This document shows, piece by piece, positions 1-64,000 of a stretch of 64,000 nt of DNA; the stretch's first letter is position 1, and each line of letters begins with the position of its first letter. The stretch is taken from assembly GCF_003946405.1 (NCBI RefSeq), contig NZ_RHOG01000008.1, positions 1 to 64,000 of the forward strand. Direction: 5' to 3'. The translations under genes were made by a program, and so were the position numbers. Below the pieces are notes generated by a model. The model was not told the origin of the DNA. It was given only the letters and a program-made list of their open reading frames with translations, and did not search any database. The stretch is from Lacticaseibacillus yichunensis (lineage in GTDB: Bacteria > Bacillota > Bacilli > Lactobacillales > Lactobacillaceae).

Positions 1-101
1 CAAAATACGGTACAAATGCGGTACAAGGCGCCGCAAACGTTGGTGTGGCGCGATGTGCTCTTACTACCCTCAAGTAATTTTATTGATTGCTTGAACGAGA
101 A

Positions 102-148
102 CGCGTGCACCGCATGCCAGCAATGGCGGCGGTTGTGCGCGTTTTTTT
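102..148 (+). terminator. Rho-independent terminator of an upstream plus-strand gene
   Basis: A GC-rich imperfect hairpin (CGCG...CGCG outer arms, GCC...GGC inner arms) is followed by seven T. The gene it serves lies left of the window. Bases 1-101 hold no gene I can support; they contain a short direct repeat of GCGGTACAA-like words near 8-27. Confidence 0.6.
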
Positions 149-190
149 GTGCCTGAAAACTTTTGCCAGATTTGGCTGGTCAGGGGCAAG

Positions 191-231
191 AGGGGAAAAA
201 TAAAAAGCTGCGCATCCATCAAATGCCCAGC
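191..231 (-). terminator. Terminator of the hicAB transcript
   Basis: On the minus strand the stem GCTGgGCAT/ATGCgCAGC (207-231) runs into TTTTTATTTTT. The stem overlaps the hicB stop codon, so the operon ends immediately after hicB. Confidence 0.75.
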
Positions 232-617
232 TTTTCCTCGAGTGCTTCAGTTAATGTCTCTGAAAAATTGATTCCTGCCGCGCGTGCTTCCTCATCAAGC
301 GACTGCGGAATTGTCACATTCTTGCGAACGGTCACATCGCGCATTTTTCGTCGGGCAGCCAGCATATCGACGCCGACGAGACTTACCAACAGCCCAGGGT
401 TGGCCGCCTGCACGTCCACGATGGGGGTTGGCGCCGGATACTCTTTGTAGTCTGGCAGGGCAACTGCAAGGGCGTCAGGCGCATTCTTAACAGCCTCTTC
501 AAGCGTTGCACCCTGCGCGATCGTATCAGGTACGTCCGGGAACGTGACGGTATAGTAGCCCTCGTTGTCGACGTTATCGAAGACGGCTGGGTAGACGAGA
601 TAGTTTGGTTTTTCCAT
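219..617 (-). CDS. hicB: HicB-family antitoxin
   Basis: A 132-residue antitoxin of a type II HicAB module. The N-terminal half (about 1-60, with YYTVTFPDVP and a GATLEEAVKNA helix) is the degenerate RNase-H-like HicB fold. The C-terminal 35 residues (VRKNVTIPQSLDEEA and a FSETLTEAL helix) look like a ribbon-helix-helix DNA-binding domain. It lies 29 nt downstream of hicA on the same strand. I see no strong ribosome binding site before its ATG, so it may depend on translation of hicA. In the family, HicB binds HicA and represses the operon. The palindrome at 881-890 is a likely operator. Confidence 0.88.
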   Translation of the reverse strand: MEKPNYLVYPAVFDNVDNEGYYTVTFPDVPDTIAQGATLEEAVKNAPDALAVALPDYKEYPAPTPIVDVQAANPGLLVSLVGVDMLAARRKMRDVTVRKNVTIPQSLDEEARAAGINFSETLTEALEEKLGI

Positions 618-646
618 GATGTGGTTGGAAGTTGGGTTGCGAGGCC

Positions 647-847
647 TTATTTGAGACCCGCTTGCGCCAGTATCATGTCATACGTTTTCGGTGCAAGGTT
701 GTCCTTGAGCTGGCTATAAGGAACTGTGATCATATGGCCTTTGCCGTCAGTGTAACGATGAGGGTCGCCACGCTGTCTGTTCTTCAACTCCTTGAAGCCG
801 TTTGCCTTGAGTAGTTGAAGCACATCTTTAGCTTGATGTTGAACCAA
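647..847 (-). CDS. hicA: HicA-family mRNA interferase toxin
   Basis: A 66-residue toxin of the HicAB module; family members cleave mRNA with a dsRBD-like fold and one catalytic histidine. The start is TTG, chosen because AGGAGG lies seven bases upstream. The body (DVLQLLKANGF, YTDGKGHMITVPYS, TYDMILAQAGLK) is typical. The usual GSH motif reads G27-D28-P29-H30, so the histidine is displaced by one residue and preceded by proline. Activity is therefore uncertain. Toxin precedes antitoxin, as is usual for HicAB, behind a near-consensus promoter. Confidence 0.85.
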   Translation of the reverse strand: MVQHQAKDVLQLLKANGFKELKNRQRGDPHRYTDGKGHMITVPYSQLKDNLAPKTYDMILAQAGLK

Positions 848-873
848 CTTCCTTCCTCCTTCCCACTATCGAA

Positions 874-902
874 ACAATACGCGTATACGCATCAAATGTC
901 AA
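874..902 (-). promoter_or_regulatory. hicAB promoter with palindromic operator
   Basis: On the minus strand there is TTGACA (897-902), a 17-base spacer and TATTGT (874-879). The perfect 10-bp palindrome GCGTATACGC (881-890) fills the spacer, where a bound HicB would block RNA polymerase. Related GCGTA/GCGCATA words recur at 912-921 and 945-960. Confidence 0.75.
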
Positions 903-1124
903 CAAGAAAATGCGCATATACTTACTCGATATGTGAGGCCGAGGCGTATAGGCCTACGCGAAAGATTGCCATTCATAAATGATGAAACGACACGTATTTC
1001 AGTCAGTACGCTCGTGATGCCAACCGCTTGCCATGGCTGTATCGCCGCGCATAGTACCTCCGACGTGACTTTTCACCGGCCAGTGCCTTACGCTTTTGTT
1101 ACCGTATCGCCCGCCGCTTTTCGA

Positions 1125-1130
1125 TATAAT
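1125..1130 (+). promoter_or_regulatory. -10 element of mprF
   Basis: A consensus TATAAT lies 30 bases before the TTG start of mprF. No good -35 element is seen. The rest of the 848-1159 gap holds the hicAB promoter and nothing else recognised. Confidence 0.5.
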
Positions 1131-1159
1131 GGTCAAGATAAGAAACGGAGGAATCGATC

Positions 1160-3796
1160 TTGAAAAAAGTCGCGATGCGCGTGGTCGACTGGGTGCGCGC
1201 CCATCTCACACTGCTGAAAGTGCTGTTCGTGCTTTCCGTCTTGGTGCTGGTCTTCTTTGAATTCGGCCGCATTGCCAATGACCTGAATGGCGCCGCAATG
1301 AAGGAGAGCTTGGCTTCTCAGGGGCCGCTGTCGCTGCTGTTGATGGCGGGCGTCGGCCTGGTCGCGGTGCTCCCGATGCTGAACTACGATTTCACGATCG
1401 TCGAGATGTTGCCGGGGACGTTCAAGCCGCGCTACATCGTGCGGTCTGGCTGGATCGTCAACTCCTTCACGAACATCCTGGGCTTCGGCGGCTTCCTCGG
1501 CGCTAGTCTGCGGGCGAATTTTTACCACAAGGGCGCGACGCAAAAACAGATCCTGTTTGCCATTTCAAAGATCGCCTTATTTCTGCTTGCGGGGCTATCG
1601 CTGTGGTCCATGATCGCACTGATCATGATCTTCGGCTTTGGCATCGGCCAGATGTACACCGATTACTGGGTCTGGCTGATCGGCGGTGCGGCGTATTTTC
1701 CGGTGCTGATGCTGATCACGCATTTGACCAACAAGGGGTTTTTCGCGGATATGCCACTGGCGCGTCAGTTGCGGCTGACGCTCGGCTCGTTCCTGGAATG
1801 GGGCGGGTGCGCGTGGTTCTTCATTATGATCGGCGCAATGCTGCATGTGCAGATCAACTTGCTGCATGTGCTGCCGCTGTTTTTGGTCGCCAACGTGATC
1901 GGCGTGCTGTCGATGGTGCCTGGTGGGCTGGGCTCCTTTGATGTGTTCATGCTGATGGGCCTGGGGACGATCGGCGTGGATCCTAACCTTGCGATGGTGT
2001 GGCTGCTCTTTTACCGGCTGTTCTACTATGTGATTCCGTTTGTGATTGGCGCGGTGCTGTTCATCGAGGATGCCGGCCGGCGGGTCAACGAGTTCCTGGA
2101 AGGCTTGCCGATGCAGGTGATTCGCAAAGTGACGTTTGGCCTCCTGGTCGTCTTTATGTACTTTTCCGCCATCATGCTCTTGCTGCGCGGCGTTATTCCG
2201 GAAGCGGCGATGCATAATCACCTGTATACGCGCCTTTATCCCTATACCTTCCTGTTTCTCAGCCGCGTGACCAACATCGTGATGGCCTTCATCATCTTTG
2301 GGCTGGCGCGAGGCGTGGCGAGTCGCGTTCGCCGGGCATTTTTGCCAAGCATGGCGGTGATGGCCTGGGCGCTGGTCTGGTCGCTGCATCGCGGGGCAAG
2401 CGGCCGCTTTATTGCCTTTTTGGCCATCATTTTGATTGCCGGTTTCTTTGCCCGAAAAGAATTGACGCGCGACCGGATGGATTTTCCGTGGGGTAATCGG
2501 CTGATCGATGGTGGCATCTTCGGGCTGACGGCACTGTTTTACGGCATCGCCGCGTTTTATAATGCGCCGAGCATTCATCACCGGCGGCCGGTGCCGCAAG
2601 TCTTTCTATTTCCGTCAGAGCGGATGTGGTTCACGACGCTGGTGGGCGTGATCGCGGCGGCGCTGACGCTGGCGTTGATCTACCACTATTTGTCGCGCCC
2701 GCTGAAGACGCTGGATGATCCGTATGATGAAAAACGCATCCAGGCGTTGATCGACCGCTTCGGCGGCAACGAGATCTCGCATCTGGCGTTCACCCGTGAC
2801 AAGCGCGTGCGATTTTATCAGGTGGACGGCGAAGACCGCGTGATGTTCCTGTTTCGCAAAAAAACGGATAAGTTGGTCGTGCTGGGGGAACCGATCGGCG
2901 ATCCGGCTGAGGTCAAACATGCGATCGGCGATTTCATTCGGGCGGCCGACGCGCAGAACCTCTCTCTGGTCTTTTACGAGATCACCGAAGAGCTGACAAT
3001 GTTGCTTCATGAATTTGGGTTTGACTTCATGAAGTTTGGTGAGGAAGGGTACGTCGACGTCACCGCCTTCACCTTGGCTGGCACTAAGCGCAAAGGGGAG
3101 CGGGCCTTGATGCACAAATTTGAGCGCGAAGGCTACCGCTACGAGTGGCTTCAGCCGCCGTTTGACGCCGGGACCATGGCCCAGCTGCAGGCCGTTTCCG
3201 CCAGCTGGCTCGCGGAGCGCCCTGAAAAAGGCTTCTCGCTTGGCTTTTTCGATGTGCATTACCTCAACAGCGCCCCAATCGCGGTCATCAAAGATACGGC
3301 CGGCCAGATCGTTGCGTTTGCCTCGGCCATGCCGATGACGGCCGGAAATATCACCTCGATCGACTTGATGCGCTCAAGCGAAGAAGCGCCAAGTGGCATC
3401 ATGGACGCGGTGTTTATCAACCTGTTTGAGCAGGCCAAGGCGGACGGGTACACCCAGTTTGATATGGGCATGGCACCCCTGGCCAACGTCGGCAAGTCCG
3501 ACTACGCCTTTTTGGAAGAAAAAATGGCGCATCTAGTCTATCGATATGGCTATCGCTTTTATGGCTTCGCTGGGTTACGCTCTTATAAGAATAAATATGT
3601 GACCACCTGGGTGCCAAAATATGTCGCGTACCGAAAACGCAACTCGCTGCTGTTCACGTTGCTGCAGATCTTACTGCTGGTGAACACACGCGTCGATGCG
3701 CCAAAGTCCAACGGCGGCATCTTGGCACGGCGGCTGGACTTTATCGATAAAGTCTCCGATTGGGTGAGTCGCGCAGGAAAGCGGGACAATGAATGA
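1160..3796 (+). CDS. mprF: Phosphatidylglycerol lysyltransferase/flippase MprF
   Basis: An 878-residue membrane protein that transfers lysine from lysyl-tRNA to phosphatidylglycerol and flips the product outward. This lowers surface charge and raises resistance to cationic peptides and daptomycin. Residues 1 to about 500 are a long run of hydrophobic segments (flippase domain). Residues about 530-860 form the cytosolic DUF2156 aminoacyl-transfer domain, with NVGKSDYAFLEEKMAHLVYRY near 775. The length fits the family. The TTG start is chosen because GGAGGA lies seven bases upstream; an ATG at 1175 is the alternative. Its last four bases overlap the next gene, so the two are probably co-translated. 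Confidence 0.93.
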   Translation: MKKVAMRVVDWVRAHLTLLKVLFVLSVLVLVFFEFGRIANDLNGAAMKESLASQGPLSLLLMAGVGLVAVLPMLNYDFTIVEMLPGTFKPRYIVRSGWIVNSFTNILGFGGFLGASLRANFYHKGATQKQILFAISKIALFLLAGLSLWSMIALIMIFGFGIGQMYTDYWVWLIGGAAYFPVLMLITHLTNKGFFADMPLARQLRLTLGSFLEWGGCAWFFIMIGAMLHVQINLLHVLPLFLVANVIGVLSMVPGGLGSFDVFMLMGLGTIGVDPNLAMVWLLFYRLFYYVIPFVIGAVLFIEDAGRRVNEFLEGLPMQVIRKVTFGLLVVFMYFSAIMLLLRGVIPEAAMHNHLYTRLYPYTFLFLSRVTNIVMAFIIFGLARGVASRVRRAFLPSMAVMAWALVWSLHRGASGRFIAFLAIILIAGFFARKELTRDRMDFPWGNRLIDGGIFGLTALFYGIAAFYNAPSIHHRRPVPQVFLFPSERMWFTTLVGVIAAALTLALIYHYLSRPLKTLDDPYDEKRIQALIDRFGGNEISHLAFTRDKRVRFYQVDGEDRVMFLFRKKTDKLVVLGEPIGDPAEVKHAIGDFIRAADAQNLSLVFYEITEELTMLLHEFGFDFMKFGEEGYVDVTAFTLAGTKRKGERALMHKFEREGYRYEWLQPPFDAGTMAQLQAVSASWLAERPEKGFSLGFFDVHYLNSAPIAVIKDTAGQIVAFASAMPMTAGNITSIDLMRSSEEAPSGIMDAVFINLFEQAKADGYTQFDMGMAPLANVGKSDYAFLEEKMAHLVYRYGYRFYGFAGLRSYKNKYVTTWVPKYVAYRKRNSLLFTLLQILLLVNTRVDAPKSNGGILARRLDFIDKVSDWVSRAGKRDNE

Positions 3797-4398
3797 CACA
3801 ATATTTTGAAAATGATCCGGCGCTGGCCCATGACGAGCAGACCTTTCAATTCGACTTGGCTGGCCATCAGCTGACCTTCACCACCGACAACGGCGTGTTT
3901 TCCAAGCACACGGTCGATTTCGGCAGTCGCACTCTGATCGACACGGTCATGGCGCAGACGCTGATTGCCGGGCCGGTGCTGGACGTCGGCTGCGGCTGGG
4001 GGCCGATCGGGTTGAGTCTGGCCAAAGCGCTGCCGACGCGCCACGTCGTCATGAGCGACGTGAACGAACGAGCGCTCGCCTTGGCAAAGCGCAACGCGAC
4101 GGCGAATCAGGTCGAGAACGTTGAGATTCTTGAGTCCTCTGTTTACGACGCGATCGAAGGCCAGTTTGCGGCAATCGTCACCAATCCGCCGGTGCGGGCA
4201 GGCAAGGCCGTGGTGTCCGCGATCCTGAGCGGGAGCCTGGCGCATCTCTTGCCAGGCGGCGAGCTGTTCGTCGTTTTGCAGAAAAAACAAGGCGCCCCGT
4301 CGGCCTTGAAGTTGATGAAGGCGACATTTGGAGACGCGGTCGTGTTGCAAAAGGCCCATGGCTATTATATTTTACATGCACAAAAGGCGTCGGCCTGA
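3793..4398 (+). CDS. RsmC-like class I SAM-dependent methyltransferase
   Basis: A 201-residue protein resembling the methyltransferase half of RsmC, which makes m2G1207 in 16S rRNA. The SAM-binding motif VLDVGCGWGPIGLSLAK is near residues 57-73. The amino-methyltransferase motif TNPPVRAGK is near 134-142, in the place of the family's NPP(F/Y/I) element. The start ATG overlaps the mprF stop (ATGA). Single-domain versions of this length are the usual form in Gram-positive bacteria. The rRNA substrate is inferred from the family. Confidence 0.8.
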   Translation: MTQYFENDPALAHDEQTFQFDLAGHQLTFTTDNGVFSKHTVDFGSRTLIDTVMAQTLIAGPVLDVGCGWGPIGLSLAKALPTRHVVMSDVNERALALAKRNATANQVENVEILESSVYDAIEGQFAAIVTNPPVRAGKAVVSAILSGSLAHLLPGGELFVVLQKKQGAPSALKLMKATFGDAVVLQKAHGYYILHAQKASA

Positions 4399-4427
4399 CT
4401 CGCTCGACCGACCCTCATTCCACTTGA

Positions 4428-4463
4428 AGCGGCGTTTGCCTAGACTGGGCGACGCCGCTATTT
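4428..4463 (+). terminator. Terminator of the mprF operon
   Basis: The stem AGCGGCGT/ACGCCGCT (4428-4435, 4452-4459) is followed by ATTTT. It overlaps the last codon of the convergent TetR gene. Confidence 0.6.
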
Positions 4464-5033
4464 TGTTGGCGTGCGGTCTTCGACTGTCAGTGCATCGATG
4501 CCGCGTTCGATCATCCAGCGAAAACTGTCTTCTTGCGGCAGCTCCGCATTGTTGAACCAGCCGGAGGAAATATTGATCAACTCGCCGATGATCAGATCCC
4601 GCAGCAGCCGGCCGCCAAGCAGGCGTGCCCGCTCGCTGGCCACGACCGCCGCGACCGATTGGGTCAAGAGCGTGCGAAAGGCGGCCACCGGTTCATCTGC
4701 GATTGCATCCTCGCTTCGCGGTAAGGCGACGATGAACTGACTGAGGCGGGGATGTTCCAGGCAGACCCTGCGGCAGATCAGTGCAAATTCGACTAACGCT
4801 TCGCGACCGGTCTTGCCGAACAGATCCGTTTTCAAACGCTCGACGAGGCTCGCAACTGTTTGATCGAGAATCGCGTAACTGAGGGCTTGTTGATTGGCGA
4901 AGTAGGGGTAAAGCGCCTGCGACTTGGTGCCGAGTTCCCGGGCAATGTTGGCAAAGCTCACTGCGCTGCCATTGTTGATCAATGCGATGCCGCATTCGAT
5001 GATGCGCGTTTGAGTCAGCACTTGTTTAGACAT
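4458..5033 (-). CDS. TetR-family transcriptional regulator
   Basis: A 191-residue regulator. The N-terminal helix-turn-helix occupies about residues 8-55 (IIECGIALINNG, FANIARELGTKSQALYPYFANQQAL). The C-terminal helical region (about 75-185) is the ligand and dimer domain and includes WFNNAELPQEDSFRWMIERGIDAL. It is divergent from a TauE/SafE-type permease and shares a 137-bp intergenic region containing inverted repeats. It therefore probably represses itself and the permease. The inducer is unknown. Confidence 0.85.
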   Translation of the reverse strand: MSKQVLTQTRIIECGIALINNGSAVSFANIARELGTKSQALYPYFANQQALSYAILDQTVASLVERLKTDLFGKTGREALVEFALICRRVCLEHPRLSQFIVALPRSEDAIADEPVAAFRTLLTQSVAAVVASERARLLGGRLLRDLIIGELINISSGWFNNAELPQEDSFRWMIERGIDALTVEDRTPTK

Positions 5034-5062
5034 AGTGACCTCCGAAAAAATTTTCTGCCGGT

Positions 5063-5100
5063 ATTTACAACTAGTAAATGTGAACTACAATGTGTAATTG
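5063..5100. promoter_or_regulatory. Promoter and likely TetR operator between the divergent genes
   Basis: On the plus strand TTTACA (5064-5069), 16 bases and TACAAT (5086-5091) form the permease promoter. The inverted repeat ATTTAC-AACTA-GTAAAT (5063-5079) covers the -35 box, as expected for a repressor site. Confidence 0.6.
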
Positions 5101-5170
5101 ACGATGCCATCAGTATACTGCTTTTTTCAGATAGCGGCGGCACCAATTCACAACAAGGGAGATCTTCTAG

Positions 5171-5902
5171 ATGATGATCGTTGGGCTGCTCGTGATTGGA
5201 TTTGTGATTGGGGTCTTTGTGATCTCGATGGGCGGCGGCGGGGCCGCATTTTACCTAGGCGTCTTGACCGCGGTTTTTGGCCTTGATCCGCATACGGCGG
5301 CAGCCACCTCGCTGGTCACCGCGCTACCATCGCTCGCGCTCGGGGCTTTCACTTATTATCGCCAAGGCAAGGTGAACGTGAAGCTCGGCAATCAGATGTT
5401 GCTGGCGGCGCTGCCGGCTGTGATCGTCGGTTCGCTGGTTGCACCCTATATCCCGCAAACGATCTACAAATGGGTGATCGGCCTGATCTTAGCTGGACTT
5501 GGTGTGAACATTCTCTTTCAAAAAAACGGCGGTGCCCCAAAGCAGCGGCGCTGGCTGGCCAGTTTATTCGGCGTGCTCAGCGGGCTGATGGTCGGCATCG
5601 CGGGGTTGTCCGGCGGTGGGCCGATCATCGCCGGACTCTTGATGATGGGCCTGGATATGATGGACGCCGCGGCGACGTCTTCATATGTGCTGGTCTTCAT
5701 GTCGCTAGTCGGCGCGCTGCTGCATCTGACCGGCGGCGCGGTCGACTGGCATGCTGGGCTCGGCCTGATGATCGGGGCGCTCGGCGGAGCCTTGGTCGCA
5801 CCGCACTTGATGACACATCTCACCAGCGGCAAGTTCGCGAACTATCTCAAGCCATTCATGGCGCTGCTGTTGATCGTGATGGGCATCAAGACGATCATCT
5901 GA
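5171..5902 (+). CDS. TauE/SafE (TSUP) family membrane permease
   Basis: A 243-residue integral membrane protein of the sulfite/organosulfonate exporter family. Two internal repeats each carry a glycine-rich element (ISMGGGGAAF near residue 18 and GLSGGGPIIAG near 143), typical of the TSUP fold. Roughly eight hydrophobic segments are visible. AAGGGAGA lies upstream of the ATG. Proteins of this family export small oxyanions or organosulfur compounds; the substrate here cannot be read. The adjacent TetR gene suggests inducible expression. Confidence 0.85.
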   Translation: MMIVGLLVIGFVIGVFVISMGGGGAAFYLGVLTAVFGLDPHTAAATSLVTALPSLALGAFTYYRQGKVNVKLGNQMLLAALPAVIVGSLVAPYIPQTIYKWVIGLILAGLGVNILFQKNGGAPKQRRWLASLFGVLSGLMVGIAGLSGGGPIIAGLLMMGLDMMDAAATSSYVLVFMSLVGALLHLTGGAVDWHAGLGLMIGALGGALVAPHLMTHLTSGKFANYLKPFMALLLIVMGIKTII

Positions 5903-5907
5903 CAAAT

Positions 5908-5950
5908 AAAAATGCGCGGAGCCGAAAAATCTTGGGCTGCGCGCATTTTT
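5908..5950. terminator. Bidirectional terminator
   Basis: AAAAATGCGCG...CGCGCATTTTT with an inner AGCC/GGCT pair lies between the convergent permease and PucR genes. T-runs occur on both strands. Confidence 0.85.
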
Positions 5951-6784
5951 CTACTTGCCCTGCACCAGCAGGTAGCAAAGCACCAGATCATCCATTTGCT
6001 TCAGGGAAAAACCGGTCTGACTCTGAAATTTGTCGATTCGATATTGCAGAGTGTTGCGATGCAGGTAAAGCGCCTTGGCCGCCGCGGTCAAGTTACCCTG
6101 ATTCTGGTACAGCGCGTTGATGACGGGTTTCATGTCCAGATCATCTTGGCTGATCTGCGTCGTCAGCGTCTTCATGATCGTGCTGCGACTGCGCGGGTTT
6201 TGCGTGTAAAAATTCAACGCGATACTCTGCAGATTTTCCAGGCGCCCGCTTGTGCTTTCGGCGAGGCGACTCTCTTCGGCAAAAAGATTTGGCATCTCAT
6301 CACTCGGCTGCCAAAAATGGCCAACAAAAAGCCGTGTTTTGGTGCCAAAATCTGTGTCGAGCGTATCCATCATGCCCTGCAGCTCATCGAGGCTTGCTGG
6401 CGTTTTGGATTGTGGCTCCACGATCACGCCGCGCCCTGAGGTGAGAAAAAAGCCCGTGGCCTTGCTGGTGAACAGCGAGATGAAGGCTTCGAGCCAATCC
6501 GCCTCGCTGGCCGCCGCTTTTTCAAAGCTCACCGCAAACTGAAGGAACCGGACCTCTTTTTTGCTCGGAGCCGGGCCTTGGCCTTGCAAATAAAGGGCCC
6601 ACGGGTGGGTGCTTTTCAGCTGTGGGACCAACGCAGACAAAAGCGCGAGTTCCCGCGGCGATAGATCGCCCTTTGCGACGGCAATCACCTGGCCATCAAT
6701 TGCCATGGTTATTGTGTCAGCCGGAAACGGCGGTGCTTCATAGACGGTAAAATATTGCTTGAGTAATGGTAAAATAGTAGTCAA
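5951..6784 (-). CDS. PucR/CdaR-type transcriptional regulator
   Basis: A 277-residue protein whose C-terminal ~60 residues (GNLTAAAKALYLHRNTLQYR onward) match the PucR C-terminal helix-turn-helix (HTH_30). The N-terminal 200 residues show no clear domain and may sense a metabolite. I place the start at a TTG (6784) because GAGGGA lies seven bases before it. A longer frame opens at an ATG at 6817, but that ATG overlaps an extended -10 box (TGCTACAAT) and has no ribosome binding site. The target genes are unknown. Confidence 0.78.
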   Translation of the reverse strand: MTTILPLLKQYFTVYEAPPFPADTITMAIDGQVIAVAKGDLSPRELALLSALVPQLKSTHPWALYLQGQGPAPSKKEVRFLQFAVSFEKAAASEADWLEAFISLFTSKATGFFLTSGRGVIVEPQSKTPASLDELQGMMDTLDTDFGTKTRLFVGHFWQPSDEMPNLFAEESRLAESTSGRLENLQSIALNFYTQNPRSRSTIMKTLTTQISQDDLDMKPVINALYQNQGNLTAAAKALYLHRNTLQYRIDKFQSQTGFSLKQMDDLVLCYLLVQGK

Positions 6785-6845
6785 TGATCGTCCCTCACAG
6801 AAAAGTTTCACCCCCATTGTAGCATAGGAAGAAGGCGAGCCTCAC

Positions 6846-7343
6846 ATGGAAAATGAATACCGGTGGATGGCGCTCGCGCTAGAAGAGGCCGAGGACGCGG
6901 CGGCGATCGGCGAAGTGCCGATCGGGGCAGTGATCGTGCATGACGGGCAAGTCGTGGGGCGCGGCCATAATCTGCGCGAACATGCCCAGGACAGCACGCT
7001 CCACGCCGAGATCCTGGCAATTCAAGAGGCGTGCATGACACTGCATACATGGCGGCTGGAAGATTGTGACCTGTATGTGACGCTGGAGCCGTGCCCGATG
7101 TGCGCTGGGGCCATGATCAACAGTCGCATTCGCACCTGCTATTTTGGCGCGCGCGATCCAAAGGCTGGCGCGGCCGGTAGTTTGGTCGATCTGCTGAGCG
7201 ACACCGGGTTCAATCACCAAGTCACGGTGGTTGAAGGGGTGCGGGCGCAGGAGGCTGCCGCGCTGCTACAAACATTTTTCCGCGGCATTCGTGAGCGGCG
7301 CAAGCGAAAACAGGCTGGTCAAAAGTCATCAAAGCAGGTATAA
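6846..7343 (+). CDS. tadA: tRNA-specific adenosine deaminase TadA
   Basis: A 165-residue zinc enzyme that converts A34 to inosine in tRNA-Arg(ACG), needed to read several arginine codons. The deaminase signature is complete: H53-A54-E55 (catalytic Glu) and P82-C83-P84-M85-C86. The first zinc ligand is H53; the other two are C83 and C86. A basic C-terminal tail (RERRKRKQ) fits tRNA binding. It lies just upstream of the SRP RNA and dnaX, the usual order in Firmicutes. Its last codons hold the SRP RNA promoter. Confidence 0.95.
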   Translation: MENEYRWMALALEEAEDAAAIGEVPIGAVIVHDGQVVGRGHNLREHAQDSTLHAEILAIQEACMTLHTWRLEDCDLYVTLEPCPMCAGAMINSRIRTCYFGARDPKAGAAGSLVDLLSDTGFNHQVTVVEGVRAQEAAALLQTFFRGIRERRKRKQAGQKSSKQV

Positions 7344-7344
7344 T
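7316..7344 (+). promoter_or_regulatory. SRP RNA promoter
   Basis: TGGTCA (7316-7321), 17 bases and a consensus TATAAT (7339-7344) overlap the tadA stop codon. The predicted start is about seven bases downstream, at the SRP RNA 5' end. Confidence 0.7.
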
Positions 7345-7354
7345 TGTTTTTGCC

Positions 7355-7446
7355 GTAAGGCCTTGAGGCAATGATGGCTCATCGAATCGTGTCAGATCCG
7401 GAAGGAAGCAGCACTAAGGTGAGTTCGTCATGTGCCTCTTGTTTTA
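7355..7446 (+). ncRNA. ffs: Signal recognition particle RNA, small bacterial type (4.5S-like)
   Basis: Contains the invariant SRP apical sequence CCGGAAGGAAGCAGC (7398-7412), which binds the Ffh M domain. The flanks pair into a long helix: GAGGCA (near 7365) with TGCCTC (near 7432), and ATGATG with CGTCAT. The length of about 90 nt fits the short form without an Alu domain. It has its own promoter and terminator and sits between tadA and dnaX as in many Firmicutes. The exact ends are approximate. Confidence 0.9.
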
Positions 7447-7459
7447 TGCCATTATTCAT

Positions 7460-7486
7460 GGAGTTGCCTGCGGGTGGCTCCTTTTT
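7460..7486 (+). terminator. SRP RNA terminator
   Basis: The stem GGAGTTGCC/GGTGGCTCC (nine pairs including G-U) is followed by TTTTT. Confidence 0.75.
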
Positions 7487-7578
7487 CTGTGGGCGAGGAC
7501 GGTGGCAAACTATTTTTCGCCTGCGGGCTGGTGACCTGGGCCAATGGGGCGACAGTTTTCCACTGGGTCTGACCGCGC

Positions 7579-7633
7579 TCTCCGACTCGTTTCCGACTCA
7601 TTTCCGGTCCATCTCCGGCTTATTTGCCACTGG
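7579..7633 (+). repeat. Tandem array of degenerate 11-bp repeats
   Basis: Five adjacent 11-bp units of the form TYTCCGRCTYN start at 7579, 7590, 7601, 7612 and 7623. A further TTTTCCGGCGA follows near 7637. The last full unit (TTTGCCACTGG) is the most degenerate. One unit equals about one helical turn. The array lies 85-140 bases before dnaX. Confidence 0.7.
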
Positions 7634-7719
7634 CGATTTTCCGGCGACAACGGGTCGAGCAAACCGATATTATGGTACACTGAGACAAGACGATTTCACT
7701 TTGAAAGGAAGGCGTGATG

Positions 7720-9399
7720 ATGGCATATCAAGCATTGTACCGGGTCTGGCGGCCGCAACAATTTGCCGACGTGATCGGGCAAGAGGCAATCGTGCGGACG
7801 CTGAAAAATGCGCTGATCACCGGGCAGACCAGCCACGCCTATCTCTTCACGGGGCCGCGCGGGACGGGCAAGACCTCGGTTGCCAAAATCTTGGCCAAGG
7901 CGTTGAATTGTGAGCACCTCCAAGATGGCGAGCCGGATAATACTTGCGAGCTGTGTGTGGCCATGAACGAAGGGCGCCTGACGGATGTCATCGAGATCGA
8001 TGCCGCGTCCAACAACGGCGTCGATGAGATCCGCGACATTCGCGACAAGGCAAAATACGCCCCGACCCAGGCGCGGGTCAAGGTCTACATCATCGACGAA
8101 GTGCATATGCTTTCGACCGGCGCGTTCAATGCGCTGCTCAAAACGCTGGAAGAGCCGCCTGCGCATGTGGTTTTCATTCTCGCCACGACGGAGCCGCAAA
8201 AAATTCCAGCGACCATTATCTCGCGGACCCAGCGGTTTGATTTTCGCCGAATCACGCCGGAAGACCTGATCAAACGGATGGCCTTCATTCTCGACGACAA
8301 AGGCATCACGTACGACGATACGGCCCTGGCGGTGATCGCCCGGGCGGCGGCAGGCGGGATGCGTGACGCCTTGTCCATCCTCGACCAGGTGATGGCGTTT
8401 GGCGACGATCACGTCACAACGGAAAATGCTCTGGATGTGACCGGCAGCGCCAGCACCGCCGAGCTTGGGGTGTATCTGGCGGCCATTGCGAGCCGCGATG
8501 TGGCAAAAGCACTGACGACGATCGCCGAGTTGCTTGCGGCGGGCAAGGACGCGGGACGCCTGATCGAGGACCTGATCGAATATCTGCGCGACTTGTTGGT
8601 CTATCAGGCGGCCCCGAGTTTGATCGATGCGACCCAGGCGGCGCTGTTGGATGATGCCTTTAAGGACCTGGCCGGCCAGTTGAGCGCCGACCAGCTGTAC
8701 CACATGATCGACGTGCTCAATGAGACGCAGCAGCAGTTGCGGCTGACGAATCATCCGGCGCTGTACCTTCAAGTTGCAACGGTCCGCTTAGGCGAGCGGC
8801 CAGCGGTGAGCGCGCTGGTCGCCCAAGCCGACCCGGCCGGCAGTCAAGAAGTTGCGGACTTGGCGCAACAGGTGACGACGCTCAAGGAAGCGATGGGGCG
8901 CCTGACTGCGAAAAGTGCGCCGGCCTCAGCTAAAGGGTCAGCCCGGAAAAAAGGGCCGAAGCAGGTCGATAAGGCGCACATCTACCCGATTTTGGAAAAA
9001 GCCACCAAAGGCGATCTCGAATCGCTCAAGGAGGTCTGGCCGGATCTGCTCAGCATGCTGACGCCGCCAAAACGGGCGATGATGAACGTCTCAAAGCCGG
9101 TCGCGGCCAGTCCGGATGGGGTGATCGTCCAATTTCAGTTCGACATCTTCGTCGCGCGCGCCAACAGCGACGAGACCCTGATGGCGGAACTGGAAAATGG
9201 GCTGGAGCGGCTGACTGGCAAACGCCCGGTCATCGTCTTGGTCGAGGCCGTGGATTGGCCAGAGATTCGCACCACCTATCTGAAGACGAAAGGCGCACCG
9301 ACGACGCAGGCCAAGAAAAAGCCGCAAGAGGATCCGGTCGTGAAGACGATCGGCGACCTTTTTGGGCAGGCAGACAATATCACGATCAAAAATGATTAA
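7720..9399 (+). CDS. dnaX: DNA polymerase III subunit gamma/tau
   Basis: Clamp-loader ATPase, about 559 residues. It starts with the family hallmark MAYQALYRVWRPQ. The Walker A motif GPRGTGKTSVAKILAKALNC is at about 46-65, with four cysteines of the zinc module after it (C65, C74, C77 region). The DExH-like Walker B VYIIDEVHML follows, then the sensor ATTEPQKIPATIISR. The C-terminal ~200 residues are tau-specific. The start is ATG 7720, because AAAGGAAGG ends seven bases before it; GTG 7714 and ATG 7717 are in frame but too close. It heads a replication/repair operon. Confidence 0.95.
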   Translation: MAYQALYRVWRPQQFADVIGQEAIVRTLKNALITGQTSHAYLFTGPRGTGKTSVAKILAKALNCEHLQDGEPDNTCELCVAMNEGRLTDVIEIDAASNNGVDEIRDIRDKAKYAPTQARVKVYIIDEVHMLSTGAFNALLKTLEEPPAHVVFILATTEPQKIPATIISRTQRFDFRRITPEDLIKRMAFILDDKGITYDDTALAVIARAAAGGMRDALSILDQVMAFGDDHVTTENALDVTGSASTAELGVYLAAIASRDVAKALTTIAELLAAGKDAGRLIEDLIEYLRDLLVYQAAPSLIDATQAALLDDAFKDLAGQLSADQLYHMIDVLNETQQQLRLTNHPALYLQVATVRLGERPAVSALVAQADPAGSQEVADLAQQVTTLKEAMGRLTAKSAPASAKGSARKKGPKQVDKAHIYPILEKATKGDLESLKEVWPDLLSMLTPPKRAMMNVSKPVAASPDGVIVQFQFDIFVARANSDETLMAELENGLERLTGKRPVIVLVEAVDWPEIRTTYLKTKGAPTTQAKKKPQEDPVVKTIGDLFGQADNITIKND

Positions 9400-9417
9400 A
9401 AAGGAATGGTGACGACT

Positions 9418-9726
9418 ATGCGTGGCATGGGCAATATGCAAGGTATGATGAAACAGATGAAGAAGCTCCAAAGTAACATGACGGCGGCCCAGGATGAACT
9501 CAACCGGACCGAATTCACCGCCACGTCGGCTGAAGACATGGTGACCGTGGTCTTCACCGGCGACAAGAAGCTGAAGGATCTGACCATCAAGCCCGAGGCA
9601 ATCGACCCTGACGACCCGGACATGCTCCAGGATCTGATCATCGAAGCGGTCAACAAGGCGCTTTCTGACATCGAAGAAAAGACACAAAAGACGATGGGCA
9701 AGTTCACACAAGGCTTGCCGATGTAG
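9418..9726 (+). CDS. ybaB: YbaB/EbfC nucleoid-associated protein
   Basis: A 102-residue DNA-binding protein of the YbaB/EbfC family, dimeric and tweezer-shaped in characterised members. It has the methionine-rich N-terminus ([18 protein letters not shown]), a central [20 protein letters not shown] strand region and the [12 protein letters not shown] helix. It lies between dnaX and recR, its standard place. I prefer the ATG at 9418; an ATG at 9406 abuts the ribosome binding site. Confidence 0.92.
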
Positions 9727-9736
9727 CGAGGTTAAG

Positions 9737-10336
9737 ATGCAATATCCAGATCCAATCGCAAAATTGATCGATAGTTACATGAAGTTACCGGGTATCGGCA
9801 GCAAAACAGCGACCCGGCTCGCTTTTTTCACCATCGATATGAACAAAGAGGACGTCGAGACGTTCGCCAGGAGCTTGACGGCCGCCAAAAACGACCTGCA
9901 TTACTGCTCGATCTGCGGCAATATTACGGATGAGGACCCGTGTGCGATCTGCAAGGACCCCAGCCGGGACCACAAGACGATCTTGGTGGTCGAACAGCCC
10001 AAAGATGTCATGAGCATCGATCGCAGCGGGGATTATCACGGCCTGTATCATGTGCTGCACGGCGTCCTCAGCCCGATCGATGGGCGCGGGCCAGAAGACC
10101 TCAACATCTCAAGTCTCTTGCAGCGGCTTAAAGATGATGCGGCGGTAGGCGAAGTGATCGTTGCGACCAACGCCACGCCAGAAGGGGAAGCCACCGCGCA
10201 ATATCTGGCACGCTTGATCAAGCCGGCTGGCATCAAGGTGACTCGCCTGGCACATGGCCTGGCGGTGGGTTCTGACATTGAGTATGCCGACCAGATGACC
10301 TTGTTGAAGGCGGTCGAGGGCCGCACTGAGTTATAG
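9737..10336 (+). CDS. recR: Recombination mediator RecR
   Basis: A 199-residue protein that works with RecO and RecF to load RecA at gaps. The helix-hairpin-helix ([14 protein letters not shown]) is near residue 17. Four cysteines (CSICGN and CAICKD, about 57-75) form the zinc finger. The Toprim domain follows, with [11 protein letters not shown] and [19 protein letters not shown]. It lies in the dnaX-ybaB-recR operon. Confidence 0.96.
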
Positions 10337-10346
10337 GAGGTGCGCG

Positions 10347-10610
10347 ATGTTTTTCAAAGCAAAACCGGCGATCAAGGAAAATGCGGACCAGGCGTTGATG
10401 GACGCCGTGACCGATGTTCGCGGCCGCATGGCGCATCAAAGAAATTTGCTGCGGACCTTTCGCGAGGTCGATGAGCAGACCCGCGCCAGCCTCGCCTTGC
10501 AGGAAGCCCTGTTTGACTTTTTATACCGGGAGGCCCGGGTACGCAAAGTCTCCGGAGCAATCATTCAAAAAACGGCGGCCGAGCAGCTCAGCGCGGCAAA
10601 TGGCCGCTAA
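10347..10610 (+). CDS. yaaL: YaaL-family protein (DUF2508)
   Basis: A small 87-residue, mostly helical protein beginning MFFKAKPAIKENADQALM. Its position directly after recR and before tmk is where DUF2508 proteins lie in Firmicutes. It has no catalytic motif and its function is unknown. GGAGG precedes the ATG. A strong terminator follows, so it ends the dnaX-recR unit. Confidence 0.8.
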   Translation: MFFKAKPAIKENADQALMDAVTDVRGRMAHQRNLLRTFREVDEQTRASLALQEALFDFLYREARVRKVSGAIIQKTAAEQLSAANGR

Positions 10611-10617
10611 ACGACGG

Positions 10618-10644
10618 ACGGCCGGGGCGACCCGGCCGTTTTTT
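10618..10644 (+). terminator. Strong terminator after yaaL
   Basis: The perfect stem ACGGCCGGG/CCCGGCCGT with a GCGA tetraloop is followed by six T. Confidence 0.92.
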
Positions 10645-10717
10645 GATACGCGGGCATGATTTCCGAAGGCTGGCAGTTTCTTTCACGTCGTTTTTCAAGT
10701 AAACTAGGAGTAACTGG

Positions 10718-11383
10718 ATGAGAAATGGGGGCGTTGGCGTGGGCCAATTGATCACTTTTGAGGGACCCGACGGCGCGGGCAAAACAAGTGTCTTGAACGG
10801 GTTGATGCCACGATTGAACGCACATTTGAGCCAGCCGGCCGTTTTGACCCGCGAACCAGGCGGCACACCGATCGCCGAACAGATTCGCGAGCTCATTTTG
10901 GACCCGGCCAACACTGCGATGGATGCGCGGACCGAGGCGTTGCTATACGCGGCCTCACGCCGACAGCACCTGGTCGAGGTGATCGAGCCGGCGCTGGCGA
11001 CGGGGCGCGTGGTGATCTGTGATCGATTTGTCGACAGCTCGATCGCTTATCAAGGCGCCGGGCGCGGTATCGGGGAAGACGCGGTGCGCGCCATCAACCT
11101 GTTTGCGACAGCGGGTCGGCAGCCGGATCTGACGTTGTACCTGGATGTGCCAAGTGAAGTGGGGCTGGCCCGCATCAAGGCGCATCAAGGCGAGCGGCAA
11201 TACGACCGGTTGGATCAGGAAAAAGAGGCGTTTCATCTGCGCGTACGGCAGGCTTACTTAGATCTGGCGGCCGCTTCGCCGACCCGCATTCACACGATCG
11301 ACGCCACGCAGCCGCTGCCGCAGGTGATTGCCGCGTGTCTCAGCGTCCTGCAGCAACATTTAGTCTCAGATTGGCAGTCATGA
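10718..11383 (+). CDS. tmk: Thymidylate kinase
   Basis: A 221-residue kinase that makes dTDP from dTMP. The P-loop FEGPDGAGKTS is at residues 14-24. The DR(F/Y) motif CDRFVDSSIAYQGAGRGIG and the lid region RIKAHQGERQYDRLDQE are intact. The ATG at 10718 has TAGGAG seven bases upstream. This adds about seven residues compared with typical starts; a GTG at 10739 is an alternative. It begins the tmk-darA-holB-yabA-rsmI operon. Confidence 0.95.
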   Translation: MRNGGVGVGQLITFEGPDGAGKTSVLNGLMPRLNAHLSQPAVLTREPGGTPIAEQIRELILDPANTAMDARTEALLYAASRRQHLVEVIEPALATGRVVICDRFVDSSIAYQGAGRGIGEDAVRAINLFATAGRQPDLTLYLDVPSEVGLARIKAHQGERQYDRLDQEKEAFHLRVRQAYLDLAAASPTRIHTIDATQPLPQVIAACLSVLQQHLVSDWQS

Positions 11384-11407
11384 CCAGCAATTAAGGAGGG
11401 AATCATC

Positions 11408-11737
11408 ATGAAATTGATCTTAGCAATCGTTCAGGATAAGGATAGCAATCTGCTTTCAAGCGAGTTTATCGACGCAAACGTGCGGGCGACCAAGCTGTCG
11501 ACGACGGGCGGCTTTTTGAAGTCTGGCAACACCACGTTTTTGATCGGGATCGAAGACGAGCGTGTCGATGAGGTCTTGCAGATCATCAAAGACAGCGCGC
11601 AGACGCGTGAACAGTTCATGACCCCGCCAGTCCACCTGGATACCACCGCGGATAGCACCATGTCCTACCCGATCGAAGTGCAAGTCGGTGGCGCGACCGT
11701 GTTTGTGCTGCCAATCGAACAATTTGAGCGGTTCTAA
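11408..11737 (+). CDS. darA: Cyclic-di-AMP receptor DarA (PII-like)
   Basis: A 109-residue PII-like protein (PstA/DarA, DUF970). It begins MKLILAIVQDKDSNLLSSEF, has the central TKLSTTGGFLKSGNTTFLIG that contributes to the c-di-AMP pocket, and ends in VFVLPIEQFERF. Family members are trimers that bind c-di-AMP; their output partner is not settled. The place between tmk and holB is conserved. The last base overlaps the holB ATG. Confidence 0.92.
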   Translation: MKLILAIVQDKDSNLLSSEFIDANVRATKLSTTGGFLKSGNTTFLIGIEDERVDEVLQIIKDSAQTREQFMTPPVHLDTTADSTMSYPIEVQVGGATVFVLPIEQFERF

Positions 11738-12717
11738 TGGCTGCTTCTGATATTGCGACCCTGCAGCCCAAGCTGGTCCGCCAGTTTGCCTCAGTGATCG
11801 CGCGCGGACAGTTGTCGCAGGCCTATGTATTTAACGGTGCAAGCGGAACCGGCAAGCATGACTTGGCCGTGTGGATCGCCTTGCGCCTTTTTTGTGAACA
11901 TGTCCAGGAAAACGGTGAGCCGGATTACAGCTGCAGTGAATGTCAGCGGGTGCTGACGGGCAATCATCCGGATGTGGTGATCCTGCAAACGACGCTGCGC
12001 AGCCTGAAGGTCGATGACATTCGCGACATGAAGGCGGAAATGGCGAAAACAGGGGTCGAGCGCAATCAGCGTGTGTTCATCATCGATGATGCGGATAAAA
12101 TGACCGCCCAGGCCGCTAACAGCCTCTTGAAATTTTACGAGGAGCCGGTGCCAGGGATGGTGATCATCTTGACCACCACGGCGAAAAATCAGTTGCTACC
12201 GACCATTTTGTCACGGGCGCAAGTGATCAATTTTCCTCCGCCACGTCGCGAGACCGTGATCGCGGCGCTGGATCAAAGTGGCGTTGCGCCCTCGCTTGCC
12301 GCAGCGGCTGCGGCCTTGAGTGCGGATGTGCAGACGGCCCAGACCCTGGCAGCTGATGAGACGTTTCAGCAACAGGTGGCCAAGGTCCAGACTGTGATCG
12401 GGCTGGTCGCCGCCCATGACGACGAGGCCTTTGTGCAGGTGCAAACGACGCTGGTACCGCTCGCACCAAAGCCGGCCGATCAGCAGGTCCTGCTGTCGCT
12501 GATCGCGCTTGTTTACCAAGACGCGTTGAATCAACATTTTCACGCGAAGGTGCCCGCGACGTTCGGTGGCCCCTTGATCGAGCTGCTGGCGGACCAGTCG
12601 GAAAAACAGCTAGCAGGTGCCTTGAGCGCGGTGCTCATGGCGCAGGTCCAGCTCAGCCAAAACGTCACCTTTCAGTCCACCACGGAGCAGTTGATACTCA
12701 CTTTGTTAGAAGGATAG
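11737..12717 (+). CDS. holB: DNA polymerase III subunit delta'
   Basis: A 326-residue clamp-loader subunit of the AAA+ fold. The P-loop-like [19 protein letters not shown] has the final Thr/Ser replaced by His (GKH), typical of non-hydrolysing delta' subunits. Cysteines at CEH and CSEC form the zinc module. The sensor [17 protein letters not shown] is intact. It overlaps darA by one base and lies three bases before yabA. Confidence 0.92.
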
Positions 12718-12719
12718 AT

Positions 12720-13058
12720 ATGGAAAAAAAAGCGCTATACGACGGCATCGTCAAATTGGAGCAGCAAACGTCCAGCATCCTTGCCCAACTCGGGGCAATC
12801 AAGGCCGAAATGGCAGATGTTTTGGCCAAAAATTCGGAGCTTGAAATGGAGAACCAGCACCTGCGCGAGCACCTGCAGGCGATGGAAAATAGTCCCGAGC
12901 ATCGCTCCAACGGCGATGTTGAACTGTCCAGATCCAAGCAGAACCTCGAAAGCCTGTATGAAGAAGGCTTTCATGTCTGCCCCTATTATTATGGCCAGCG
13001 CCGAATCGATGATGAACCCTGCGCCTTTTGCGTCGATATCATCTATGGTGAGCAATAA
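12720..13058 (+). CDS. yabA: Replication initiation control protein YabA
   Basis: A 112-residue regulator that contacts DnaA and DnaN to prevent over-initiation. The N-terminal ~60 residues form a coiled coil ([32 protein letters not shown]). The C-terminal zinc cluster is complete: H85-x-C87 and C101-x2-C104. The genomic position between holB and rsmI is standard for Firmicutes. Confidence 0.95.
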
Positions 13059-13927
13059 TGCAGCGCGTGTCGAGTTTTGCCGCGCATGACAGTGGGACGC
13101 TATATTTGGTGCCGACGCCGATCGGCAATCTGGGCGACATGACGCAACGCGCCATCGAGACGCTTCAGGCCGTCGATCTGATTGCCGCTGAGGACACGCG
13201 CAACACGCAAAAGTTGCTCAACCGGTTTGACATCGCCACCAAGCAGATCAGTTTTCATGAACACAATACGCAGGCGCGGATTCCGGAGCTCTTGGCCCGC
13301 CTTCAAGAAGGGCAGAACATTGCCCAACTATCCGATGCCGGCATGCCGTCCATTTCCGATCCGGGCAAGGAATTAGTGCACGCAGCGATCGAGGTTGGCG
13401 TGCCAGTTGTGCCGCTCCCTGGCCCGAATGCCGGGTTGACCGCATTGATCGCGTCCGGCTTAGTGCCGCAGCCATTCTTGTTTTACGGTTTTTTGCCGCG
13501 AAAACAGGGAGAGCAGCGCACGGCACTCGAGGACCTGAACAACGAGCGAGCCACGATGATCTTTTACGAATCGCCGTTTCGGGTCGCCAAGACGCTGACG
13601 ATGATGGAGACCGTGTTCGGCGATCGCCAAGCTGTTTTGGCCAGGGAACTGACAAAAAAGTTCGAGGAGTTTCTGCGCGGTTCGCTCAGCGAATTGGCGG
13701 CGGCGATGACGGAAGAGGCGCGCGGGGAATTCGTGATCTTGGTGGCTGGGGCCCCGGATCAGCCGTTGCAGGCGCCAGACTTACCGCTGAAGGCGCAAGT
13801 TGAGGCTGCTATTGTGGCCGGCGCCCGGCCGAATGAGGCGATCAAGACGGTGGCCAAACGCAACGGAGTCAAGAAACAAGTCGTCTACAACGCCTATCAC
13901 GAGTTGGATGAGGGGGATGCAGAATGA
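13058..13927 (+). CDS. rsmI: 16S rRNA (cytidine-1402-2'-O)-methyltransferase
   Basis: A 289-residue tetrapyrrole-methylase-fold enzyme that 2'-O-methylates C1402 in the ribosomal P site with RsmH. Signatures: LVPTPIGNLGDMTQRAIETL (about 15-34), AEDTRNTQKLL, QLSDAGMPSISDPG and PLPGPNAGLTALIASG. It overlaps yabA by one base and the thioesterase gene by four, so the operon is tightly coupled. Confidence 0.96.
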   Translation: MQRVSSFAAHDSGTLYLVPTPIGNLGDMTQRAIETLQAVDLIAAEDTRNTQKLLNRFDIATKQISFHEHNTQARIPELLARLQEGQNIAQLSDAGMPSISDPGKELVHAAIEVGVPVVPLPGPNAGLTALIASGLVPQPFLFYGFLPRKQGEQRTALEDLNNERATMIFYESPFRVAKTLTMMETVFGDRQAVLARELTKKFEEFLRGSLSELAAAMTEEARGEFVILVAGAPDQPLQAPDLPLKAQVEAAIVAGARPNEAIKTVAKRNGVKKQVVYNAYHELDEGDAE

Positions 13928-14655
13928 ATTATGAAGAGCCATACCGAGTTCCAGTGTATCTGGGCAATCAAAAAGGCCAGATCTCGCTGGGCAGTGCCGT
14001 TGATATCGCGCTGATGGGGTCTGAGCACCAACTGGATCAACTCGACGCCGGCATTTCGTCCCTAGCCAAACACGGCGCAGGCTGGGTGATCACACAATAC
14101 GAAATGACGATCAACCGGATGCCAAAAGCCGAAGAAGAATTGATCTTGGGCACTGCCGCGACGACGTACAACAAATTGATGACCTATCGCGACTATTGGA
14201 TCAAGGATGTGGCCGGCGACGAACTGCTGCGGTTCACAGGCGCGTGGGTGATGATGGACCTGACGACGCGCAAGCTGATTCCGGTGATCGCCGATTTTGC
14301 TGAGCGGGTCGGCGCCCCATTTGACACCCACGTCAAACGCTTCCCGCGGCTGGCCAAGCTGAGCGGCGACGTCCAGGCGGTGCCATATCGCGTGCGGTAT
14401 TTTGACATCGACGAGAATGGCCATGTGCACAACACCCGGTACTTAGACTGGATGGAGGATTCGCTCGGCGCGGATTTTCTCAATTCGCATGAACTGACCG
14501 GCGCTAGCATCAAATATGCCCGGGAAGTCGCTTATGGGACGCAGCCCGAGGCGCAATTCACCGTCAGTGCGGATGGCCTGGACACGGCGCATCAGGTGGT
14601 CACGGCTGGCGTGGTGAATGCCGAAGCCCAGCTGCGTTGGCGCGACCGACGCTGA
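13924..14655 (+). CDS. Acyl-ACP thioesterase (FAT family)
   Basis: A 243-residue double-hotdog protein of the FatA/FatB-like thioesterase family, which releases fatty acids from acyl-ACP. The first hotdog includes WVITQYEMTINRMPKAEEEL and AWVMMDLTTRKLIPV. The second has RVRYFDIDENGHVHNTRYLD, matching the family's N-x-H-x-N catalytic region. It is the last gene of the tmk operon, overlapping rsmI by four bases, and a bidirectional terminator follows. Confidence 0.88.
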   Translation: MNYEEPYRVPVYLGNQKGQISLGSAVDIALMGSEHQLDQLDAGISSLAKHGAGWVITQYEMTINRMPKAEEELILGTAATTYNKLMTYRDYWIKDVAGDELLRFTGAWVMMDLTTRKLIPVIADFAERVGAPFDTHVKRFPRLAKLSGDVQAVPYRVRYFDIDENGHVHNTRYLDWMEDSLGADFLNSHELTGASIKYAREVAYGTQPEAQFTVSADGLDTAHQVVTAGVVNAEAQLRWRDRR

Positions 14656-14667
14656 GGTGCACACAAC

Positions 14668-14719
14668 AAAAAGCACCACAGGCACACGCAAATTGCTGCG
14701 GCGTCCTGTGGTGCTTTTT
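14668..14719. terminator. Bidirectional terminator
   Basis: AAAAAGCACCACAGG (14668-14682) pairs exactly with CCTGTGGTGCTTTTT (14705-14719). It lies between the convergent thioesterase and glycosylase genes. Confidence 0.93.
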
Positions 14720-14751
14720 GAATGGCGAAAAATTAATCCGGCTCATCGGCC

Positions 14752-15393
14752 TCACAGAACCAGCTGCATGCCAGCCAGTGAACTGGCCGCAAAAGTCATC
14801 GGATCTTTCACCGTTTTGCCATAATTATCGATCAGGCCATGCAATTCCTGCGCGTCGTGAAGCGGCCAGGCGTCGACTTCATGCGTTTTGGCTTTCAACG
14901 CGCTGTATGTGGCGGTGGGCTGGCCGAGCCAGGCGAACAGCCGTCTTGCGTAGGTGTCGGCGACAAATACTGGGTGGTCGAAAACAAATAGTAGCATGGC
15001 ATCCGCCGTTTCCTGACAGATGCCGGGTAGCGCAAGAAGCTTCGGCCGTAATTGATCAAGCGGGGTCTGGGCGATCGCGGTCAGGTCGAAGTTGCGGCGT
15101 TTCAGCCAAGCAAACAGCGCGAGGAGTGCCCGACTCTTATTCTGGTAAAACCCACTGGGGCGAATCTGCTCGATCAGCGTTGCTTGCGGCATGGCCGCAA
15201 GTTTGGCTGGATCAAAATCGGTGCTGGTGCGTAAATTAGCGAGGCTCTTTGCGACATTGGTCCAGTTGGTGTTTTGCACCAAAATGGCGCCGACGAGGAT
15301 CTCATATTTTGAGTCGGCGGGCCACCAGCCGGATGGACCTTGTTGCGCGAGCTCGTGGTACAGCGTTGTCAGCGACAAATCAGCTAACGGCAT
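14752..15393 (-). CDS. HhH-GPD DNA glycosylase (endonuclease III-like, MagIII-like)
   Basis: A 213-residue base-excision repair protein. The helix-hairpin-helix LPGICQETADAM is at 122-133 and the catalytic aspartate is D146 in FVADTYARRL. The lysine that gives Endo III its lyase activity is glutamate here (E128). The C-terminal four-cysteine iron-sulfur loop is absent. Both features fit monofunctional MagIII-like alkylbase glycosylases more than true Nth. Its start overlaps the asparaginase gene by 14 bases, so both come from one minus-strand transcript. Confidence 0.82.
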   Translation of the reverse strand: MPLADLSLTTLYHELAQQGPSGWWPADSKYEILVGAILVQNTNWTNVAKSLANLRTSTDFDPAKLAAMPQATLIEQIRPSGFYQNKSRALLALFAWLKRRNFDLTAIAQTPLDQLRPKLLALPGICQETADAMLLFVFDHPVFVADTYARRLFAWLGQPTATYSALKAKTHEVDAWPLHDAQELHGLIDNYGKTVKDPMTFAASSLAGMQLVL

Positions 15394-16351
15394 TGTTCAC
15401 GTACCGGGCGAGTTGAGCGCCGGTCTTGCCGCCGGACAACCCGACGATCAGTTTGATCCGTGCTTTTTGGCCGTTCAAACCCTGGCAGAAGATCACGCCC
15501 ATTTGTTTGAGCTGCACGCCGCCGCCTTCGTAATCGTAAAAGTCTTCCGCCACGCCGTTGAAACAGCGAGAGACCAGAACTACCGGGACGCCGCGGGCAA
15601 GCAGGCGGCCCAGCGCTGGGAGACTGGCAGGTGGCAGATTGCCGGCGCCCAGCGCCTCGATCACAAGGCCGTTGGTGTTCTCTGGCAGTGCGTCGAAAAG
15701 TGTGCCGTCCATGCCGGCGTACGCTTTGAGCAAAAAGACGTTCGCAACGACATGATCGATCGGGCAGGCGCGATAGTTGATCAGCTCCTGGAAGAAGCGG
15801 ACGCCATTTTTTGTGACCAAGCCGATTGGGCCAAAGGTTGGGGTGCGGAATGTCGCCACGTTAGTCGTATGTGTTTTCGTCACAAAACGCGCGGTGTGGA
15901 CCTCATCGTTCATCACGACCAGGCACCCTTTGCCGCGGGCACCATCACTGGCCGCCGTGCGAATGGCAGAAATAAAGTTGTAACTGCCATCGGTGCCAAT
16001 CTCGTTAGCTGAGCGCATCGCCCCCGTTACAACGACCGGAATCGTGCTGTCTAGGGTCAGATCGAGAAAATAGGCGGTCTCCTCCAGCGTATCGGTGCCG
16101 TGGGTGACCACGACGCCATCGATGCCATCGTCTTCCGCCTGATGAATGCGCAGGGAAAGGGCGAGCATCTTTTCTGGGGTGATGTGCGGGGAAGGCAGGT
16201 TGAAAGCCTCTTCGGTGATCAACGTGACATCGGCCGGCATTGCCGCGTCGATCGCCAAAAGTGGATTGGTCTCGCTGGGCAAAACGGCGCCGCTTGCATC
16301 TGCATGCATCGAGATCGTGCCACCGGTATGGAGCACAAGAATTTTTTTCAT
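15380..16351 (-). CDS. ansA: L-asparaginase, type I
   Basis: A 323-residue enzyme hydrolysing asparagine to aspartate and ammonia. The two threonine motifs are intact: HTGGTISMHADASG near residue 8 and VTHGTDTLEETAYFLDLT near 85. No signal peptide is seen, so it is cytosolic. The ATG at 16351 has AAGGAGC seven bases upstream. The reading frame runs on to 16495, but nothing supports that extension. It is the first gene of a two-gene operon with the glycosylase. Confidence 0.93.
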   Translation of the reverse strand: MKKILVLHTGGTISMHADASGAVLPSETNPLLAIDAAMPADVTLITEEAFNLPSPHITPEKMLALSLRIHQAEDDGIDGVVVTHGTDTLEETAYFLDLTLDSTIPVVVTGAMRSANEIGTDGSYNFISAIRTAASDGARGKGCLVVMNDEVHTARFVTKTHTTNVATFRTPTFGPIGLVTKNGVRFFQELINYRACPIDHVVANVFLLKAYAGMDGTLFDALPENTNGLVIEALGAGNLPPASLPALGRLLARGVPVVLVSRCFNGVAEDFYDYEGGGVQLKQMGVIFCQGLNGQKARIKLIVGLSGGKTGAQLARYVNNAVS

Positions 16352-16382
16352 TGCGCAAGCTCCTTTTTTCGGGTTTGCTCTG

Positions 16383-16411
16383 AGCTTATGCCGTACCGCC
16401 AAAAAACGCAA
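16383..16411 (-). promoter_or_regulatory. Asparaginase promoter
   Basis: On the minus strand TTGCGT (16406-16411), 17 bases and TAAGCT (16383-16388) lie about 30 bases before the ATG. Confidence 0.55.
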
Positions 16412-16500
16412 GCGACGGGCGCCTGAATCGCTGCTGAGTGGGCGGTGAAGTCGCGATGAGGGCCATCCCATTTTCATGGCAGAGCGGCAAAACACGAATA

Positions 16501-16529
16501 TTTTCTTTTCATGAAGGCTGCGGTATGAT
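16501..16529 (+). promoter_or_regulatory. folT promoter (weak -35)
   Basis: TATGAT (16524-16529) lies 17 bases after TTTTCT and about 20 bases before the riboswitch. Bases 16412-16500 hold nothing recognised. Confidence 0.45.
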
Positions 16530-16548
16530 GAAGCCGCACCAAAAAATA

Positions 16549-16670
16549 AAGGAGTAGGTTGCCGTGCGTTAAGTGCCGCTGGAACGGAATGTGAACAGCG
16601 GACGAAGGCTTTGGCCGCGGTACGGCAGCCGCATTCGCCTATTGGGTTAGGCGTCTCCTACAAAGGGAGA
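16549..16670 (+). promoter_or_regulatory. Tetrahydrofolate (THF) riboswitch with translational expression platform
   Basis: The conserved THF-riboswitch words occur in order: GGAGTAG (16551), GCGTTAAGTG (16566), GGAACGGAATGT (16581), ACGAAGG and GCGGT. Pairing P2 is TTGCCGT/ACGGCA and P3 is GCCGCTG/CAGCGG. The aptamer ends near 16645. Downstream, TCTCC (16654-16658) can pair with the Shine-Dalgarno GGAGA (16666-16670). GTAGG in the aptamer (16554-16558) could instead take CCTAC (16657-16661), giving an on/off switch. The position before folT matches the known use of this class. Confidence 0.85.
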
Positions 16671-16678
16671 TTGTCATC

Positions 16679-17209
16679 ATGCAACAACCTGTTTTATCTT
16701 TGTCCAGTCCCAAAATGTCCACCCGCACCGTGGTGTACATGGCCATGTTCATGGTCTTTTCCGTGATCCTGAGCCGGTTTTCGTTTGGCAACACGTGGCT
16801 TCAGATCTCGCCGGCGTTTCTGGCGACGGTTCTGATGGGGTATTACCTTGGGCCATGGTGGGGCGCGGTCGATGCTGCGTTTGCAGATCAATTCAAGACC
16901 ATTTTGTTTTCACCGGGGAACAACTTCCCGGGCTTCACATTGACCGCCGCCGTGGCCGCGATTCTGTATGGCCTGTTTTTGCACGATCGGAAGGTCAGCC
17001 TGGTTCGCACGATCATTCCGTTCGTGTTGGTCATGGTGATCGCCAACATTTTTTTGAACACGCTGTGGCTGAACATCATGGGCACGCCATGGCAGGGCAT
17101 CATCGGCATCCGCACGGTCAAGAACCTGATCGAGCTGCCGATCAACGTCGCATTGGGTTATGCTGTTTTGAAAACAGTCGAGCGGGTCAAACCGCATATT
17201 GCGTTTTAG
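16679..17209 (+). CDS. folT: Folate ECF transporter S component FolT
   Basis: A 176-residue membrane protein with about six hydrophobic segments. It is the substrate-binding S component of an energy-coupling-factor importer. Internal features ([46 protein letters not shown], then a [15 protein letters not shown] helix) match folate S components. The folate assignment is strongly supported by the THF riboswitch in its leader. The shared EcfA/A'/T module is not in this window. Confidence 0.88.
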
Positions 17210-17218
17210 CATCACACG

Positions 17219-17244
17219 CCGGGGCGATCGCCTCGGTTTTTTTT
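17219..17244 (+). terminator. folT terminator
   Basis: The stem CCGGGGCG/CGCCTCGG with an AT loop region is followed by eight T. Confidence 0.9.
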
Positions 17245-17295
17245 ATGCGCGGGGCAGACATGAACCGGCGCCCGTCTTTGCATCTTCTCAGGTTG

Positions 17296-17304
17296 TGTTA
17301 CAAT
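17296..17304 (+). promoter_or_regulatory. Extended -10 promoter of tsaB
   Basis: TGTTACAAT is an extended -10 box. The best -35 candidate (TTTGCA, 17278) has a short spacer. Confidence 0.5.
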
Positions 17305-17332
17305 CAACAAAGATATGATGGGAGGACTTTTC

Positions 17333-18064
17333 ATGAAGCTGCTGGCGTTAGATACATCTGAGCAGGCGATGAGTGTGGCGGTCATGGAAGATGCGACACT
17401 GTTGGCCGAGACCACCCTGAACCGGCGGATGAAAGATCACAGCGAGCAATTATTGCCGACGATTGAAAGTCTGCTGGCGGCCAGTGGGCTGGGCGCAGAC
17501 GACATCGATCGGTTCGTGGTGGCGGCAGGCCCCGGGTCCTACACGGGATTGCGCATCGCGGTCACGACGGCCAAGACGTTTGCCTCGACCCTGCATAAAG
17601 AGTTAGTTGGCGTCTCGAGTCTGGCGGCGCTGGCTGCCGGTGAACGCCACACCTCAGAGCTGATCGTGGCCTTGATGGATGCCCGGCGCGGGAATGTTTT
17701 TGCCGGCGGGTATCAATGGACGGATGATGGCCGGCTCAAAACGGTGATCGCGGATCGGCATCTTGCGCTAACTGAGGTGTTGGCACAGATCGCCGCCCTC
17801 GGTCAGCTAACCGTTTTCACCGGCCCGGACGCCTTGAGCATGCGGGAAACGATTGTTGAACAACTCGGGAGTCTCGCGCGGTTTGCGGATCCGGTCTCGG
17901 CCTTGCCGCGCGCCAGTCGGTTAGGCGCATTGGGGCGGGTCGCCGCACCGGTCGCAGACATCGATGCTTTCGTGCCGCGCTATTTGCGGCTGACCGAAGC
18001 CGAGACTACCTGGCTGAAAACACATCAAGAAACAGGACATGAGCCTTATGTTGAGAAAGTTTAG
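17333..18064 (+). CDS. tsaB: tRNA threonylcarbamoyladenosine biosynthesis protein TsaB
   Basis: A 243-residue partner of TsaD in making t6A37 in ANN-decoding tRNAs. The ASKHA-type start MKLLALDTSEQAMSVAV and VAAGPGSYTGLRIAVTTAKT (about 63-82) are typical. ATG 17333 is chosen because GGGAGG lies seven bases upstream. It overlaps rimI by 17 bases, and tsaD follows. The tsaB-rimI-tsaD order is common in Firmicutes. Confidence 0.94.
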   Translation: MKLLALDTSEQAMSVAVMEDATLLAETTLNRRMKDHSEQLLPTIESLLAASGLGADDIDRFVVAAGPGSYTGLRIAVTTAKTFASTLHKELVGVSSLAALAAGERHTSELIVALMDARRGNVFAGGYQWTDDGRLKTVIADRHLALTEVLAQIAALGQLTVFTGPDALSMRETIVEQLGSLARFADPVSALPRASRLGALGRVAAPVADIDAFVPRYLRLTEAETTWLKTHQETGHEPYVEKV

Positions 18065-18584
18065 ATCATGGTTTGACCGCGGCGGAGAAGATGATCTGTT
18101 GTTTGAGCCCCAAGTTGTCACGATCAAGGCGCGGGTCTATCATCTTCGGAAAATGTCGACCGATGATATCGATGCGGCGCTGGATCTTGAGCGCCGCATT
18201 TATGCTGAGACGCCGTGGGATCGTGTGGCGTTTATCTCCGAGCTACGCAAAACGGCGCACTCGCTGTATGTTGTTGCCGAAACGGAAGATGGCCAGTTAG
18301 CCGCCTATGTGGGTTGCTGGTTCAGCAAAGACGAGGCCCACATCACGAATATCGCCGTGTCGCCGGTGTTTCAGCATCAGGGACTCGGTCGCTTTTTGAT
18401 GCAGGAAATGATCGATCGAGCGATCGCCAGTGGGGCGGCGAAAATGACGCTTGAGGTGCGAACGGACAATGTGGTGGCCCAGGCGCTGTATCATGCGCTG
18501 GGCTTTAAGGATGGCAAGATCAAGAAGGGGTACTATGTGGCGCATCACGAAGACGCGATGGACATGTGGTTACCTTTGAATTAG
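18048..18584 (+). CDS. rimI: Ribosomal protein S18 alanine N-acetyltransferase RimI
   Basis: A 178-residue GNAT enzyme that acetylates the N-terminal alanine of bS18. The acetyl-CoA motif NIAVSPVFQHQGLGRFLMQE and the following EVRTDNVVAQALYHALGF are clear. The first ~30 residues are an extension before the GNAT fold (MLRKFRSWF). ATG 18048 is preferred to ATG 18039 because AGGA sits 10 bases before the former and only one before the latter. It lies inside the tsaB-tsaD operon. Confidence 0.9.
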   Translation: MLRKFRSWFDRGGEDDLLFEPQVVTIKARVYHLRKMSTDDIDAALDLERRIYAETPWDRVAFISELRKTAHSLYVVAETEDGQLAAYVGCWFSKDEAHITNIAVSPVFQHQGLGRFLMQEMIDRAIASGAAKMTLEVRTDNVVAQALYHALGFKDGKIKKGYYVAHHEDAMDMWLPLN

Positions 18585-18596
18585 AAGGGGAAAAAG

Positions 18597-19628
18597 ATGG
18601 CTGAGCGGGAACTGATTTTAGCTTTTGAAAGTAGCTGCGATGAAACGTCGGTGGCGGTGATCGAAAATGGCGAGACGATCTTGAGCAACATCATCGCCAC
18701 CCAGATCAACTCGCATAAACGGTTCGGTGGTGTTGTGCCCGAAGTCGCGAGCCGCCATCATGTTGAGCAGATCACCGAATGCATCGACTTAGCCATGGCC
18801 GAGGCCGAGGTGACCTTTGACGAGCTCACGGCGGTCGCGGTCACTTATGGCCCCGGGTTGGTCGGCTCGCTTTTGATCGGCGTGACTGCGGCGAAGGTTG
18901 TCGCCTTCGCCCATCATCTGCCGCTGATTCCCGTCAACCACTTGGCCGGCCATATCTATGCCGCCCGCTTCGTGAAGCCGCTGGTCTATCCACTGTTGGC
19001 CTTGGTGGTCTCGGGGGGACATACGGAACTGGTGACTGTTTCAGCGCCCGGCGAATTTGCCATCATCGGCGATACCCGCGATGATGCCGCTGGGGAAGCT
19101 TACGACAAGATCGGGCGCGTGCTCGGTATTTCGTATCCCGCCGGCAAGCAGGTCGATGCCATGGCGCATCAGGGCAAGGACACCTTTGATTTTCCGCGCG
19201 CGATGGATCAAGAAGATAACCTGGATTTCAGCTTCAGTGGGCTGAAGTCAGCGTTTATCAACACGGTGCATCACGCCGATCAACTGGGGCAAACGTTGGA
19301 TAAAAATGATCTGGCGGCTAGCTTTCAGGCGGCGGTCACAGATGTTCTGACGCACAAGACGATCAAGGCGCTTCAGCAGTATCCGGTTCAGCAATTGATC
19401 GTCGCCGGTGGGGTCGCGGCGAACCAAGGCTTGAAGGAAAAATTGACTGCCGCGCTGGCTGAGGCTTTTCCAAATGTGGATGTGATCGTGCCGCCACTTC
19501 GGCTGACAGGGGACAATGCCGCGATGATCGGAGCTGCCGCGCACATTGAATTGGCAAAGGGTCACTTCGCCGATGCGACGCTGAACGCGGTGCCGGGATT
19601 GGATCTTCCGCAGGCGAGTGAAGCCTAA
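18597..19628 (+). CDS. tsaD: tRNA t6A37 threonylcarbamoyltransferase TsaD
   Basis: A 343-residue ASKHA-fold enzyme that transfers the threonylcarbamoyl group to A37 with TsaB and TsaE. The metal-binding H115-x3-H119 motif (NHLAGH) is intact. The nucleotide-binding loops VSGGHTELV and [18 protein letters not shown], and [11 protein letters not shown] near the C-terminus, are present. AAGGGGA precedes the ATG. It is the last gene of its operon. Confidence 0.97.
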
Positions 19629-19643
19629 AATCATGAGACTAAC

Positions 19644-19679
19644 AAAATGCAGCGCCGGAAAAATCGGCGCTGCATTTTT
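19644..19679. terminator. tsaD terminator (bidirectional sequence)
   Basis: AAAATGCAGCGCCG pairs with CGGCGCTGCATTTT around a GAAAAAT loop, with T-runs on both strands. Confidence 0.93.
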
Positions 19680-19748
19680 ATATGGCTGGAAAATTTTTGT
19701 GTGGTTCGAAATTTTTGGGAAAAGTGAGACTTTTTTCGCCCAGCCCAC

Positions 19749-20074
19749 GACAAAGAGGCCCCGAAAGGCCCCATTTTTAACTTGATGCGATTACGTGACT
19801 GCAGTGCCCTATGTGACCGCCAGCACGGTGACAACTGGCGGGACCCTTTTCACCTTGGCGGGTAACGGCGATGGAACTGTCGCTACCTCTAGTCACTATA
19901 GTAGTAATGGTGACCGTCGTGGCTTCATACCACTTAAACTAAGTCAGCGGACCTAGCCCAAGTGGCCCCGGGAAAAGCTGATGATGCTCGGAACCCGGCG
20001 CACCGGGTGGATCTCCGACTAATTGTACAGGAGAGCAGTAGGTTAGCAGGGCCTACACCTGCAATCGAGAATTC
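19749..20074 (-). ncRNA. Candidate structured non-coding RNA, class not recognised
   Basis: This ~325-nt minus-strand unit runs from a consensus promoter (20081-20109) to a terminator-like hairpin (19751-19772) and has no credible ORF. It can fold into consecutive hairpins (plus coordinates): 20035-20063 (GTAGG/CCTAC), 19989-20017 (CCCGG/CCGGG plus CGGA/TCCG), 19930-19965 (CCACTT/AAGTGG with inner CTA-GTC/GAC-TAG), 19892-19914 (GTCAC/GTGAC), 19861-19887 (GGTA-GCGA/TCGC-TACC) and 19817-19841 (CCGCCAG/CTGGCGG). I do not find the conserved words of RNase P RNA, tmRNA, 6S, SRP RNA or a T-box. Expression is inferred, not seen. Confidence 0.55.
19751..19772 (-). terminator. Terminator-like hairpin ending the candidate RNA
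   Basis: On the minus strand GGGGCC-TTTCGG-GGCCTC (one G-U pair) is followed by TTTG. The T-tract is short, so termination may be partial. Confidence 0.5.
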
Positions 20075-20080
20075 TACTTT

Positions 20081-20126
20081 ATTTTATATAGTAAGCGGTT
20101 TCTTGTCAACAAGTTTGTTTCCGCTT
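20081..20126 (-). promoter_or_regulatory. Consensus promoter with overlapping inverted repeat
   Basis: On the minus strand TTGACA (20104-20109), a 17-base spacer and TAAAAT (20081-20086). The inverted repeat AAGCGG...CTTG-TCAA-CAAG...CCGCTT (20093-20126) is centred on the -35 box and could be an operator. Confidence 0.7.
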
Positions 20127-20247
20127 CGATCGCGTATTCTATTTCTGTGAACCAGATTGGTGAGGCCAGTCGTCCCAAGCCTATCTGACACTAGTTTAAC
20201 GAGATCCGTTGTATAGTTAGCTTAACGTGAGAGGAAGGGAGAGGCCG

Positions 20248-21087
20248 ATGAAGATGGGAATCAGTCGATTGGGGATCGCGGGATGGCTACTTGGCGCGAC
20301 AACCCTAAAGGTATTAGTGCGGGATACTGAGACGACCGTTGATGTCTTACGCATTGCCCCGGAGCGTTTCTTTGATAGTCAGGAGCAGGAATTGAATCTT
20401 GACTATCAAACAATCTATGTAGAGGCAACGCCGACACTTGTGAGGTTACTGACGAACATTGGCACGCGGGTGAGCCTGATGGGCCATGTTCAAGCGTTCT
20501 CACAGCCGTTGTCTACTGTCCAACGCAATAAGATCAAACAGATTCATCATAATTCACGTCGAGAAGTGGTCGAGATCACACGTCACTGGCTGAGAGTTCA
20601 GGAAGCTTATTTCAATAAACACGAAAAGGCTAAGCGAACTTTAGAAGATCAGACAACGACGTATATTCACGAAGAAGTGTCACTTGTCTTGTTTCAAGCG
20701 GCTCAAAAACGCACGGCCAAGACCCTGAGCCCGCATGTCCAAGAATTTCTGCAGAGAGTTCAAAAAAAGCAACAAGAGATCATAAAGGAAAGCATCGCCC
20801 AGATCGAAGCCCTTTCCCCGGCGATCTACGTGCTCACGCGCCCGAGCCGCATCAAGGTCATCTCGACGCCGGCGTTTCGCGACGCCGTGTTGCCGCCGGT
20901 GGATTCACAGCTGGTGAAGGACCCGGTGTATCGTCATGAACGGCTCACCGCGCTCAATGACCAGCGCCGCCAGATCACGACTCACCGCGCCCACATGTAT
21001 GACCTGTCGCTTTTGCCCCCGGCGATTCGTTTTCAGCTGATGGAAGGACGCCCGCAATCGAAGCACAAACCGGCCGAGAGTAAGTGA
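20248..21087 (+). CDS. Hypothetical protein with N-terminal hydrophobic segment
   Basis: A 279-residue protein I do not recognise. A short hydrophobic stretch near the N-terminus (IAGWLLGATTLKVLV, about 10-24) could anchor it. Residues about 95-200 are rich in charged helices (IKQIHHNSRREVVEITRHWL, VQEFLQRVQKKQQEIIKESI) and probably form a coiled coil. The tail is basic. The ATG at 20248 follows AGAGGAAGGGAGAGG; GTG 20227 is less likely. The first two thirds are visibly poorer in GC than neighbouring genes, while the last third (from about 20800) matches them. It is divergent from the candidate RNA. Confidence 0.7.
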   Translation: MKMGISRLGIAGWLLGATTLKVLVRDTETTVDVLRIAPERFFDSQEQELNLDYQTIYVEATPTLVRLLTNIGTRVSLMGHVQAFSQPLSTVQRNKIKQIHHNSRREVVEITRHWLRVQEAYFNKHEKAKRTLEDQTTTYIHEEVSLVLFQAAQKRTAKTLSPHVQEFLQRVQKKQQEIIKESIAQIEALSPAIYVLTRPSRIKVISTPAFRDAVLPPVDSQLVKDPVYRHERLTALNDQRRQITTHRAHMYDLSLLPPAIRFQLMEGRPQSKHKPAESK

Positions 21088-21092
21088 CGACA

Positions 21093-21127
21093 AAAGGTGC
21101 CTCGCAAAAATGCTGCGAGGCACCTTT
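21093..21127. terminator. Bidirectional terminator
   Basis: AAAGGTGCCTCGCA pairs exactly with TGCGAGGCACCTTT between convergent genes. Confidence 0.92.
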
Positions 21128-21142
21128 AATATGAAGCAAATA

Positions 21143-23089
21143 CTAATCTGAAAGTTCCTCCAGCGCGAGGCTGGCTTCTTCCCATTGGCTTTCCAGTTCG
21201 GTGGTCTGGGCGGTCAACGCATCGAGCTGGGTCTGCAGTTTCTGCATCTCAACGTAATCCGATAAAACGGCTGGCGCGGTCATTTGCTCCTGAACGGCCT
21301 GTGTTTGGTCCGCCAAGTCGGTCAACTGCGTTTCGATATCGGCGACTTGCCGTTCACGTTTGCGTCGTTCCCGCGCGTCTTGCTTGGATTGCTGATAATC
21401 GACCGCTGCGGCTGTCGGCGCGACCGCTTCGGTGGGGGCGTCTGCCGCTTTTTCCGCCTCAAGGGCCTGTGTCTCGGCCAATTTTTCCTGGTAATAGTCC
21501 CAGTTGCCAAGGTACAGGTGGCTGCCATCCGGGGTCAGGTCGACGATCGTGGTCGCGAGTTCATTGATGAAATACCGGTCATGGGAAACGAACAGCACGG
21601 TGCCGGTGAAATCGGCGAGCGCATTTTCGAGCACTTCCTTGGAGTTGATGTCCAAGTGGTTCGTCGGCTCATCGAGAATCAGGAAATTGTCGTGCTTAAG
21701 CGCCAGCTTGGTCAGCTCAAGACGCGCTTTTTGGCCGCCAGAGAGATCGGCGACGGTCTTCGTCACATCCTCGGCATCAAAAAGGAAGGCGGCAAGGGCG
21801 GCGCGGACGTCTTTTTCCGGCATGGTGGGATGGTCATCCCAAATCTCGGCCAAAACCGTCTTGTTCCAGTGCAGCTGGTGTTGATCCTGATCGTAGTAAC
21901 CGACTGTGACGTTGGTGCCAAAGCGCGAGCGGCCGGCGAGAAATGGAATCTGGCCCAGCACACTTTTGAGCAGGGTCGACTTGCCGACGCCGTTTTGGCC
22001 GATGATCGCCACCCGGTCGCCTTTGTTGACTTGAAAAACGATTGGGCCGGCCATCGGGGAAGCGGCTTCGTAGCCGACGGTGGCCGCTGCGACCTGCAGG
22101 ACCTCGTTGCCGCTGGTCGTGTCCGGCGTGAACCGAAAATGAACGGACTTGTCATCGCCGGCCGGTTTTGGCAGCCGCACCATTTTTTCTAGTTGCTTGC
22201 GGCGCGCTTGGGCCTGTTTGGTGGAGCTGGCGCGGACGATATTTTTGGCGACAAAATCTTCCAGCTTGTGAATCTCTTCTTGCTGCTTCTCGTAAGCTTT
22301 CCATTCAAGCGCCTTGTTTTCCGCCTTGCGCTTGAGGTAGCCGGAATAGTTGGTCGTGTAGTGCACGGCCCGGCCAGCGGTCAATTCGTAAAGTTCGGTG
22401 ACGACGTGATCGAGGAAGTATTGGTCATGGCTGACGGTGAGCACGGCCCCCGCGTAGCCTTTCAGATAGCCTTCAAGCCACGCCAAGGTGTCGATGTCCA
22501 AGTGGTTCGTTGGCTCATCGAGAATGATCAGGTCGTGTTTTTCCAGCAGAAGCTTGGCCAGGGCCAGACGTGAGCGTTCGCCGCCTGACAGTGTGTGAAT
22601 CGGCATGTCGAAGGTGGCTTCGGGAAAATTGAATCCCGCCAGCACTGAGCGAATCTCGGCTCGATAGCCATAGCCGTTTTGGTCGGCAAAATCGTGCTGA
22701 ATCTGGTCATATTGCGCCAGTAATTTCTCATAAGCAGCGGGGTCGTTTGCGGCGGTCGGATCCGCGATCTGACGTTCCATGTCGTGCATCCGTTTTTCCA
22801 TCGCGATGAGCGGGGCAAAAATCGTCAGCATCTCGTCGAAGATCGTGCGCTGGGAGTCGAGTCCAGAGTCCTGGGCGAGATAGCCGATGGAGACGTTTTT
22901 GCCAGTCGTCACTTGGCCGCCATCTGGGGCGTGAAGGCCGGCTAAGATCTCCAGCAGGGTGGTCTTGCCGATGCCGTTGGGGCCGACTAAGCCGACGCGG
23001 GCGCCGGTCTGCACCTCAAGTGAGATGCCGGTGAAGAGGTCGTTGCCGGAAAACGTGCGACCGACGTTTTGGGCCTGTAAGATGATCAT
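21143..23089 (-). CDS. ABC-F family ATPase (YdiF-like)
   Basis: A 648-residue soluble protein with two ATPase domains and no membrane segment, characteristic of ABC-F factors that act at the ribosomal E site. Walker A motifs are GPNGIGKTTLL (about 36) and GQNGVGKSTLLK (about 360). Signatures are TLSGGERSRLALAKL and DLSGGQKARLELTKL. The inter-domain linker (KAENKALEWKAYEKQQEEIH) is the arm that contacts P-site tRNA in the family. The last ~100 residues form a coiled coil. No resistance-specific feature can be read. Expressed from an extended -10 box (TGCTATGAT, 23122-23130) divergent from rex. Confidence 0.9.
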   Translation of the reverse strand: MIILQAQNVGRTFSGNDLFTGISLEVQTGARVGLVGPNGIGKTTLLEILAGLHAPDGGQVTTGKNVSIGYLAQDSGLDSQRTIFDEMLTIFAPLIAMEKRMHDMERQIADPTAANDPAAYEKLLAQYDQIQHDFADQNGYGYRAEIRSVLAGFNFPEATFDMPIHTLSGGERSRLALAKLLLEKHDLIILDEPTNHLDIDTLAWLEGYLKGYAGAVLTVSHDQYFLDHVVTELYELTAGRAVHYTTNYSGYLKRKAENKALEWKAYEKQQEEIHKLEDFVAKNIVRASSTKQAQARRKQLEKMVRLPKPAGDDKSVHFRFTPDTTSGNEVLQVAAATVGYEAASPMAGPIVFQVNKGDRVAIIGQNGVGKSTLLKSVLGQIPFLAGRSRFGTNVTVGYYDQDQHQLHWNKTVLAEIWDDHPTMPEKDVRAALAAFLFDAEDVTKTVADLSGGQKARLELTKLALKHDNFLILDEPTNHLDINSKEVLENALADFTGTVLFVSHDRYFINELATTIVDLTPDGSHLYLGNWDYYQEKLAETQALEAEKAADAPTEAVAPTAAAVDYQQSKQDARERRKRERQVADIETQLTDLADQTQAVQEQMTAPAVLSDYVEMQKLQTQLDALTAQTTELESQWEEASLALEELSD

Positions 23090-23190
23090 GTTCGTGTTCC
23101 TTTCGCGTGAATATCCCTTTCATCATAGCACAACGACGCAACTGAGGTGGTGCCGCTCGTGAAGCTCGATGCGCAACCGAGGCGTCGTGC

Positions 23191-23219
23191 TTGCATCCAT
23201 TCACAATGTCGTTTACTAT
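23191..23219 (+). promoter_or_regulatory. rex promoter
   Basis: TTGCAT (23191-23196), 17 bases and TACTAT (23214-23219). Confidence 0.6.
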
Positions 23220-23242
23220 ACTATTGAAAGCATGTCCGACAG

Positions 23243-23265
23243 TTCACAAGCACGGGGCTTGTGAA
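23243..23265 (+). promoter_or_regulatory. Inverted repeat with Rex-like half sites in the rex leader
   Basis: TTCACAAGC-acggg-GCTTGTGAA is a perfect 9-bp inverted repeat downstream of the rex promoter. Each arm contains the Rex half site TTGTGA/TCACAA, but in everted order relative to the classical operator. It could be an autoregulatory site or an mRNA hairpin. Confidence 0.5.
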
Positions 23266-23292
23266 AACAAAAAACCACGCAGGAGGCACTTC

Positions 23293-23958
23293 ATGGCGGA
23301 AACGATCATTCCAAAGGCAACGGCAAAACGCCTGCCATTGTATTACCGGTATCTGAACTTTTTAGCCAATTCAGGGACGACCAAGATCTCGTCGACTGAA
23401 TTGTCCGAGGCGGTCAAAGTGGATTCGGCCACGATTCGCCGCGACTTCTCATATTTTGGCGCATTGGGCAAGCGCGGCTATGGCTATGATGTCATGGACC
23501 TGATCAAATTTTTCAAAAAGATTCTCAATCAGGATCGCCTGACCAACGTTGCCTTGGTCGGCGTTGGCAATCTCGGCCACGCGCTGCTCAATTACAACTT
23601 CCGGCAGGCCAATAATATCCGGATCTCGGCGGCGTTTGATGTGGACCCGAAGATCGCCGGAACGATTCAAAGCGGCGTGCCGGTGTACCCGATGGATGAA
23701 CTGATCGAACAGCTCCGCGTGCAACAGATCGAGATCGTCATTCTCACCGTGCCGACCGATGCGGCGCAGGCGATCACCAATGATCTGGTCGTGGCGGGCA
23801 TCAAGGGCATCATGAATTTCACGCCGCTGCGCATTTCGGTGCCGAGTTATGTCCGTGTGCAAAATGTGGATCTGGCAACAGAACTGCAGACGCTGATCTA
23901 TTTCTTGCAGCATTATGGTCCGACGCTCAAGGAAACCGAGCTAGACGACGATCTTTAA
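23293..23958 (+). CDS. rex: Redox-sensing transcriptional repressor Rex
   Basis: A 221-residue repressor that leaves DNA when NADH/NAD+ rises, de-repressing fermentation genes. The winged helix is at about 1-80 ([37 protein letters not shown]). The NAD(H)-binding Rossmann motif GVGNLG is at 90-95. The C-terminal swapped helix ([11 protein letters not shown]) is present. ATG 23293 follows AGGAGG. The likely target in this window is adhE, whose upstream region carries three Rex-like sites. Confidence 0.95.
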
Positions 23959-23960
23959 TA

Positions 23961-24010
23961 GACACGAAAAACGGCGCTGGGAGTGCGAGCTCTCAGCGCC
24001 GTTTGTGTCT
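23961..24010. terminator. Bidirectional terminator between rex and the LCP gene
   Basis: GACAC...AAACGGCGCTG/CAGCGCCGTTT...GTGTC form a long interrupted stem. Confidence 0.88.
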
Positions 24011-24033
24011 TCTTGGAAAAATCGGCGGCATGC

Positions 24034-25095
24034 CTAATTCGCCGGAGTGAAGATCGTGTAGGTCTGGACGGTGGTGACGTTGTTCCAATCAAAGCCAGTG
24101 TTGGCCGCGTTTTGCTTTGTTTCTTCATTCGTCAGCGTTTCGGTCTTCAGCCCCAGCGCGGTGCGCAGGACGTTTGAGACACGCTGCATTTCTTTTGTCG
24201 GCGCGATCTGGTAGGCGGAAGGGCCGGGATAGACCCAAGCATTTTTGCCTTGCAGGTGGTCCGTCTTGATCGATTTGGCCGCGCCGCGATAATTTTGCAG
24301 CAGGGCGGTCATGTCATCAAAGCTTAAATTGGTGGCGATGTTGGTGGACAGCGTCTTGAGCAGCGGCTTGAAATTGGCCAGGGTCGACACGGAGACTGCC
24401 TTTTTCAAGATCGCCTTGATCACCTGCTGCTGGCGCTGCTGGCGGCCATAGTCGCCTTGCGGATCTTCATCGCGCATGCGGGCAAAGGCCAAGGCCATGT
24501 CGCCGTTGAGATGGGCGGGGCCTTTGGTGAACGTCTGACCGCCAGTGTTTTTGTCGGTCCAGGAAAAAGGCACGGTCACATCGATGCCGCCGACTGCATC
24601 GACCACTTTTTGCAAGGCGCCCATGTTGATGGTCAGGTAGTAGTCGATCGGCACGTTGACCAAACTGGAAACCGTGTCGATCGCCATTTTTGAGCCGCCG
24701 ATGTTATACGCGGCGTTGATCTTTTGCATGTTGAAAGACTTGGTGCCGATCATCTGCGCCGCAGTGTCGCGCGGAATGCTGACCATGGTCGTCTGGTTTT
24801 TCGCAGGGTTGACCACGGCGATGATGATGGTGTCGGAGTGGCCCTTGTCGACGCGTCCCTGCGCGCCCGTATCCACCCCCAGCAGCAAGGCCGCAAACGG
24901 CTTTTTCTGCTGGATCTCGGTGGCGACTTTGCCGTCAACACCGTGGTAGGTCTGATCGGCGGCATAGCGCGCCTGACTGTAGAGCCGCAAGCCATACGCG
25001 GCGACGGCAAACAGCGCGGCGATGACGACTAAAATGATCAATTTGCCCGCGATGCGGGGGGGCCGCTGCTGGCGGTGCTGCTGACGTGTTTCCAT
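24034..25095 (-). CDS. LytR-CpsA-Psr (LCP) family protein
   Basis: A 353-residue membrane-anchored protein of the family that attaches wall teichoic acid or polysaccharide to peptidoglycan. A basic N-terminus is followed by one transmembrane helix (IILVVIAALFAVAAYGL, about 20-37). The LCP catalytic domain follows, with LLLGVDTG, the arginine/aspartate motif RVDKGHSDTIIIAVVNP and MVSIPRDTAAQM. The conserved PFSW and AFARMRDEDPQGDYGRQQRQ (pyrophosphate-binding Arg) regions are intact. It is monocistronic, convergent to rex. Confidence 0.92.
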   Translation of the reverse strand: METRQQHRQQRPPRIAGKLIILVVIAALFAVAAYGLRLYSQARYAADQTYHGVDGKVATEIQQKKPFAALLLGVDTGAQGRVDKGHSDTIIIAVVNPAKNQTTMVSIPRDTAAQMIGTKSFNMQKINAAYNIGGSKMAIDTVSSLVNVPIDYYLTINMGALQKVVDAVGGIDVTVPFSWTDKNTGGQTFTKGPAHLNGDMALAFARMRDEDPQGDYGRQQRQQQVIKAILKKAVSVSTLANFKPLLKTLSTNIATNLSFDDMTALLQNYRGAAKSIKTDHLQGKNAWVYPGPSAYQIAPTKEMQRVSNVLRTALGLKTETLTNEETKQNAANTGFDWNNVTTVQTYTIFTPAN

Positions 25096-25161
25096 TTTTA
25101 CCCACTTCCTCTGCCATCAGAATACCTGCCTGCCTCGTGCGTTGGGGTGTTTTGGCCGTTT

Positions 25162-25178
25162 TTTAACGGTTCGTTAAA
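25162..25178. promoter_or_regulatory. Inverted repeat upstream of the LCP gene
   Basis: TTTAACG-gtt-CGTTAAA is a perfect 7-bp inverted repeat 67 bases before the LCP start and just after the CPBP stop. It has no T-tract, so it looks like an operator rather than a terminator. Confidence 0.35.
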
Positions 25179-25194
25179 GATTTGGCCGGACCGC

Positions 25195-25830
25195 TTAGCG
25201 CGAAAATGCGTAGAGTAGCGTCAACGCGGTGGTGCCAATGTTGGCAATGAGTGGCGTGGCCAGGCTGCCGGTGTGGCGGTAAAGATAGGCCAGCGCGAGG
25301 CCGACCAGCGTCTGGGTAAACCAGTGCGCAGGGTCGACGCTGAGCGCAAAGAGCAGGCTCGAGATCAGCGCGGCGCCAAATACGCCGGTGGTCTCCGCCA
25401 GATCGCCGAACACGACTTTTCGAAAGGTCAGCTCCTGCAAGATCGGCCAGCAGATCACCACCGCAACGGCATAACCTGGGGCGGTCATCATCGCGGCCAT
25501 GGTCTGGCTCACGGCTTGGCTGGTCTGGACTTGGTGGAAGAGACGCACTTCAATGAAGGCACCGAGCAATTCGCACGCCAGCACGATGGCGATGCCGATC
25601 ATGCCCCACAGGACTTGTTCCTGGCGTCCCGCAACGCCGGGGGTCTCGATCGCATTGGCGATCACCAAGTGGCGTTCGCGCTGCCAAGCCAGGATCGTGA
25701 GCACCAGCAACAAGGCGGTGGTCGCCCATAAGCCGGCCGCCCCTTTTAGCAACGACGTCAGTAAAGCATTGCCGGCCACGGCGGCAATGAACGCGGCGAT
25801 GATCGTCAACGCGTGTTTGCGAAGTGACAT
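25195..25830 (-). CDS. CPBP-type intramembrane protein with degenerate active site
   Basis: A 211-residue membrane protein with about six hydrophobic segments, of the CPBP (Abi/CAAX protease-like) fold. The three active-site motifs are all altered. EExxxR reads Q132-E133-L-T-F-R137, FxxxH reads F161-A-L-S-V165, and HxxxN reads N197-I-G-T-T. Proteolysis is therefore unlikely by family rules. The ATG at 25830 has AAAGGAG eight bases upstream; an upstream extension to 25944 lacks support. It is divergent from groESL. It may act as a non-catalytic membrane factor; this is inference. Confidence 0.75.
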   Translation of the reverse strand: MSLRKHALTIIAAFIAAVAGNALLTSLLKGAAGLWATTALLLVLTILAWQRERHLVIANAIETPGVAGRQEQVLWGMIGIAIVLACELLGAFIEVRLFHQVQTSQAVSQTMAAMMTAPGYAVAVVICWPILQELTFRKVVFGDLAETTGVFGAALISSLLFALSVDPAHWFTQTLVGLALAYLYRHTGSLATPLIANIGTTALTLLYAFSR

Positions 25831-25938
25831 GTGAACGTCTCCTTTGTCTTTGATACCGCTAGTATACCAGACCGCCTGGCCCCTGCGGCATGGCGGCAAG
25901 ATCTGGGGCATTTTTCCAGACGGGGATGCAAAACGGGG

Positions 25939-25967
25939 TTGCATTTTAGCACTCGTCTCGGTATACT
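25939..25967 (+). promoter_or_regulatory. groESL promoter with an orphan CIRCE half site in the spacer
   Basis: TTGCAT (25939-25944), 17 bases and TATACT (25962-25967). The spacer contains TTAGCACTC (25946-25954), a single HrcA half site without its partner. Confidence 0.8.
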
Positions 25968-25977
25968 GACAATTGTG

Positions 25978-26004
25978 TTAGCACTCAACAATACAAAGTG
26001 CTAA
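25978..26004. promoter_or_regulatory. CIRCE operator (HrcA site)
   Basis: TTAGCACTC-N9-AAGTGCTAA matches the CIRCE consensus with one mismatch (GAGTGCTAA expected). It lies at the predicted transcription start of groESL and should be bound by HrcA, which is not encoded in this window. Confidence 0.95.
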
Positions 26005-26032
26005 ATCGAAATCAATGTATGGAGGGATCGTC

Positions 26033-26317
26033 TTGTTAAAACCGTTAGGAGATCGTGTCATCGTTCAAGTCGTTGAAGAGGAAGAAGAGACTGTCGGCGG
26101 TATCGTTTTGGCCAACAACGCCAAAGAGAAGCCACAATCCGGCAAAGTTATCGCTGTCGGTGAAGGCGGCCTCACGCCGGATGGCAAGCGCCTGCCGATG
26201 AGTGTCAAGGTCGGCGACGTGATCGTTTACGATAAGTATGCCGGCTCTGAAGTCAAGTACGAAGGCGAAAAGTACTTGGTCCTGCACGACAAGGACATCA
26301 TGGCGATCGCGGGCTAA
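26033..26317 (+). CDS. groES: Co-chaperonin GroES
   Basis: A 94-residue lid of the GroEL chamber. [32 protein letters not shown] includes the mobile loop that docks on GroEL. The start is TTG at 26033, six bases after GGAGGG, giving the standard family length; an in-frame ATG at 26015 lies before that ribosome binding site. It is the first gene of the CIRCE-controlled operon. Confidence 0.97.
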
Positions 26318-26367
26318 ACTCGATTTTACAGTTGCTCCGGTCAAACGTTGAAAAATATATGAGGTGA

Positions 26368-28008
<1,641 letters not shown>

Positions 28009-28028
28009 GCCCTCACGCCAACAATAAG

Positions 28029-28063
28029 GAAGCTGGGACTGCGGTCTCGGCTTTCTTTTTTTT
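28029..28063 (+). terminator. groESL terminator
   Basis: The stem GAAGCTGGGAC/GTCTCGGCTTT (with G-U pairs) is followed by a long T-run. Confidence 0.85.
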
Positions 28064-28065
28064 GG

Positions 28066-28246
28066 AAGTGGGACAAATGTCGTTCTTGGGGCCGACAGGT
28101 AAGTGTTCCAAGCGCCAGGTCCGAACTTTGGACCAGGTGATTGGATATGAGCCCGTTAGACGCTTGCGTCTTACAGGCTCAATTGCGTAGCGCCTTAGCT
28201 GCTCGGGCCCGGACATTTGGCCCACGACACTGCAGTAACAGCAGTG
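28066..28246 (+). repeat. Palindromic intergenic repeat, family 1, copy A
   Basis: Starts GTGGGACAAATGTC (28068) and closes with GGACATTTGGCCCAC (28211-28225), imperfect terminal inverted repeats, followed by the hairpin CACTGC...GCAGTG. It contains the family core GTTCCAAGCGCCAGGTCC. An inserted second palindrome (28149-28180, GAGCC-GT-AGACGC/GCGTCT-AC-GGCTC) is absent from the other copies. Related copies lie at 42297 and 61335. Confidence 0.75.
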
Positions 28247-28283
28247 CGGTGTATAGAGCCGAACTTCTCCGCGTCAAGGCCAG

Positions 28284-28312
28284 TTGACACGCGCCCACCC
28301 GGCAGGTAGACT
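28284..28312 (+). promoter_or_regulatory. Consensus-like promoter upstream of the GNAT gene
   Basis: TTGACA (28284-28289), 17 bases and TAGACT (28307-28312). The implied leader to the GNAT start is about 245 nt. Confidence 0.65.
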
Positions 28313-28354
28313 CGACGTTGAATTGTGTCACCAACAGATAGGGGAAATGTTTTT

Positions 28355-28375
28355 ATGAGCAACGCGCGCGGATAA
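28355..28375 (+). CDS. Possible six-residue leader peptide (MSNARG)
   Basis: ATG at 28355 follows AGGGG (nine bases upstream) and reads Met-Ser-Asn-Ala-Arg-Gly-stop. It lies between a promoter and a terminator-like hairpin, the layout of a transcription attenuator. It may equally be chance; no codon run suggests a sensed amino acid. Confidence 0.3.
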   Translation: MSNARG

Positions 28376-28381
28376 AAATTC

Positions 28382-28419
28382 ACACGATTCAACAAGGCTT
28401 GTTTCGTGTCCGGTTTTTT
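28382..28419 (+). terminator. Terminator-like (attenuator) hairpin in the GNAT leader
   Basis: The stem ACACGA/TCGTGT continues with AACAA/TTGTT around GGC, and TTTTTT follows five bases later. It would stop transcripts from the 28284 promoter before the GNAT gene. Bases 28420-28548 hold nothing else recognised. Confidence 0.5.
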
Positions 28420-28563
28420 CGTCCCAGCGTTGCGCGGCATTTTCACCATCGCAGCCCTCAACCGCTGCGAAATTCTTGTGGTGACGTTTTTTGATTCCCG
28501 TGGGTCGTGGTCGCACGCCCGCAGTCGCCGCGCGCGCCTTTCACTGTAAAGGAGAACATCAAA

Positions 28564-29094
28564 TTGACAGATTTTACCTTGCGTCGCATCACTGAAGCAG
28601 ATGAGGCGGCGGTCCGCCTACCCAACCAACCGTTCAAACTGTTTGGCCATTTTATTGTCACGCGCGATGAAGCCGGCTGGCAGCACCATGAGGTCTTAGA
28701 CGCCCATGTGCGCGAGCAGACCTTCCCTGAAGAAAATTATCAGCTGGCCGACATCGACGCAAAGGGGTTTGCCATCGGGGCGTTTGCCGGCGACGAATGC
28801 GTGGCCTTGGCGACGTTTGAGAATCGCTGGACCAAATACACGTATCTCGCTGATCTGAAGGTCAACGTCCCCCAACGTCGACTGGGTCTTGCCCATCAGC
28901 TGATGGATTTTGCTAGGCCGTTTGCCCAAGCGGCAGGGGCGCGGGGATTTTGCACCGTCGCACAAGGCTCCAATCTGGCCGCCAACCGTTTTTACCTGAA
29001 TTACGGTTTTCATATTGGTGGCTTTAATACGAATGACTATTTCCACACGCGCGCTCGCGGAGAAACGGATATCTACTATTATTTAGATTTTTGA
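28564..29094 (+). CDS. GNAT family N-acetyltransferase
   Basis: A 176-residue acetyltransferase. The GNAT core is recognisable: LADLKVNVPQRRLGLAHQLM (acetyl-CoA loop of the R/Q-x-x-G-x-A type, about 100-119) and ANRFYLNYGFHIGG near the C-terminus. The substrate is unknown. The start is TTG at 28564, nine bases after AAAGGAG; the upstream in-frame codons have no ribosome binding site. It is monocistronic with a long leader. Confidence 0.82.
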   Translation: MTDFTLRRITEADEAAVRLPNQPFKLFGHFIVTRDEAGWQHHEVLDAHVREQTFPEENYQLADIDAKGFAIGAFAGDECVALATFENRWTKYTYLADLKVNVPQRRLGLAHQLMDFARPFAQAAGARGFCTVAQGSNLAANRFYLNYGFHIGGFNTNDYFHTRARGETDIYYYLDF

Positions 29095-29108
29095 TCTTGC
29101 CCGCATTG

Positions 29109-29136
29109 ACGTCTCGGCACGCACCGAGGCGTTTTT
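29109..29136 (+). terminator. GNAT gene terminator
   Basis: The stem ACGTCTCGG/CCGAGGCGT is followed by TTTTT. Confidence 0.88.
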
Positions 29137-29154
29137 AATTGTAAAAAATTTGTT

Positions 29155-29182
29155 TTAACAAGTATCAAAAGGCGCGTATAAT
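29155..29182 (+). promoter_or_regulatory. SDR gene promoter
   Basis: TTAACA (29155-29160), 16 bases and TATAAT (29177-29182). The small inverted repeat TTGTT-TT-AACAA covers the -35 box. Confidence 0.7.
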
Positions 29183-29210
29183 TCAGGCGAATCAGAAAGG
29201 AGCGACATGA

Positions 29211-29963
29211 ATGACGGATCAACGACCGCTCATCACCCTGATCACCGGGGCGGACAAGGGCTTAGGCTTTGAAACGGCCAAGGGGGTCGGCGCGGCCGGC
29301 CACCATGTGTTAGTCGGCGCGCGCCACGCGGAAAAAGGGGCGGCGGCTGTGGCGACGTTGCGGGATCTAGGCATCACGGCGGATGCGGTTCAGCTGGATG
29401 TGACGGATCACGCGCAGATCGTCGCGGCGGCGGACTGGATTCGCGCCCAGTTCGGCTACCTCAGCGTCCTCATCAACAATGCCGGCATTGCGGTGGATCA
29501 TCATCAGCCGGCCAGTCAGTTGGCGCTGGATCTCGCGCGGCAGGACATGGCCGTCAATTATTTTGGCCTAGTAGATGTGACGCAGGTGATGTTGCCGCTT
29601 TTGAAGGCGACGCACAGGGCGAAGATCGTCAATGTCACTTCTAACATGGGGTCGCTTGGCTTGGCCACGGATCCGACGTCGCAATTCTACCATGTGAATT
29701 CGCTAGGCTATCAGGCGTCCAAGGCCGCCGCAAATTTTGCGACGATCACGTTTGCCAAGGAACTCGCCTCGACGGGAATCACGGTCAATTCGGTCAATCC
29801 GGGTTGGACGGCGACGGGCTTTGGCGGCCGCGATGTGACTCAGGCGGCGCCGGCGGGGATGCAGGATGTCGCAACTGGCGCGGCGCAGATCATCAAAATG
29901 GCGCTGGATGACAGCGGCGCGACCGGGACGTTCACGGAAAACGCCGGGCCGCTGCCGTGGTGA
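29211..29963 (+). CDS. Short-chain dehydrogenase/reductase
   Basis: A 250-residue NAD(P)-dependent oxidoreductase. The cofactor motif TGADKGLGFETAK (TGxxxGxG) is at about 14-26, with NNAG near 89. The catalytic triad is recognisable: Ser in VTSNMGSLG, and Tyr and Lys in YQASKAA. It resembles carbonyl-reductase-like SDRs. The substrate cannot be inferred from context. The ATG at 29211 follows AAAGGAG by eight bases. Confidence 0.88.
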   Translation: MTDQRPLITLITGADKGLGFETAKGVGAAGHHVLVGARHAEKGAAAVATLRDLGITADAVQLDVTDHAQIVAAADWIRAQFGYLSVLINNAGIAVDHHQPASQLALDLARQDMAVNYFGLVDVTQVMLPLLKATHRAKIVNVTSNMGSLGLATDPTSQFYHVNSLGYQASKAAANFATITFAKELASTGITVNSVNPGWTATGFGGRDVTQAAPAGMQDVATGAAQIIKMALDDSGATGTFTENAGPLPW

Positions 29964-30145
29964 GTGGCCCGGCGCGGGAATAACGGCGAGGGGGCCGGAA
30001 CTGGAGAAGGTGGCTGGTACCTTGGCTACCGACCGCGCCTCAGACTGCGGGCGGCGTCACACAAGGCTGACGCCCGCAAAATACGCTGCAACCATATATT
30101 TTGCCCGGCGCGCTATGATAAAATTAAATAAAGGAGCTGATCATT

Positions 30146-30508
30146 ATGAAATTGGTTGAAAATCCGATTCGACTCAATGCAAGTCTGCATAAAATGCTGC
30201 CGTACACCGTGCGTTACCTTTATGGCAAAAGCGCAGTCAAAACTTTTCGGCTCTATACATTAGGGTCTGTTCATGTGCATTACATCGAAGGGTTCAAGTC
30301 GATCGATGTGGTGATGACCCATGAGAAGCGAAACATCCGCCAAGACGAGATCGATTTTGTGATCGGCAAACTGTTTGCCAACACCGAGACCGCGCAGCTG
30401 ACGGTGAACCACGCGGCCAAGGATGAAATCGAGGGGCAGGTCCACCATAAGATCGGGGTCCATGACCTGGTGATCATCAGTCTGCCAGTCGCGCATTCGG
30501 CCGCCTGA
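30146..30508 (+). CDS. DUF1827-like protein
   Basis: A 120-residue protein resembling lactobacillar DUF1827 proteins in its MKLV start, the YTLGSVHVHYIE strand and the RNIRQDEIDFVIGKLF helix. Family function is unknown. It is monocistronic: AAAGGAG before the ATG and a terminator after. Upstream (30048-30078) lies a hairpin GCGGG-CGTCA/TGACG-CCCGC without a T-tract. Confidence 0.6.
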   Translation: MKLVENPIRLNASLHKMLPYTVRYLYGKSAVKTFRLYTLGSVHVHYIEGFKSIDVVMTHEKRNIRQDEIDFVIGKLFANTETAQLTVNHAAKDEIEGQVHHKIGVHDLVIISLPVAHSAA

Positions 30509-30558
30509 GCACCTCGCGACAAAAGGCGGCACGGATCACTTTCTGAATACGCACCAAA

Positions 30559-30600
30559 GGGTCAAATGACAGTCGCAAGACCGCCATTTGGCCCGTTTTT
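30559..30600 (+). terminator. Terminator after the DUF1827-like gene
   Basis: The stem GGGTCAAATG/CATTTGGCCC (one G-U pair) is followed by G then TTTTT. Confidence 0.82.
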
Positions 30601-30610
30601 GCGAAGAAGT

Positions 30611-30639
30611 TTGGCTTTTACGACGGGCTGCGCTAGAAT
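30611..30639 (+). promoter_or_regulatory. kimA promoter
   Basis: TTGGCT (30611-30616), 17 bases and TAGAAT (30634-30639). The leader is only about 55 nt, too short for a ydaO-type c-di-AMP riboswitch, and none is seen. Confidence 0.65.
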
Positions 30640-30699
30640 ATCGTATGTTTGTTTACGAAATCTTAATCAACTCGCACATCGGGGAACGGAGTGTCATAT

Positions 30700-32529
30700 A
30701 TGTTGCATCTCAAACGATTTTTGGTGGGGAAGCCGCTAAAATCATCTGAAGAAGGCGGGCAAAAGCTCGGCAAGTTCAAGGCGCTGGCCATGTTGTCATC
30801 AGACGCGCTGTCGTCTGTGGCTTACGGCACCGAACAGATCGTCCTGGTCCTGACCACGCTGTCGGCTGCGGCAATCTGGTATTCACTGCCGATCGCGGCG
30901 TTTGTGTTGATCTTGCTGCTGTCGCTCACATTGTCGTACCGCCAGATCATTCACGCTTATCCAAGCGGCGGTGGGGCGTATGTCGTGGCGAGCCAGAACC
31001 TCGGGCAAAATGCGGGGCTGGCGGCAGGCGGGTCGCTGTTGATCGACTACATGCTGACCGTGGCCGTTTCAACGTCGGCCGGCGCGGAGGCGATCACCTC
31101 AGCGATTCCGGCGCTGTACGGCCACCAGGTGCTGATCTCACTGGTGATCATCGTGATCTTGACGGCGATGAACCTGCGTGGGATGAGCGAGTCGGCGTCG
31201 TTTTTGATGATTCCAGTTTACCTATTCGTGATCACCATCACGGCGATGATCGTTTGGGGGCTGATTCAGATCGCCACCGGGGCCATTCCGTTCAAGGCAA
31301 CGGCGGTCGTCGGTTCGGTCGTGCCGGGCATCTCGATGGCCTTGATCTTCCGCGCGTTTTCCAGTGGGTCCAGTTCTTTGACTGGGGTCGAGGCGATCTC
31401 AAATGCGGTGCCATTCTTCAAGAAGCCGCGTTCGCATAATGCCGCGGCCACGCTGGCCATCATGGCGACGATCTTGGGCTTTTTCTTCGCCGGCATCACA
31501 TTCTTGAACTACTGGTACGGCATCGTGCCCGAAGCCAAGGTGACGGTGCTGTCGCAGGTCGCTAAAGTCACATTTGGCGGCACAGGCATCATGTATTATG
31601 TGATTCAGTTTGCCACGGCGCTGATCTTGGCTGTTGCCGCGAACACCGGCTTCTCGGCGTTTCCGGTGCTGGCCTTCAACATGGGCAAGGATAAATTCGT
31701 GCCGCACATGTTCATGGACCGCGGGGATCGCTTGGGCTATTCCAACGGGATCATGACGCTGGCTGTCGGGTCAGGGCTTTTGATCGCATTGTTCCAGGGC
31801 TCGACCGAACGCCTGATTCCGCTGTATGCGGTCGGCGTGTTCATCCCGTTCACGCTGTCGCAAACAGGGATGATTCGCCATTGGTGGCGCGAGCGCGGCA
31901 AAGGCTGGATCGGCCGAAGCCTCGCCAACTTTGCCGGGGCGTTTATTTCCTTTGCGATTCTGGTGATTCTCTTCGTTTATCGCTTGCCAGACATTTGGCC
32001 ATTTTTCATCATCATGCCATCGCTGGTGTTTGTCTTTTATAAAATTCATGATCATTACACCAAAGTCGCGGCTCAGTTGCGACTGCCAGCGGATACCGAG
32101 ATTCACGAATATGCCGGCTCGACCGTCATTGTGCTGGTCGGCAATGTGACGCGGGTGACGCGCGGGGCGCTGAATTATGCGCAGACCATCGGGGATTATG
32201 TGATCGCGATGCATGTGTCGATGGATGAGAACCCGAACAAGGAACAAGAGACACAGGCGGAATTTAAGCGCGACTTCCCGGATGTCCGTTTCGTCGACGT
32301 GCATTCGTCTTACCGCTCCGTCGAGCAACCGGTCATTCGCTTTGTCGACATTATTTCGAAAAATGCGGCTAAACGCGATTTCACGACCACGGTCTTGATT
32401 CCGCAATTCGTGCCGAAGAAGCCTTGGCAAAACATTTTGCATAACCAGACGAATGTGCGGTTGCGGGCGGCGTTTGCCAGTCGGGAAAATGTCATCATCG
32501 CAACGTATAGTTATCACTTGAAGCAATAA
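30700..32529 (+). CDS. kimA: Potassium importer KimA (KUP/APC family, YdaO-like)
   Basis: A 609-residue transporter. The N-terminus (KRFLVGKPLKS, then KFKALAMLSSDALSSVAYG) is that of Bacillus KimA, a proton-coupled high-affinity K+ importer inhibited by c-di-AMP. About twelve membrane helices occupy 20-455, with YPSGGGAYVVA and GSLLIDYMLTVAVS. The cytosolic C-terminal domain (about 460-609) is universal-stress-like. ATG 30700 is chosen for GGAG eight bases upstream and agreement with KimA. The K+ role is by homology. Confidence 0.85.
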   Translation: MLHLKRFLVGKPLKSSEEGGQKLGKFKALAMLSSDALSSVAYGTEQIVLVLTTLSAAAIWYSLPIAAFVLILLLSLTLSYRQIIHAYPSGGGAYVVASQNLGQNAGLAAGGSLLIDYMLTVAVSTSAGAEAITSAIPALYGHQVLISLVIIVILTAMNLRGMSESASFLMIPVYLFVITITAMIVWGLIQIATGAIPFKATAVVGSVVPGISMALIFRAFSSGSSSLTGVEAISNAVPFFKKPRSHNAAATLAIMATILGFFFAGITFLNYWYGIVPEAKVTVLSQVAKVTFGGTGIMYYVIQFATALILAVAANTGFSAFPVLAFNMGKDKFVPHMFMDRGDRLGYSNGIMTLAVGSGLLIALFQGSTERLIPLYAVGVFIPFTLSQTGMIRHWWRERGKGWIGRSLANFAGAFISFAILVILFVYRLPDIWPFFIIMPSLVFVFYKIHDHYTKVAAQLRLPADTEIHEYAGSTVIVLVGNVTRVTRGALNYAQTIGDYVIAMHVSMDENPNKEQETQAEFKRDFPDVRFVDVHSSYRSVEQPVIRFVDIISKNAAKRDFTTTVLIPQFVPKKPWQNILHNQTNVRLRAAFASRENVIIATYSYHLKQ

Positions 32530-32537
32530 TCTCAGTG

Positions 32538-32566
32538 GCCAGCCAGAAGTTGTGGCTGGCTTTTTT
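32538..32566 (+). terminator. kimA terminator
   Basis: The stem GCCAGCCA/TGGCTGGC is followed by six T. Confidence 0.92.
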
Positions 32567-32709
32567 GATTCACGGGTCAATTAGGCCACGAGATGCCGGG
32601 CAGGCCTGTGACATCCCCGCCATCCGTTTTTCCCCGAACCTGACCGCGCAGGGGGTTGCCATCAATGTTAGAATTGAACCAAAGCAGAATGTGAGGAGCG
32701 ACGAGGGCG

Positions 32710-35280
32710 ATGCCGCAAAAGACAAGCGAAACGCCGATGATGCAGCAATATCAGGCGATCAAAGATCAATATCCGGACGCGTTTTTGTTTTATCGCATCG
32801 GGGATTTTTATGAATTATTCAATGACGACGCGATCAAGGGCTCGCAGCTACTGGAGCTGACGCTGACGGCGCGGAATAAAAGTGCGGATGACCCGATTCC
32901 GATGTGTGGGGTGCCGCATCACGCGGTGCAAAGTTATATCGACGTGCTGATCGACCATGGCTACAAGGTCGCCATTTGCGAGCAGATGGAGGATCCGAAA
33001 AAGGCGGTGGGGATGGTCAAGCGCGAAGTGATTCAGCTGGTCACCCCAGGCACCACGATGGATGTCAAAGCTGGCGAAGCTAAAAGCAATAACTATCTGG
33101 CCGCGGTGGTGCCGGACAAGGGTCAATATGGGTTTGCGTATGCGGATTTGTCGACCGGCGAGCTGAAAGTGGCGACGCTGACGTCGAAATTCACCTTGCA
33201 AAATGAGCTTGGGGCGTTGGGCAGCAAAGAGGTCGTGGTGCCGGAAGACCTGGCCGAAGACGATGCCAAGTTGCTTGGTGGCGGGCGGCTGCTCTCCAAA
33301 CAGCCCGCCAGTCAGCCGACTGCCGAGGCCAGCTATGTCAGCCAGGATCTGGCGGACCCGCTGGCCAAGGCGACGGCGGTCATGTTGATGCAATACCTGC
33401 TGGCGACGCAAAAGCGCAGCCTGGCCCACATTCAAAAGGCCGTTTTCTATCAGCCCGCGAATTATCTGGAAATGGATCAAGATGCCCGCACCAACTTGGA
33501 CATTTTGAAAAACAGTCGCACGGGTCGCAAAGGCGACACGTTGCTGGCGATTCTTGATGCGACCAAAACGGCGATGGGCGGCCGGCTGCTCAAGCAGTGG
33601 CTCGAACGGCCGCTATTGGACCTCGGCCACATCACGGCCCGCCAAGATCAGGTGCAGACGCTTCTGGATCACTTTTTTGAGCGCAGCGAGTTGCAAGACC
33701 GGCTGACCAAAGTCTATGACCTGGAGCGGCTGGCTGGGCGCGTCGCATATGGCAACGTCAATGGGCGCGATCTTATTCAGTTGCAAACGAGTCTGGATCA
33801 GGTGCCGGCGCTGCAAGATATTTTAGCGAAGCTGGATGATGGGAGCTTCAAAGACTTGCGGGCGGAATTGGATCCGGTGGCCGATGTGGCGGGGCTCATT
33901 CGCCGCGCCGTCGAGCCGGAGCCTCCAATCAGTATCACGGATGGCGGGGTGATCATGCGCGGCTACAATGCGCAGCTGGATCAATACCGCGACGCGATGC
34001 AAAATTCAAAGCAATGGATCGCCGATCTTGAAGCGTCGGAGCGCGAGGCAACGGGGATCCACAACCTGCGTATTCGTTACAACAAGGTCTTTGGCTATTA
34101 CATTGAGGTGACCAACAGCAACCTCGCCAAGGTGCCGACTGACCGTTACGAGCGCAAACAGACGCTGACAAACGCCGAGCGGTTCATCACGCCGGCGCTC
34201 AAGGAAAAAGAGACGTTGATTCTGGAGGCGGAGGAAAAATCCACCGCGCTGGAATACGATCTGTTCCAGGAGATCCGCGAACAGGTCAAGCTGCAGATCG
34301 GCCGGCTGCAAAAATTGGCGGCGCAATTGGCAAGCCTGGATGTGCTGCAGAGTTTTGCAGTGGTGGCCGAAGCGGAACATTATGTGCGGCCGGTGATGCA
34401 TGCCGGCAGCCACACCGTCACGATTCACGGCGGCCGCCATCCGGTCGTCGAGCATGTGCTTGGCGCCCAACAGTACATCCCCAACGATGTGCTCATGGGC
34501 GACGACACGGATATGCTGTTGATCACCGGGCCCAACATGTCTGGGAAAAGCACGTACATGCGTCAGCTTGCCTTGATCGTGATCATGGCGCAGGCGGGGT
34601 CGTTTGTGCCTGCCGATGACGCGCAACTGCCTGTTTTCGACCAGATCTTCACCCGCATTGGCGCTGCCGATGATCTGGCGGCGGGCCAAAGTACGTTCAT
34701 GGTCGAAATGATGGAGGCTAATGCCGCACTGGCCCATGCAACAGCGAGTTCACTGGTGTTGTTCGATGAGATCGGCCGCGGCACCGCCACCTATGATGGG
34801 ATGGCGCTGGCCCAGGCGATCATCGAGTACCTGCACGACCACGTCCACGCCAAAACACTGTTTTCCACGCATTATCATGAATTGACGGCGCTGTCCGACA
34901 GCCTGCCGAAGTTGCGCAATGTGCATGTCGGGGCCGTCGAGCAAAACGGCACCTTGGTGTTTTTACACAAAATGCTGCCGGGGCCTGCCGACAAGTCATA
35001 CGGGATCCATGTGGCGAAGCTGGCAGGGCTGCCGGCGGATCTCTTGAGCCGGGCGGATACGATCTTGACGCATCTGGAAAGCAGCAGTGTCGACAAGGCC
35101 GCGCCGGTGCCGGAAACGAAGGAAGCCGAGGCGCAGCTCAGTTTATTTGAGCCCGAGCCGGTGCGGCCGAAAAACGATCCGGTGATCAAGAAACTGACCG
35201 CCTTTGACCTGTTGGCGGCCACACCGATGGACGCGATGAATTTAATCTATGACCTGCAAAAGCATTTAAAGAAGAAGTGA
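32710..35280 (+). CDS. mutS: DNA mismatch repair protein MutS
   Basis: An 856-residue mismatch-recognition ATPase. The Phe-x-Glu mismatch wedge lies in [10 protein letters not shown] (about 28-37). The core and clamp occupy the middle. The ATPase domain has Walker [14 protein letters not shown] (about 617), [12 protein letters not shown] and STHYHE. The C-terminus carries a QLSLFEP word resembling a beta-clamp-binding motif. It is four bases upstream of mutL, and maf follows. Confidence 0.97.
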
Positions 35281-35284
35281 TCTT

Positions 35285-37399
35285 ATGGCCAAGATTCATC
35301 AATTATCAGCAACGCTCAGCAACCAGATCGCCGCTGGGGAAGTGATCGAGCGGCCTGCCAGTGTCGTCAAGGAGCTGGCGGAAAATGCGATCGACGCGCA
35401 GGCGACGCAGGTGGATATCACCGTCGAAGAGGCGGGATTGAAGCTGATCGAGATTCTGGATAACGGCATCGGCATCGAGGCAGAAGATGTGCCGACCGCC
35501 TTTTTGCGTCACGCGACGTCAAAGATCTTGACGACGCGCGACCTGTTCAATGTGCACTCGCTCGGCTTTCGCGGCGAGGCCTTAGCGTCGATCGCCGCGG
35601 TCGCCGATGTCACGATGACCACGGCGACGGACAATGGCTTGGGCACCAAGGCGCATTTGCGCGGTGGCAAGCTTTTGACGACGGAAGAGACCGCGAGTCG
35701 GCGCGGGACGCAGCTGATCGTGCGGGATCTCTTTTTCAACACGCCGGCCCGGCTGAAATATGTGAAGTCGCAAAACACGGAGTTGGCGCGCATTGTGGAT
35801 ATCGTCAACCGGCTGGCGATGGGCCATCCAGAAGTCGCGTTCACACTGCGCCACAACGGGAAAATGGTCAGCCGCACCGCTGGCCATGGCGACCTGCAGC
35901 AGACGCTTGCGGGCATTTACGGTGTTTCGGCGGCAAAGTCGATGCTATTTTTCGAAGGGGAAGACCTCGACTTTAAGGTCAGCGGGTATGTGTCGCTGCC
36001 TGACACCACGCGCGCCAGCCAGCAGTATATCTCGCTGATGATCAACGGCCGCTACATCCGCAACTACAAGTTGACGCATGCGGTGATCGACGGCTACGGC
36101 TCGAAGCTCATGGTCGGGCGCTATCCGCTGGCGGTGATCGACATCGCGATGGATCCGCTGCTGGTAGATGTCAACGTCCATCCGACCAAGGCCGAGGTGC
36201 GCCTCAGCAAGGAGGATCAGCTGCGCGCGCTGATCAGTCAGAGCATTCGCGAGCGCCTGGCCAAGGAAAATCTGATTCCGGATGCCTTGTCCAATCTGCG
36301 CGGCCGCACCCCGGTGGACATGGATGCGCTGACCCGCGATCTGAATGCGGCCTCTGCGGTGCACGAACCAGCCGCGCAGTGGGGCCAGGATGCCGGGGCA
36401 GGGCAAGGGGCAGGGCAAACGTCAGGCACAAGCAATGGCGCATCTAGCGAGTCGCCAACGGCACCCGCGGCCATGCCAGGGCAGACCGGGCGAACCGGAC
36501 AGACCGGGCAGACCGGGCAGACCGCGCACCCGGTCCCGGAAAACAACGGCGACGTCGAGGTTGAATCAACTGGCCAACCGGTCGATTCGTCATTTGGCCT
36601 GGGCATCGACGACCTGCCAAGTGCGCCGATCTTTGATCATCCGGAGCGCTTGGCCGCCTGGGATGCGGCGCTTGCAACGCGCACGCCAAGCCCGGCGCCG
36701 GCTGCGGCTTCGGAGTCTGACGACGACCTGACTGGTGTTTCCGACGAGACTGCCCGGGAGGCCGCCCGCGTTGCCGGCGACACCCCGCGTTTTCCGACCC
36801 TGACGTATCTCGCCCAGGTCCATGGCACGTACCTGTTGGCCGAAGATGAAAGCGGGCTGTACATTTTGGATCAGCACGCCGCGCAGGAACGCGTGAACTA
36901 TGAATTTTACCGCCAGGCGATCGGCGAGGTGGCTGCAGACCAGCAGGCGCTGTTGGTACCGATCGTGCTGGATTATCCGGCCAGTGATGCGGCGCTCATC
37001 CGCGACCATTTCGAGACGCTGGCCGCCGTTGGAATCCACCTCGAGGATTTTGGCCAAAACACGTTCATCATCCGCCAACACCCCACCTGGTTCAAAGCGG
37101 GGCAGGAGGAGGAGACAATCAAGGAGATGATCGACTGGCTGCTGCGCGACGGCAAACTTAGTGTCGCCGCGTTCCGCGAAAAAACAGCGATCATGATGAG
37201 CTGTAAGCGCGCGATCAAAGCCAATCATCATTTGGATCATCAGCAGGCCCAGGCGCTTTTGACCAGGCTGCCGGATTGCGAAAATCCATTCAACTGCCCG
37301 CATGGTCGGCCGGTGCTGGTCCATTTTTCCAACCAAGACTTGGAAAAAATGTTCAAGCGCATTCAGGACAGTCACGTGTCCGGCGGGGTGGACCAATGA
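35285..37399 (+). CDS. mutL: DNA mismatch repair protein MutL
   Basis: A 704-residue GHKL ATPase with endonuclease-type C-terminus. N-terminal motifs ENAIDAQ, DNGIGIE, HATSKI and [10 protein letters not shown] are intact. The C-terminal metal motif [12 protein letters not shown] fits DQHA(x)2E(x)4E, so it should nick DNA. The linker (about 340-500) is unusually long and low-complexity, with tandem Gly-Gln-Thr units encoded by 9-bp repeats (36479-36523). It overlaps maf by four bases. Confidence 0.96.
36479..36523 (+). repeat. Five 9-bp repeats in the mutL linker
   Basis: Units of GGGCAGACC (two with one or two changes) start at 36479, 36488, 36497, 36506 and 36515. They encode repeated Gly-Gln/Arg-Thr. 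The unit length keeps the reading frame if copy number changes. Confidence 0.8.
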
Positions 37400-37956
37400 T
37401 CGTTTTGGCCAGTCAATCGCCGCGGCGCATCGAGCTGCTGCACCGCCTGTTTCCGACCTTCACGCATGTGCCCGCGCCGATCGATGAACGGGCGCTGCCC
37501 CTGTTGGCGCCGGCGCCGTATGTTCGCTCGCTGGCCCAGGCAAAAGGCGAGGCGGTCAGGGTCTTGTATCCAGAGGCCCTGGTGATCGCGGCGGACACGA
37601 TGGTGGTCGACGGCGAACAGCTGGTGGGCAAGCCCGCAAACGAGGCGGCGGCCAAGGCGATGCTCCAAGCGTTCAGTGGTCGCACGCATCACGTTTTGAC
37701 CGGAATATTTGCGACTTACCGTGGCCAGACCGTCAGCGCGGTAGTCTCGACGGCCGTCACCTTTTGGCCGCTGACTGACCAGCAGCTCGAGCAGTACCTG
37801 GCGACCGGTGAGTACCGCGACAAGGCAGGTGCATATGGCATCCAGGGACAAGGCGCGCTGCTCGTGAAAAAAATCGACGGCGATTTTTACAACGTGGTCG
37901 GGTTGCCGATCAGTACGCTTGCACGGCTACTTGCCCAATTACCGACTGGGTACTGA
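37396..37956 (+). CDS. maf: Maf-family nucleotide pyrophosphatase
   Basis: A 186-residue enzyme of the Maf/HAM1-like fold that hydrolyses dTTP/UTP or modified nucleotides. The start [15 protein letters not shown] is the family signature; [18 protein letters not shown] and [24 protein letters not shown] complete the active site. ATG 37396 overlaps the mutL stop (ATGA). The upstream in-frame extension runs inside mutL and is rejected. It is the last gene of the mutS-mutL-maf operon. Confidence 0.94.
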
Positions 37957-37982
37957 CGCGTCGTTTTGCGCGAATCAAAAAG

Positions 37983-38022
37983 GCCTCACCGGTTTCGCAT
38001 TTTTCATGCGAAATGGTGAGGC
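37983..38022. terminator. Bidirectional terminator
   Basis: GCCTCACC-gg-TTTCGCAT/ATGCGAAA-t-GGTGAGGC between convergent genes, followed by ATTTT. Confidence 0.85.
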
Positions 38023-38034
38023 TATTTTGTTGCG

Positions 38035-38613
38035 CTAGTCTTCTCTGGCGTTGTCCAAGTGGCGAATCACTTTGGCGGGCACGCCGACTGCGAGGCTGTT
38101 GGCCGGGATGTCGCGGGTGACGACGCTGCCGGCGCCAATCACGCAATTGTCGCCGATCGTCACGCCAGGCAGGACATTGACGTTGGTGGCGATCCAGACG
38201 TTGTTGCCGATGGTGATAGGATGCGTGTACTCGAGCCCTTCGTTGCGCTGCTCGACATTCAGCGGGTGCTGCTCGGTGATGATGCAGACGTTTGGCGCGA
38301 TGAAGACATTGTCGCCGATCGTGATCTTGCCGCTGTCCATCAATTTTCCGTTGACGTTCATGTAGAAATTATCGCCGACCGTCGTGTTTGAGCCATAGGT
38401 GGTGAAAAAAGGTTGCTCGATCACTGGCGTTTTGCCGACACCGCCGAGAATCTCGCGCAACTTGGCTTCACGTGCCGGTCGGTCCAGTGGGTAGATGTGG
38501 TTGTAATCGTAGACCTTCTTGATCGTTTCATCGCGCTCTTCGACGAGCTCCGGTGCGTAAGGTTGGTAAAGGTGCTCGGTGAACGAGCGCGCCTTTTCAG
38601 TCATGTCTGACAT
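38035..38613 (-). CDS. Maltose/galactoside O-acetyltransferase-like enzyme
   Basis: A 192-residue left-handed beta-helix acetyltransferase of the LacA/Maa group. The N-terminal cap (LYQPYAPELVEERDE) is followed by hexapeptide repeats (SGKITIGDNVFIAPNV, HPITIGNNVWIATNVNVLPG, VTIGDNCVIGAGSVVTRDI). The catalytic histidine lies in TEQHPL. ATG 38613 has GAGGAGG six bases upstream. Acetyl-CoA is the donor; the sugar acceptor is not known. It is monocistronic. Confidence 0.88.
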   Translation of the reverse strand: MSDMTEKARSFTEHLYQPYAPELVEERDETIKKVYDYNHIYPLDRPAREAKLREILGGVGKTPVIEQPFFTTYGSNTTVGDNFYMNVNGKLMDSGKITIGDNVFIAPNVCIITEQHPLNVEQRNEGLEYTHPITIGNNVWIATNVNVLPGVTIGDNCVIGAGSVVTRDIPANSLAVGVPAKVIRHLDNARED

Positions 38614-38722
38614 ACAGTGCCTCCTCATTGTTTACCCGCATCGTAGCATGTTCCCGGGATGGGGGACCACCGCCGCGCAAATGTCGCCGATATCTTGATA
38701 TAGGGGGATGCGCCAGGATGCA

Positions 38723-38764
38723 AAAAAGACACGTTGACGGGAAAAACGGTCAGCGTGTCTTTTT
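38723..38764. terminator. Bidirectional hairpin terminator
   Basis: AAAAAGACACGTTGACGG...CGGTCAGCGTGTCTTTTT (with mismatch/G-U positions). On the minus strand it can end the TVP38/DedA-like transcript. Confidence 0.82.
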
Positions 38765-38790
38765 GATCAGTGAACGGGTCGGGCGCCGCG

Positions 38791-38845
38791 ACCATCCCGC
38801 GGGCCTGCGCACCGCCGTCCACCCCTGAACGCTCGGCTCCGCACC
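38791..38845. repeat. Remnant of palindromic repeat family 2
   Basis: ACCATCCCGCGGGCCTGCGCACC and CCTGAACGCTCGGCTCCGCACC-like words resemble the constant parts of the repeats flanking alaS. The hairpin body is missing. Confidence 0.5.
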
Positions 38846-39448
38846 CTAGCCAAACAGCCTCATCAGCCATTGCGCGCCTGTCACGAGGGCCCAAGAGTAG
38901 GCGGCGATGGTGACGGGTTTGCCCAGGAGGATGATCCAGGTAAACGTCCGGGTCTTCATTTTGGTCAATCCGGCAAGTAGGCACAGGACGTCATCCGGCG
39001 CAACAGGCAGGAAGATCGCCAGCGCAAAGAGGCGGTCGAACTGTTTCTGATTGGTGGTGTAGCCGATGTATTTATCGTATGTCTTTTCCGAGATCACGTG
39101 CATGATGAACGGCTTGCCGTAATGGCGGGCGAGCAGGAAATTGATCATCGAGCCGATGCAGATGCCGAGGTAGTTATATAAAAAGCCGCTCCACGGGCCA
39201 AACAGGACCACGCCGGCTGCCAGCGAAACGCCGCCGGGAATCACTGGAATAACGACTTGGATGATCTGAATGACGATGAAGATCAGCGGCCCAAGCAGGC
39301 CACTACCGTTGAGATAGGCCTGAAGATGCGGCAGGTCGGCAAAAACGCCGAGCCGCCACCAATAGATCGTCAGGCCGATCGTGGCTAAAAGAACGAGCAG
39401 CGTTGTGACATTAAGCAGGCGCCTTGAGACTGTTGGGCTCATCGCCAT
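38846..39448 (-). CDS. TVP38/TMEM64 (DedA-like, SNARE-associated) membrane protein
   Basis: A 200-residue integral membrane protein with about five hydrophobic segments. The central PVIPGGVSLAAGVVLFGPWSG and the ICIGSMINFLLARHYGK segment match the VTT domain shared by TVP38 and DedA proteins, several of which act as lipid or undecaprenyl-phosphate flippases. The F-A-L-A-I-F-LPVAPDDVLCLLAG region is typical. The ATG at 39448 follows GGAGG by seven bases; a longer frame to 39556 lacks support. Substrate unknown. Confidence 0.85.
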   Translation of the reverse strand: MAMSPTVSRRLLNVTTLLVLLATIGLTIYWWRLGVFADLPHLQAYLNGSGLLGPLIFIVIQIIQVVIPVIPGGVSLAAGVVLFGPWSGFLYNYLGICIGSMINFLLARHYGKPFIMHVISEKTYDKYIGYTTNQKQFDRLFALAIFLPVAPDDVLCLLAGLTKMKTRTFTWIILLGKPVTIAAYSWALVTGAQWLMRLFG

Positions 39449-39594
39449 CCCCCTTCCTCCGTTCTTTAATTTTAGCAGAGGGGGCCGGTCCTGCCTACCG
39501 ATGGCGCTCGGGCGCGGGACCGATTTTTGGGTCGGCAAGGCGAACGATTTTGTCACATCGCGGCCAGCGTGCGGTAAAATGAAAAGTGAATCTA

Positions 39595-39603
39595 TGCTAC
39601 AAT
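39595..39603 (+). promoter_or_regulatory. Extended -10 promoter of ruvAB
   Basis: TGCTACAAT is an extended -10 box about 35 bases before ruvA. No convincing -35 box is seen. Confidence 0.5.
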
Positions 39604-39637
39604 AGACCGAAACTATGGACGGAAAAGAGAGGCGTGT

Positions 39638-40219
39638 ATGTACGAGTATTTAACCGGCCGCGTCGCTGCGGTGACGCCGGCCTATGTCGTGCTGGATGTT
39701 GGCGGGGTCGGCTACCGATTGCTGTGCGCCGATCCTTATGATTTTCACGAAGGCGCGGTGGTCACGATGTACGTGCAGTTGATCATCCGCGAAAATGATC
39801 AGACACTGTATGGGTTTGCCACAGAAGAGGCCAAGCGCACCTTCAATCAGCTGTTGTCCGTGACCGGCATCGGCCCCAAGTCGGCGCTGGCGATCTTGGC
39901 TAATGTTGACGCGGCCGGGCTGGCTGCGGCGATCGCGCAGGGCGATGCCGCATTCTTGACGAAATTCCCGGGCGTGGGCAAAAAAACCGCGCAGCAGATC
40001 ATTTTGGATCTGAAGGGAAAACTGGCCGTGCCGGCTGCGGCGAGCATTGCAGAGGTGCCCGACGACCTCGATCCGGCGCTGGCCGATGCGCTGGCGGCGC
40101 TGGTGGCGCTGGGTTATCCGGAAAAAGCGGTGGCCAAGGTGCAGCCAAAACTTGCGGCGGCTTCGGCTACCACGACTGACGCGTATCTGCGCGCCGGATT
40201 GAAACTGTTGAGTCAATAA
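39638..40219 (+). CDS. ruvA: Holliday junction helicase subunit RuvA
   Basis: A 193-residue protein that binds four-way junctions and recruits RuvB. Domain I is an OB fold (MYEYLTGRVAAVTPAYVVLD). Domain II carries two helix-hairpin-helices (VTGIGPKSALAIL and FPGVGKKTAQQIILDL). The C-terminal UBA-like domain III (LVALGYPEKAVAKV) contacts RuvB. It begins the ruvA-ruvB-queA cluster. Confidence 0.96.
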   Translation: MYEYLTGRVAAVTPAYVVLDVGGVGYRLLCADPYDFHEGAVVTMYVQLIIRENDQTLYGFATEEAKRTFNQLLSVTGIGPKSALAILANVDAAGLAAAIAQGDAAFLTKFPGVGKKTAQQIILDLKGKLAVPAAASIAEVPDDLDPALADALAALVALGYPEKAVAKVQPKLAAASATTTDAYLRAGLKLLSQ

Positions 40220-40236
40220 GATGAAAGGAGCGCATG

Positions 40237-41241
<1,005 letters not shown>

Positions 41242-41256
41242 TTGGAAGGATCTATT

Positions 41257-42291
41257 TTGCTAACCACTGAAGATTTTGATTATGATCTGCCCCAGGAACT
41301 GATCGCCCAGACGCCGCTCAAGCAGCGCGATGCCAGCCGGCTCTTGGTACTCAACGCTGACACGGGGGCCTACGAGGATAAACATTTTTATGATATCTTG
41401 GATTATATCCAGCCAGGCGACGCGATCGTGATGAACGATACCCGCGTGATGCCGGCGCGGCTGTATGGGGTCAAAAAAGAGACCGGCGCCCATATGGAAG
41501 TCTTGCTGCTTCACAACACGGAAGGCGATAACTGGGAAACGCTGATGAAGCCGGCGCGCAAAGCCCCAGTTGGCACGGAGATCGAATTTGGCGACGGCCT
41601 GCTCAAGGGCACGGTCACCGAAGAGCTCGATCACGGCGGCCGAATGATTCGCTTCAGCTACGAGGGTATCTTCATGGAAGTCCTCGAGCAGCTGGGCGAA
41701 ACGCCGCTTCCGCCATACATCAAGGAAAAATTGGAAGATCCTGAAATGTACCAGACCGTCTATGCCAAGGAAAGTGGCTCCGCTGCGGCGCCGACTGCTG
41801 GCTTGCACTGGACGCCGGAATTGCTGCAAAAGGTCCAGGACAAAGGGGCTAAGCTGGTTTATTTGACGCTCCATGTGGGGCTAGGGACATTCCGGCCTGT
41901 TTCTGAAGACAATATCGAGGACCATCAGATGCACAGCGAATTCTACCGTTTTTCCCAGGAAGCGGCGGATACGCTGAACGAGGTGAAGAAAAACGGTGGG
42001 CGGATCATTGCCACCGGCACCACGTCGATTCGCACGCTGGAGACGATCGGCACGAAGTATGATGGCGAGATCCACCCGGATTCTGGCTGGACCGATATTT
42101 TCATCAAGCCGGGTTATCAGTGGCGGCTGGTCGACGCCTTCATCACCAACTTCCATTTGCCAAAGTCGACACTGGTGATGCTGGTCGCCAGCTTCACGGG
42201 CCGCGAAAACATTTTGAACGCGTATCATCACGCGATCGAGGAAAAATACCGCTTCTTCAGTTTTGGTGACGCGATGTACATTCATCGCTAA
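41257..42291 (+). CDS. queA: S-adenosylmethionine:tRNA ribosyltransferase-isomerase QueA
   Basis: A 344-residue enzyme making epoxyqueuosine in tRNA from preQ1-tRNA and SAM. The start [39 protein letters not shown] and [11 protein letters not shown]-like ([11 protein letters not shown]) signatures are clear. The start is TTG 41257, six bases after GGAAGGA. Together with tgt, 375 bases downstream, it completes two steps of queuosine modification. Confidence 0.95.
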
Positions 42292-42296
42292 AAGAA

Positions 42297-42394
42297 AGTG
42301 GGACAAATCTCGCGCTTGGGTCCGACAGGTAAGCGTAGCGCCGTAGCTGCTCGGACCCAGACATTTGGCCCACGACACTGCAGTAACGGCAGTG
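42297..42394 (+). repeat. Palindromic intergenic repeat, family 1, copy B
   Basis: A shorter copy lacking the CCAAGCGCC core. Outer arms GTGGGACAAAT/ATTTGGCCCAC and inner arms TGGGTCCGA/TCGGACCCA make one long hairpin, followed by CACTGC...GCAGTG. It starts six bases after the queA stop. Confidence 0.75.
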
Positions 42395-42429
42395 CCTAAA
42401 AGGCGATCAGCTTTGTGGCACGCAAAAAG

Positions 42430-42455
42430 GGAGCCGGGACAATTGTCTCAGCTCC
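42430..42455. repeat. GGGACAATTGTC-type palindrome beside copy B
   Basis: GGAGC-cgg-GACAATTGTC-tca-GCTCC. On the minus strand it is followed by CTTTTT and could terminate; on the plus strand it has no T-tract. Bases 42456-42650 before tgt hold nothing else recognised. Confidence 0.55.
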
Positions 42456-42585
42456 TAGTGGAAAGGGCCCTGTGCGAAGTCGACTAAACTCGATTTTTTC
42501 TAACGCATCGCTGCGGGAAACATTTCGTGTCAGATCGTTCACTCTCAGGCGGCCGCCCCTTCATCCAGCGGCAATGGCATTGTAA

Positions 42586-43809
<1,224 letters not shown>

Positions 43810-43905
43810 CCGTTCACGACCGAAATCAGTCTCAAGCCCCTAGCGCAAGGCTGGTTATTCTGGTACAGTGGTCAATGAACAAATTTTGAAACGAGGTGCC
43901 TTACA

Positions 43906-44316
43906 TTGGGAATCGGCGGTATGCTCATTACGATGGTCCTGCTGTTTGCATTCATGTATTTCTTCATGATGCGGCCGCAAAAAAAGCAGCAACAGCAGCA
44001 CCAAGATATGCTTAACAACATGAAAAAAGGTGACAAGGTCGTGACGATCGGTGGTCTGCACGGCGTGGTCGATAGTATCGATCAGGACGCAAAAACCGTT
44101 GACCTTGATCTTGATGGCGTTTATCTCACATTCAACCTGACCGCGATTCGCACGGTCAACGGTGCGGCAAATGGCACGCCGGCTGCAGGCACTGCTGCGC
44201 CAGCCGCCAAGGACGACACACCGGCAAACGATGATTCCGCAGACACGCCTGCAGACGATGATCAGTCCGCAGCGGATGACAGCGAGACCAACGACGATAG
44301 CGAAAACAAAGACTGA
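43906..44316 (+). CDS. yajC: Preprotein translocase accessory subunit YajC
   Basis: A 136-residue single-pass membrane protein associated with SecDF/SecYEG. The transmembrane helix (MLITMVLLFAFMYFFMM, about 6-22) is followed by RPQKKQQQQHQDML and the compact KGDKVVTIGGLHGVVDSID domain. Residues from about 92 are an Ala/Asp-rich acidic tail, longer than in most homologues. The start is TTG with GAGGTG seven bases upstream. Confidence 0.93.
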   Translation: MGIGGMLITMVLLFAFMYFFMMRPQKKQQQQHQDMLNNMKKGDKVVTIGGLHGVVDSIDQDAKTVDLDLDGVYLTFNLTAIRTVNGAANGTPAAGTAAPAAKDDTPANDDSADTPADDDQSAADDSETNDDSENKD

Positions 44317-44330
44317 TCCTAGTCGCACAC

Positions 44331-44365
44331 GACGCACTGGCCATTTTGGCTAGTGCGTCTTTTTT
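44331..44365 (+). terminator. yajC terminator
   Basis: The stem GACGCACTgGCC/GGCtAGTGCGTC is followed by seven T. Bases 44366-44560 hold no recognised feature beyond a repeated GAATCCGGGC word. Confidence 0.92.
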
Positions 44366-44566
44366 TGCGTTGGACCAGCCGCGTGGACTTGAATCCGGGC
44401 TGGCCGGTGACTCGGCTGGCGCGGTTGCGCAGAAGCACCACCCATGAATCCGGGCCTCGACGTGTTCAGATCCGGCCGATGTATGCGCTTCAAGCTCACC
44501 AACAAACAGATGAAAATAAAAATGAAAAGGTTGATACAGCGCGTGATGCCGCCACCGTCAAAATTT

Positions 44567-44643
44567 CCGTGAAAAAATTCACCAAAAATTGTTTACAAAA
44601 TCACAAAGGCTGTGTATCATGTGTTTTGTGAAATGGTTAACAA
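44567..44643. promoter_or_regulatory. adhE promoter with three Rex-like operators
   Basis: Promoter TTTACA (44592-44597), 17 bases and TATCAT (44615-44620). Rex consensus is TTGTGA-N6-TCACAA. Sites: TTGTGAAATGGTTAACAA (44626-44643, one mismatch), TTGTTTACAAAATCACAA (44589-44606, two mismatches, over the -35 box) and CCGTGAAAAAATTCACCA (44567-44584, weaker). Confidence 0.82.
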
Positions 44644-44674
44644 AAATTCTTAAACAACTTGTGGAGGGATCCGG

Positions 44675-47287
44675 ATGCTGAAAGACAGTAAGGCAGACAC
44701 CACGCTCGACGTTAATGCAATGATCGATGAACTGGTGGCAAACGCCCAGGAAGCGCTCAAGATCATGAAGACCTTCGACCAAAAGAAGATCGACCATATC
44801 GTTCACCGCATGGCGATCGCAGGCCTTGACCATCATATGGAATTGGCCAAGATGGCCGTTGAAGAAACGGGCCGTGGGGTCTATGAAGACAAGGCGATCA
44901 AAAACATGTTCGCCACTGAAGAGATCTGGCACTCGATCAAAGACGACAAGACCGTTGGCGTGATCAGTGAAGACAAACAGAAGAATATCATTCAGATCGC
45001 GGAACCAATCGGCGTGATCGCTGGGGTGACCCCAGTGACGAACCCGACCTCAACGACCATGTTCAAGTCTGAGATCGCGATCAAGACCCGTAACCCGATC
45101 ATCTTCTCATTCCATCCGGGCGCACAAAAGTCTTCCGCGCATGCCCTGGAAGTGATCCGCGACGAAGCCGTTAAAGCTGGTCTGCCAGCAGGCGCGTTGC
45201 AGTTCATTCCGGTTCCTTCCATCGAGGCGTGCCAAGCGCTGATGCATCATCCTGGCATTGCGACGATCTTGGCCACTGGCGGTCCTGGCATGGTCAAGTC
45301 CGCTTATTCCTCAGGCAAGCCAGCGCTGGGCGTTGGTGCCGGGAACGCGCCTGCCTACATCGAAGCGACAGCTGACATCAAACAGGCCGTTAACGACATC
45401 GTTTTGTCCAAGAGCTTTGATAACGGCATGGTCTGCGCCTCCGAGCAGGGCTGCATCGTCGATGACGCCATCTACGAACCGGTGAAGGCGGAATTCACGA
45501 AGCAGGGTGCCTATTTCGTTAAGCAAAAGGACATCAAGGCACTGACCGAAACAGTTATCGATCAAGATCGCATGGCTGTTAACCCGCGGATCGTTGGTCA
45601 AAGTGCTTGGCAGATCGCCAACTGGGCCGGCATTGATGTACCAAAGGACACACCGCTTCTGATTGCTGAACTCAAAGGTGTTGGCGACAAGTGGCCACTG
45701 TCCCATGAAAAACTCAGCCCAGTTTTGGCCATGTTCAAAGCGGAAGGCCATGAAGATGCCTTCAAACTTTGCGAGACCATGCTCGACATCGGCGGCCTGG
45801 GCCATACCGCGATCATTCACACCGCGGATGAAGATCTGGCCTTGGATTACGCAGACAAGATGCAGGCATGCCGTGTCCTTGTTAACTCCCCGTCCACATT
45901 CGGTGGGATCGGTGATCTGTACAACGAAATGATCCCGTCTCTGACACTTGGCTGCGGCTCGTATGGTGGTAACTCAATTTCACATAACGTGGGGACGATC
46001 GACTTGCTGAATATCAAGACATTAGCGAAGCGCCGCAACAACATGCAATGGGTCAAATTGCCACCGAAGATCTACTTCGAACGCAACTCGGTCCGTTACC
46101 TGGAGAAGATGGACGGCCTCGACCGCGTCCTGATCGTCGGCGACCGTGGGATGGAAAAACTCGGGTATGTCCGCATCGTTGAAGATGTTTTGAAAAACCG
46201 GACCAACCCAGTCGATGTTCAGACCTTCCTCGATGTTGAACCAGATCCTTCCAGCAACACCGTTTACAAAGGCACAGCCATTGCCAAAGACTTCAAGCCG
46301 GACGCAATCGTTGCGATCGGCGGCGGCTCCGTCATGGATGCGGCCAAGGGCATCTGGCTGTTCTATGATGGCGATGGCGACTTCTTCGGCGCAAAGCAGA
46401 AGTTCTTGGATATCCGTAAGCGGACATACAAGTTCCCGAAGCCGACCAAGTCCAAGCTTGTCTGCATCCCGACCACGTCTGGTACCGGTTCTGAAGTGAC
46501 CCCATTTGCGGTCATCACAGACTCCGAGACTGGCATCAAGTACCCATTGGCTGATTATGCGCTGACCCCAGACGTTGCACTGATCGATCCGCAGTTCATC
46601 GAGACCGTGCCACCAAAGGTTGTTGCGGATACCGGTCTGGATGTCATCTGCCATGCTACCGAAAGCTTTGTGTCGACGATGGCCAGCTCCTACACCCGTG
46701 GCCTCTCGCTGCAGGCGTTGAAGCTTGCGTTTGACAACCTCGAATTGTCCTACAATGGCGACCTCGAAGCGAAGGCGAAGATGCATGACGCCTCGACGAT
46801 TGCAGGGATGGCCTTTGCCAACGCGCTGCTGGGCATTAACCACAGTATCGCCCATAAGCTTGGCCAGACTTACCATCTGCCTCACGGACGTTGCATTGCG
46901 ATCACCTTCCCACATATCGTGCGTTACAACGCCAAGACCCCGAAGAAGCGTGCTGTATGGTCCAAGTACAACTACTTCCGTGCGGATGAAGATTACGCAG
47001 AGATCGCCCGCTACCTCGGCCTCAAGGGCAACACGACGGCTGAACTGGTTGAAGCCTTTGCGCAAGCCTACATCGATCTGGCGCACCGCGTCGGCGTGAA
47101 GATGAGCTTGAAGGATCAGGGCATCAGCAAGGAAGACGTGCTGAAGAATGTCGATCGTATCGCCGAACTTGCCTACGAAGACAACTGCACGGTCACCAAC
47201 CCTGTTGAACCGTTGATCGCGGACATGAAGCAGATCGTGCTCGATGAGTACGAAGGCACCGAGTCCAGCCCATCCGTTCACAACTAA
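44675..47287 (+). CDS. adhE: Bifunctional acetaldehyde-CoA/alcohol dehydrogenase AdhE
   Basis: An 870-residue enzyme reducing acetyl-CoA to ethanol with two NADH, the main redox sink in heterofermentative metabolism. The N-terminal aldehyde dehydrogenase domain (about 1-440) has the catalytic cysteine C254 in NGMVCASEQ. The C-terminal iron-dependent alcohol dehydrogenase domain (about 460-870) has GGGSVMDAAKGIW and the metal-binding HGRCIAITFPH region. AdhE forms spirosomes in other species. Codon use suggests high expression. Rex sites upstream fit NADH control. Confidence 0.97.
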   Translation: MLKDSKADTTLDVNAMIDELVANAQEALKIMKTFDQKKIDHIVHRMAIAGLDHHMELAKMAVEETGRGVYEDKAIKNMFATEEIWHSIKDDKTVGVISEDKQKNIIQIAEPIGVIAGVTPVTNPTSTTMFKSEIAIKTRNPIIFSFHPGAQKSSAHALEVIRDEAVKAGLPAGALQFIPVPSIEACQALMHHPGIATILATGGPGMVKSAYSSGKPALGVGAGNAPAYIEATADIKQAVNDIVLSKSFDNGMVCASEQGCIVDDAIYEPVKAEFTKQGAYFVKQKDIKALTETVIDQDRMAVNPRIVGQSAWQIANWAGIDVPKDTPLLIAELKGVGDKWPLSHEKLSPVLAMFKAEGHEDAFKLCETMLDIGGLGHTAIIHTADEDLALDYADKMQACRVLVNSPSTFGGIGDLYNEMIPSLTLGCGSYGGNSISHNVGTIDLLNIKTLAKRRNNMQWVKLPPKIYFERNSVRYLEKMDGLDRVLIVGDRGMEKLGYVRIVEDVLKNRTNPVDVQTFLDVEPDPSSNTVYKGTAIAKDFKPDAIVAIGGGSVMDAAKGIWLFYDGDGDFFGAKQKFLDIRKRTYKFPKPTKSKLVCIPTTSGTGSEVTPFAVITDSETGIKYPLADYALTPDVALIDPQFIETVPPKVVADTGLDVICHATESFVSTMASSYTRGLSLQALKLAFDNLELSYNGDLEAKAKMHDASTIAGMAFANALLGINHSIAHKLGQTYHLPHGRCIAITFPHIVRYNAKTPKKRAVWSKYNYFRADEDYAEIARYLGLKGNTTAELVEAFAQAYIDLAHRVGVKMSLKDQGISKEDVLKNVDRIAELAYEDNCTVTNPVEPLIADMKQIVLDEYEGTESSPSVHN

Positions 47288-47305
47288 TTTGCAGTCATGC
47301 TAGCC

Positions 47306-47341
47306 AAAAAGTTCAGGTCGCCAAGCGGCTTGGACTTTTTG
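47306..47341 (+). terminator. adhE terminator
   Basis: AAAAAGTTCAGG...TTGGACTTTTT form an imperfect stem ending in T5. Confidence 0.75.
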
Positions 47342-47469
47342 TTTTCTAGCTGGGACGCAAAGGGCCACGCCAAGCCCCTTCTTGAAAAATACGGTGTCGG
47401 CGCACCCACGGCCCGTCACCTGATCGCACAGGCGGTTCCTGCCACGCTGGATTATCAGAATTGTGATGA

Positions 47470-47498
47470 ACACGCCTAGGTAAAAGGCGTGTTTTTTT
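47470..47498 (+). terminator. Second terminator upstream of the DtxR-type gene
   Basis: The perfect stem ACACGCCT/AGGCGTGT is followed by T7, about 130 bases after the adhE terminator. No gene between the two is recognised. Confidence 0.9.
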
Positions 47499-47555
47499 GC
47501 CTGAGTTCATGCATAATAGAGAGGACACATCACGGACAAAAAGTAAGGGTAGATA

Positions 47556-48206
47556 ATGACACCAAATAAAGAAGATTATTTAAAAATGATTTTTGAACTC
47601 GGCGGCGACACGGCGCTGATCTCCAACAAACAGATCGTCAGCGGTCTTGATGTTTCCGCCGCCAGCGTCAGTGAGATGATCGCCAAGCTGGTCGAGCAGC
47701 ACTATGTCACCCACACGCCGTATCAGGGCATCAAACTGACGGCAAGCGGCCAGAAAAATGCCGCGCTATTAGTGCGCAATCATCGTCTCTGGGAAGTCTT
47801 TTTGGTGCAGTCACTGGGCTACCCCGTCGATGCCATTCACCAGGAGGCGGAAAAACTGGAACACGCGACAACACCGGAAATGGCGCTACGCCTGTCCAAA
47901 ATGCTGGGGGATCCGCAATATTGTCCCCATGGCGGCGTGATTCCAGATGGCGATGGCCATTATTTTGACCAGAGCCGGGTCCCGCTGGCCAGCCTTGAAG
48001 TGGGGCGAAAGGGGCACATTGAGCGGGTCGTCGACGAAGCGGCGCTGATCGATTATATTTTTGGCCTTGGCCTGCACATTGAAGATCATTTCACCGTGGT
48101 GGCCAAGGATGACGAGACGATCAGCCTTCAACAGGCGCGCACTGGCAAAATACTGCCAATCGAATTGAAGCGTGCCAATCATATTTTTGTGGATCTTGCG
48201 ATCTAA
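47556..48206 (+). CDS. DtxR/MntR-family metal-dependent regulator
   Basis: A 216-residue repressor. The winged helix (MTPNKEDYLKMIFELGG, VSAASVSEMIAKLVEQHYV) is at about 1-65. The helical dimerisation domain with metal-ligand residues (RNHRLWEVFLVQSLGY, EAEKLEHATTPEMALRL) follows. A C-terminal SH3-like domain (about 150-216) makes it the long form. It is Mn2+- or Fe2+-responsive by family. zwf begins 12 bases downstream, so they may be co-transcribed. Confidence 0.88.
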   Translation: MTPNKEDYLKMIFELGGDTALISNKQIVSGLDVSAASVSEMIAKLVEQHYVTHTPYQGIKLTASGQKNAALLVRNHRLWEVFLVQSLGYPVDAIHQEAEKLEHATTPEMALRLSKMLGDPQYCPHGGVIPDGDGHYFDQSRVPLASLEVGRKGHIERVVDEAALIDYIFGLGLHIEDHFTVVAKDDETISLQQARTGKILPIELKRANHIFVDLAI

Positions 48207-48218
48207 AGAGGAGCGAAC

Positions 48219-49700
48219 ATGACAGAAACACACGCAGTCATTATTTTGTTTGGCGGCTCGGGCGATCTGGCCCGCCGCAAGCTGTATCCCGCGTTGTTTG
48301 GTCTGTACAAGCGCGGTATCTTGCATGATCATTTTGCGGTGATCGGCACTGCCCGGCGGCCCTGGAGTGATGAGCATTACCGGGACATTATTTGCGGCGC
48401 GCTGGAAGATGATTCCGATTACACGCTCGAGCTGGCCCGGGCGTTTGCCTCGCATTTCTATTACCAGTCGCACGATGTCACGGACGCGGCGCATTATGTG
48501 ACGCTCAAGGACCTGGCGCAAAAGCTGGATGATCAGTATGAGGCGGCGGGCAACCGGCTGTTTTACATGGCGATGGCCCCGAATTTCTTCTCGACAATCG
48601 CCGAGCACATCAAGTCCGAGGCGCTGCTGGCTCCAAATGGCTTCAACCGGCTGGTGATCGAAAAACCGTTTGGCCATGATTTTGCCAGTGCCAAGGCCTT
48701 GAATGACTCGATCACGGCGACCTTCCACGAAGAGCAGATCTATCGCATCGATCATTACCTCGGCAAGGAAATGACTCAGGCGCTACTGGCGCTGCGGTTC
48801 GCCAACCCGATGTTTGAGGCGATCTGGAACAAGGATTATATTCAGGACATGCAGATCACGCTGGCCGAAGCGGTCGGCGTTGAGACGCGGGCCGGTTATT
48901 ATGAAACAGCCGGCGCCTTGCGCGATATGGTGCAAAATCATGTCATGCAGTTGCTGGGCTTTTTGACTATGGCCAAACCGGCGGCGATGACCCCGGAAGC
49001 GATTCACGAGGTCAAGCGCGAGGCGTTTGAGCAGCTGCATCTATACACTGAAGAAGAGGCGGCGGCGAATTTTGTCCGGGCACAATACGGGGCGGCGACG
49101 ATCGCCGGCACCAACATCAAGGCCTACCGCGACGAAGATGGCGTGGCGCCGGATTCGCTGACCGAGACCTTTGTTGCAGGAAAAATTCTGACCGACCAGC
49201 CTGCATTGGCCGGGGTGCCGATCTATGTGCGTACGGGCAAGCGCCTGACGCGCAAGTCGACCCAGATCACGGTCACCTTCAAACCGGTCGGCACAGGCTT
49301 GTTCGGCGATGATGCTAAGGCGTCGGCGCTGACGATCTATATCGAGCCAACGGAAGGCTTCACGCTGCAGATCAACGGCAAAACGATCGGCCAAGCGCAA
49401 AGTTTGATGCCAGAAGAATTGCATTATCAGCACGACGCGCAGGTGACGGCGCGCGCGCCGGAAGCCTATGAGCGCTTGATCGAAAATGCGCTGGAAGGCG
49501 ATCAGACCAACTTCACCAATTGGCATGAGTTGGCGCAGACCTGGCGCTTTGTCGATGTCATCGAAAGCGCCTGGCGCAAAGACAGCACGATGCTGACGTA
49601 TACGCCAGGGTCGATGGGGCCACGCGAAGCCAGTCAGCTCTTGGCGAAAACAGGGTCCAGCTGGTACTGGCAACCGACGCGCATTCAAATGGCAGATTAA
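48219..49700 (+). CDS. zwf: Glucose-6-phosphate 1-dehydrogenase
   Basis: A 493-residue enzyme, first step of the oxidative pentose-phosphate/phosphoketolase route, producing NADPH or NADH. The nucleotide motif LFGGSGDLARRKLYPAL is at about 9-25. The substrate motif RIDHYLGKE (about 177) and the EKPFGHD loop are intact. The upstream DtxR/MntR gene suggests a shared transcript. Confidence 0.96.
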   Translation: MTETHAVIILFGGSGDLARRKLYPALFGLYKRGILHDHFAVIGTARRPWSDEHYRDIICGALEDDSDYTLELARAFASHFYYQSHDVTDAAHYVTLKDLAQKLDDQYEAAGNRLFYMAMAPNFFSTIAEHIKSEALLAPNGFNRLVIEKPFGHDFASAKALNDSITATFHEEQIYRIDHYLGKEMTQALLALRFANPMFEAIWNKDYIQDMQITLAEAVGVETRAGYYETAGALRDMVQNHVMQLLGFLTMAKPAAMTPEAIHEVKREAFEQLHLYTEEEAAANFVRAQYGAATIAGTNIKAYRDEDGVAPDSLTETFVAGKILTDQPALAGVPIYVRTGKRLTRKSTQITVTFKPVGTGLFGDDAKASALTIYIEPTEGFTLQINGKTIGQAQSLMPEELHYQHDAQVTARAPEAYERLIENALEGDQTNFTNWHELAQTWRFVDVIESAWRKDSTMLTYTPGSMGPREASQLLAKTGSSWYWQPTRIQMAD

Positions 49701-49735
49701 CGCGCTGGTTTTACCTGGTTCAATGAAAGAAAACG

Positions 49736-49765
49736 GTCGGTGGCAGCGGTGCCCCGGCTTTTTTT
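49736..49765 (+). terminator. zwf terminator
   Basis: The stem GTCGG-t-GGCA/TGCC-c-CGGC with GCGG-type loop is followed by seven T. It lies 21 bases before dinB. Confidence 0.78.
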
Positions 49766-49785
49766 CGCGGGAAGGAGGGCGCATC

Positions 49786-50889
49786 ATGGCGCTATTTGAA
49801 TTGCCGATGCGCAACGACACCCAGCGCCGGATCTTACATGTTGACATGGATGCGTTCTACGCTTCGATCGAGATGCGTGACGCGCCGGCGTTGCGTCGCC
49901 GCGCGCTGGTGATTGCGCATGATCCACGCACCACTGGCGGAAAAGGGGTCGTCACGACCGCGAATTACGTGGCCCGGCAGTATGGCGTGCATTCTGCGAT
50001 GCCTGCCAATGAGGCATTGCGGTTGGTGCCGAAACACTTGCTGACGTTCAAAGATCCGGATTTCACCAAGTACCGCGCGGTGTCGCATCAGATTCACGAT
50101 ATTTTTCGTCAGGTGACGGACTTGATGGAGCCTGTTGCGTTGGATGAAGCCTATTTGGATGTCACGGCCAACCACGATTTTCCCAGCAAGGTCGCCTTGG
50201 CGCTGTGGCTGCAAGACCAGATCCGTGAAGCGACCCAATTGACTTGTTCATTTGGCCTGTCGTACAACAAGTTTTTGGCCAAGGAGGCGTCGGAATACAA
50301 CAAGCCCCGCGGCCGGACCGTGATCATGCCAGCCCAGGCCCAACTGTTTTTGGACGCCTTGCCGATCGCGGCGTTTCGCGGTGTTGGGAAAAAGACGTTG
50401 CCGAAACTTGAGGCGATGGGCGCGATCGATGGGGCGCATCTGCGGGCTTTTTCGCAAAGTGAGTTGATCGACGCTTTTGGCAAATTCGGCTTCGGCCTGT
50501 ATCAACACGTCCGCGGCATCGATCTGCGGCCGGTCGAACGGCGCGTGGCCAAATCCATCGGCAAGGAAGAGACTTACCGCACGTTTTTGACCACGGAGAC
50601 ACAGGTCCGCGAGCGGTTAGAGGCGCTGGCCGCCATGGTGGAAGACGCCTTGGCACGGCACCAAATGCATGGCAAAGTCGTGGCGCTCAAAGTCCGCGAC
50701 AGCGAGTTTGAGACGCAAACAAGGCGGCGGACCCTCGATCATTTCATCGCGGATCGCCAGCAGCTCTTCGACCAGGCTTGGTCCTTGTGGCAAGAGCGCG
50801 CCGAACGCCCAGCCGGCGTCCGGCTGCTCGGTATCACCATGACAGGCCTGGAGCCGGCGCAGTACGTGAATCTGGATCTGGACGTGTGA
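49786..50889 (+). CDS. dinB: DNA polymerase IV (Y family)
   Basis: A 367-residue translesion polymerase. The catalytic motifs VDMDAFYASIEM (about 22) and ALDEAYLD (about 120) carry the metal-binding acidic residues. VVTTANYVARQYGVHSAM is the finger motif and FRGVGKKTLPKL the thumb helix-hairpin-helix. ATG 49786 follows GGAAGGAGGG; the frame's upstream extension runs through the zwf terminator and is rejected. No LexA box is obvious. Confidence 0.94.
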   Translation: MALFELPMRNDTQRRILHVDMDAFYASIEMRDAPALRRRALVIAHDPRTTGGKGVVTTANYVARQYGVHSAMPANEALRLVPKHLLTFKDPDFTKYRAVSHQIHDIFRQVTDLMEPVALDEAYLDVTANHDFPSKVALALWLQDQIREATQLTCSFGLSYNKFLAKEASEYNKPRGRTVIMPAQAQLFLDALPIAAFRGVGKKTLPKLEAMGAIDGAHLRAFSQSELIDAFGKFGFGLYQHVRGIDLRPVERRVAKSIGKEETYRTFLTTETQVRERLEALAAMVEDALARHQMHGKVVALKVRDSEFETQTRRRTLDHFIADRQQLFDQAWSLWQERAERPAGVRLLGITMTGLEPAQYVNLDLDV

Positions 50890-51200
50890 GGGAAGTTCTG
50901 TGAGGACGCTGTGTGCATCCTATAAGCAGAACAGCCGGTGCATACGATTCATATGAATTCTGTCATCCAGCCTAGAACGATGCGACGATCATTCCGGCAG
51001 AGCCTCAGTCTTCCTATGAGTCAGGCACGTTGACGGCTGAGCGTGGCTGTTTCCGCTTTTACGCTGAGGCGGATCGACTCATGGGGTGACCGTCAGAGAG
51101 CAGGCCGGCCAGGGTGATAGGACATGTCCTCGATGTGAGGCCGGAGTCTGCCCGTACTCTGCTGCAAAAACAAAAGACCACAACCACAACGACCCGCGTG
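50890..51200. other. Gap of ~310 bases with strong secondary-structure potential
   Basis: No ORF is credible. Visible structure includes GTTCTG-tg-AGGA...TCCT-ataag-CAGAAC (50895-50931), the palindromes ATTCATATGAAT (50947-50958) and AGGACATGTCCT (51119-51130), and a long interrupted stem CAGAG-GCAG-CCGGCC...GGCCGG-CTGC-CTCTG near 51091-51164. I see neither a clear promoter nor a T-tract, so it may be a dinB 3' region or an unassigned RNA. Confidence 0.4.
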
Positions 51201-51219
51201 CTCAAAGGCGCGCAGCCGT

Positions 51220-51228
51220 ATGGTATAC
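51220..51228 (+). promoter_or_regulatory. Extended -10 promoter of ytoI
   Basis: TGGTATACT is an extended -10 box 32 bases before the ATG; the -35 box is weak. Confidence 0.55.
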
Positions 51229-51260
51229 TGAAGCGGAATACAGTGAAGCGAGGCAGCGCT

Positions 51261-52586
51261 ATGGCGACGAAACACGAACAGATTCTCAACTACATCATGA
51301 ACTTGGCAGTCGGCACGAAGATCTCCGTGCGCCGCATCGCCAGACGCGAAAAAGTCAGCGAAGGCACGGCTTATCGCGCGATCAAGGAAGCGGAAAATAC
51401 CGGCCTCGTCTCGACCATCGAGCGTGTCGGGACCATTCGCATCGAGCAAAAACCGATCAACAACATCGACTCACTGACATTCAAGGTCCTCGTCACCCTG
51501 ATCGATGCGCGCGTTTTGGGCGGATCGGCCGGCTTGAAAAAGAAGCTGGATAAATTTGTCATTGGCGCGATGACGCCAGACGAAATGTTGCGCTACATCA
51601 CGAAGAATTCCTTGGTGATCATCGGTAATCGCGAAGATGCCCAGCGCCTGGCGCTCCAAAATGGGGCGGCGGTCCTGATCACCGGTGGGTTTATGACCTC
51701 CGATGCCGTGATCAAGCTGGCCAACCGGTTTGAATTGCCTGTTTTGCAGACGAGTCACGACACCTTCACCGTCGCCACGATGATCAACCGCGCACTGTCC
51801 GACCAGGCGATCAAGCAGGATATCATGACGGTGGCCTCGCTCTACACCCCGCTGAAGGACACGAAGATCGCCCATCCGGATCAGACCGTGGCCGATTTTT
51901 CTGCGTTGCGCGGCGATCGCGGCGATTTTGTCTTGCCGATCATCACGACAAGCGGCCGGCTTGTTGGCATTGTGACGCCCCGTGAGATCGCCGGGAAAAA
52001 ACAGACCACACCGCTTGAACGCGTGATGCTCAAGGACCCGCAGACCGTGAAGCCTTATCTGTCGGTGACGACAGTGGGCCACACGATGCAAGGCAATGGT
52101 GAAAATGTGATGCCGGTGGTCGATGACTCCTGGCAACTCCTCGGTATCGTGACGCGCAGCGCTGTTTTTGCCAGCTTGGCCGAACTTGGCCACAACAGCC
52201 AGGACAAAACCACGATCGCGGATTCCGTGATCGCTCAGCTCACCACGGTCGGTGCGCCGGAAGATCAACCGGCCAGATTTGCGCTGCACACGACGCCAAT
52301 GATGACCAACGCGCTGGGGACCTTGAGTTTTGGGGTGCTGAGCGAGGCGGTCAACTCATGTGTGACGAAATTCCTGAACGCGACCGGGCGGCGCAACGTG
52401 TTGATCGAACAATTGTCGCTGACGACTTTTCGGCCGATTCAGCTCGAGTCGATCGTTAACATCGCCGTCACGCCGCTTGAGCTCACGAAGCACGAGGGGA
52501 CGCTGGATATCGACCTTCAAACAGATGGCTTGCCAGTCGCAAAGGCCATCGTGACCTGTCAATTACTAGAAAGGAACCAGAAATGA
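51261..52586 (+). CDS. ytoI: YtoI-like regulator with HTH, DRTGG, CBS and hotdog domains
   Basis: A 441-residue multidomain protein. Residues 1-60 form a helix-turn-helix (VRRIARREKVSEGTAYRAIK). About 70-180 is a DRTGG domain. About 195-310 holds paired CBS domains (TVADFSALRGDRGDFVLPII, LSVTTVGHTMQ), which usually bind adenosyl nucleotides. About 325-440 is a PaaI/4HBT hotdog. The domain order matches Bacillus YtoI, of unknown function. It overlaps nrnA by four bases, so the two are probably co-translated. Confidence 0.85.
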   Translation: MATKHEQILNYIMNLAVGTKISVRRIARREKVSEGTAYRAIKEAENTGLVSTIERVGTIRIEQKPINNIDSLTFKVLVTLIDARVLGGSAGLKKKLDKFVIGAMTPDEMLRYITKNSLVIIGNREDAQRLALQNGAAVLITGGFMTSDAVIKLANRFELPVLQTSHDTFTVATMINRALSDQAIKQDIMTVASLYTPLKDTKIAHPDQTVADFSALRGDRGDFVLPIITTSGRLVGIVTPREIAGKKQTTPLERVMLKDPQTVKPYLSVTTVGHTMQGNGENVMPVVDDSWQLLGIVTRSAVFASLAELGHNSQDKTTIADSVIAQLTTVGAPEDQPARFALHTTPMMTNALGTLSFGVLSEAVNSCVTKFLNATGRRNVLIEQLSLTTFRPIQLESIVNIAVTPLELTKHEGTLDIDLQTDGLPVAKAIVTCQLLERNQK

Positions 52587-53545
52587 TTCAACAAGAAATC
52601 TTAACCGAGATTCAAAAATACGACACGATCATCATCCATCGCCACATCAATCCGGATCCCGATGCGCTTGGCAGCCAGATCGGTTTGGCCGAGATCTTGC
52701 GGGCCAGTTTTCCGGCGAAACACATCTATCAAGTCGGCAGTGAAGTAGGCGACCTCGCCTGGTTTGGCCAGGAGCAGGAAATCGGCGATGACCTGTATCA
52801 AGACGCGCTGGTGATCGTCACGGATACTGCCGATACGCCGCGGGTGTCGGATGACCGCTTCACGACGGGGAAAATGCTGATCAAGATCGATCATCATCCC
52901 AATGACGATCCGTATGCCAAGCTTAACTGGGTCGACAACGATGCCAGTTCGGCCTCCGAGCTGATCTATGATCTGGTCGCCGCAAGCGATGGCCTTTTGA
53001 CGGTCAACGCGGCCGCCGCGCGGATGCTGTATGGCGGCATCGTCGGCGATACCGGTCGCTTCCTCTACAACAACACGACACCGCATACGTTCCAAGTCGC
53101 GGCGGAGCTGATCAAGCAGGATTTCGATCCGGCCAAGGTCAACAATCAGATGAATTCTCTGACACTGGCCCAAGCGCGCCTGCAGAGCTATGTTTTCGAT
53201 CATCTGACGGTCACCCCCGCCGGCGCAGCGAGCGTCGTGATTCCGCAAGCAACGATTCAAGGCTTGGGGCTTGCGGATGATGAAGTCTCCGCGGCAGTCA
53301 GCACCCCTGGCCGCTTAGCGGAAGTCCAGTCATGGCTGGAGTTCGTTGAGAAAAAAGACGGCACCTATCGCGTCCATCTGCGCTCGAAAGGCCCAATCAT
53401 CAACGAATTGGCCAAGGCGCACAATGGCGGCGGGCACCCCTTGGCATCCGGCGCAAACGCCCAGGACCAAGCGGAGATCGATGAGATGATCACCGCCTTG
53501 GCCGCGTTGGTCGAGGCTTACCAGAAAGCAGGACAAAATGGCTAA
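52583..53545 (+). CDS. nrnA: DHH/DHHA1 phosphoesterase NrnA
   Basis: A 320-residue oligoribonuclease/pAp-phosphatase. DHH motifs: HRHINPDPDALGSQIGLAE (about 19-37), VTDTADTPR and the namesake IDHHPNDDPY (about 105). The DHHA1 motif NGGGHPLASGAN binds substrate near the C-terminus. Family members degrade short RNAs, pAp and pApA from c-di-AMP. It overlaps both ytoI and the helicase gene. Confidence 0.95.
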   Translation: MIQQEILTEIQKYDTIIIHRHINPDPDALGSQIGLAEILRASFPAKHIYQVGSEVGDLAWFGQEQEIGDDLYQDALVIVTDTADTPRVSDDRFTTGKMLIKIDHHPNDDPYAKLNWVDNDASSASELIYDLVAASDGLLTVNAAAARMLYGGIVGDTGRFLYNNTTPHTFQVAAELIKQDFDPAKVNNQMNSLTLAQARLQSYVFDHLTVTPAGAASVVIPQATIQGLGLADDEVSAAVSTPGRLAEVQSWLEFVEKKDGTYRVHLRSKGPIINELAKAHNGGGHPLASGANAQDQAEIDEMITALAALVEAYQKAGQNG

Positions 53546-54884
53546 TCAATTTGCTCAGTACACCTTGCGTCCCGAAGTGCTTCAGGGCCTGGACGCGATG
53601 AAGATCACCACGCCGACGCCGATTCAGGCCAAGGTCATTCCAGCCGTTTTGCGCGGCGAAAGCATCATCGGCCAAAGTCAGACTGGCTCAGGCAAGACGC
53701 ATGCCTTTTTGGTGCCGATCTTGTCGCACATCGACGTGGCCAAGGATGAGGTTCAGGCCGTGATCACGGCGCCATCACGGGAGCTGGCGACCCAACTTTT
53801 CACCGTCGCCGAGCAGCTCGGCCAGTTCATACCGGGCTTGCGCATGCAAAACTATGTCGGCGGCACCGACAAGCAAAAACAGATCGACAAATTACATCAT
53901 CAACAGCCCCATTTGGTCATTGGCACACCAGGCCGCGTCCTGGACTTAATGCAAGATGGGGCGCTGGCGGCGTACACGGCGCAAGTCTTTGTTGTCGATG
54001 AAGCCGACATGACCCTGGACATGGGCTTTTTAGGCGATGTGGATAAGATCGCGTCGACCTTCCCGGCTGGCCTGCAGATGTTGGTCTTTTCCGCCACGAT
54101 TCCGCAAAAGCTCCAGCCATTTTTGAAAAAATACATGGCGAATCCCACCACGATCATGATCAAGCCGCAGTCGGTGATCGCCGATACCGTCGAGAATCTG
54201 CTGATCGCGTCCAAGGGACGGGATAAAAATCAATTGCTGTATCAGCTCCTGACAATGGGCGAGCCGTTTCTCGCACTGATCTTTGCGAACACGAAGACCT
54301 CGGTGGATGCGATTCATCACTACCTCACCGAGCAAGGCCTGAAAGTGGCGAAGATTCATGGCGGCCTGCCACCACGTGAACGCAAGCGCGTGATGAAGGA
54401 AGTCGTTGACCAGAAGTTCCAATACGTGGTGGCGACGGATCTGGCCGCCCGCGGCATCGATATCGAAGGTGTGTCGCTGGTGATCAACGCGGAGCTGCCA
54501 AAGGACAACGAGTTCTTCGTTCATCGGGTGGGGCGGACCGGGCGCAATGGCCTTTCAGGGACTGCGATCACTTTGTATGAACCCGGTCAAGAAGCGCAGA
54601 TCGCCGAATTGGAGCATCTCGGGATTCATTTTGCCCCAAAGCAGGTCAAGGATGGCCGCATCGTCGATAGTTATGATCGTGATCGGCGTCGCAGTCGCAA
54701 GCCGCAAGCCGATACGCGATCGGGCCGCATCAAGGGCATGGCAGCCAAGGCCGCCAAGACCAAGATGCCAGGCTACAAGAAAAAGATCAAGAAAGCCGCG
54801 GACAAAGAGGCTTGGTTCAATCGCCGGGTTGAAAAACGTGACGCGGCCCGCACCGCGCGGAAGCAAAACAAGAAGGAATACTGA
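53538..54884 (+). CDS. cshB: DEAD-box RNA helicase (CshB-like)
   Basis: A 448-residue ATP-dependent RNA helicase. Motifs in order: Q motif TPTPIQAKVIPAVLRG (about 24), I GQSQTGSGKTHAF, Ia APSRELATQL, II VDEAD, III FSATIP, V ATDLAARGIDI and VI HRVGRTGRNG. The last ~80 residues are a basic tail (DRDRRRSRKPQADTRSG, KMPGYKKKIKKA), as in cold-shock helicase CshB. It overlaps nrnA by eight bases. Confidence 0.9.
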   Translation: MANQFAQYTLRPEVLQGLDAMKITTPTPIQAKVIPAVLRGESIIGQSQTGSGKTHAFLVPILSHIDVAKDEVQAVITAPSRELATQLFTVAEQLGQFIPGLRMQNYVGGTDKQKQIDKLHHQQPHLVIGTPGRVLDLMQDGALAAYTAQVFVVDEADMTLDMGFLGDVDKIASTFPAGLQMLVFSATIPQKLQPFLKKYMANPTTIMIKPQSVIADTVENLLIASKGRDKNQLLYQLLTMGEPFLALIFANTKTSVDAIHHYLTEQGLKVAKIHGGLPPRERKRVMKEVVDQKFQYVVATDLAARGIDIEGVSLVINAELPKDNEFFVHRVGRTGRNGLSGTAITLYEPGQEAQIAELEHLGIHFAPKQVKDGRIVDSYDRDRRRSRKPQADTRSGRIKGMAAKAAKTKMPGYKKKIKKAADKEAWFNRRVEKRDAARTARKQNKKEY

Positions 54885-54916
54885 CCGTTTCGTCAACGTG
54901 TGAAAGCAGGAAAATG

Positions 54917-55846
54917 ATGGCAAGCCAGGATCTTTTGATGGACAATTGGCGGCTTTTGCCGGATGACCGGCGCCGCTTTATCTTTGAACAACTCACGCGG
55001 TATTTTCTCAGCCCACTTTTGGCAGTTGATGCGTTGGTGCCGGTGAGCGTCAGCTATTTTGGCCAGGTGCTGCAGACCTTCGACGCTTTGATCGGTGGCG
55101 AGTGGTTGCGGTTCGTGCCAGGTCAGCGCCACGTCAAGCTCGGTATTGAGACGCCACTGCCGACTGAGCTTGCCGGGTTGGCCGAGTCGCTGGGTCTTTC
55201 CAGCCAGGAGATGCGTGATCAGCTCAGTGCGCCTGCCGTGGTGGACTTGCCGCCGATGCTGGTTGCCCGCAGCAGCGTGGCCAGCGATGAGGAAGTGATC
55301 GGCCAGATCAATTTGACCACGCAGGTTTTTCGCGGCAATCATTTTGCTTATGTGCCGTACAAGCCCACCGTGCTGTCACTGATCGAGCCACGGACCACCT
55401 CGCTAGATCCCGCGGCCCAAGAGCCTTGGCCGGCGGTGTTGACCGCGGGCCAGGTCGTGCTTCGCTTGGCCAGCAGCCATCATTATCAGGTCGCGCTCAA
55501 GCATCGCTGGACCAAGGCGGCACTGGTCAAACAACTCGGCGGCTTCGGGTTTGCGTTGCCGACAGCTCGGGACTATGAATGGTTGCTGGGCGGCGGCTTT
55601 TTACAGCTGTTTGCCTGGGGAAACGCGGTGCCAGAAACGCTGCCGGCGTATCTGCCAAACCGCTTTGGCCTGACCTTCCCAACGCAGCGGTCAAGCGCCG
55701 AATTGACGCAAGGGGATGAGGTTGCGGCCGCGCCTTATCAAAAGGGGGACTCGCTGTTGAAGCTGTCACCATTTTATCGGGCGGCGGTGGCACAACCGTT
55801 TGAGCAGCAGCGGTATCGGAAATTGGTGCGGATCGAGCTGAATTAG
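54917..55846 (+). CDS. Hypothetical protein with an FGE-sulfatase-like motif
   Basis: A 309-residue protein I cannot assign. It has no membrane segment. Near residues 215-250 it reads FALPTARDYEWLLGGG...FAWGN, which recalls the LPTEAEWEYAARGG...YPWG signature of formylglycine-generating/SUMF1-like proteins; the rest does not obviously match. ATG 54917 is chosen for AGGA five bases upstream (ATG 54914 is too close). It follows the helicase by 32 bases and may share its transcript. Confidence 0.7.
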   Translation: MASQDLLMDNWRLLPDDRRRFIFEQLTRYFLSPLLAVDALVPVSVSYFGQVLQTFDALIGGEWLRFVPGQRHVKLGIETPLPTELAGLAESLGLSSQEMRDQLSAPAVVDLPPMLVARSSVASDEEVIGQINLTTQVFRGNHFAYVPYKPTVLSLIEPRTTSLDPAAQEPWPAVLTAGQVVLRLASSHHYQVALKHRWTKAALVKQLGGFGFALPTARDYEWLLGGGFLQLFAWGNAVPETLPAYLPNRFGLTFPTQRSSAELTQGDEVAAAPYQKGDSLLKLSPFYRAAVAQPFEQQRYRKLVRIELN

Positions 55847-55947
55847 AGCAGGTGCGCCGGGATGGCAGGGGACTTCATGCACCCGAGGCGGGTTAGGTGT
55901 TCCATCCCGCGGGTCTCCGCACCTTTTTCAGTCGGGCTCCGGCCCGC

Positions 55948-56030
55948 ATGGTGGAAGCATCTAGGCAACTCAAACGCTCGATGGCAAAGAGCGCCCTCAA
56001 GCGCTTGAGCCGACTTAGCTGTTCCACCAT
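55948..56030. repeat. Palindromic intergenic repeat, family 2, unit X1
   Basis: Arms ATGGTGGAA...TCTAG and CTTAGC...TTCCACCAT, with inner CTCAA/TTGAG, fold into a long hairpin. Constant words CCATCCCGCGGGTCTCCGCACC flank it on both sides (55902 and 56027). Confidence 0.75.
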
Positions 56031-56074
56031 CCCGCGGGTCTCCGCACCCTTTTCAGTTGGGCTCCGCGCGGCAT

Positions 56075-56151
56075 GTCTGAGGCATCTAGTCGACCTGGGC
56101 ACGCATGGCTAAAAGCGCCATACGCGCCTAGGCCGCACTAGCTGCTCAGAC
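56075..56151. repeat. Palindromic intergenic repeat, family 2, unit X2
   Basis: Arms GTCTGAGgcaTCTAGT and ACTAGCtgCTCAGAC, inner CCTGGG/CCTAGG. Nearly the same as unit Y2 downstream of alaS (ACGCATGGCTAA and CGCCGCxCTCCGCACCCT shared). Confidence 0.78.
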
Positions 56152-56181
56152 CTGAACGCCGCGCTCCGCACCCTTTCTTGT

Positions 56182-56210
56182 TTGACACGCCCTGTCTCTC
56201 TTCGTATAAT
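56182..56210 (+). promoter_or_regulatory. Consensus promoter of alaS
   Basis: TTGACA (56182-56187), exactly 17 bases and TATAAT (56205-56210): both boxes are perfect. Confidence 0.92.
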
Positions 56211-56216
56211 GAGCCA

Positions 56217-56409
56217 TTGTTAGGATATGTGTTCGAGTTGGCTGACCATCCAGAAAATGCGGTATTGCTGAGAGCCGTGTGGTCCATGTCGAGCATGCTC
56301 CCTGATCATCAAGTGAATACATCAATGAAGTGGTAAACGATCAACATCGTTGCAAACAAGGTGGTACCGCGCGCAAGCGTCCTTGAATATGCAGCGGTGT
56401 TTTTATTTT
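56217..56409 (+). promoter_or_regulatory. T-box leader of alaS
   Basis: The T-box sequence AACAAGGTGGTACCGCG (56355-56371) pairs with the acceptor end of uncharged tRNA. A terminator stem (ACCGC 56366 with GCGGT 56394) is followed by a T-rich run. GCT in GAGCATGCTCCC is a plausible alanine specifier. Low charging of tRNA-Ala should allow read-through into alaS. Confidence 0.88.
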
Positions 56410-56422
56410 GGGAGGAAAACAG

Positions 56423-59062
56423 ATGAAAGAATTATCGAGCAGCCAAGTGCGCCAGATGTTCTTGGATTTTTTCAAGGAAAAAGGGCATGACGTTGAGCCT
56501 TCAGCCAGCCTGATTCCAGTGGATGATCCGACCCTTTTGTGGATCAACTCTGGCGTGGCGACGCTGAAAAAGTATTTTGATGGCTCCGTGGTCCCGAAGA
56601 ACCCGCGGATCACAAATGCGCAGAAATCCATTCGGACCAATGATATCGAAAACGTCGGCAAGACTGCCCGCCATCTGACCTTTTTCGAGATGCTGGGGAA
56701 TTTTTCCGTCGGGGATTATTTTAAAAAAGAAGTGATTCCTTGGGCGTGGGAATTGCTGACCAGCCCGAAATGGTTCGCGCTTGATCCAGAGAAACTGTAT
56801 GTCACGGTCTACCCGAAGGACCAAGATGCCAAGGCCTTGTGGGAAAAGACCGGCGTGCCGGCGTCGCATATCTTTGAGGTTGAAGACAACTTCTGGGATA
56901 TCGGCGAAGGGCCATCGGGTCCGGATACGGAGATCTTTTTTGACCGCGGCCAGCAGTATAACAACGTGGCCGATGACGATCCGGAAAATTATCCGGGCGG
57001 GGAAAACGAGCGCTACCTGGAGATCTGGAACATCGTCTTTTCCCAATACAATCATTTGCCGGATGGCCGCTATGTCGACCAGCCGCATAAGAATATTGAT
57101 ACGGGGATGGGCCTTGAACGTGTCGTTTCGGTGATGCAGCATACTGCCACGAACTTCGAGACGGATCTGTTCATGCCGCTGATCAAATACACGGAAACGC
57201 TCAGCGACCACCGAACATATGGCGCCGACAAGCATGATGACGTGGCCTTCAAGATCATCGCCGACCACGCCCGCACCGTGACGTTTGCGATCGGGGATGG
57301 CGCGTTGCCATCCAATGAAGGCCGCGGCTATGTGCTCCGTCGACTGATTCGCCGCGCGGCAGTCAACGGCCGCCGTCTCGGCATTCAGGGCGAATTCCTG
57401 TACCAGCTCGTGCCTGTTGTTGGCAACATCATGCAGAGCTATTACCCGGAGATCCTGCGCAATCAGGAATTCATCCAGAAGGTCATTCGCTCTGAGGAAA
57501 AACGGTTCGCAGAGACCCTCGATGCCGGGCTGAGCCTGCTCAACAAGAGCATCGCGGATCTGCAGGCAACCGGCGAGACCGTCATTCCAGGCGCGACTGC
57601 CTTTAAACTGTTTGACACTTTTGGTTTCCCGGTCGAATTGACGAAGGAGATCGCCGGCGACCAAGGCATCGATGTCGACATGAAGGGCTACGAAGCGAAC
57701 ATGACCGCTCAGCGCGAACGCGCCCGGGCCGCACGTGGCGATCAGCAGTCCATGGGCAGCCAGGACAAGACGCTGATGGCGATCAAGTCCGAAAGCAAGT
57801 TCACCGGCTGGACGGATCTTGAAGATCAGGCAACGTTGACGGACCTCATCCAAGACGATACTGAAAAGACGCGGGTCGAGGCCGGCACTGCGCAATTGAT
57901 CTTTGACCAGACGCCATTTTATGCAGAAATGGGTGGCCAGGTCGCGGATACTGGGGTGATCGAAGACGAAGATGGCGCGGTGGTCGCAAAGGTCACCGAT
58001 GTGCAGCATGCGCCAAATGGCCAGAACTTGCATACCGTCGAAGTCGAAAACACGCTTGAAAAAGGCGCGACTTACTTCCTGAAGGTCGACACAGAACGTC
58101 GGCGCAAGGTCTCGATGAACCATACCGCGACGCATTTGCTGGATCAGGCCCTGCGCCAAGTCCTCGGCGAGCATACGCATCAGGCAGGCTCCTTGGTTGA
58201 GCCGACCTATCTGCGTTTTGACTTCACAAACTTCGGTCAGGTCACCAGCGAGCAGCTCCGCCAGGTGGAAGCAATCGTCAATGAGCAGATCTGGCGTCAG
58301 CTCCCGATCACTTGGGAAGAAATGCCGATCGAAGAGGCGAAGAAGCAAGGCGCGATTGCGATGTTCGGTGATAAGTACGGCAAGACGGTGCGCGTTGTGA
58401 CGATCGGTGACTTCAACCGCGAATTCGATGGGGGCACGCATCCTATCAACACCGCGGCGCTCGGCCTGTTCAAGATCACCGGCGAATCCGGGATCGGCGC
58501 TGGTGTTCGGCGCATCGAAGCGGTGACCTCCAAGGAAGCCTATGAGTATCTGACCCAGCAGGAAGACCTGCTGGCAGAGACGGCGGCGAACCTGAAGAGC
58601 GACCAGGTGAAAAATGTGCCGCATAAAGTCGAGCAGTTGCAGGCCGACCTTAAAGCCAGCCAAAAGACCGTCGAAGGTTTGCAGGCAAAATTGGCGAGAC
58701 AAGAAGCTGGCGACGTGTTCGGCAATGTCCAAAAGGCCGGCGACTTCACGCTGGTCGCGGCCAAGGTCAATGTGGCCGGGATGAACGAATTGCGGCAATT
58801 GGGCGACCAGTGGCGCGACAAGGCGGTCTCTGACGTGCTGGTTCTTGCCACAGCAAGCGACGATAAAGTCAGCCTGCTCGTCGGCGCCAGCAAGGATGCC
58901 ATCAAGCGCGGCGTCAAGGCGGGTGATCTGATCAAAGCCATTGCCCCGGCGATCGGTGGCGGTGGCGGCGGCCGTCCAGACATGGCCCAAGCTGGCGGGA
59001 AAAAGCCGGCTGGCATTCAAGACGCACTGAAGCTGGCGGCGGAGACACTGGCGGCGAAGTAG
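56423..59062 (+). CDS. alaS: Alanyl-tRNA synthetase
   Basis: An 879-residue enzyme. The class II catalytic core (1-~350) starts LSSQVRQMFLDFFKEKGHD and contains FFEMLGNFSVGDYFK. The editing domain has the zinc-binding HTATHLL (about 568) and the distal Cys/His region near GGTHPINTAAL, where the family's usual CGGTH cysteine reads D-G-G-T-H. The C-terminal oligomerisation domain ends GGGGGGRPDMAQAGGKKP. ATG 56423 follows GGGAGG. Palindromic repeats lie on both sides. Confidence 0.96.
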   Translation: MKELSSSQVRQMFLDFFKEKGHDVEPSASLIPVDDPTLLWINSGVATLKKYFDGSVVPKNPRITNAQKSIRTNDIENVGKTARHLTFFEMLGNFSVGDYFKKEVIPWAWELLTSPKWFALDPEKLYVTVYPKDQDAKALWEKTGVPASHIFEVEDNFWDIGEGPSGPDTEIFFDRGQQYNNVADDDPENYPGGENERYLEIWNIVFSQYNHLPDGRYVDQPHKNIDTGMGLERVVSVMQHTATNFETDLFMPLIKYTETLSDHRTYGADKHDDVAFKIIADHARTVTFAIGDGALPSNEGRGYVLRRLIRRAAVNGRRLGIQGEFLYQLVPVVGNIMQSYYPEILRNQEFIQKVIRSEEKRFAETLDAGLSLLNKSIADLQATGETVIPGATAFKLFDTFGFPVELTKEIAGDQGIDVDMKGYEANMTAQRERARAARGDQQSMGSQDKTLMAIKSESKFTGWTDLEDQATLTDLIQDDTEKTRVEAGTAQLIFDQTPFYAEMGGQVADTGVIEDEDGAVVAKVTDVQHAPNGQNLHTVEVENTLEKGATYFLKVDTERRRKVSMNHTATHLLDQALRQVLGEHTHQAGSLVEPTYLRFDFTNFGQVTSEQLRQVEAIVNEQIWRQLPITWEEMPIEEAKKQGAIAMFGDKYGKTVRVVTIGDFNREFDGGTHPINTAALGLFKITGESGIGAGVRRIEAVTSKEAYEYLTQQEDLLAETAANLKSDQVKNVPHKVEQLQADLKASQKTVEGLQAKLARQEAGDVFGNVQKAGDFTLVAAKVNVAGMNELRQLGDQWRDKAVSDVLVLATASDDKVSLLVGASKDAIKRGVKAGDLIKAIAPAIGGGGGGRPDMAQAGGKKPAGIQDALKLAAETLAAK

Positions 59063-59073
59063 GGCGTTGAGGA

Positions 59074-59150
59074 GGTGGGGACATCTAACTGTCTCGCGCA
59101 CTCGAGGCGAAGTGCGCCTCAAGCACCCGAGCTAAGTTAGCTGTCCCACC
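59074..59150. repeat. Palindromic intergenic repeat, family 2, unit Y1
   Basis: Arms GGTGGGgACAtCTAACT and AGTTAGCTGTCCCACC, inner CTCG/CGAG, begin 12 bases after the alaS stop; ATCCCGCGGGCCTCCGCACC follows. No T-tract, so it is not an obvious terminator. Confidence 0.75.
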
Positions 59151-59191
59151 ATCCCGCGGGCCTCCGCACCGTAGTTGGGCTTCGCGCGGCA

Positions 59192-59272
59192 GGTCTGAGG
59201 CATCTAGTACGGCCTGGTCACGCATGGCTAAGTGCGCCACACGCGCCCAGGCCGCACTAGCCGCTCAGGCCT
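59192..59272. repeat. Palindromic intergenic repeat, family 2, unit Y2
   Basis: Arms GGTCTGAGgcatCTAGT and ACTAGccgCTCAGGCC, inner GGCCTGG/CCAGGCC. Closely matches unit X2 at 56075. Confidence 0.78.
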
Positions 59273-59305
59273 AAACGCCGCACTCCGCACCCTGGTCTTA
59301 CATGT

Positions 59306-59334
59306 TTGTACTTTTTGCCTTTTTCAAGTAAAAT
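59306..59334 (+). promoter_or_regulatory. ireB promoter
   Basis: TTGTAC (59306-59311), 17 bases and TAAAAT (59329-59334). Confidence 0.72.
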
Positions 59335-59368
59335 AGGCAATGAATTGGACAGAATAGAGGTGTTAAGA

Positions 59369-59629
59369 ATGAGCACATTGGATCAAACCGTCCACTTTGA
59401 TTTTAAGGATAACAACCCGAAGAATGTTCACGAAACGCTGGAGACGGTCTACAAGTCGCTTGAGGAGAAAGGATATAACCCGATCAACCAGATCGTGGGG
59501 TACCTGATCTCCGGAGACCCGGCCTATATCCCGCGGTATAACGACGCGCGAAGCTTGATTCGCAAACACGAACGCGACGAGATCATTGAAGAGCTCGTTC
59601 GCAACTATCTCGGCAAGGAGAAAGACTAG
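59369..59629 (+). CDS. ireB: IreB family regulatory phosphoprotein (UPF0297)
   Basis: An 86-residue protein. [20 protein letters not shown] and [20 protein letters not shown] are family signatures. In Enterococcus, IreB is phosphorylated by kinase IreK and tunes cephalosporin tolerance; that role is transferred by homology only. ATG 59369 follows AGAGGTG. It directly abuts yqgF, and the ireB-yqgF-DUF1292 order is the standard downstream neighbourhood of alaS in Firmicutes. Confidence 0.93.
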
Positions 59630-60052
59630 ATGCGTTTGATGGGCCTAGATGTCGGTTCACGGACTGTCGGTGTCGCGATCAGCGACCCATTTGGCTGGAC
59701 CGCACAGGGACTCGAGATCATCCGAATCAATGAAGATAAAGGCGACTTTGGGTTGCCACGCGTTCAGGAGCTGGTCGCTCAGTATGAGGTGACCGGCTTT
59801 GTTGTGGGGCTACCCAAAAACATGAACAACACGCTGGGTCCGCGGGCTGAAAAATCCCAGGAGTACGGGGCCAAGCTTGAGCAACTGTTCGGCTTACCGG
59901 TCGTTTTTTCAGATGAGCGACTCACCACCGTTGAGGCATCGCGGATGTTGATCGAAGAGGCAGACGCGTCGCGGAAACGGCAAAAACAGGTGATCGACAA
60001 GCTTGCGGCACAAATGATTCTGCAAAATTATCTCGATCAACACAGTCATTGA
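59630..60052 (+). CDS. yqgF: Putative pre-16S rRNA nuclease YqgF (RuvX)
   Basis: A 140-residue RNase-H-fold nuclease. The first acidic residue lies in [35 protein letters not shown] is the family motif, and [15 protein letters not shown] holds the second active-site acid. It is proposed to trim pre-16S rRNA and has been annotated as a Holliday junction resolvase. Its ATG touches the ireB stop; the DUF1292 gene follows 16 bases on. Confidence 0.94.
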
Positions 60053-60068
60053 CCTCAGGAGGGCAATC

Positions 60069-60410
60069 ATGGCAGATAACAACGAACACCTCACCCCAGG
60101 CGGCGACGATCAGCTGATCACGCTGGTCGACGAAAAAGGGAACGAAGAATTATACCAAGTGCTTTTCACCTTCGACTCGGAAGATTACGGCAAGAGCTAT
60201 GTGCTGTTGTTCCCGCAAAGCGCAGCCGATGATGAAGAAGTCGAGATCCAGGCCTTTTCCTTCACGCCGGATGAAAATGGGGATGCGTCGCAAGGCGACC
60301 TCTTCCCGATCGAAGACGACGATGAATGGGCGATGGTCGAAGAGGTCCTGAACACCTTCCTTGATGATGAGGATGACGATTCGGACGACTCAGACGACAC
60401 AAACGAATAA
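60069..60410 (+). CDS. yrzB: DUF1292 protein (YrzB-like)
   Basis: A 113-residue acidic protein. It has the DUF1292 pattern [30 protein letters not shown] and [15 protein letters not shown], and a tail of Asp/Glu (about 85-113). Function unknown. AGGAGGG precedes the ATG. It is the last gene of the ireB operon. Confidence 0.9.
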
Positions 60411-60419
60411 GACTTGCAC

Positions 60420-60454
60420 AAAGCCAGCAGCCCCCAGTCGGGATGCTGGCTTTT
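60420..60454 (+). terminator. ireB operon terminator
   Basis: The stem AAAGCCAGCA/TGCTGGCTTT is followed by a short T-tract. Confidence 0.85.
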
Positions 60455-60511
60455 CGTTACCCTGATTTCATGGTAAAATCAATCAGTATGACATTTCAAG
60501 GAGGCAGTCAG

Positions 60512-60745
60512 GTGGGCGAACAGAAAAGACGTTACAAAGCCGTTATCGGCAACCACACTTATACGATCATCGGCGCGGCCACGCCAGAACATTTTGCGGC
60601 GACGACTCAGCTTCTCAATGCCCAACTCGCCCAGATCAAGGCCCTGTCCCCAGCAATGAGTGACGAACAGGCGGCGATTCTGCTGGCGTTCAACGCCGTT
60701 TCCGACGTGATCAAGCAGCAGGAAGCCCAAGACCAGGCAGAGTAG
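60512..60745 (+). CDS. zapA: Cell division protein ZapA
   Basis: A 77-residue FtsZ-bundling factor. The N-terminal RYKAVIGNHTYTIIGAATPE beta unit is followed by a long helix (FAATTQLLNAQLAQIKAL) for dimerisation. The start is GTG 60512, seven bases after AAGGAGG; the frame opens upstream at 60443 inside the previous terminator. It begins a zapA-cvpA-mutS2 cluster. Confidence 0.88.
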   Translation: MGEQKRRYKAVIGNHTYTIIGAATPEHFAATTQLLNAQLAQIKALSPAMSDEQAAILLAFNAVSDVIKQQEAQDQAE

Positions 60746-60753
60746 GAGCGCGT

Positions 60754-61290
60754 ATGTTGACTTTTTTGATCCTCCTGACGCTGCTGTATTTTTTCTACGC
60801 CGGCGCGCGGCGGGGCATGTGGCTTCAGTTGGTCCATGTGGCGGGGTACCTGGTCAGCTTTTTGGCGGCCTGGGCGCTGTGCAAACCATTGGGCCAGACC
60901 ATCAGCCTGTTTGTGCCGTATCCCTCGGCAACGGAGCAGAGCCGCTTTGTATTTTTCTCAAATAAAGTGGGATTGACGCTGGATGACGCGTTTTATCGCG
61001 GCGTGGCGTTCATCCTGATTCTGATGATCGGGTGGCTGCTGACGCGATATCTGGCGCTGTGGGTCCATGATCTCAGCTACAGCGGCCATGATGCGGCGTT
61101 AAGGTTGTTTGGCGGTGGGGTGCTGAACCTGGTGATCGGCTATCTGTTTATTTTTCTGCTGATCTATCTGGCGGCGCTGGTGCCGGTCTCTGGCATTCAG
61201 TCTTTGCTCGCGGATTCTTTTGCGGCCAAGACGATCATTCACACCCCGCTGTTGGAGCAAATGATCACCAATCTCTGGATCATCGCCTAA
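60754..61290 (+). CDS. cvpA: CvpA family membrane protein
   Basis: A 178-residue protein with four to five hydrophobic segments (MLTFLILLTLLYFFYAGARRG at the start). It belongs to the CvpA/colicin V production group; the molecular function is unknown. It lies nine bases after zapA. A perfect 16-bp hairpin follows directly after its stop. Confidence 0.88.
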   Translation: MLTFLILLTLLYFFYAGARRGMWLQLVHVAGYLVSFLAAWALCKPLGQTISLFVPYPSATEQSRFVFFSNKVGLTLDDAFYRGVAFILILMIGWLLTRYLALWVHDLSYSGHDAALRLFGGGVLNLVIGYLFIFLLIYLAALVPVSGIQSLLADSFAAKTIIHTPLLEQMITNLWIIA

Positions 61291-61325
61291 GTAACTGGGA
61301 CAAAACAACGTTTTGTCCCAGTTAC
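61291..61325. repeat. Perfect 16-bp hairpin after cvpA
   Basis: GTAACTGGGACAAAAC (61291-61306) pairs exactly with GTTTTGTCCCAGTTAC (61310-61325), with a 3-base loop. There is no U-tract. Similar GGGACAA palindromes sit beside the other two family-1 repeats. Confidence 0.85.
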
Positions 61326-61334
61326 TGTATAGTC

Positions 61335-61469
61335 CACTGATAATACTGCAGTGTCGTGGGCCAAATGTCCGCGTCCGAACAGCTAAGGCTCCAAGCGCCT
61401 GGTCCAAGTTCGGACCTGGCGCTTGGAACACTTACCTGTCGGACCCAAAATCGACATTTGGCTCACTTC
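61335..61469 (-). repeat. Palindromic intergenic repeat, family 1, copy C
   Basis: Inverted relative to copies A and B. It has outer arms near GTGGGCCAAATGTCC and CGACATTTGGCTCAC. The inner core CCAAGCGCCAGGTCC pairs with GGACCAGGCGCTTGG (one bulge), an almost perfect nested palindrome. It fills the gap between cvpA and mutS2. Confidence 0.78.
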
Positions 61470-61499
61470 TTTTTTTGAGTAGGGCAAGGAGCGACGAAC

Positions 61500-63851
61500 A
61501 TGAACAATAAGATCTTAAAAACACTCGAATTTGACCGCATCCAAGGCGCGCTGAGCCAGCTGGTCGTGACCGCCAGCGGTAGCGCCCAGGTGGCTAAATT
61601 GACGCCGAGCACGGACGCGGCCGAAGTTCAGGAATGGCTGGACGAAACGGCGGACGGCGCCAGTATTTTGCGGCTGCAAGGGGGCATCCCCGTTGCGCAA
61701 CTAGAAAATATCGGGCCAGCCCTGAAGCGCGTGAAGATCGGCGCGGTGCTCAATGGCACGGAACTGGCCAGCATCACCCGGGTCTTGCGGACCGTCAGTC
61801 GCGTCGACCAGTTTCTGGAGGACCTCAAGGAAAAACTCGACCTGCGCCGGGTCTATGACCTGCAGAATCAGTTGACCGTCCTGCCCGCCCTTGAGCGCCG
61901 GCTGTACACGGCGATCGATGAGGAAGGCAACGTGACCGACGAAGCCAGTCCGGAGCTGCACGGCATCCGCGCGCAGATCAAACGGCTGGAAAGCGACATT
62001 CGCAGCCGGATGGATCAGTACACGCGTGGCAATTCAGCAAAAATGCTCAGCGATCCGCTGGTGACGATTCGCGATGACCGCTATGTGATTCCGGTCAAGG
62101 CGGAGTATCGCCATCAATTCGGCGGCGTGGTCCATGACCAAAGTGCCACGGGCCAGACGCTGTTCATCGAACCGCAAGCTGTGGTCGACATGAACAACCG
62201 GCTGCGGGAAACCACCATCAAGGAGCAACAGGAGATCGCCCGCATTTTGGCCGACCTGTCGAATGCGGTGGCGCCTTATGTGGACGCCTTGGCCGCGGAT
62301 GAAGCGGTGGTGGGGCATTTTGATTTCATCAACGCCAAGGCAAAATACGCCCGCGACCTGAAGGCGACCGAACCGCAAGTCTCCGCCGCCAATCACGTGG
62401 ACCTGCTGGCGGCGCGGCATCCGCTGCTCGACCGGCGCAAGGTGGTGCCCAACCGCATCACGCTCGGCGAGGATTATCAGGCAATCGTGGTCACCGGGCC
62501 AAACACCGGGGGTAAGACGATCACGCTGAAAACGCTGGGCCTGCTCCAACTGATGGGTCAGGCGGGGTTGTTTGTCCCAGCCGAGGAAAATAGTGTGATC
62601 GGGGTCTTCTCCAACGTCTTTGCCGATATTGGGGATGAACAGTCGATCGAGCAAAACCTCTCGACTTTTTCCGGACACATGGCGAACATCGTGACGATCT
62701 TGCAGGCGCTTGATCAGCGCGCGCTGGTGCTGTTTGATGAGCTTGGCGCGGGCACCGATCCCCAGGAAGGGGCGGCGCTGGCGATCGCCATTTTGGATGA
62801 AGTGGGCGCAAGTGGCGCCGAGGTCGTGGCGACGACGCATTATCCGGAGTTGAAGCTGTATGGCTACAACACGCCGGGCACAATCAACGCCTCGATGGAA
62901 TTCGACTCGGACACGCTTCAGCCGACTTACCGCCTGTTGATCGGCGTGCCGGGGCGCTCCAATGCCTTCGACATCTCGCGCCGGCTGGGACTGGATGGCA
63001 GCGTGGTCGACCGGGCGAAGGCGCTGATCGCCGATGACAGCCACGACTTGAACAACATGATCGCGGATCTGGAAAGTCAGCGCAAGGCCGCCGAGATCGA
63101 ATACACCGAGACCCGCCGTCAGCTGGCGGACGCGCAGGCGCTGCATGACCAGCTGCAAAGCGCCTTTGACACCTTCTCCCGTGAGCGTGATCAGCAGTTG
63201 GACAAGGCCAAGGACCAAGCCAATGCACTGGTCGAAAAGGCGCAGGAAAAGGCCGACAAGATCATCAAGGACTTGCGGGCCATGCAGCTGGCGCATCCAG
63301 GTACCATCAAAGAGGACCAGCTGATCGCCGCGAAGTCTGGGCTTAATGCGCTCCATCAGGACAAGGCGGTCCGCCAAAATAAGGTCCTGCGCCGAGAAAA
63401 GGCAAAGCAGGCGCTGCATGTTGGCGATGCCGTCCGCGTTTTATCCTATCAAAACGATGGGGTGCTGCTCGAGCAAGTCGATGCCGACCACTGGGATGTG
63501 CAAATGGGCGTGATTCGCATGAAGCTGCCGACAGCCGATCTGGAAAAGGCGCAGGCAGAGGCCGCGCCGAAGCGGCGAATCGCCACCGTGTCAGGCGGGG
63601 CAAGCGGGCCGTCGACCACGCTGGATCTGCGCGGCAAGCGCTACGAAGAGGCGATGACCGAGCTCGACCGGTACATCGACGCGGCGCTGCTGGCCAATTA
63701 TCAGCAGGTCACGATCATTCATGGGCTTGGCACAGGCGCGATTCGCAACGGGGTCACCCAGTACCTGCGCCGCAACAAGCAGGTCAAAAAATTTGGCTTT
63801 GCCCCGCAAAATGCCGGTGGGTCAGGCGCGACCATTGTGCAGTTCAAATGA
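61500..63851 (+). CDS. mutS2: Endonuclease MutS2
   Basis: A 783-residue MutS homologue without the mismatch-recognition domain; it acts on recombination intermediates and collided ribosomes in characterised bacteria. Walker A GPNTGGKTITLKTLG is at about 333, with FDELGAGTDPQEGAAL and TTHYPELK after it. A coiled coil (about 515-615) precedes the C-terminal Smr nuclease domain with LDLRGKRYEEAM and HGLGTGAIRNGV. AAGGAGC precedes the ATG. Confidence 0.96.
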   Translation: MNNKILKTLEFDRIQGALSQLVVTASGSAQVAKLTPSTDAAEVQEWLDETADGASILRLQGGIPVAQLENIGPALKRVKIGAVLNGTELASITRVLRTVSRVDQFLEDLKEKLDLRRVYDLQNQLTVLPALERRLYTAIDEEGNVTDEASPELHGIRAQIKRLESDIRSRMDQYTRGNSAKMLSDPLVTIRDDRYVIPVKAEYRHQFGGVVHDQSATGQTLFIEPQAVVDMNNRLRETTIKEQQEIARILADLSNAVAPYVDALAADEAVVGHFDFINAKAKYARDLKATEPQVSAANHVDLLAARHPLLDRRKVVPNRITLGEDYQAIVVTGPNTGGKTITLKTLGLLQLMGQAGLFVPAEENSVIGVFSNVFADIGDEQSIEQNLSTFSGHMANIVTILQALDQRALVLFDELGAGTDPQEGAALAIAILDEVGASGAEVVATTHYPELKLYGYNTPGTINASMEFDSDTLQPTYRLLIGVPGRSNAFDISRRLGLDGSVVDRAKALIADDSHDLNNMIADLESQRKAAEIEYTETRRQLADAQALHDQLQSAFDTFSRERDQQLDKAKDQANALVEKAQEKADKIIKDLRAMQLAHPGTIKEDQLIAAKSGLNALHQDKAVRQNKVLRREKAKQALHVGDAVRVLSYQNDGVLLEQVDADHWDVQMGVIRMKLPTADLEKAQAEAAPKRRIATVSGGASGPSTTLDLRGKRYEEAMTELDRYIDAALLANYQQVTIIHGLGTGAIRNGVTQYLRRNKQVKKFGFAPQNAGGSGATIVQFK

Positions 63852-63874
63852 AATGTTACATTGCACTCAATTGA

Positions 63875-63904
63875 TTGGCTTTTTCGCGGGCAACGCGGTA
63901 TAAT
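63875..63904 (+). promoter_or_regulatory. trxA promoter
   Basis: TTGGCT (63875-63880), 18 bases and a consensus TATAAT (63899-63904). Confidence 0.65.
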
Positions 63905-63921
63905 TTAGTTACAAAAAGTAA

Positions 63922-63936
63922 GATGTCAGTGACATC
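63922..63936. promoter_or_regulatory. Perfect inverted repeat in the trxA leader
   Basis: GATGTCA-g-TGACATC lies between the promoter and the ribosome binding site, where a repressor or redox regulator could bind. Confidence 0.45.
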
Positions 63937-63952
63937 ATAGCGGAGGGATATT

Positions 63953-64000
63953 ATGGTTCAGGTAGTCACAGATCAGGATTTTAAGCAGGAAACAGATACT
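63953..64000 (+). CDS. trxA: Thioredoxin, 5' part only
   Basis: The first 16 codons (MVQVVTDQDFKQETDT) follow GGAGGG. The sequence resembles the first beta strand and helix of thioredoxins, and mutS2-trxA is a common order in lactobacilli. The CGPC active site would lie beyond the window edge. Confidence 0.72.
   Translation, partial: MVQVVTDQDFKQETDT

Follow-up and report, generated by a model that had tools for sequence, protein, structure and literature searches.

A multicopy structured RNA of Lacticaseibacillus and the divergent gene of a predicted OB-fold protein

Introduction

Several kinds of bacterial noncoding RNA invite comparison with the locus described here. The omega-RNAs of IS200/IS605-type elements are encoded together with a protein, and solitary copies of the RNA occur elsewhere. 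In AbiF systems, a HEPN protein that has R and H active residues and dimerises is accompanied by a structured noncoding RNA, such as RCd22 of C. difficile, which lies upstream of the protein gene and is co-transcribed with it (PMC12373285). The LhrC1-5 RNAs of Listeria are present as five copies and act by CU-rich base pairing (PMC4132741). ROOL, GOLLD and OLE are large, abundant bacterial noncoding RNAs with elaborate conserved folds, and lactobacilli are among their hosts (PMC12286853). A 520-nt lncRNA of L. salivarius, specific to that species and without a known function, accumulates to extremely high levels (PMC5643018).

Here we follow up an earlier note on a stretch of 64,000 nucleotides from Lacticaseibacillus yichunensis (contig NZ_RHOG01000008.1, positions 1 to 64,000; referred to as the window), which had proposed an undescribed, stand-alone structured RNA with its own promoter and terminator. 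We find that the RNA belongs to a multicopy family, and that it is probably one half of a two-part unit: a ~320-340-nt RNA gene (19746-20074, minus strand) and a divergent gene for a protein with a predicted OB fold and helical region (20248-21087, plus strand), whose products would likely form a ribonucleoprotein (RNP).

Results

Layout of the window locus

The RNA gene is flanked by tsaD, which is convergent, at one end and by the divergent 279-aa protein gene at the other. Its sigma-A-type promoter, TTGACA-17-TAAAAT (20081-20109, minus strand), was correctly recognized in the earlier note: it agrees with the consensus at 11 of 12 positions and is kept across copies, and the background, at a lower threshold, is 0.8 promoter-like sites expected per shuffled kb. 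Transcription is predicted to start near 20074 and to give an RNA of ~325 nt (19746-20074, minus strand), a copy of what we call type A. Positions 19971-20069 form a 5' domain common to types A and B, matched by our covariance model R1 with an E-value of 2.5e-27. The consensus of this domain is CUCGAUUGCAGGUGURRGCCYUGCUAAC...AGCUUUYCCC, and its helix GUGURRG/CYYAC carries compensatory changes. Near the 3' end lies a hairpin that is kept across copies, GGGGCC-UUUC-GGGGCCUC, reading GGGGCCUUUCGGGGCC in the window (19772-19755, minus strand) and followed immediately by the conserved tail UUUGUCGUG (19746-19754).

Folded as a single sequence, the minus strand gives z = -2.0 (3 of 100 shuffles were equally good) and the plus strand z = -0.4. 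Alone, this fold is mildly unusual and unconvincing; it is the comparative evidence that convinces. As the earlier note expected of an undescribed RNA, Rfam 15 returned no match at the gathering score for the window locus, where nothing relevant appeared even to E=10, nor any match at nine related RNA loci; hits that surfaced at permissive thresholds were dismissed as chance.

Elsewhere the window contains a THF riboswitch (16548-16642, plus strand, 81.5 bits) just 5' of a membrane-protein gene (16679-17209), and a bacterial small SRP RNA (7354-7451, plus strand, 59.2 bits). The Rfam 6S model passed its cut-off in none of the 30 genomes of the genus and gave weak matches in eight, carriers of the RNA described here (G014, G018) and non-carriers alike; 6S RNA of Lacticaseibacillus is poorly covered by that model. 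We looked at this distribution because the RNA described here might stand in for 6S, in which case 6S should be missing from carriers in particular.

Comparative evidence for RNA genes

The strongest evidence for RNA genes is the covariation in type C3, one of the further RNA types introduced below. Scored, like the others, within a single RNA type and among copies that include close paralogs, the C3 alignment (21 copies from three species) has a consensus of 79 pairs, 25 of them with compensatory changes on both sides. Its cells were paired in 97.9% of cases, a value that none of 500 shuffles matched, the figure after shuffling being 91.3%. Double-change cells numbered 123 versus 41 in shuffled alignments, and sliding the partners lowered pairing to below 47%. 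Pairing reaches 99% of cells in the 5' domain that types A and B share, where two helices carry compensatory changes. Type A alone (seven copies) has seven double-changed pairs, most of them in an arm that is strongly divergent in two of the copies. The comparison with relatives that had been suggested for the structured-RNA claim thus yielded compensatory pairs in the A/B 5' domain, in type A and in type C3; together with the dispersed copies and their conserved promoter and transcript, this bears the claim out.

The locus had also been described as lacking a credible ORF, and the copies agree. The longest closed ORFs in types A and B are short (36-75 aa) and differ from copy to copy, and internal indels nearly always break the frame: their lengths are not multiples of three in 13/13 cases in A, 20/20 in B and 171/186 in C3.

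Copies and types

The window genome (G000) has eight copies of the window RNA, four of type A and four of type B. The two types have their first ~50 nt in common (~90% identity) and different bodies. Every copy has a TTGACA-like promoter, 320-344 transcribed nt and a GC hairpin, and homology among copies stops at the borders of this promoter-RNA-terminator unit. In a DNA search of 60 relatives, the element turned up at many places in G000 itself and in a single further species, L. mingshuiensis 117-1. Model R1, which was built from the 5' domain and searched across 30 genomes of the genus, placed exactly eight copies in G000 and nine in L. mingshuiensis (one cut by a contig end; eight to nine A/B copies) and had no credible match in the 28 further species; hits in G013 and G029 (E 0.04-0.05) were rejected, since they fall inside protein-coding genes. 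When 84,980 species were searched for the exact 5' motif, it was found in L. mingshuiensis only.

Further types were counted with each species represented by a single genome, in many cases a draft interrupted at the repeats. Type C3, the block 5' of the G014 protein, has nine matches in G014, nine in G018 and ~10 in G024; type C5, a block from G000, has seven in G000 and seven in L. mingshuiensis; and type C4, from G013, has 25 matches there and 36 in G007, partial ones included. Carrier genomes thus range from ~8 to 36 matching places, those other than G000 having 9 to 36 of their own type. Only a few RNA copies per genome adjoin a protein gene, and most are orphans. On contig 15 of G000 there is a remnant of a type B copy (L083, 4359-4400, minus strand), in which part of the 3' hairpin, the tail and the downstream terminator are left and the body is gone.

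G000 and L. mingshuiensis, the closest pair of species, have their A/B and C5 copies at orthologous loci, and the same is true of part of the C3 copies in G014, G018 and G024. With hardly an exception among the B, C5 and C3 pairs tested, a copy is nevertheless more similar to a paralog in the same genome than to its ortholog; L214 of G014, for example, is 99.0% identical to a paralog and 75.5% to its G018 ortholog. Because paralogs are closer than orthologs despite the matching loci, we conclude that the copies evolve in concert. Mean identity within versus between genomes is 96.6 versus 90.4% for type B and 84.0 versus 74.6% for C3; for types A and C5 the within-genome mean is not above the between-genome mean, so it is chiefly in B and C3 that homogenization stands out.

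In L. mingshuiensis, tsaD and pepF flank a single RNA copy (L036, L038/L039), and in G000 they lie beside separate copies (the window and L029); the remaining two flanks in this comparison stop in half-copies at contig ends. Such an arrangement would be expected if two RNA copies had recombined reciprocally, or if the repeat had been misassembled. Short-read assemblies are interrupted at the RNA repeats, through which rearrangements probably also occur.

The 3' end

The GC hairpin had been taken for the terminator of the RNA. The hairpin itself does not vary among the full-length copies of type A. What follows it, however, is UUUGUCGUG rather than a U-run, and by its sequence it is not a normal terminator. 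On the minus strand of the window, the first strong T-run terminator lies ~70 nt beyond it, in a bidirectional hairpin (~19677-19649) that serves tsaD on the plus strand and probably the RNA gene on the minus strand as well. T-run terminators, where present in other copies, lie 5-100 nt beyond the 3' hairpin signature, and in type B they follow the conserved hairpin by 5-9 nt. We also considered that variable sequence between hairpin and terminator might act as a 3' guide, and dropped the idea because of this 5-9 nt gap in B and because the downstream sequence varies irregularly.

Lineages with otherwise unrelated sequence finish alike, with a strong hairpin, UUUG, 0-2 nt and GUG; UUUG-Y-GUG tails in other lineages are the counterpart of the tail in the window. 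The signature reads GGGGCC..GGCCUC-UUUGUCGUG in type A, ..UUUAGUGUG in type B, GGACACC..GGUGCCC-UUUGCGUG in C3, GCCCACG..CGUGGGC-UUUGCGUG in C4 and CAGGCCGG..-UUUGCUGUG in C5. A scan found it on the RNA strand at 20 of the 43 protein loci discussed below, on the other strand at 6 of 43, and in 2.3% of shuffled sequences. Types C3 and C5 have UAACUNAAUA in common. They also have CUAACUNAAUA in the context of a small hairpin (L184-L187, L172, L173, L177), in RNAs that are otherwise unalike, and it may be a common functional core of the two types.

The divergent protein

Of the 30 Lacticaseibacillus genomes, 12 encode homologs of the 279-aa protein, and none that convinced us was found in ~370 other Lactobacillaceae and ~390 Lactobacillales. 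The protein matches no Pfam family (to E 0.01) and no NCBIfam family. PHROGs and PADLOC gave no significant match either, the best in PADLOC, to PrrC (E 0.004), being no better than noise. An AlphaFold model made with 56 family sequences (mean pLDDT 89.5) places beta strands within the N-terminal ~90 residues and long helices after them. The top Foldseek matches in the PDB are SSB and PriB OB folds, weak by E-value (best 0.015) and with a Foldseek probability of 0.97, and matches among viral models agree. The model therefore predicts an N-terminal SSB/PriB-like OB fold followed by a helical region, a resemblance of fold without a match in sequence.

Only two glycines are conserved in more than 80% of the sequences, and charged residues reach at most 54%. 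We found no resemblance to a transposase, RuvC-type nuclease or polymerase. Identification as a HEPN-type toxin was rejected for want of a conserved motif: no column of the alignment has RX4-6H in more than 7 of the 56 sequences, and no catalytic residue is conserved. Going by the model, the product is best read as a putative non-enzymatic nucleic-acid-binding protein. Its genes are often tandem paralogs or fusions, which suggests dimers. In G000, the second genes of two such pairs (C1:135056-135706 and one on C24; L172, L171) have in-frame stops and the counterpart on contig 14 of L. mingshuiensis is open, pointing to gene decay in some copies.

Linkage of RNA and protein

L. mingshuiensis encodes a second homolog (441 aa, 23% identity, E 4e-21) that is directly divergent from a type-B RNA copy, and the homologs examined in other species mostly have a conserved noncoding block upstream. 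Across 43 protein loci, these upstream blocks form clusters of 2-8 related sequences, in which most members have a divergent TTGACR-17-TANNNT promoter and an RNA-like block of ~310-430 nt; about five of the 43 loci have no upstream block that recurs at another locus. Placed on the protein clades, RNA type requires eight changes, the minimum, against a mean of 24.5 after shuffling, an agreement that is partly expected from shared ancestry and from the definition of the types by BLAST. Different RNA types have no significant sequence similarity to each other, and we infer their kinship from synteny with homologous proteins, size, promoter and 3' signature. Between lineages in which TsaD keeps 73-84% identity to that of the window, the proteins themselves are ~20% identical.

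The description of the RNA as stand-alone is therefore incomplete: the RNA is multicopy, homologs of the divergent gene repeatedly adjoin such RNAs, and the conserved 3' hairpin differs from a classical terminator.

Discussion

The family is restricted to Lacticaseibacillus, and a carrier genome has one to a few RNA-protein units and several to dozens of orphan RNAs of the same type. This genus, which includes widely used food and probiotic bacteria, appears to carry a class of sizeable structured RNA genes whose copy number resembles that of tRNA or rRNA genes and which are missing from Rfam. We found no description of the RNA class in the open-access literature searched; with the RNA class missing from Rfam and the protein from Pfam and NCBIfam, the system looks new.

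High copy number and concerted evolution suggest an abundant RNA, and the fast co-diversification of RNA and protein suggests either conflict or strict partner recognition. We propose that the protein, acting as a dimer, would bind its cognate RNA through the OB fold to form an RNP, with the RNA as its high-dosage component. Most likely, this abundant RNP would sequester or control a nucleic acid or protein target stoichiometrically, given that catalytic residues are not conserved and that RNA genes outnumber protein genes several-fold. More tentatively, the pairing of a dosage-amplified RNA family with a co-diversifying OB protein could represent a new, lineage-specific kind of RNP that serves either as a self-propagating element, spreading and homogenizing its own RNA genes, or as an immunity or conflict system unlike those described so far.

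A selfish, mobile RNA element would look similar in several respects. Its RNA-protein units would be autonomous and the orphans spread by the protein, like solo omega-RNAs or MITEs, which would account for dispersal to 8-36 places, the several-fold excess of RNA-only copies, the sharp ends of homology around the unit, the very fast divergence of the protein and the decayed fragment on contig 15. We nonetheless regard it as somewhat unlikely. The ends of the recent duplicate pairs inspected showed neither terminal inverted repeats nor target-site duplications, type A had no copies in the phage, plasmid and viral-contig sequences searched, and copies keep orthologous positions between the two closest species and, for some, among G014, G018 and G024. 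Nor does the protein resemble a transposase, nuclease or polymerase or conserve a catalytic residue.

Unlikely, too, is an RNA-antitoxin or RNA-dependent defence module resembling AbiF or type III toxin-antitoxin systems, in which abundant RNA would hold a harmful or antiviral protein in check. AbiF provides the precedent of a structured noncoding RNA acting as antitoxin by direct binding (PMC12373285), and the small adjoining protein gene, the tandem or fused paralogs, the patchy distribution (12 of 30 species) and the rapid co-diversification would all suit such a module. The RNA, however, is divergent rather than upstream and co-transcribed, many of its copies are orphans, and the protein rises above noise with none of the PADLOC models, matches neither Abi_2 nor any other Pfam family and lacks a conserved HEPN RX4-6H motif.

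The presence of several homologous, promoter-driven copies in one genome recalls trans-acting base-pairing sRNAs such as LhrC or the csRNAs, for which the protein would be a dedicated chaperone. Types A and B have a conserved stretch, CUCCUGUMCAAU, that could pair with Shine-Dalgarno regions, and upstream of type B copies there is a conserved TTTTTCGTAAGCGYTCACAA (for example at L010 ~1398-1430), which resembles a CcpA cre or other LacI-family operator, so that the RNA genes may be under carbon-source control. The CU-rich stretch is not seen in C3 and C5, however, the transcripts, 310-430 nt long, are folded along their entire length, and conservation over the whole RNA exceeds what a seed needs; we consider this explanation quite improbable.

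Repetitive intergenic DNA of the REP, ERIC or BOX kind, without RNA function, would explain dispersed intergenic repeats and the G021 tsaD/pepF junction as a rearrangement between copies, but is very hard to reconcile with a promoter conserved at a fixed distance, a multi-branched structure with 25 compensatory pairs and the occurrence, in many species, of divergent genes from a single protein family next to the copies.

The two-part unit of RNA and OB protein that we favor can be set against each of the known systems. Like omega-RNAs, the RNA is encoded with a protein gene and has solitary copies elsewhere in the genome, although there is no homology to RuvC, TnpB, IscB or TnpA, and we found neither 3' guide logic nor transposon ends. 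It resembles the LhrC RNAs in having several promoter-driven copies per genome, and differs in that the copies reach the tens, the RNA is a multi-branched one of 310-430 nt and a protein family is associated with it. AbiF and its noncoding RNA are the closest described arrangement: in both cases a structured RNA lies beside a dedicated protein gene and the link was inferred from conserved co-localization, and AbiF dimerises. The HEPN domain that defines AbiF is missing here, where we find instead a predicted OB fold with helices and no conserved catalytic residues, a divergent RNA and RNA copies that are mostly orphans. With ROOL, GOLLD, OLE and the L. salivarius lncRNA the family has in common an elaborate conserved fold and hosts among the lactobacilli; compared with ROOL, GOLLD and OLE, to which it has no Rfam match, it is shorter, forms a chromosomal multigene family and has an associated protein. 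In habit, the closest described RNA is the L. salivarius lncRNA (PMC5643018).
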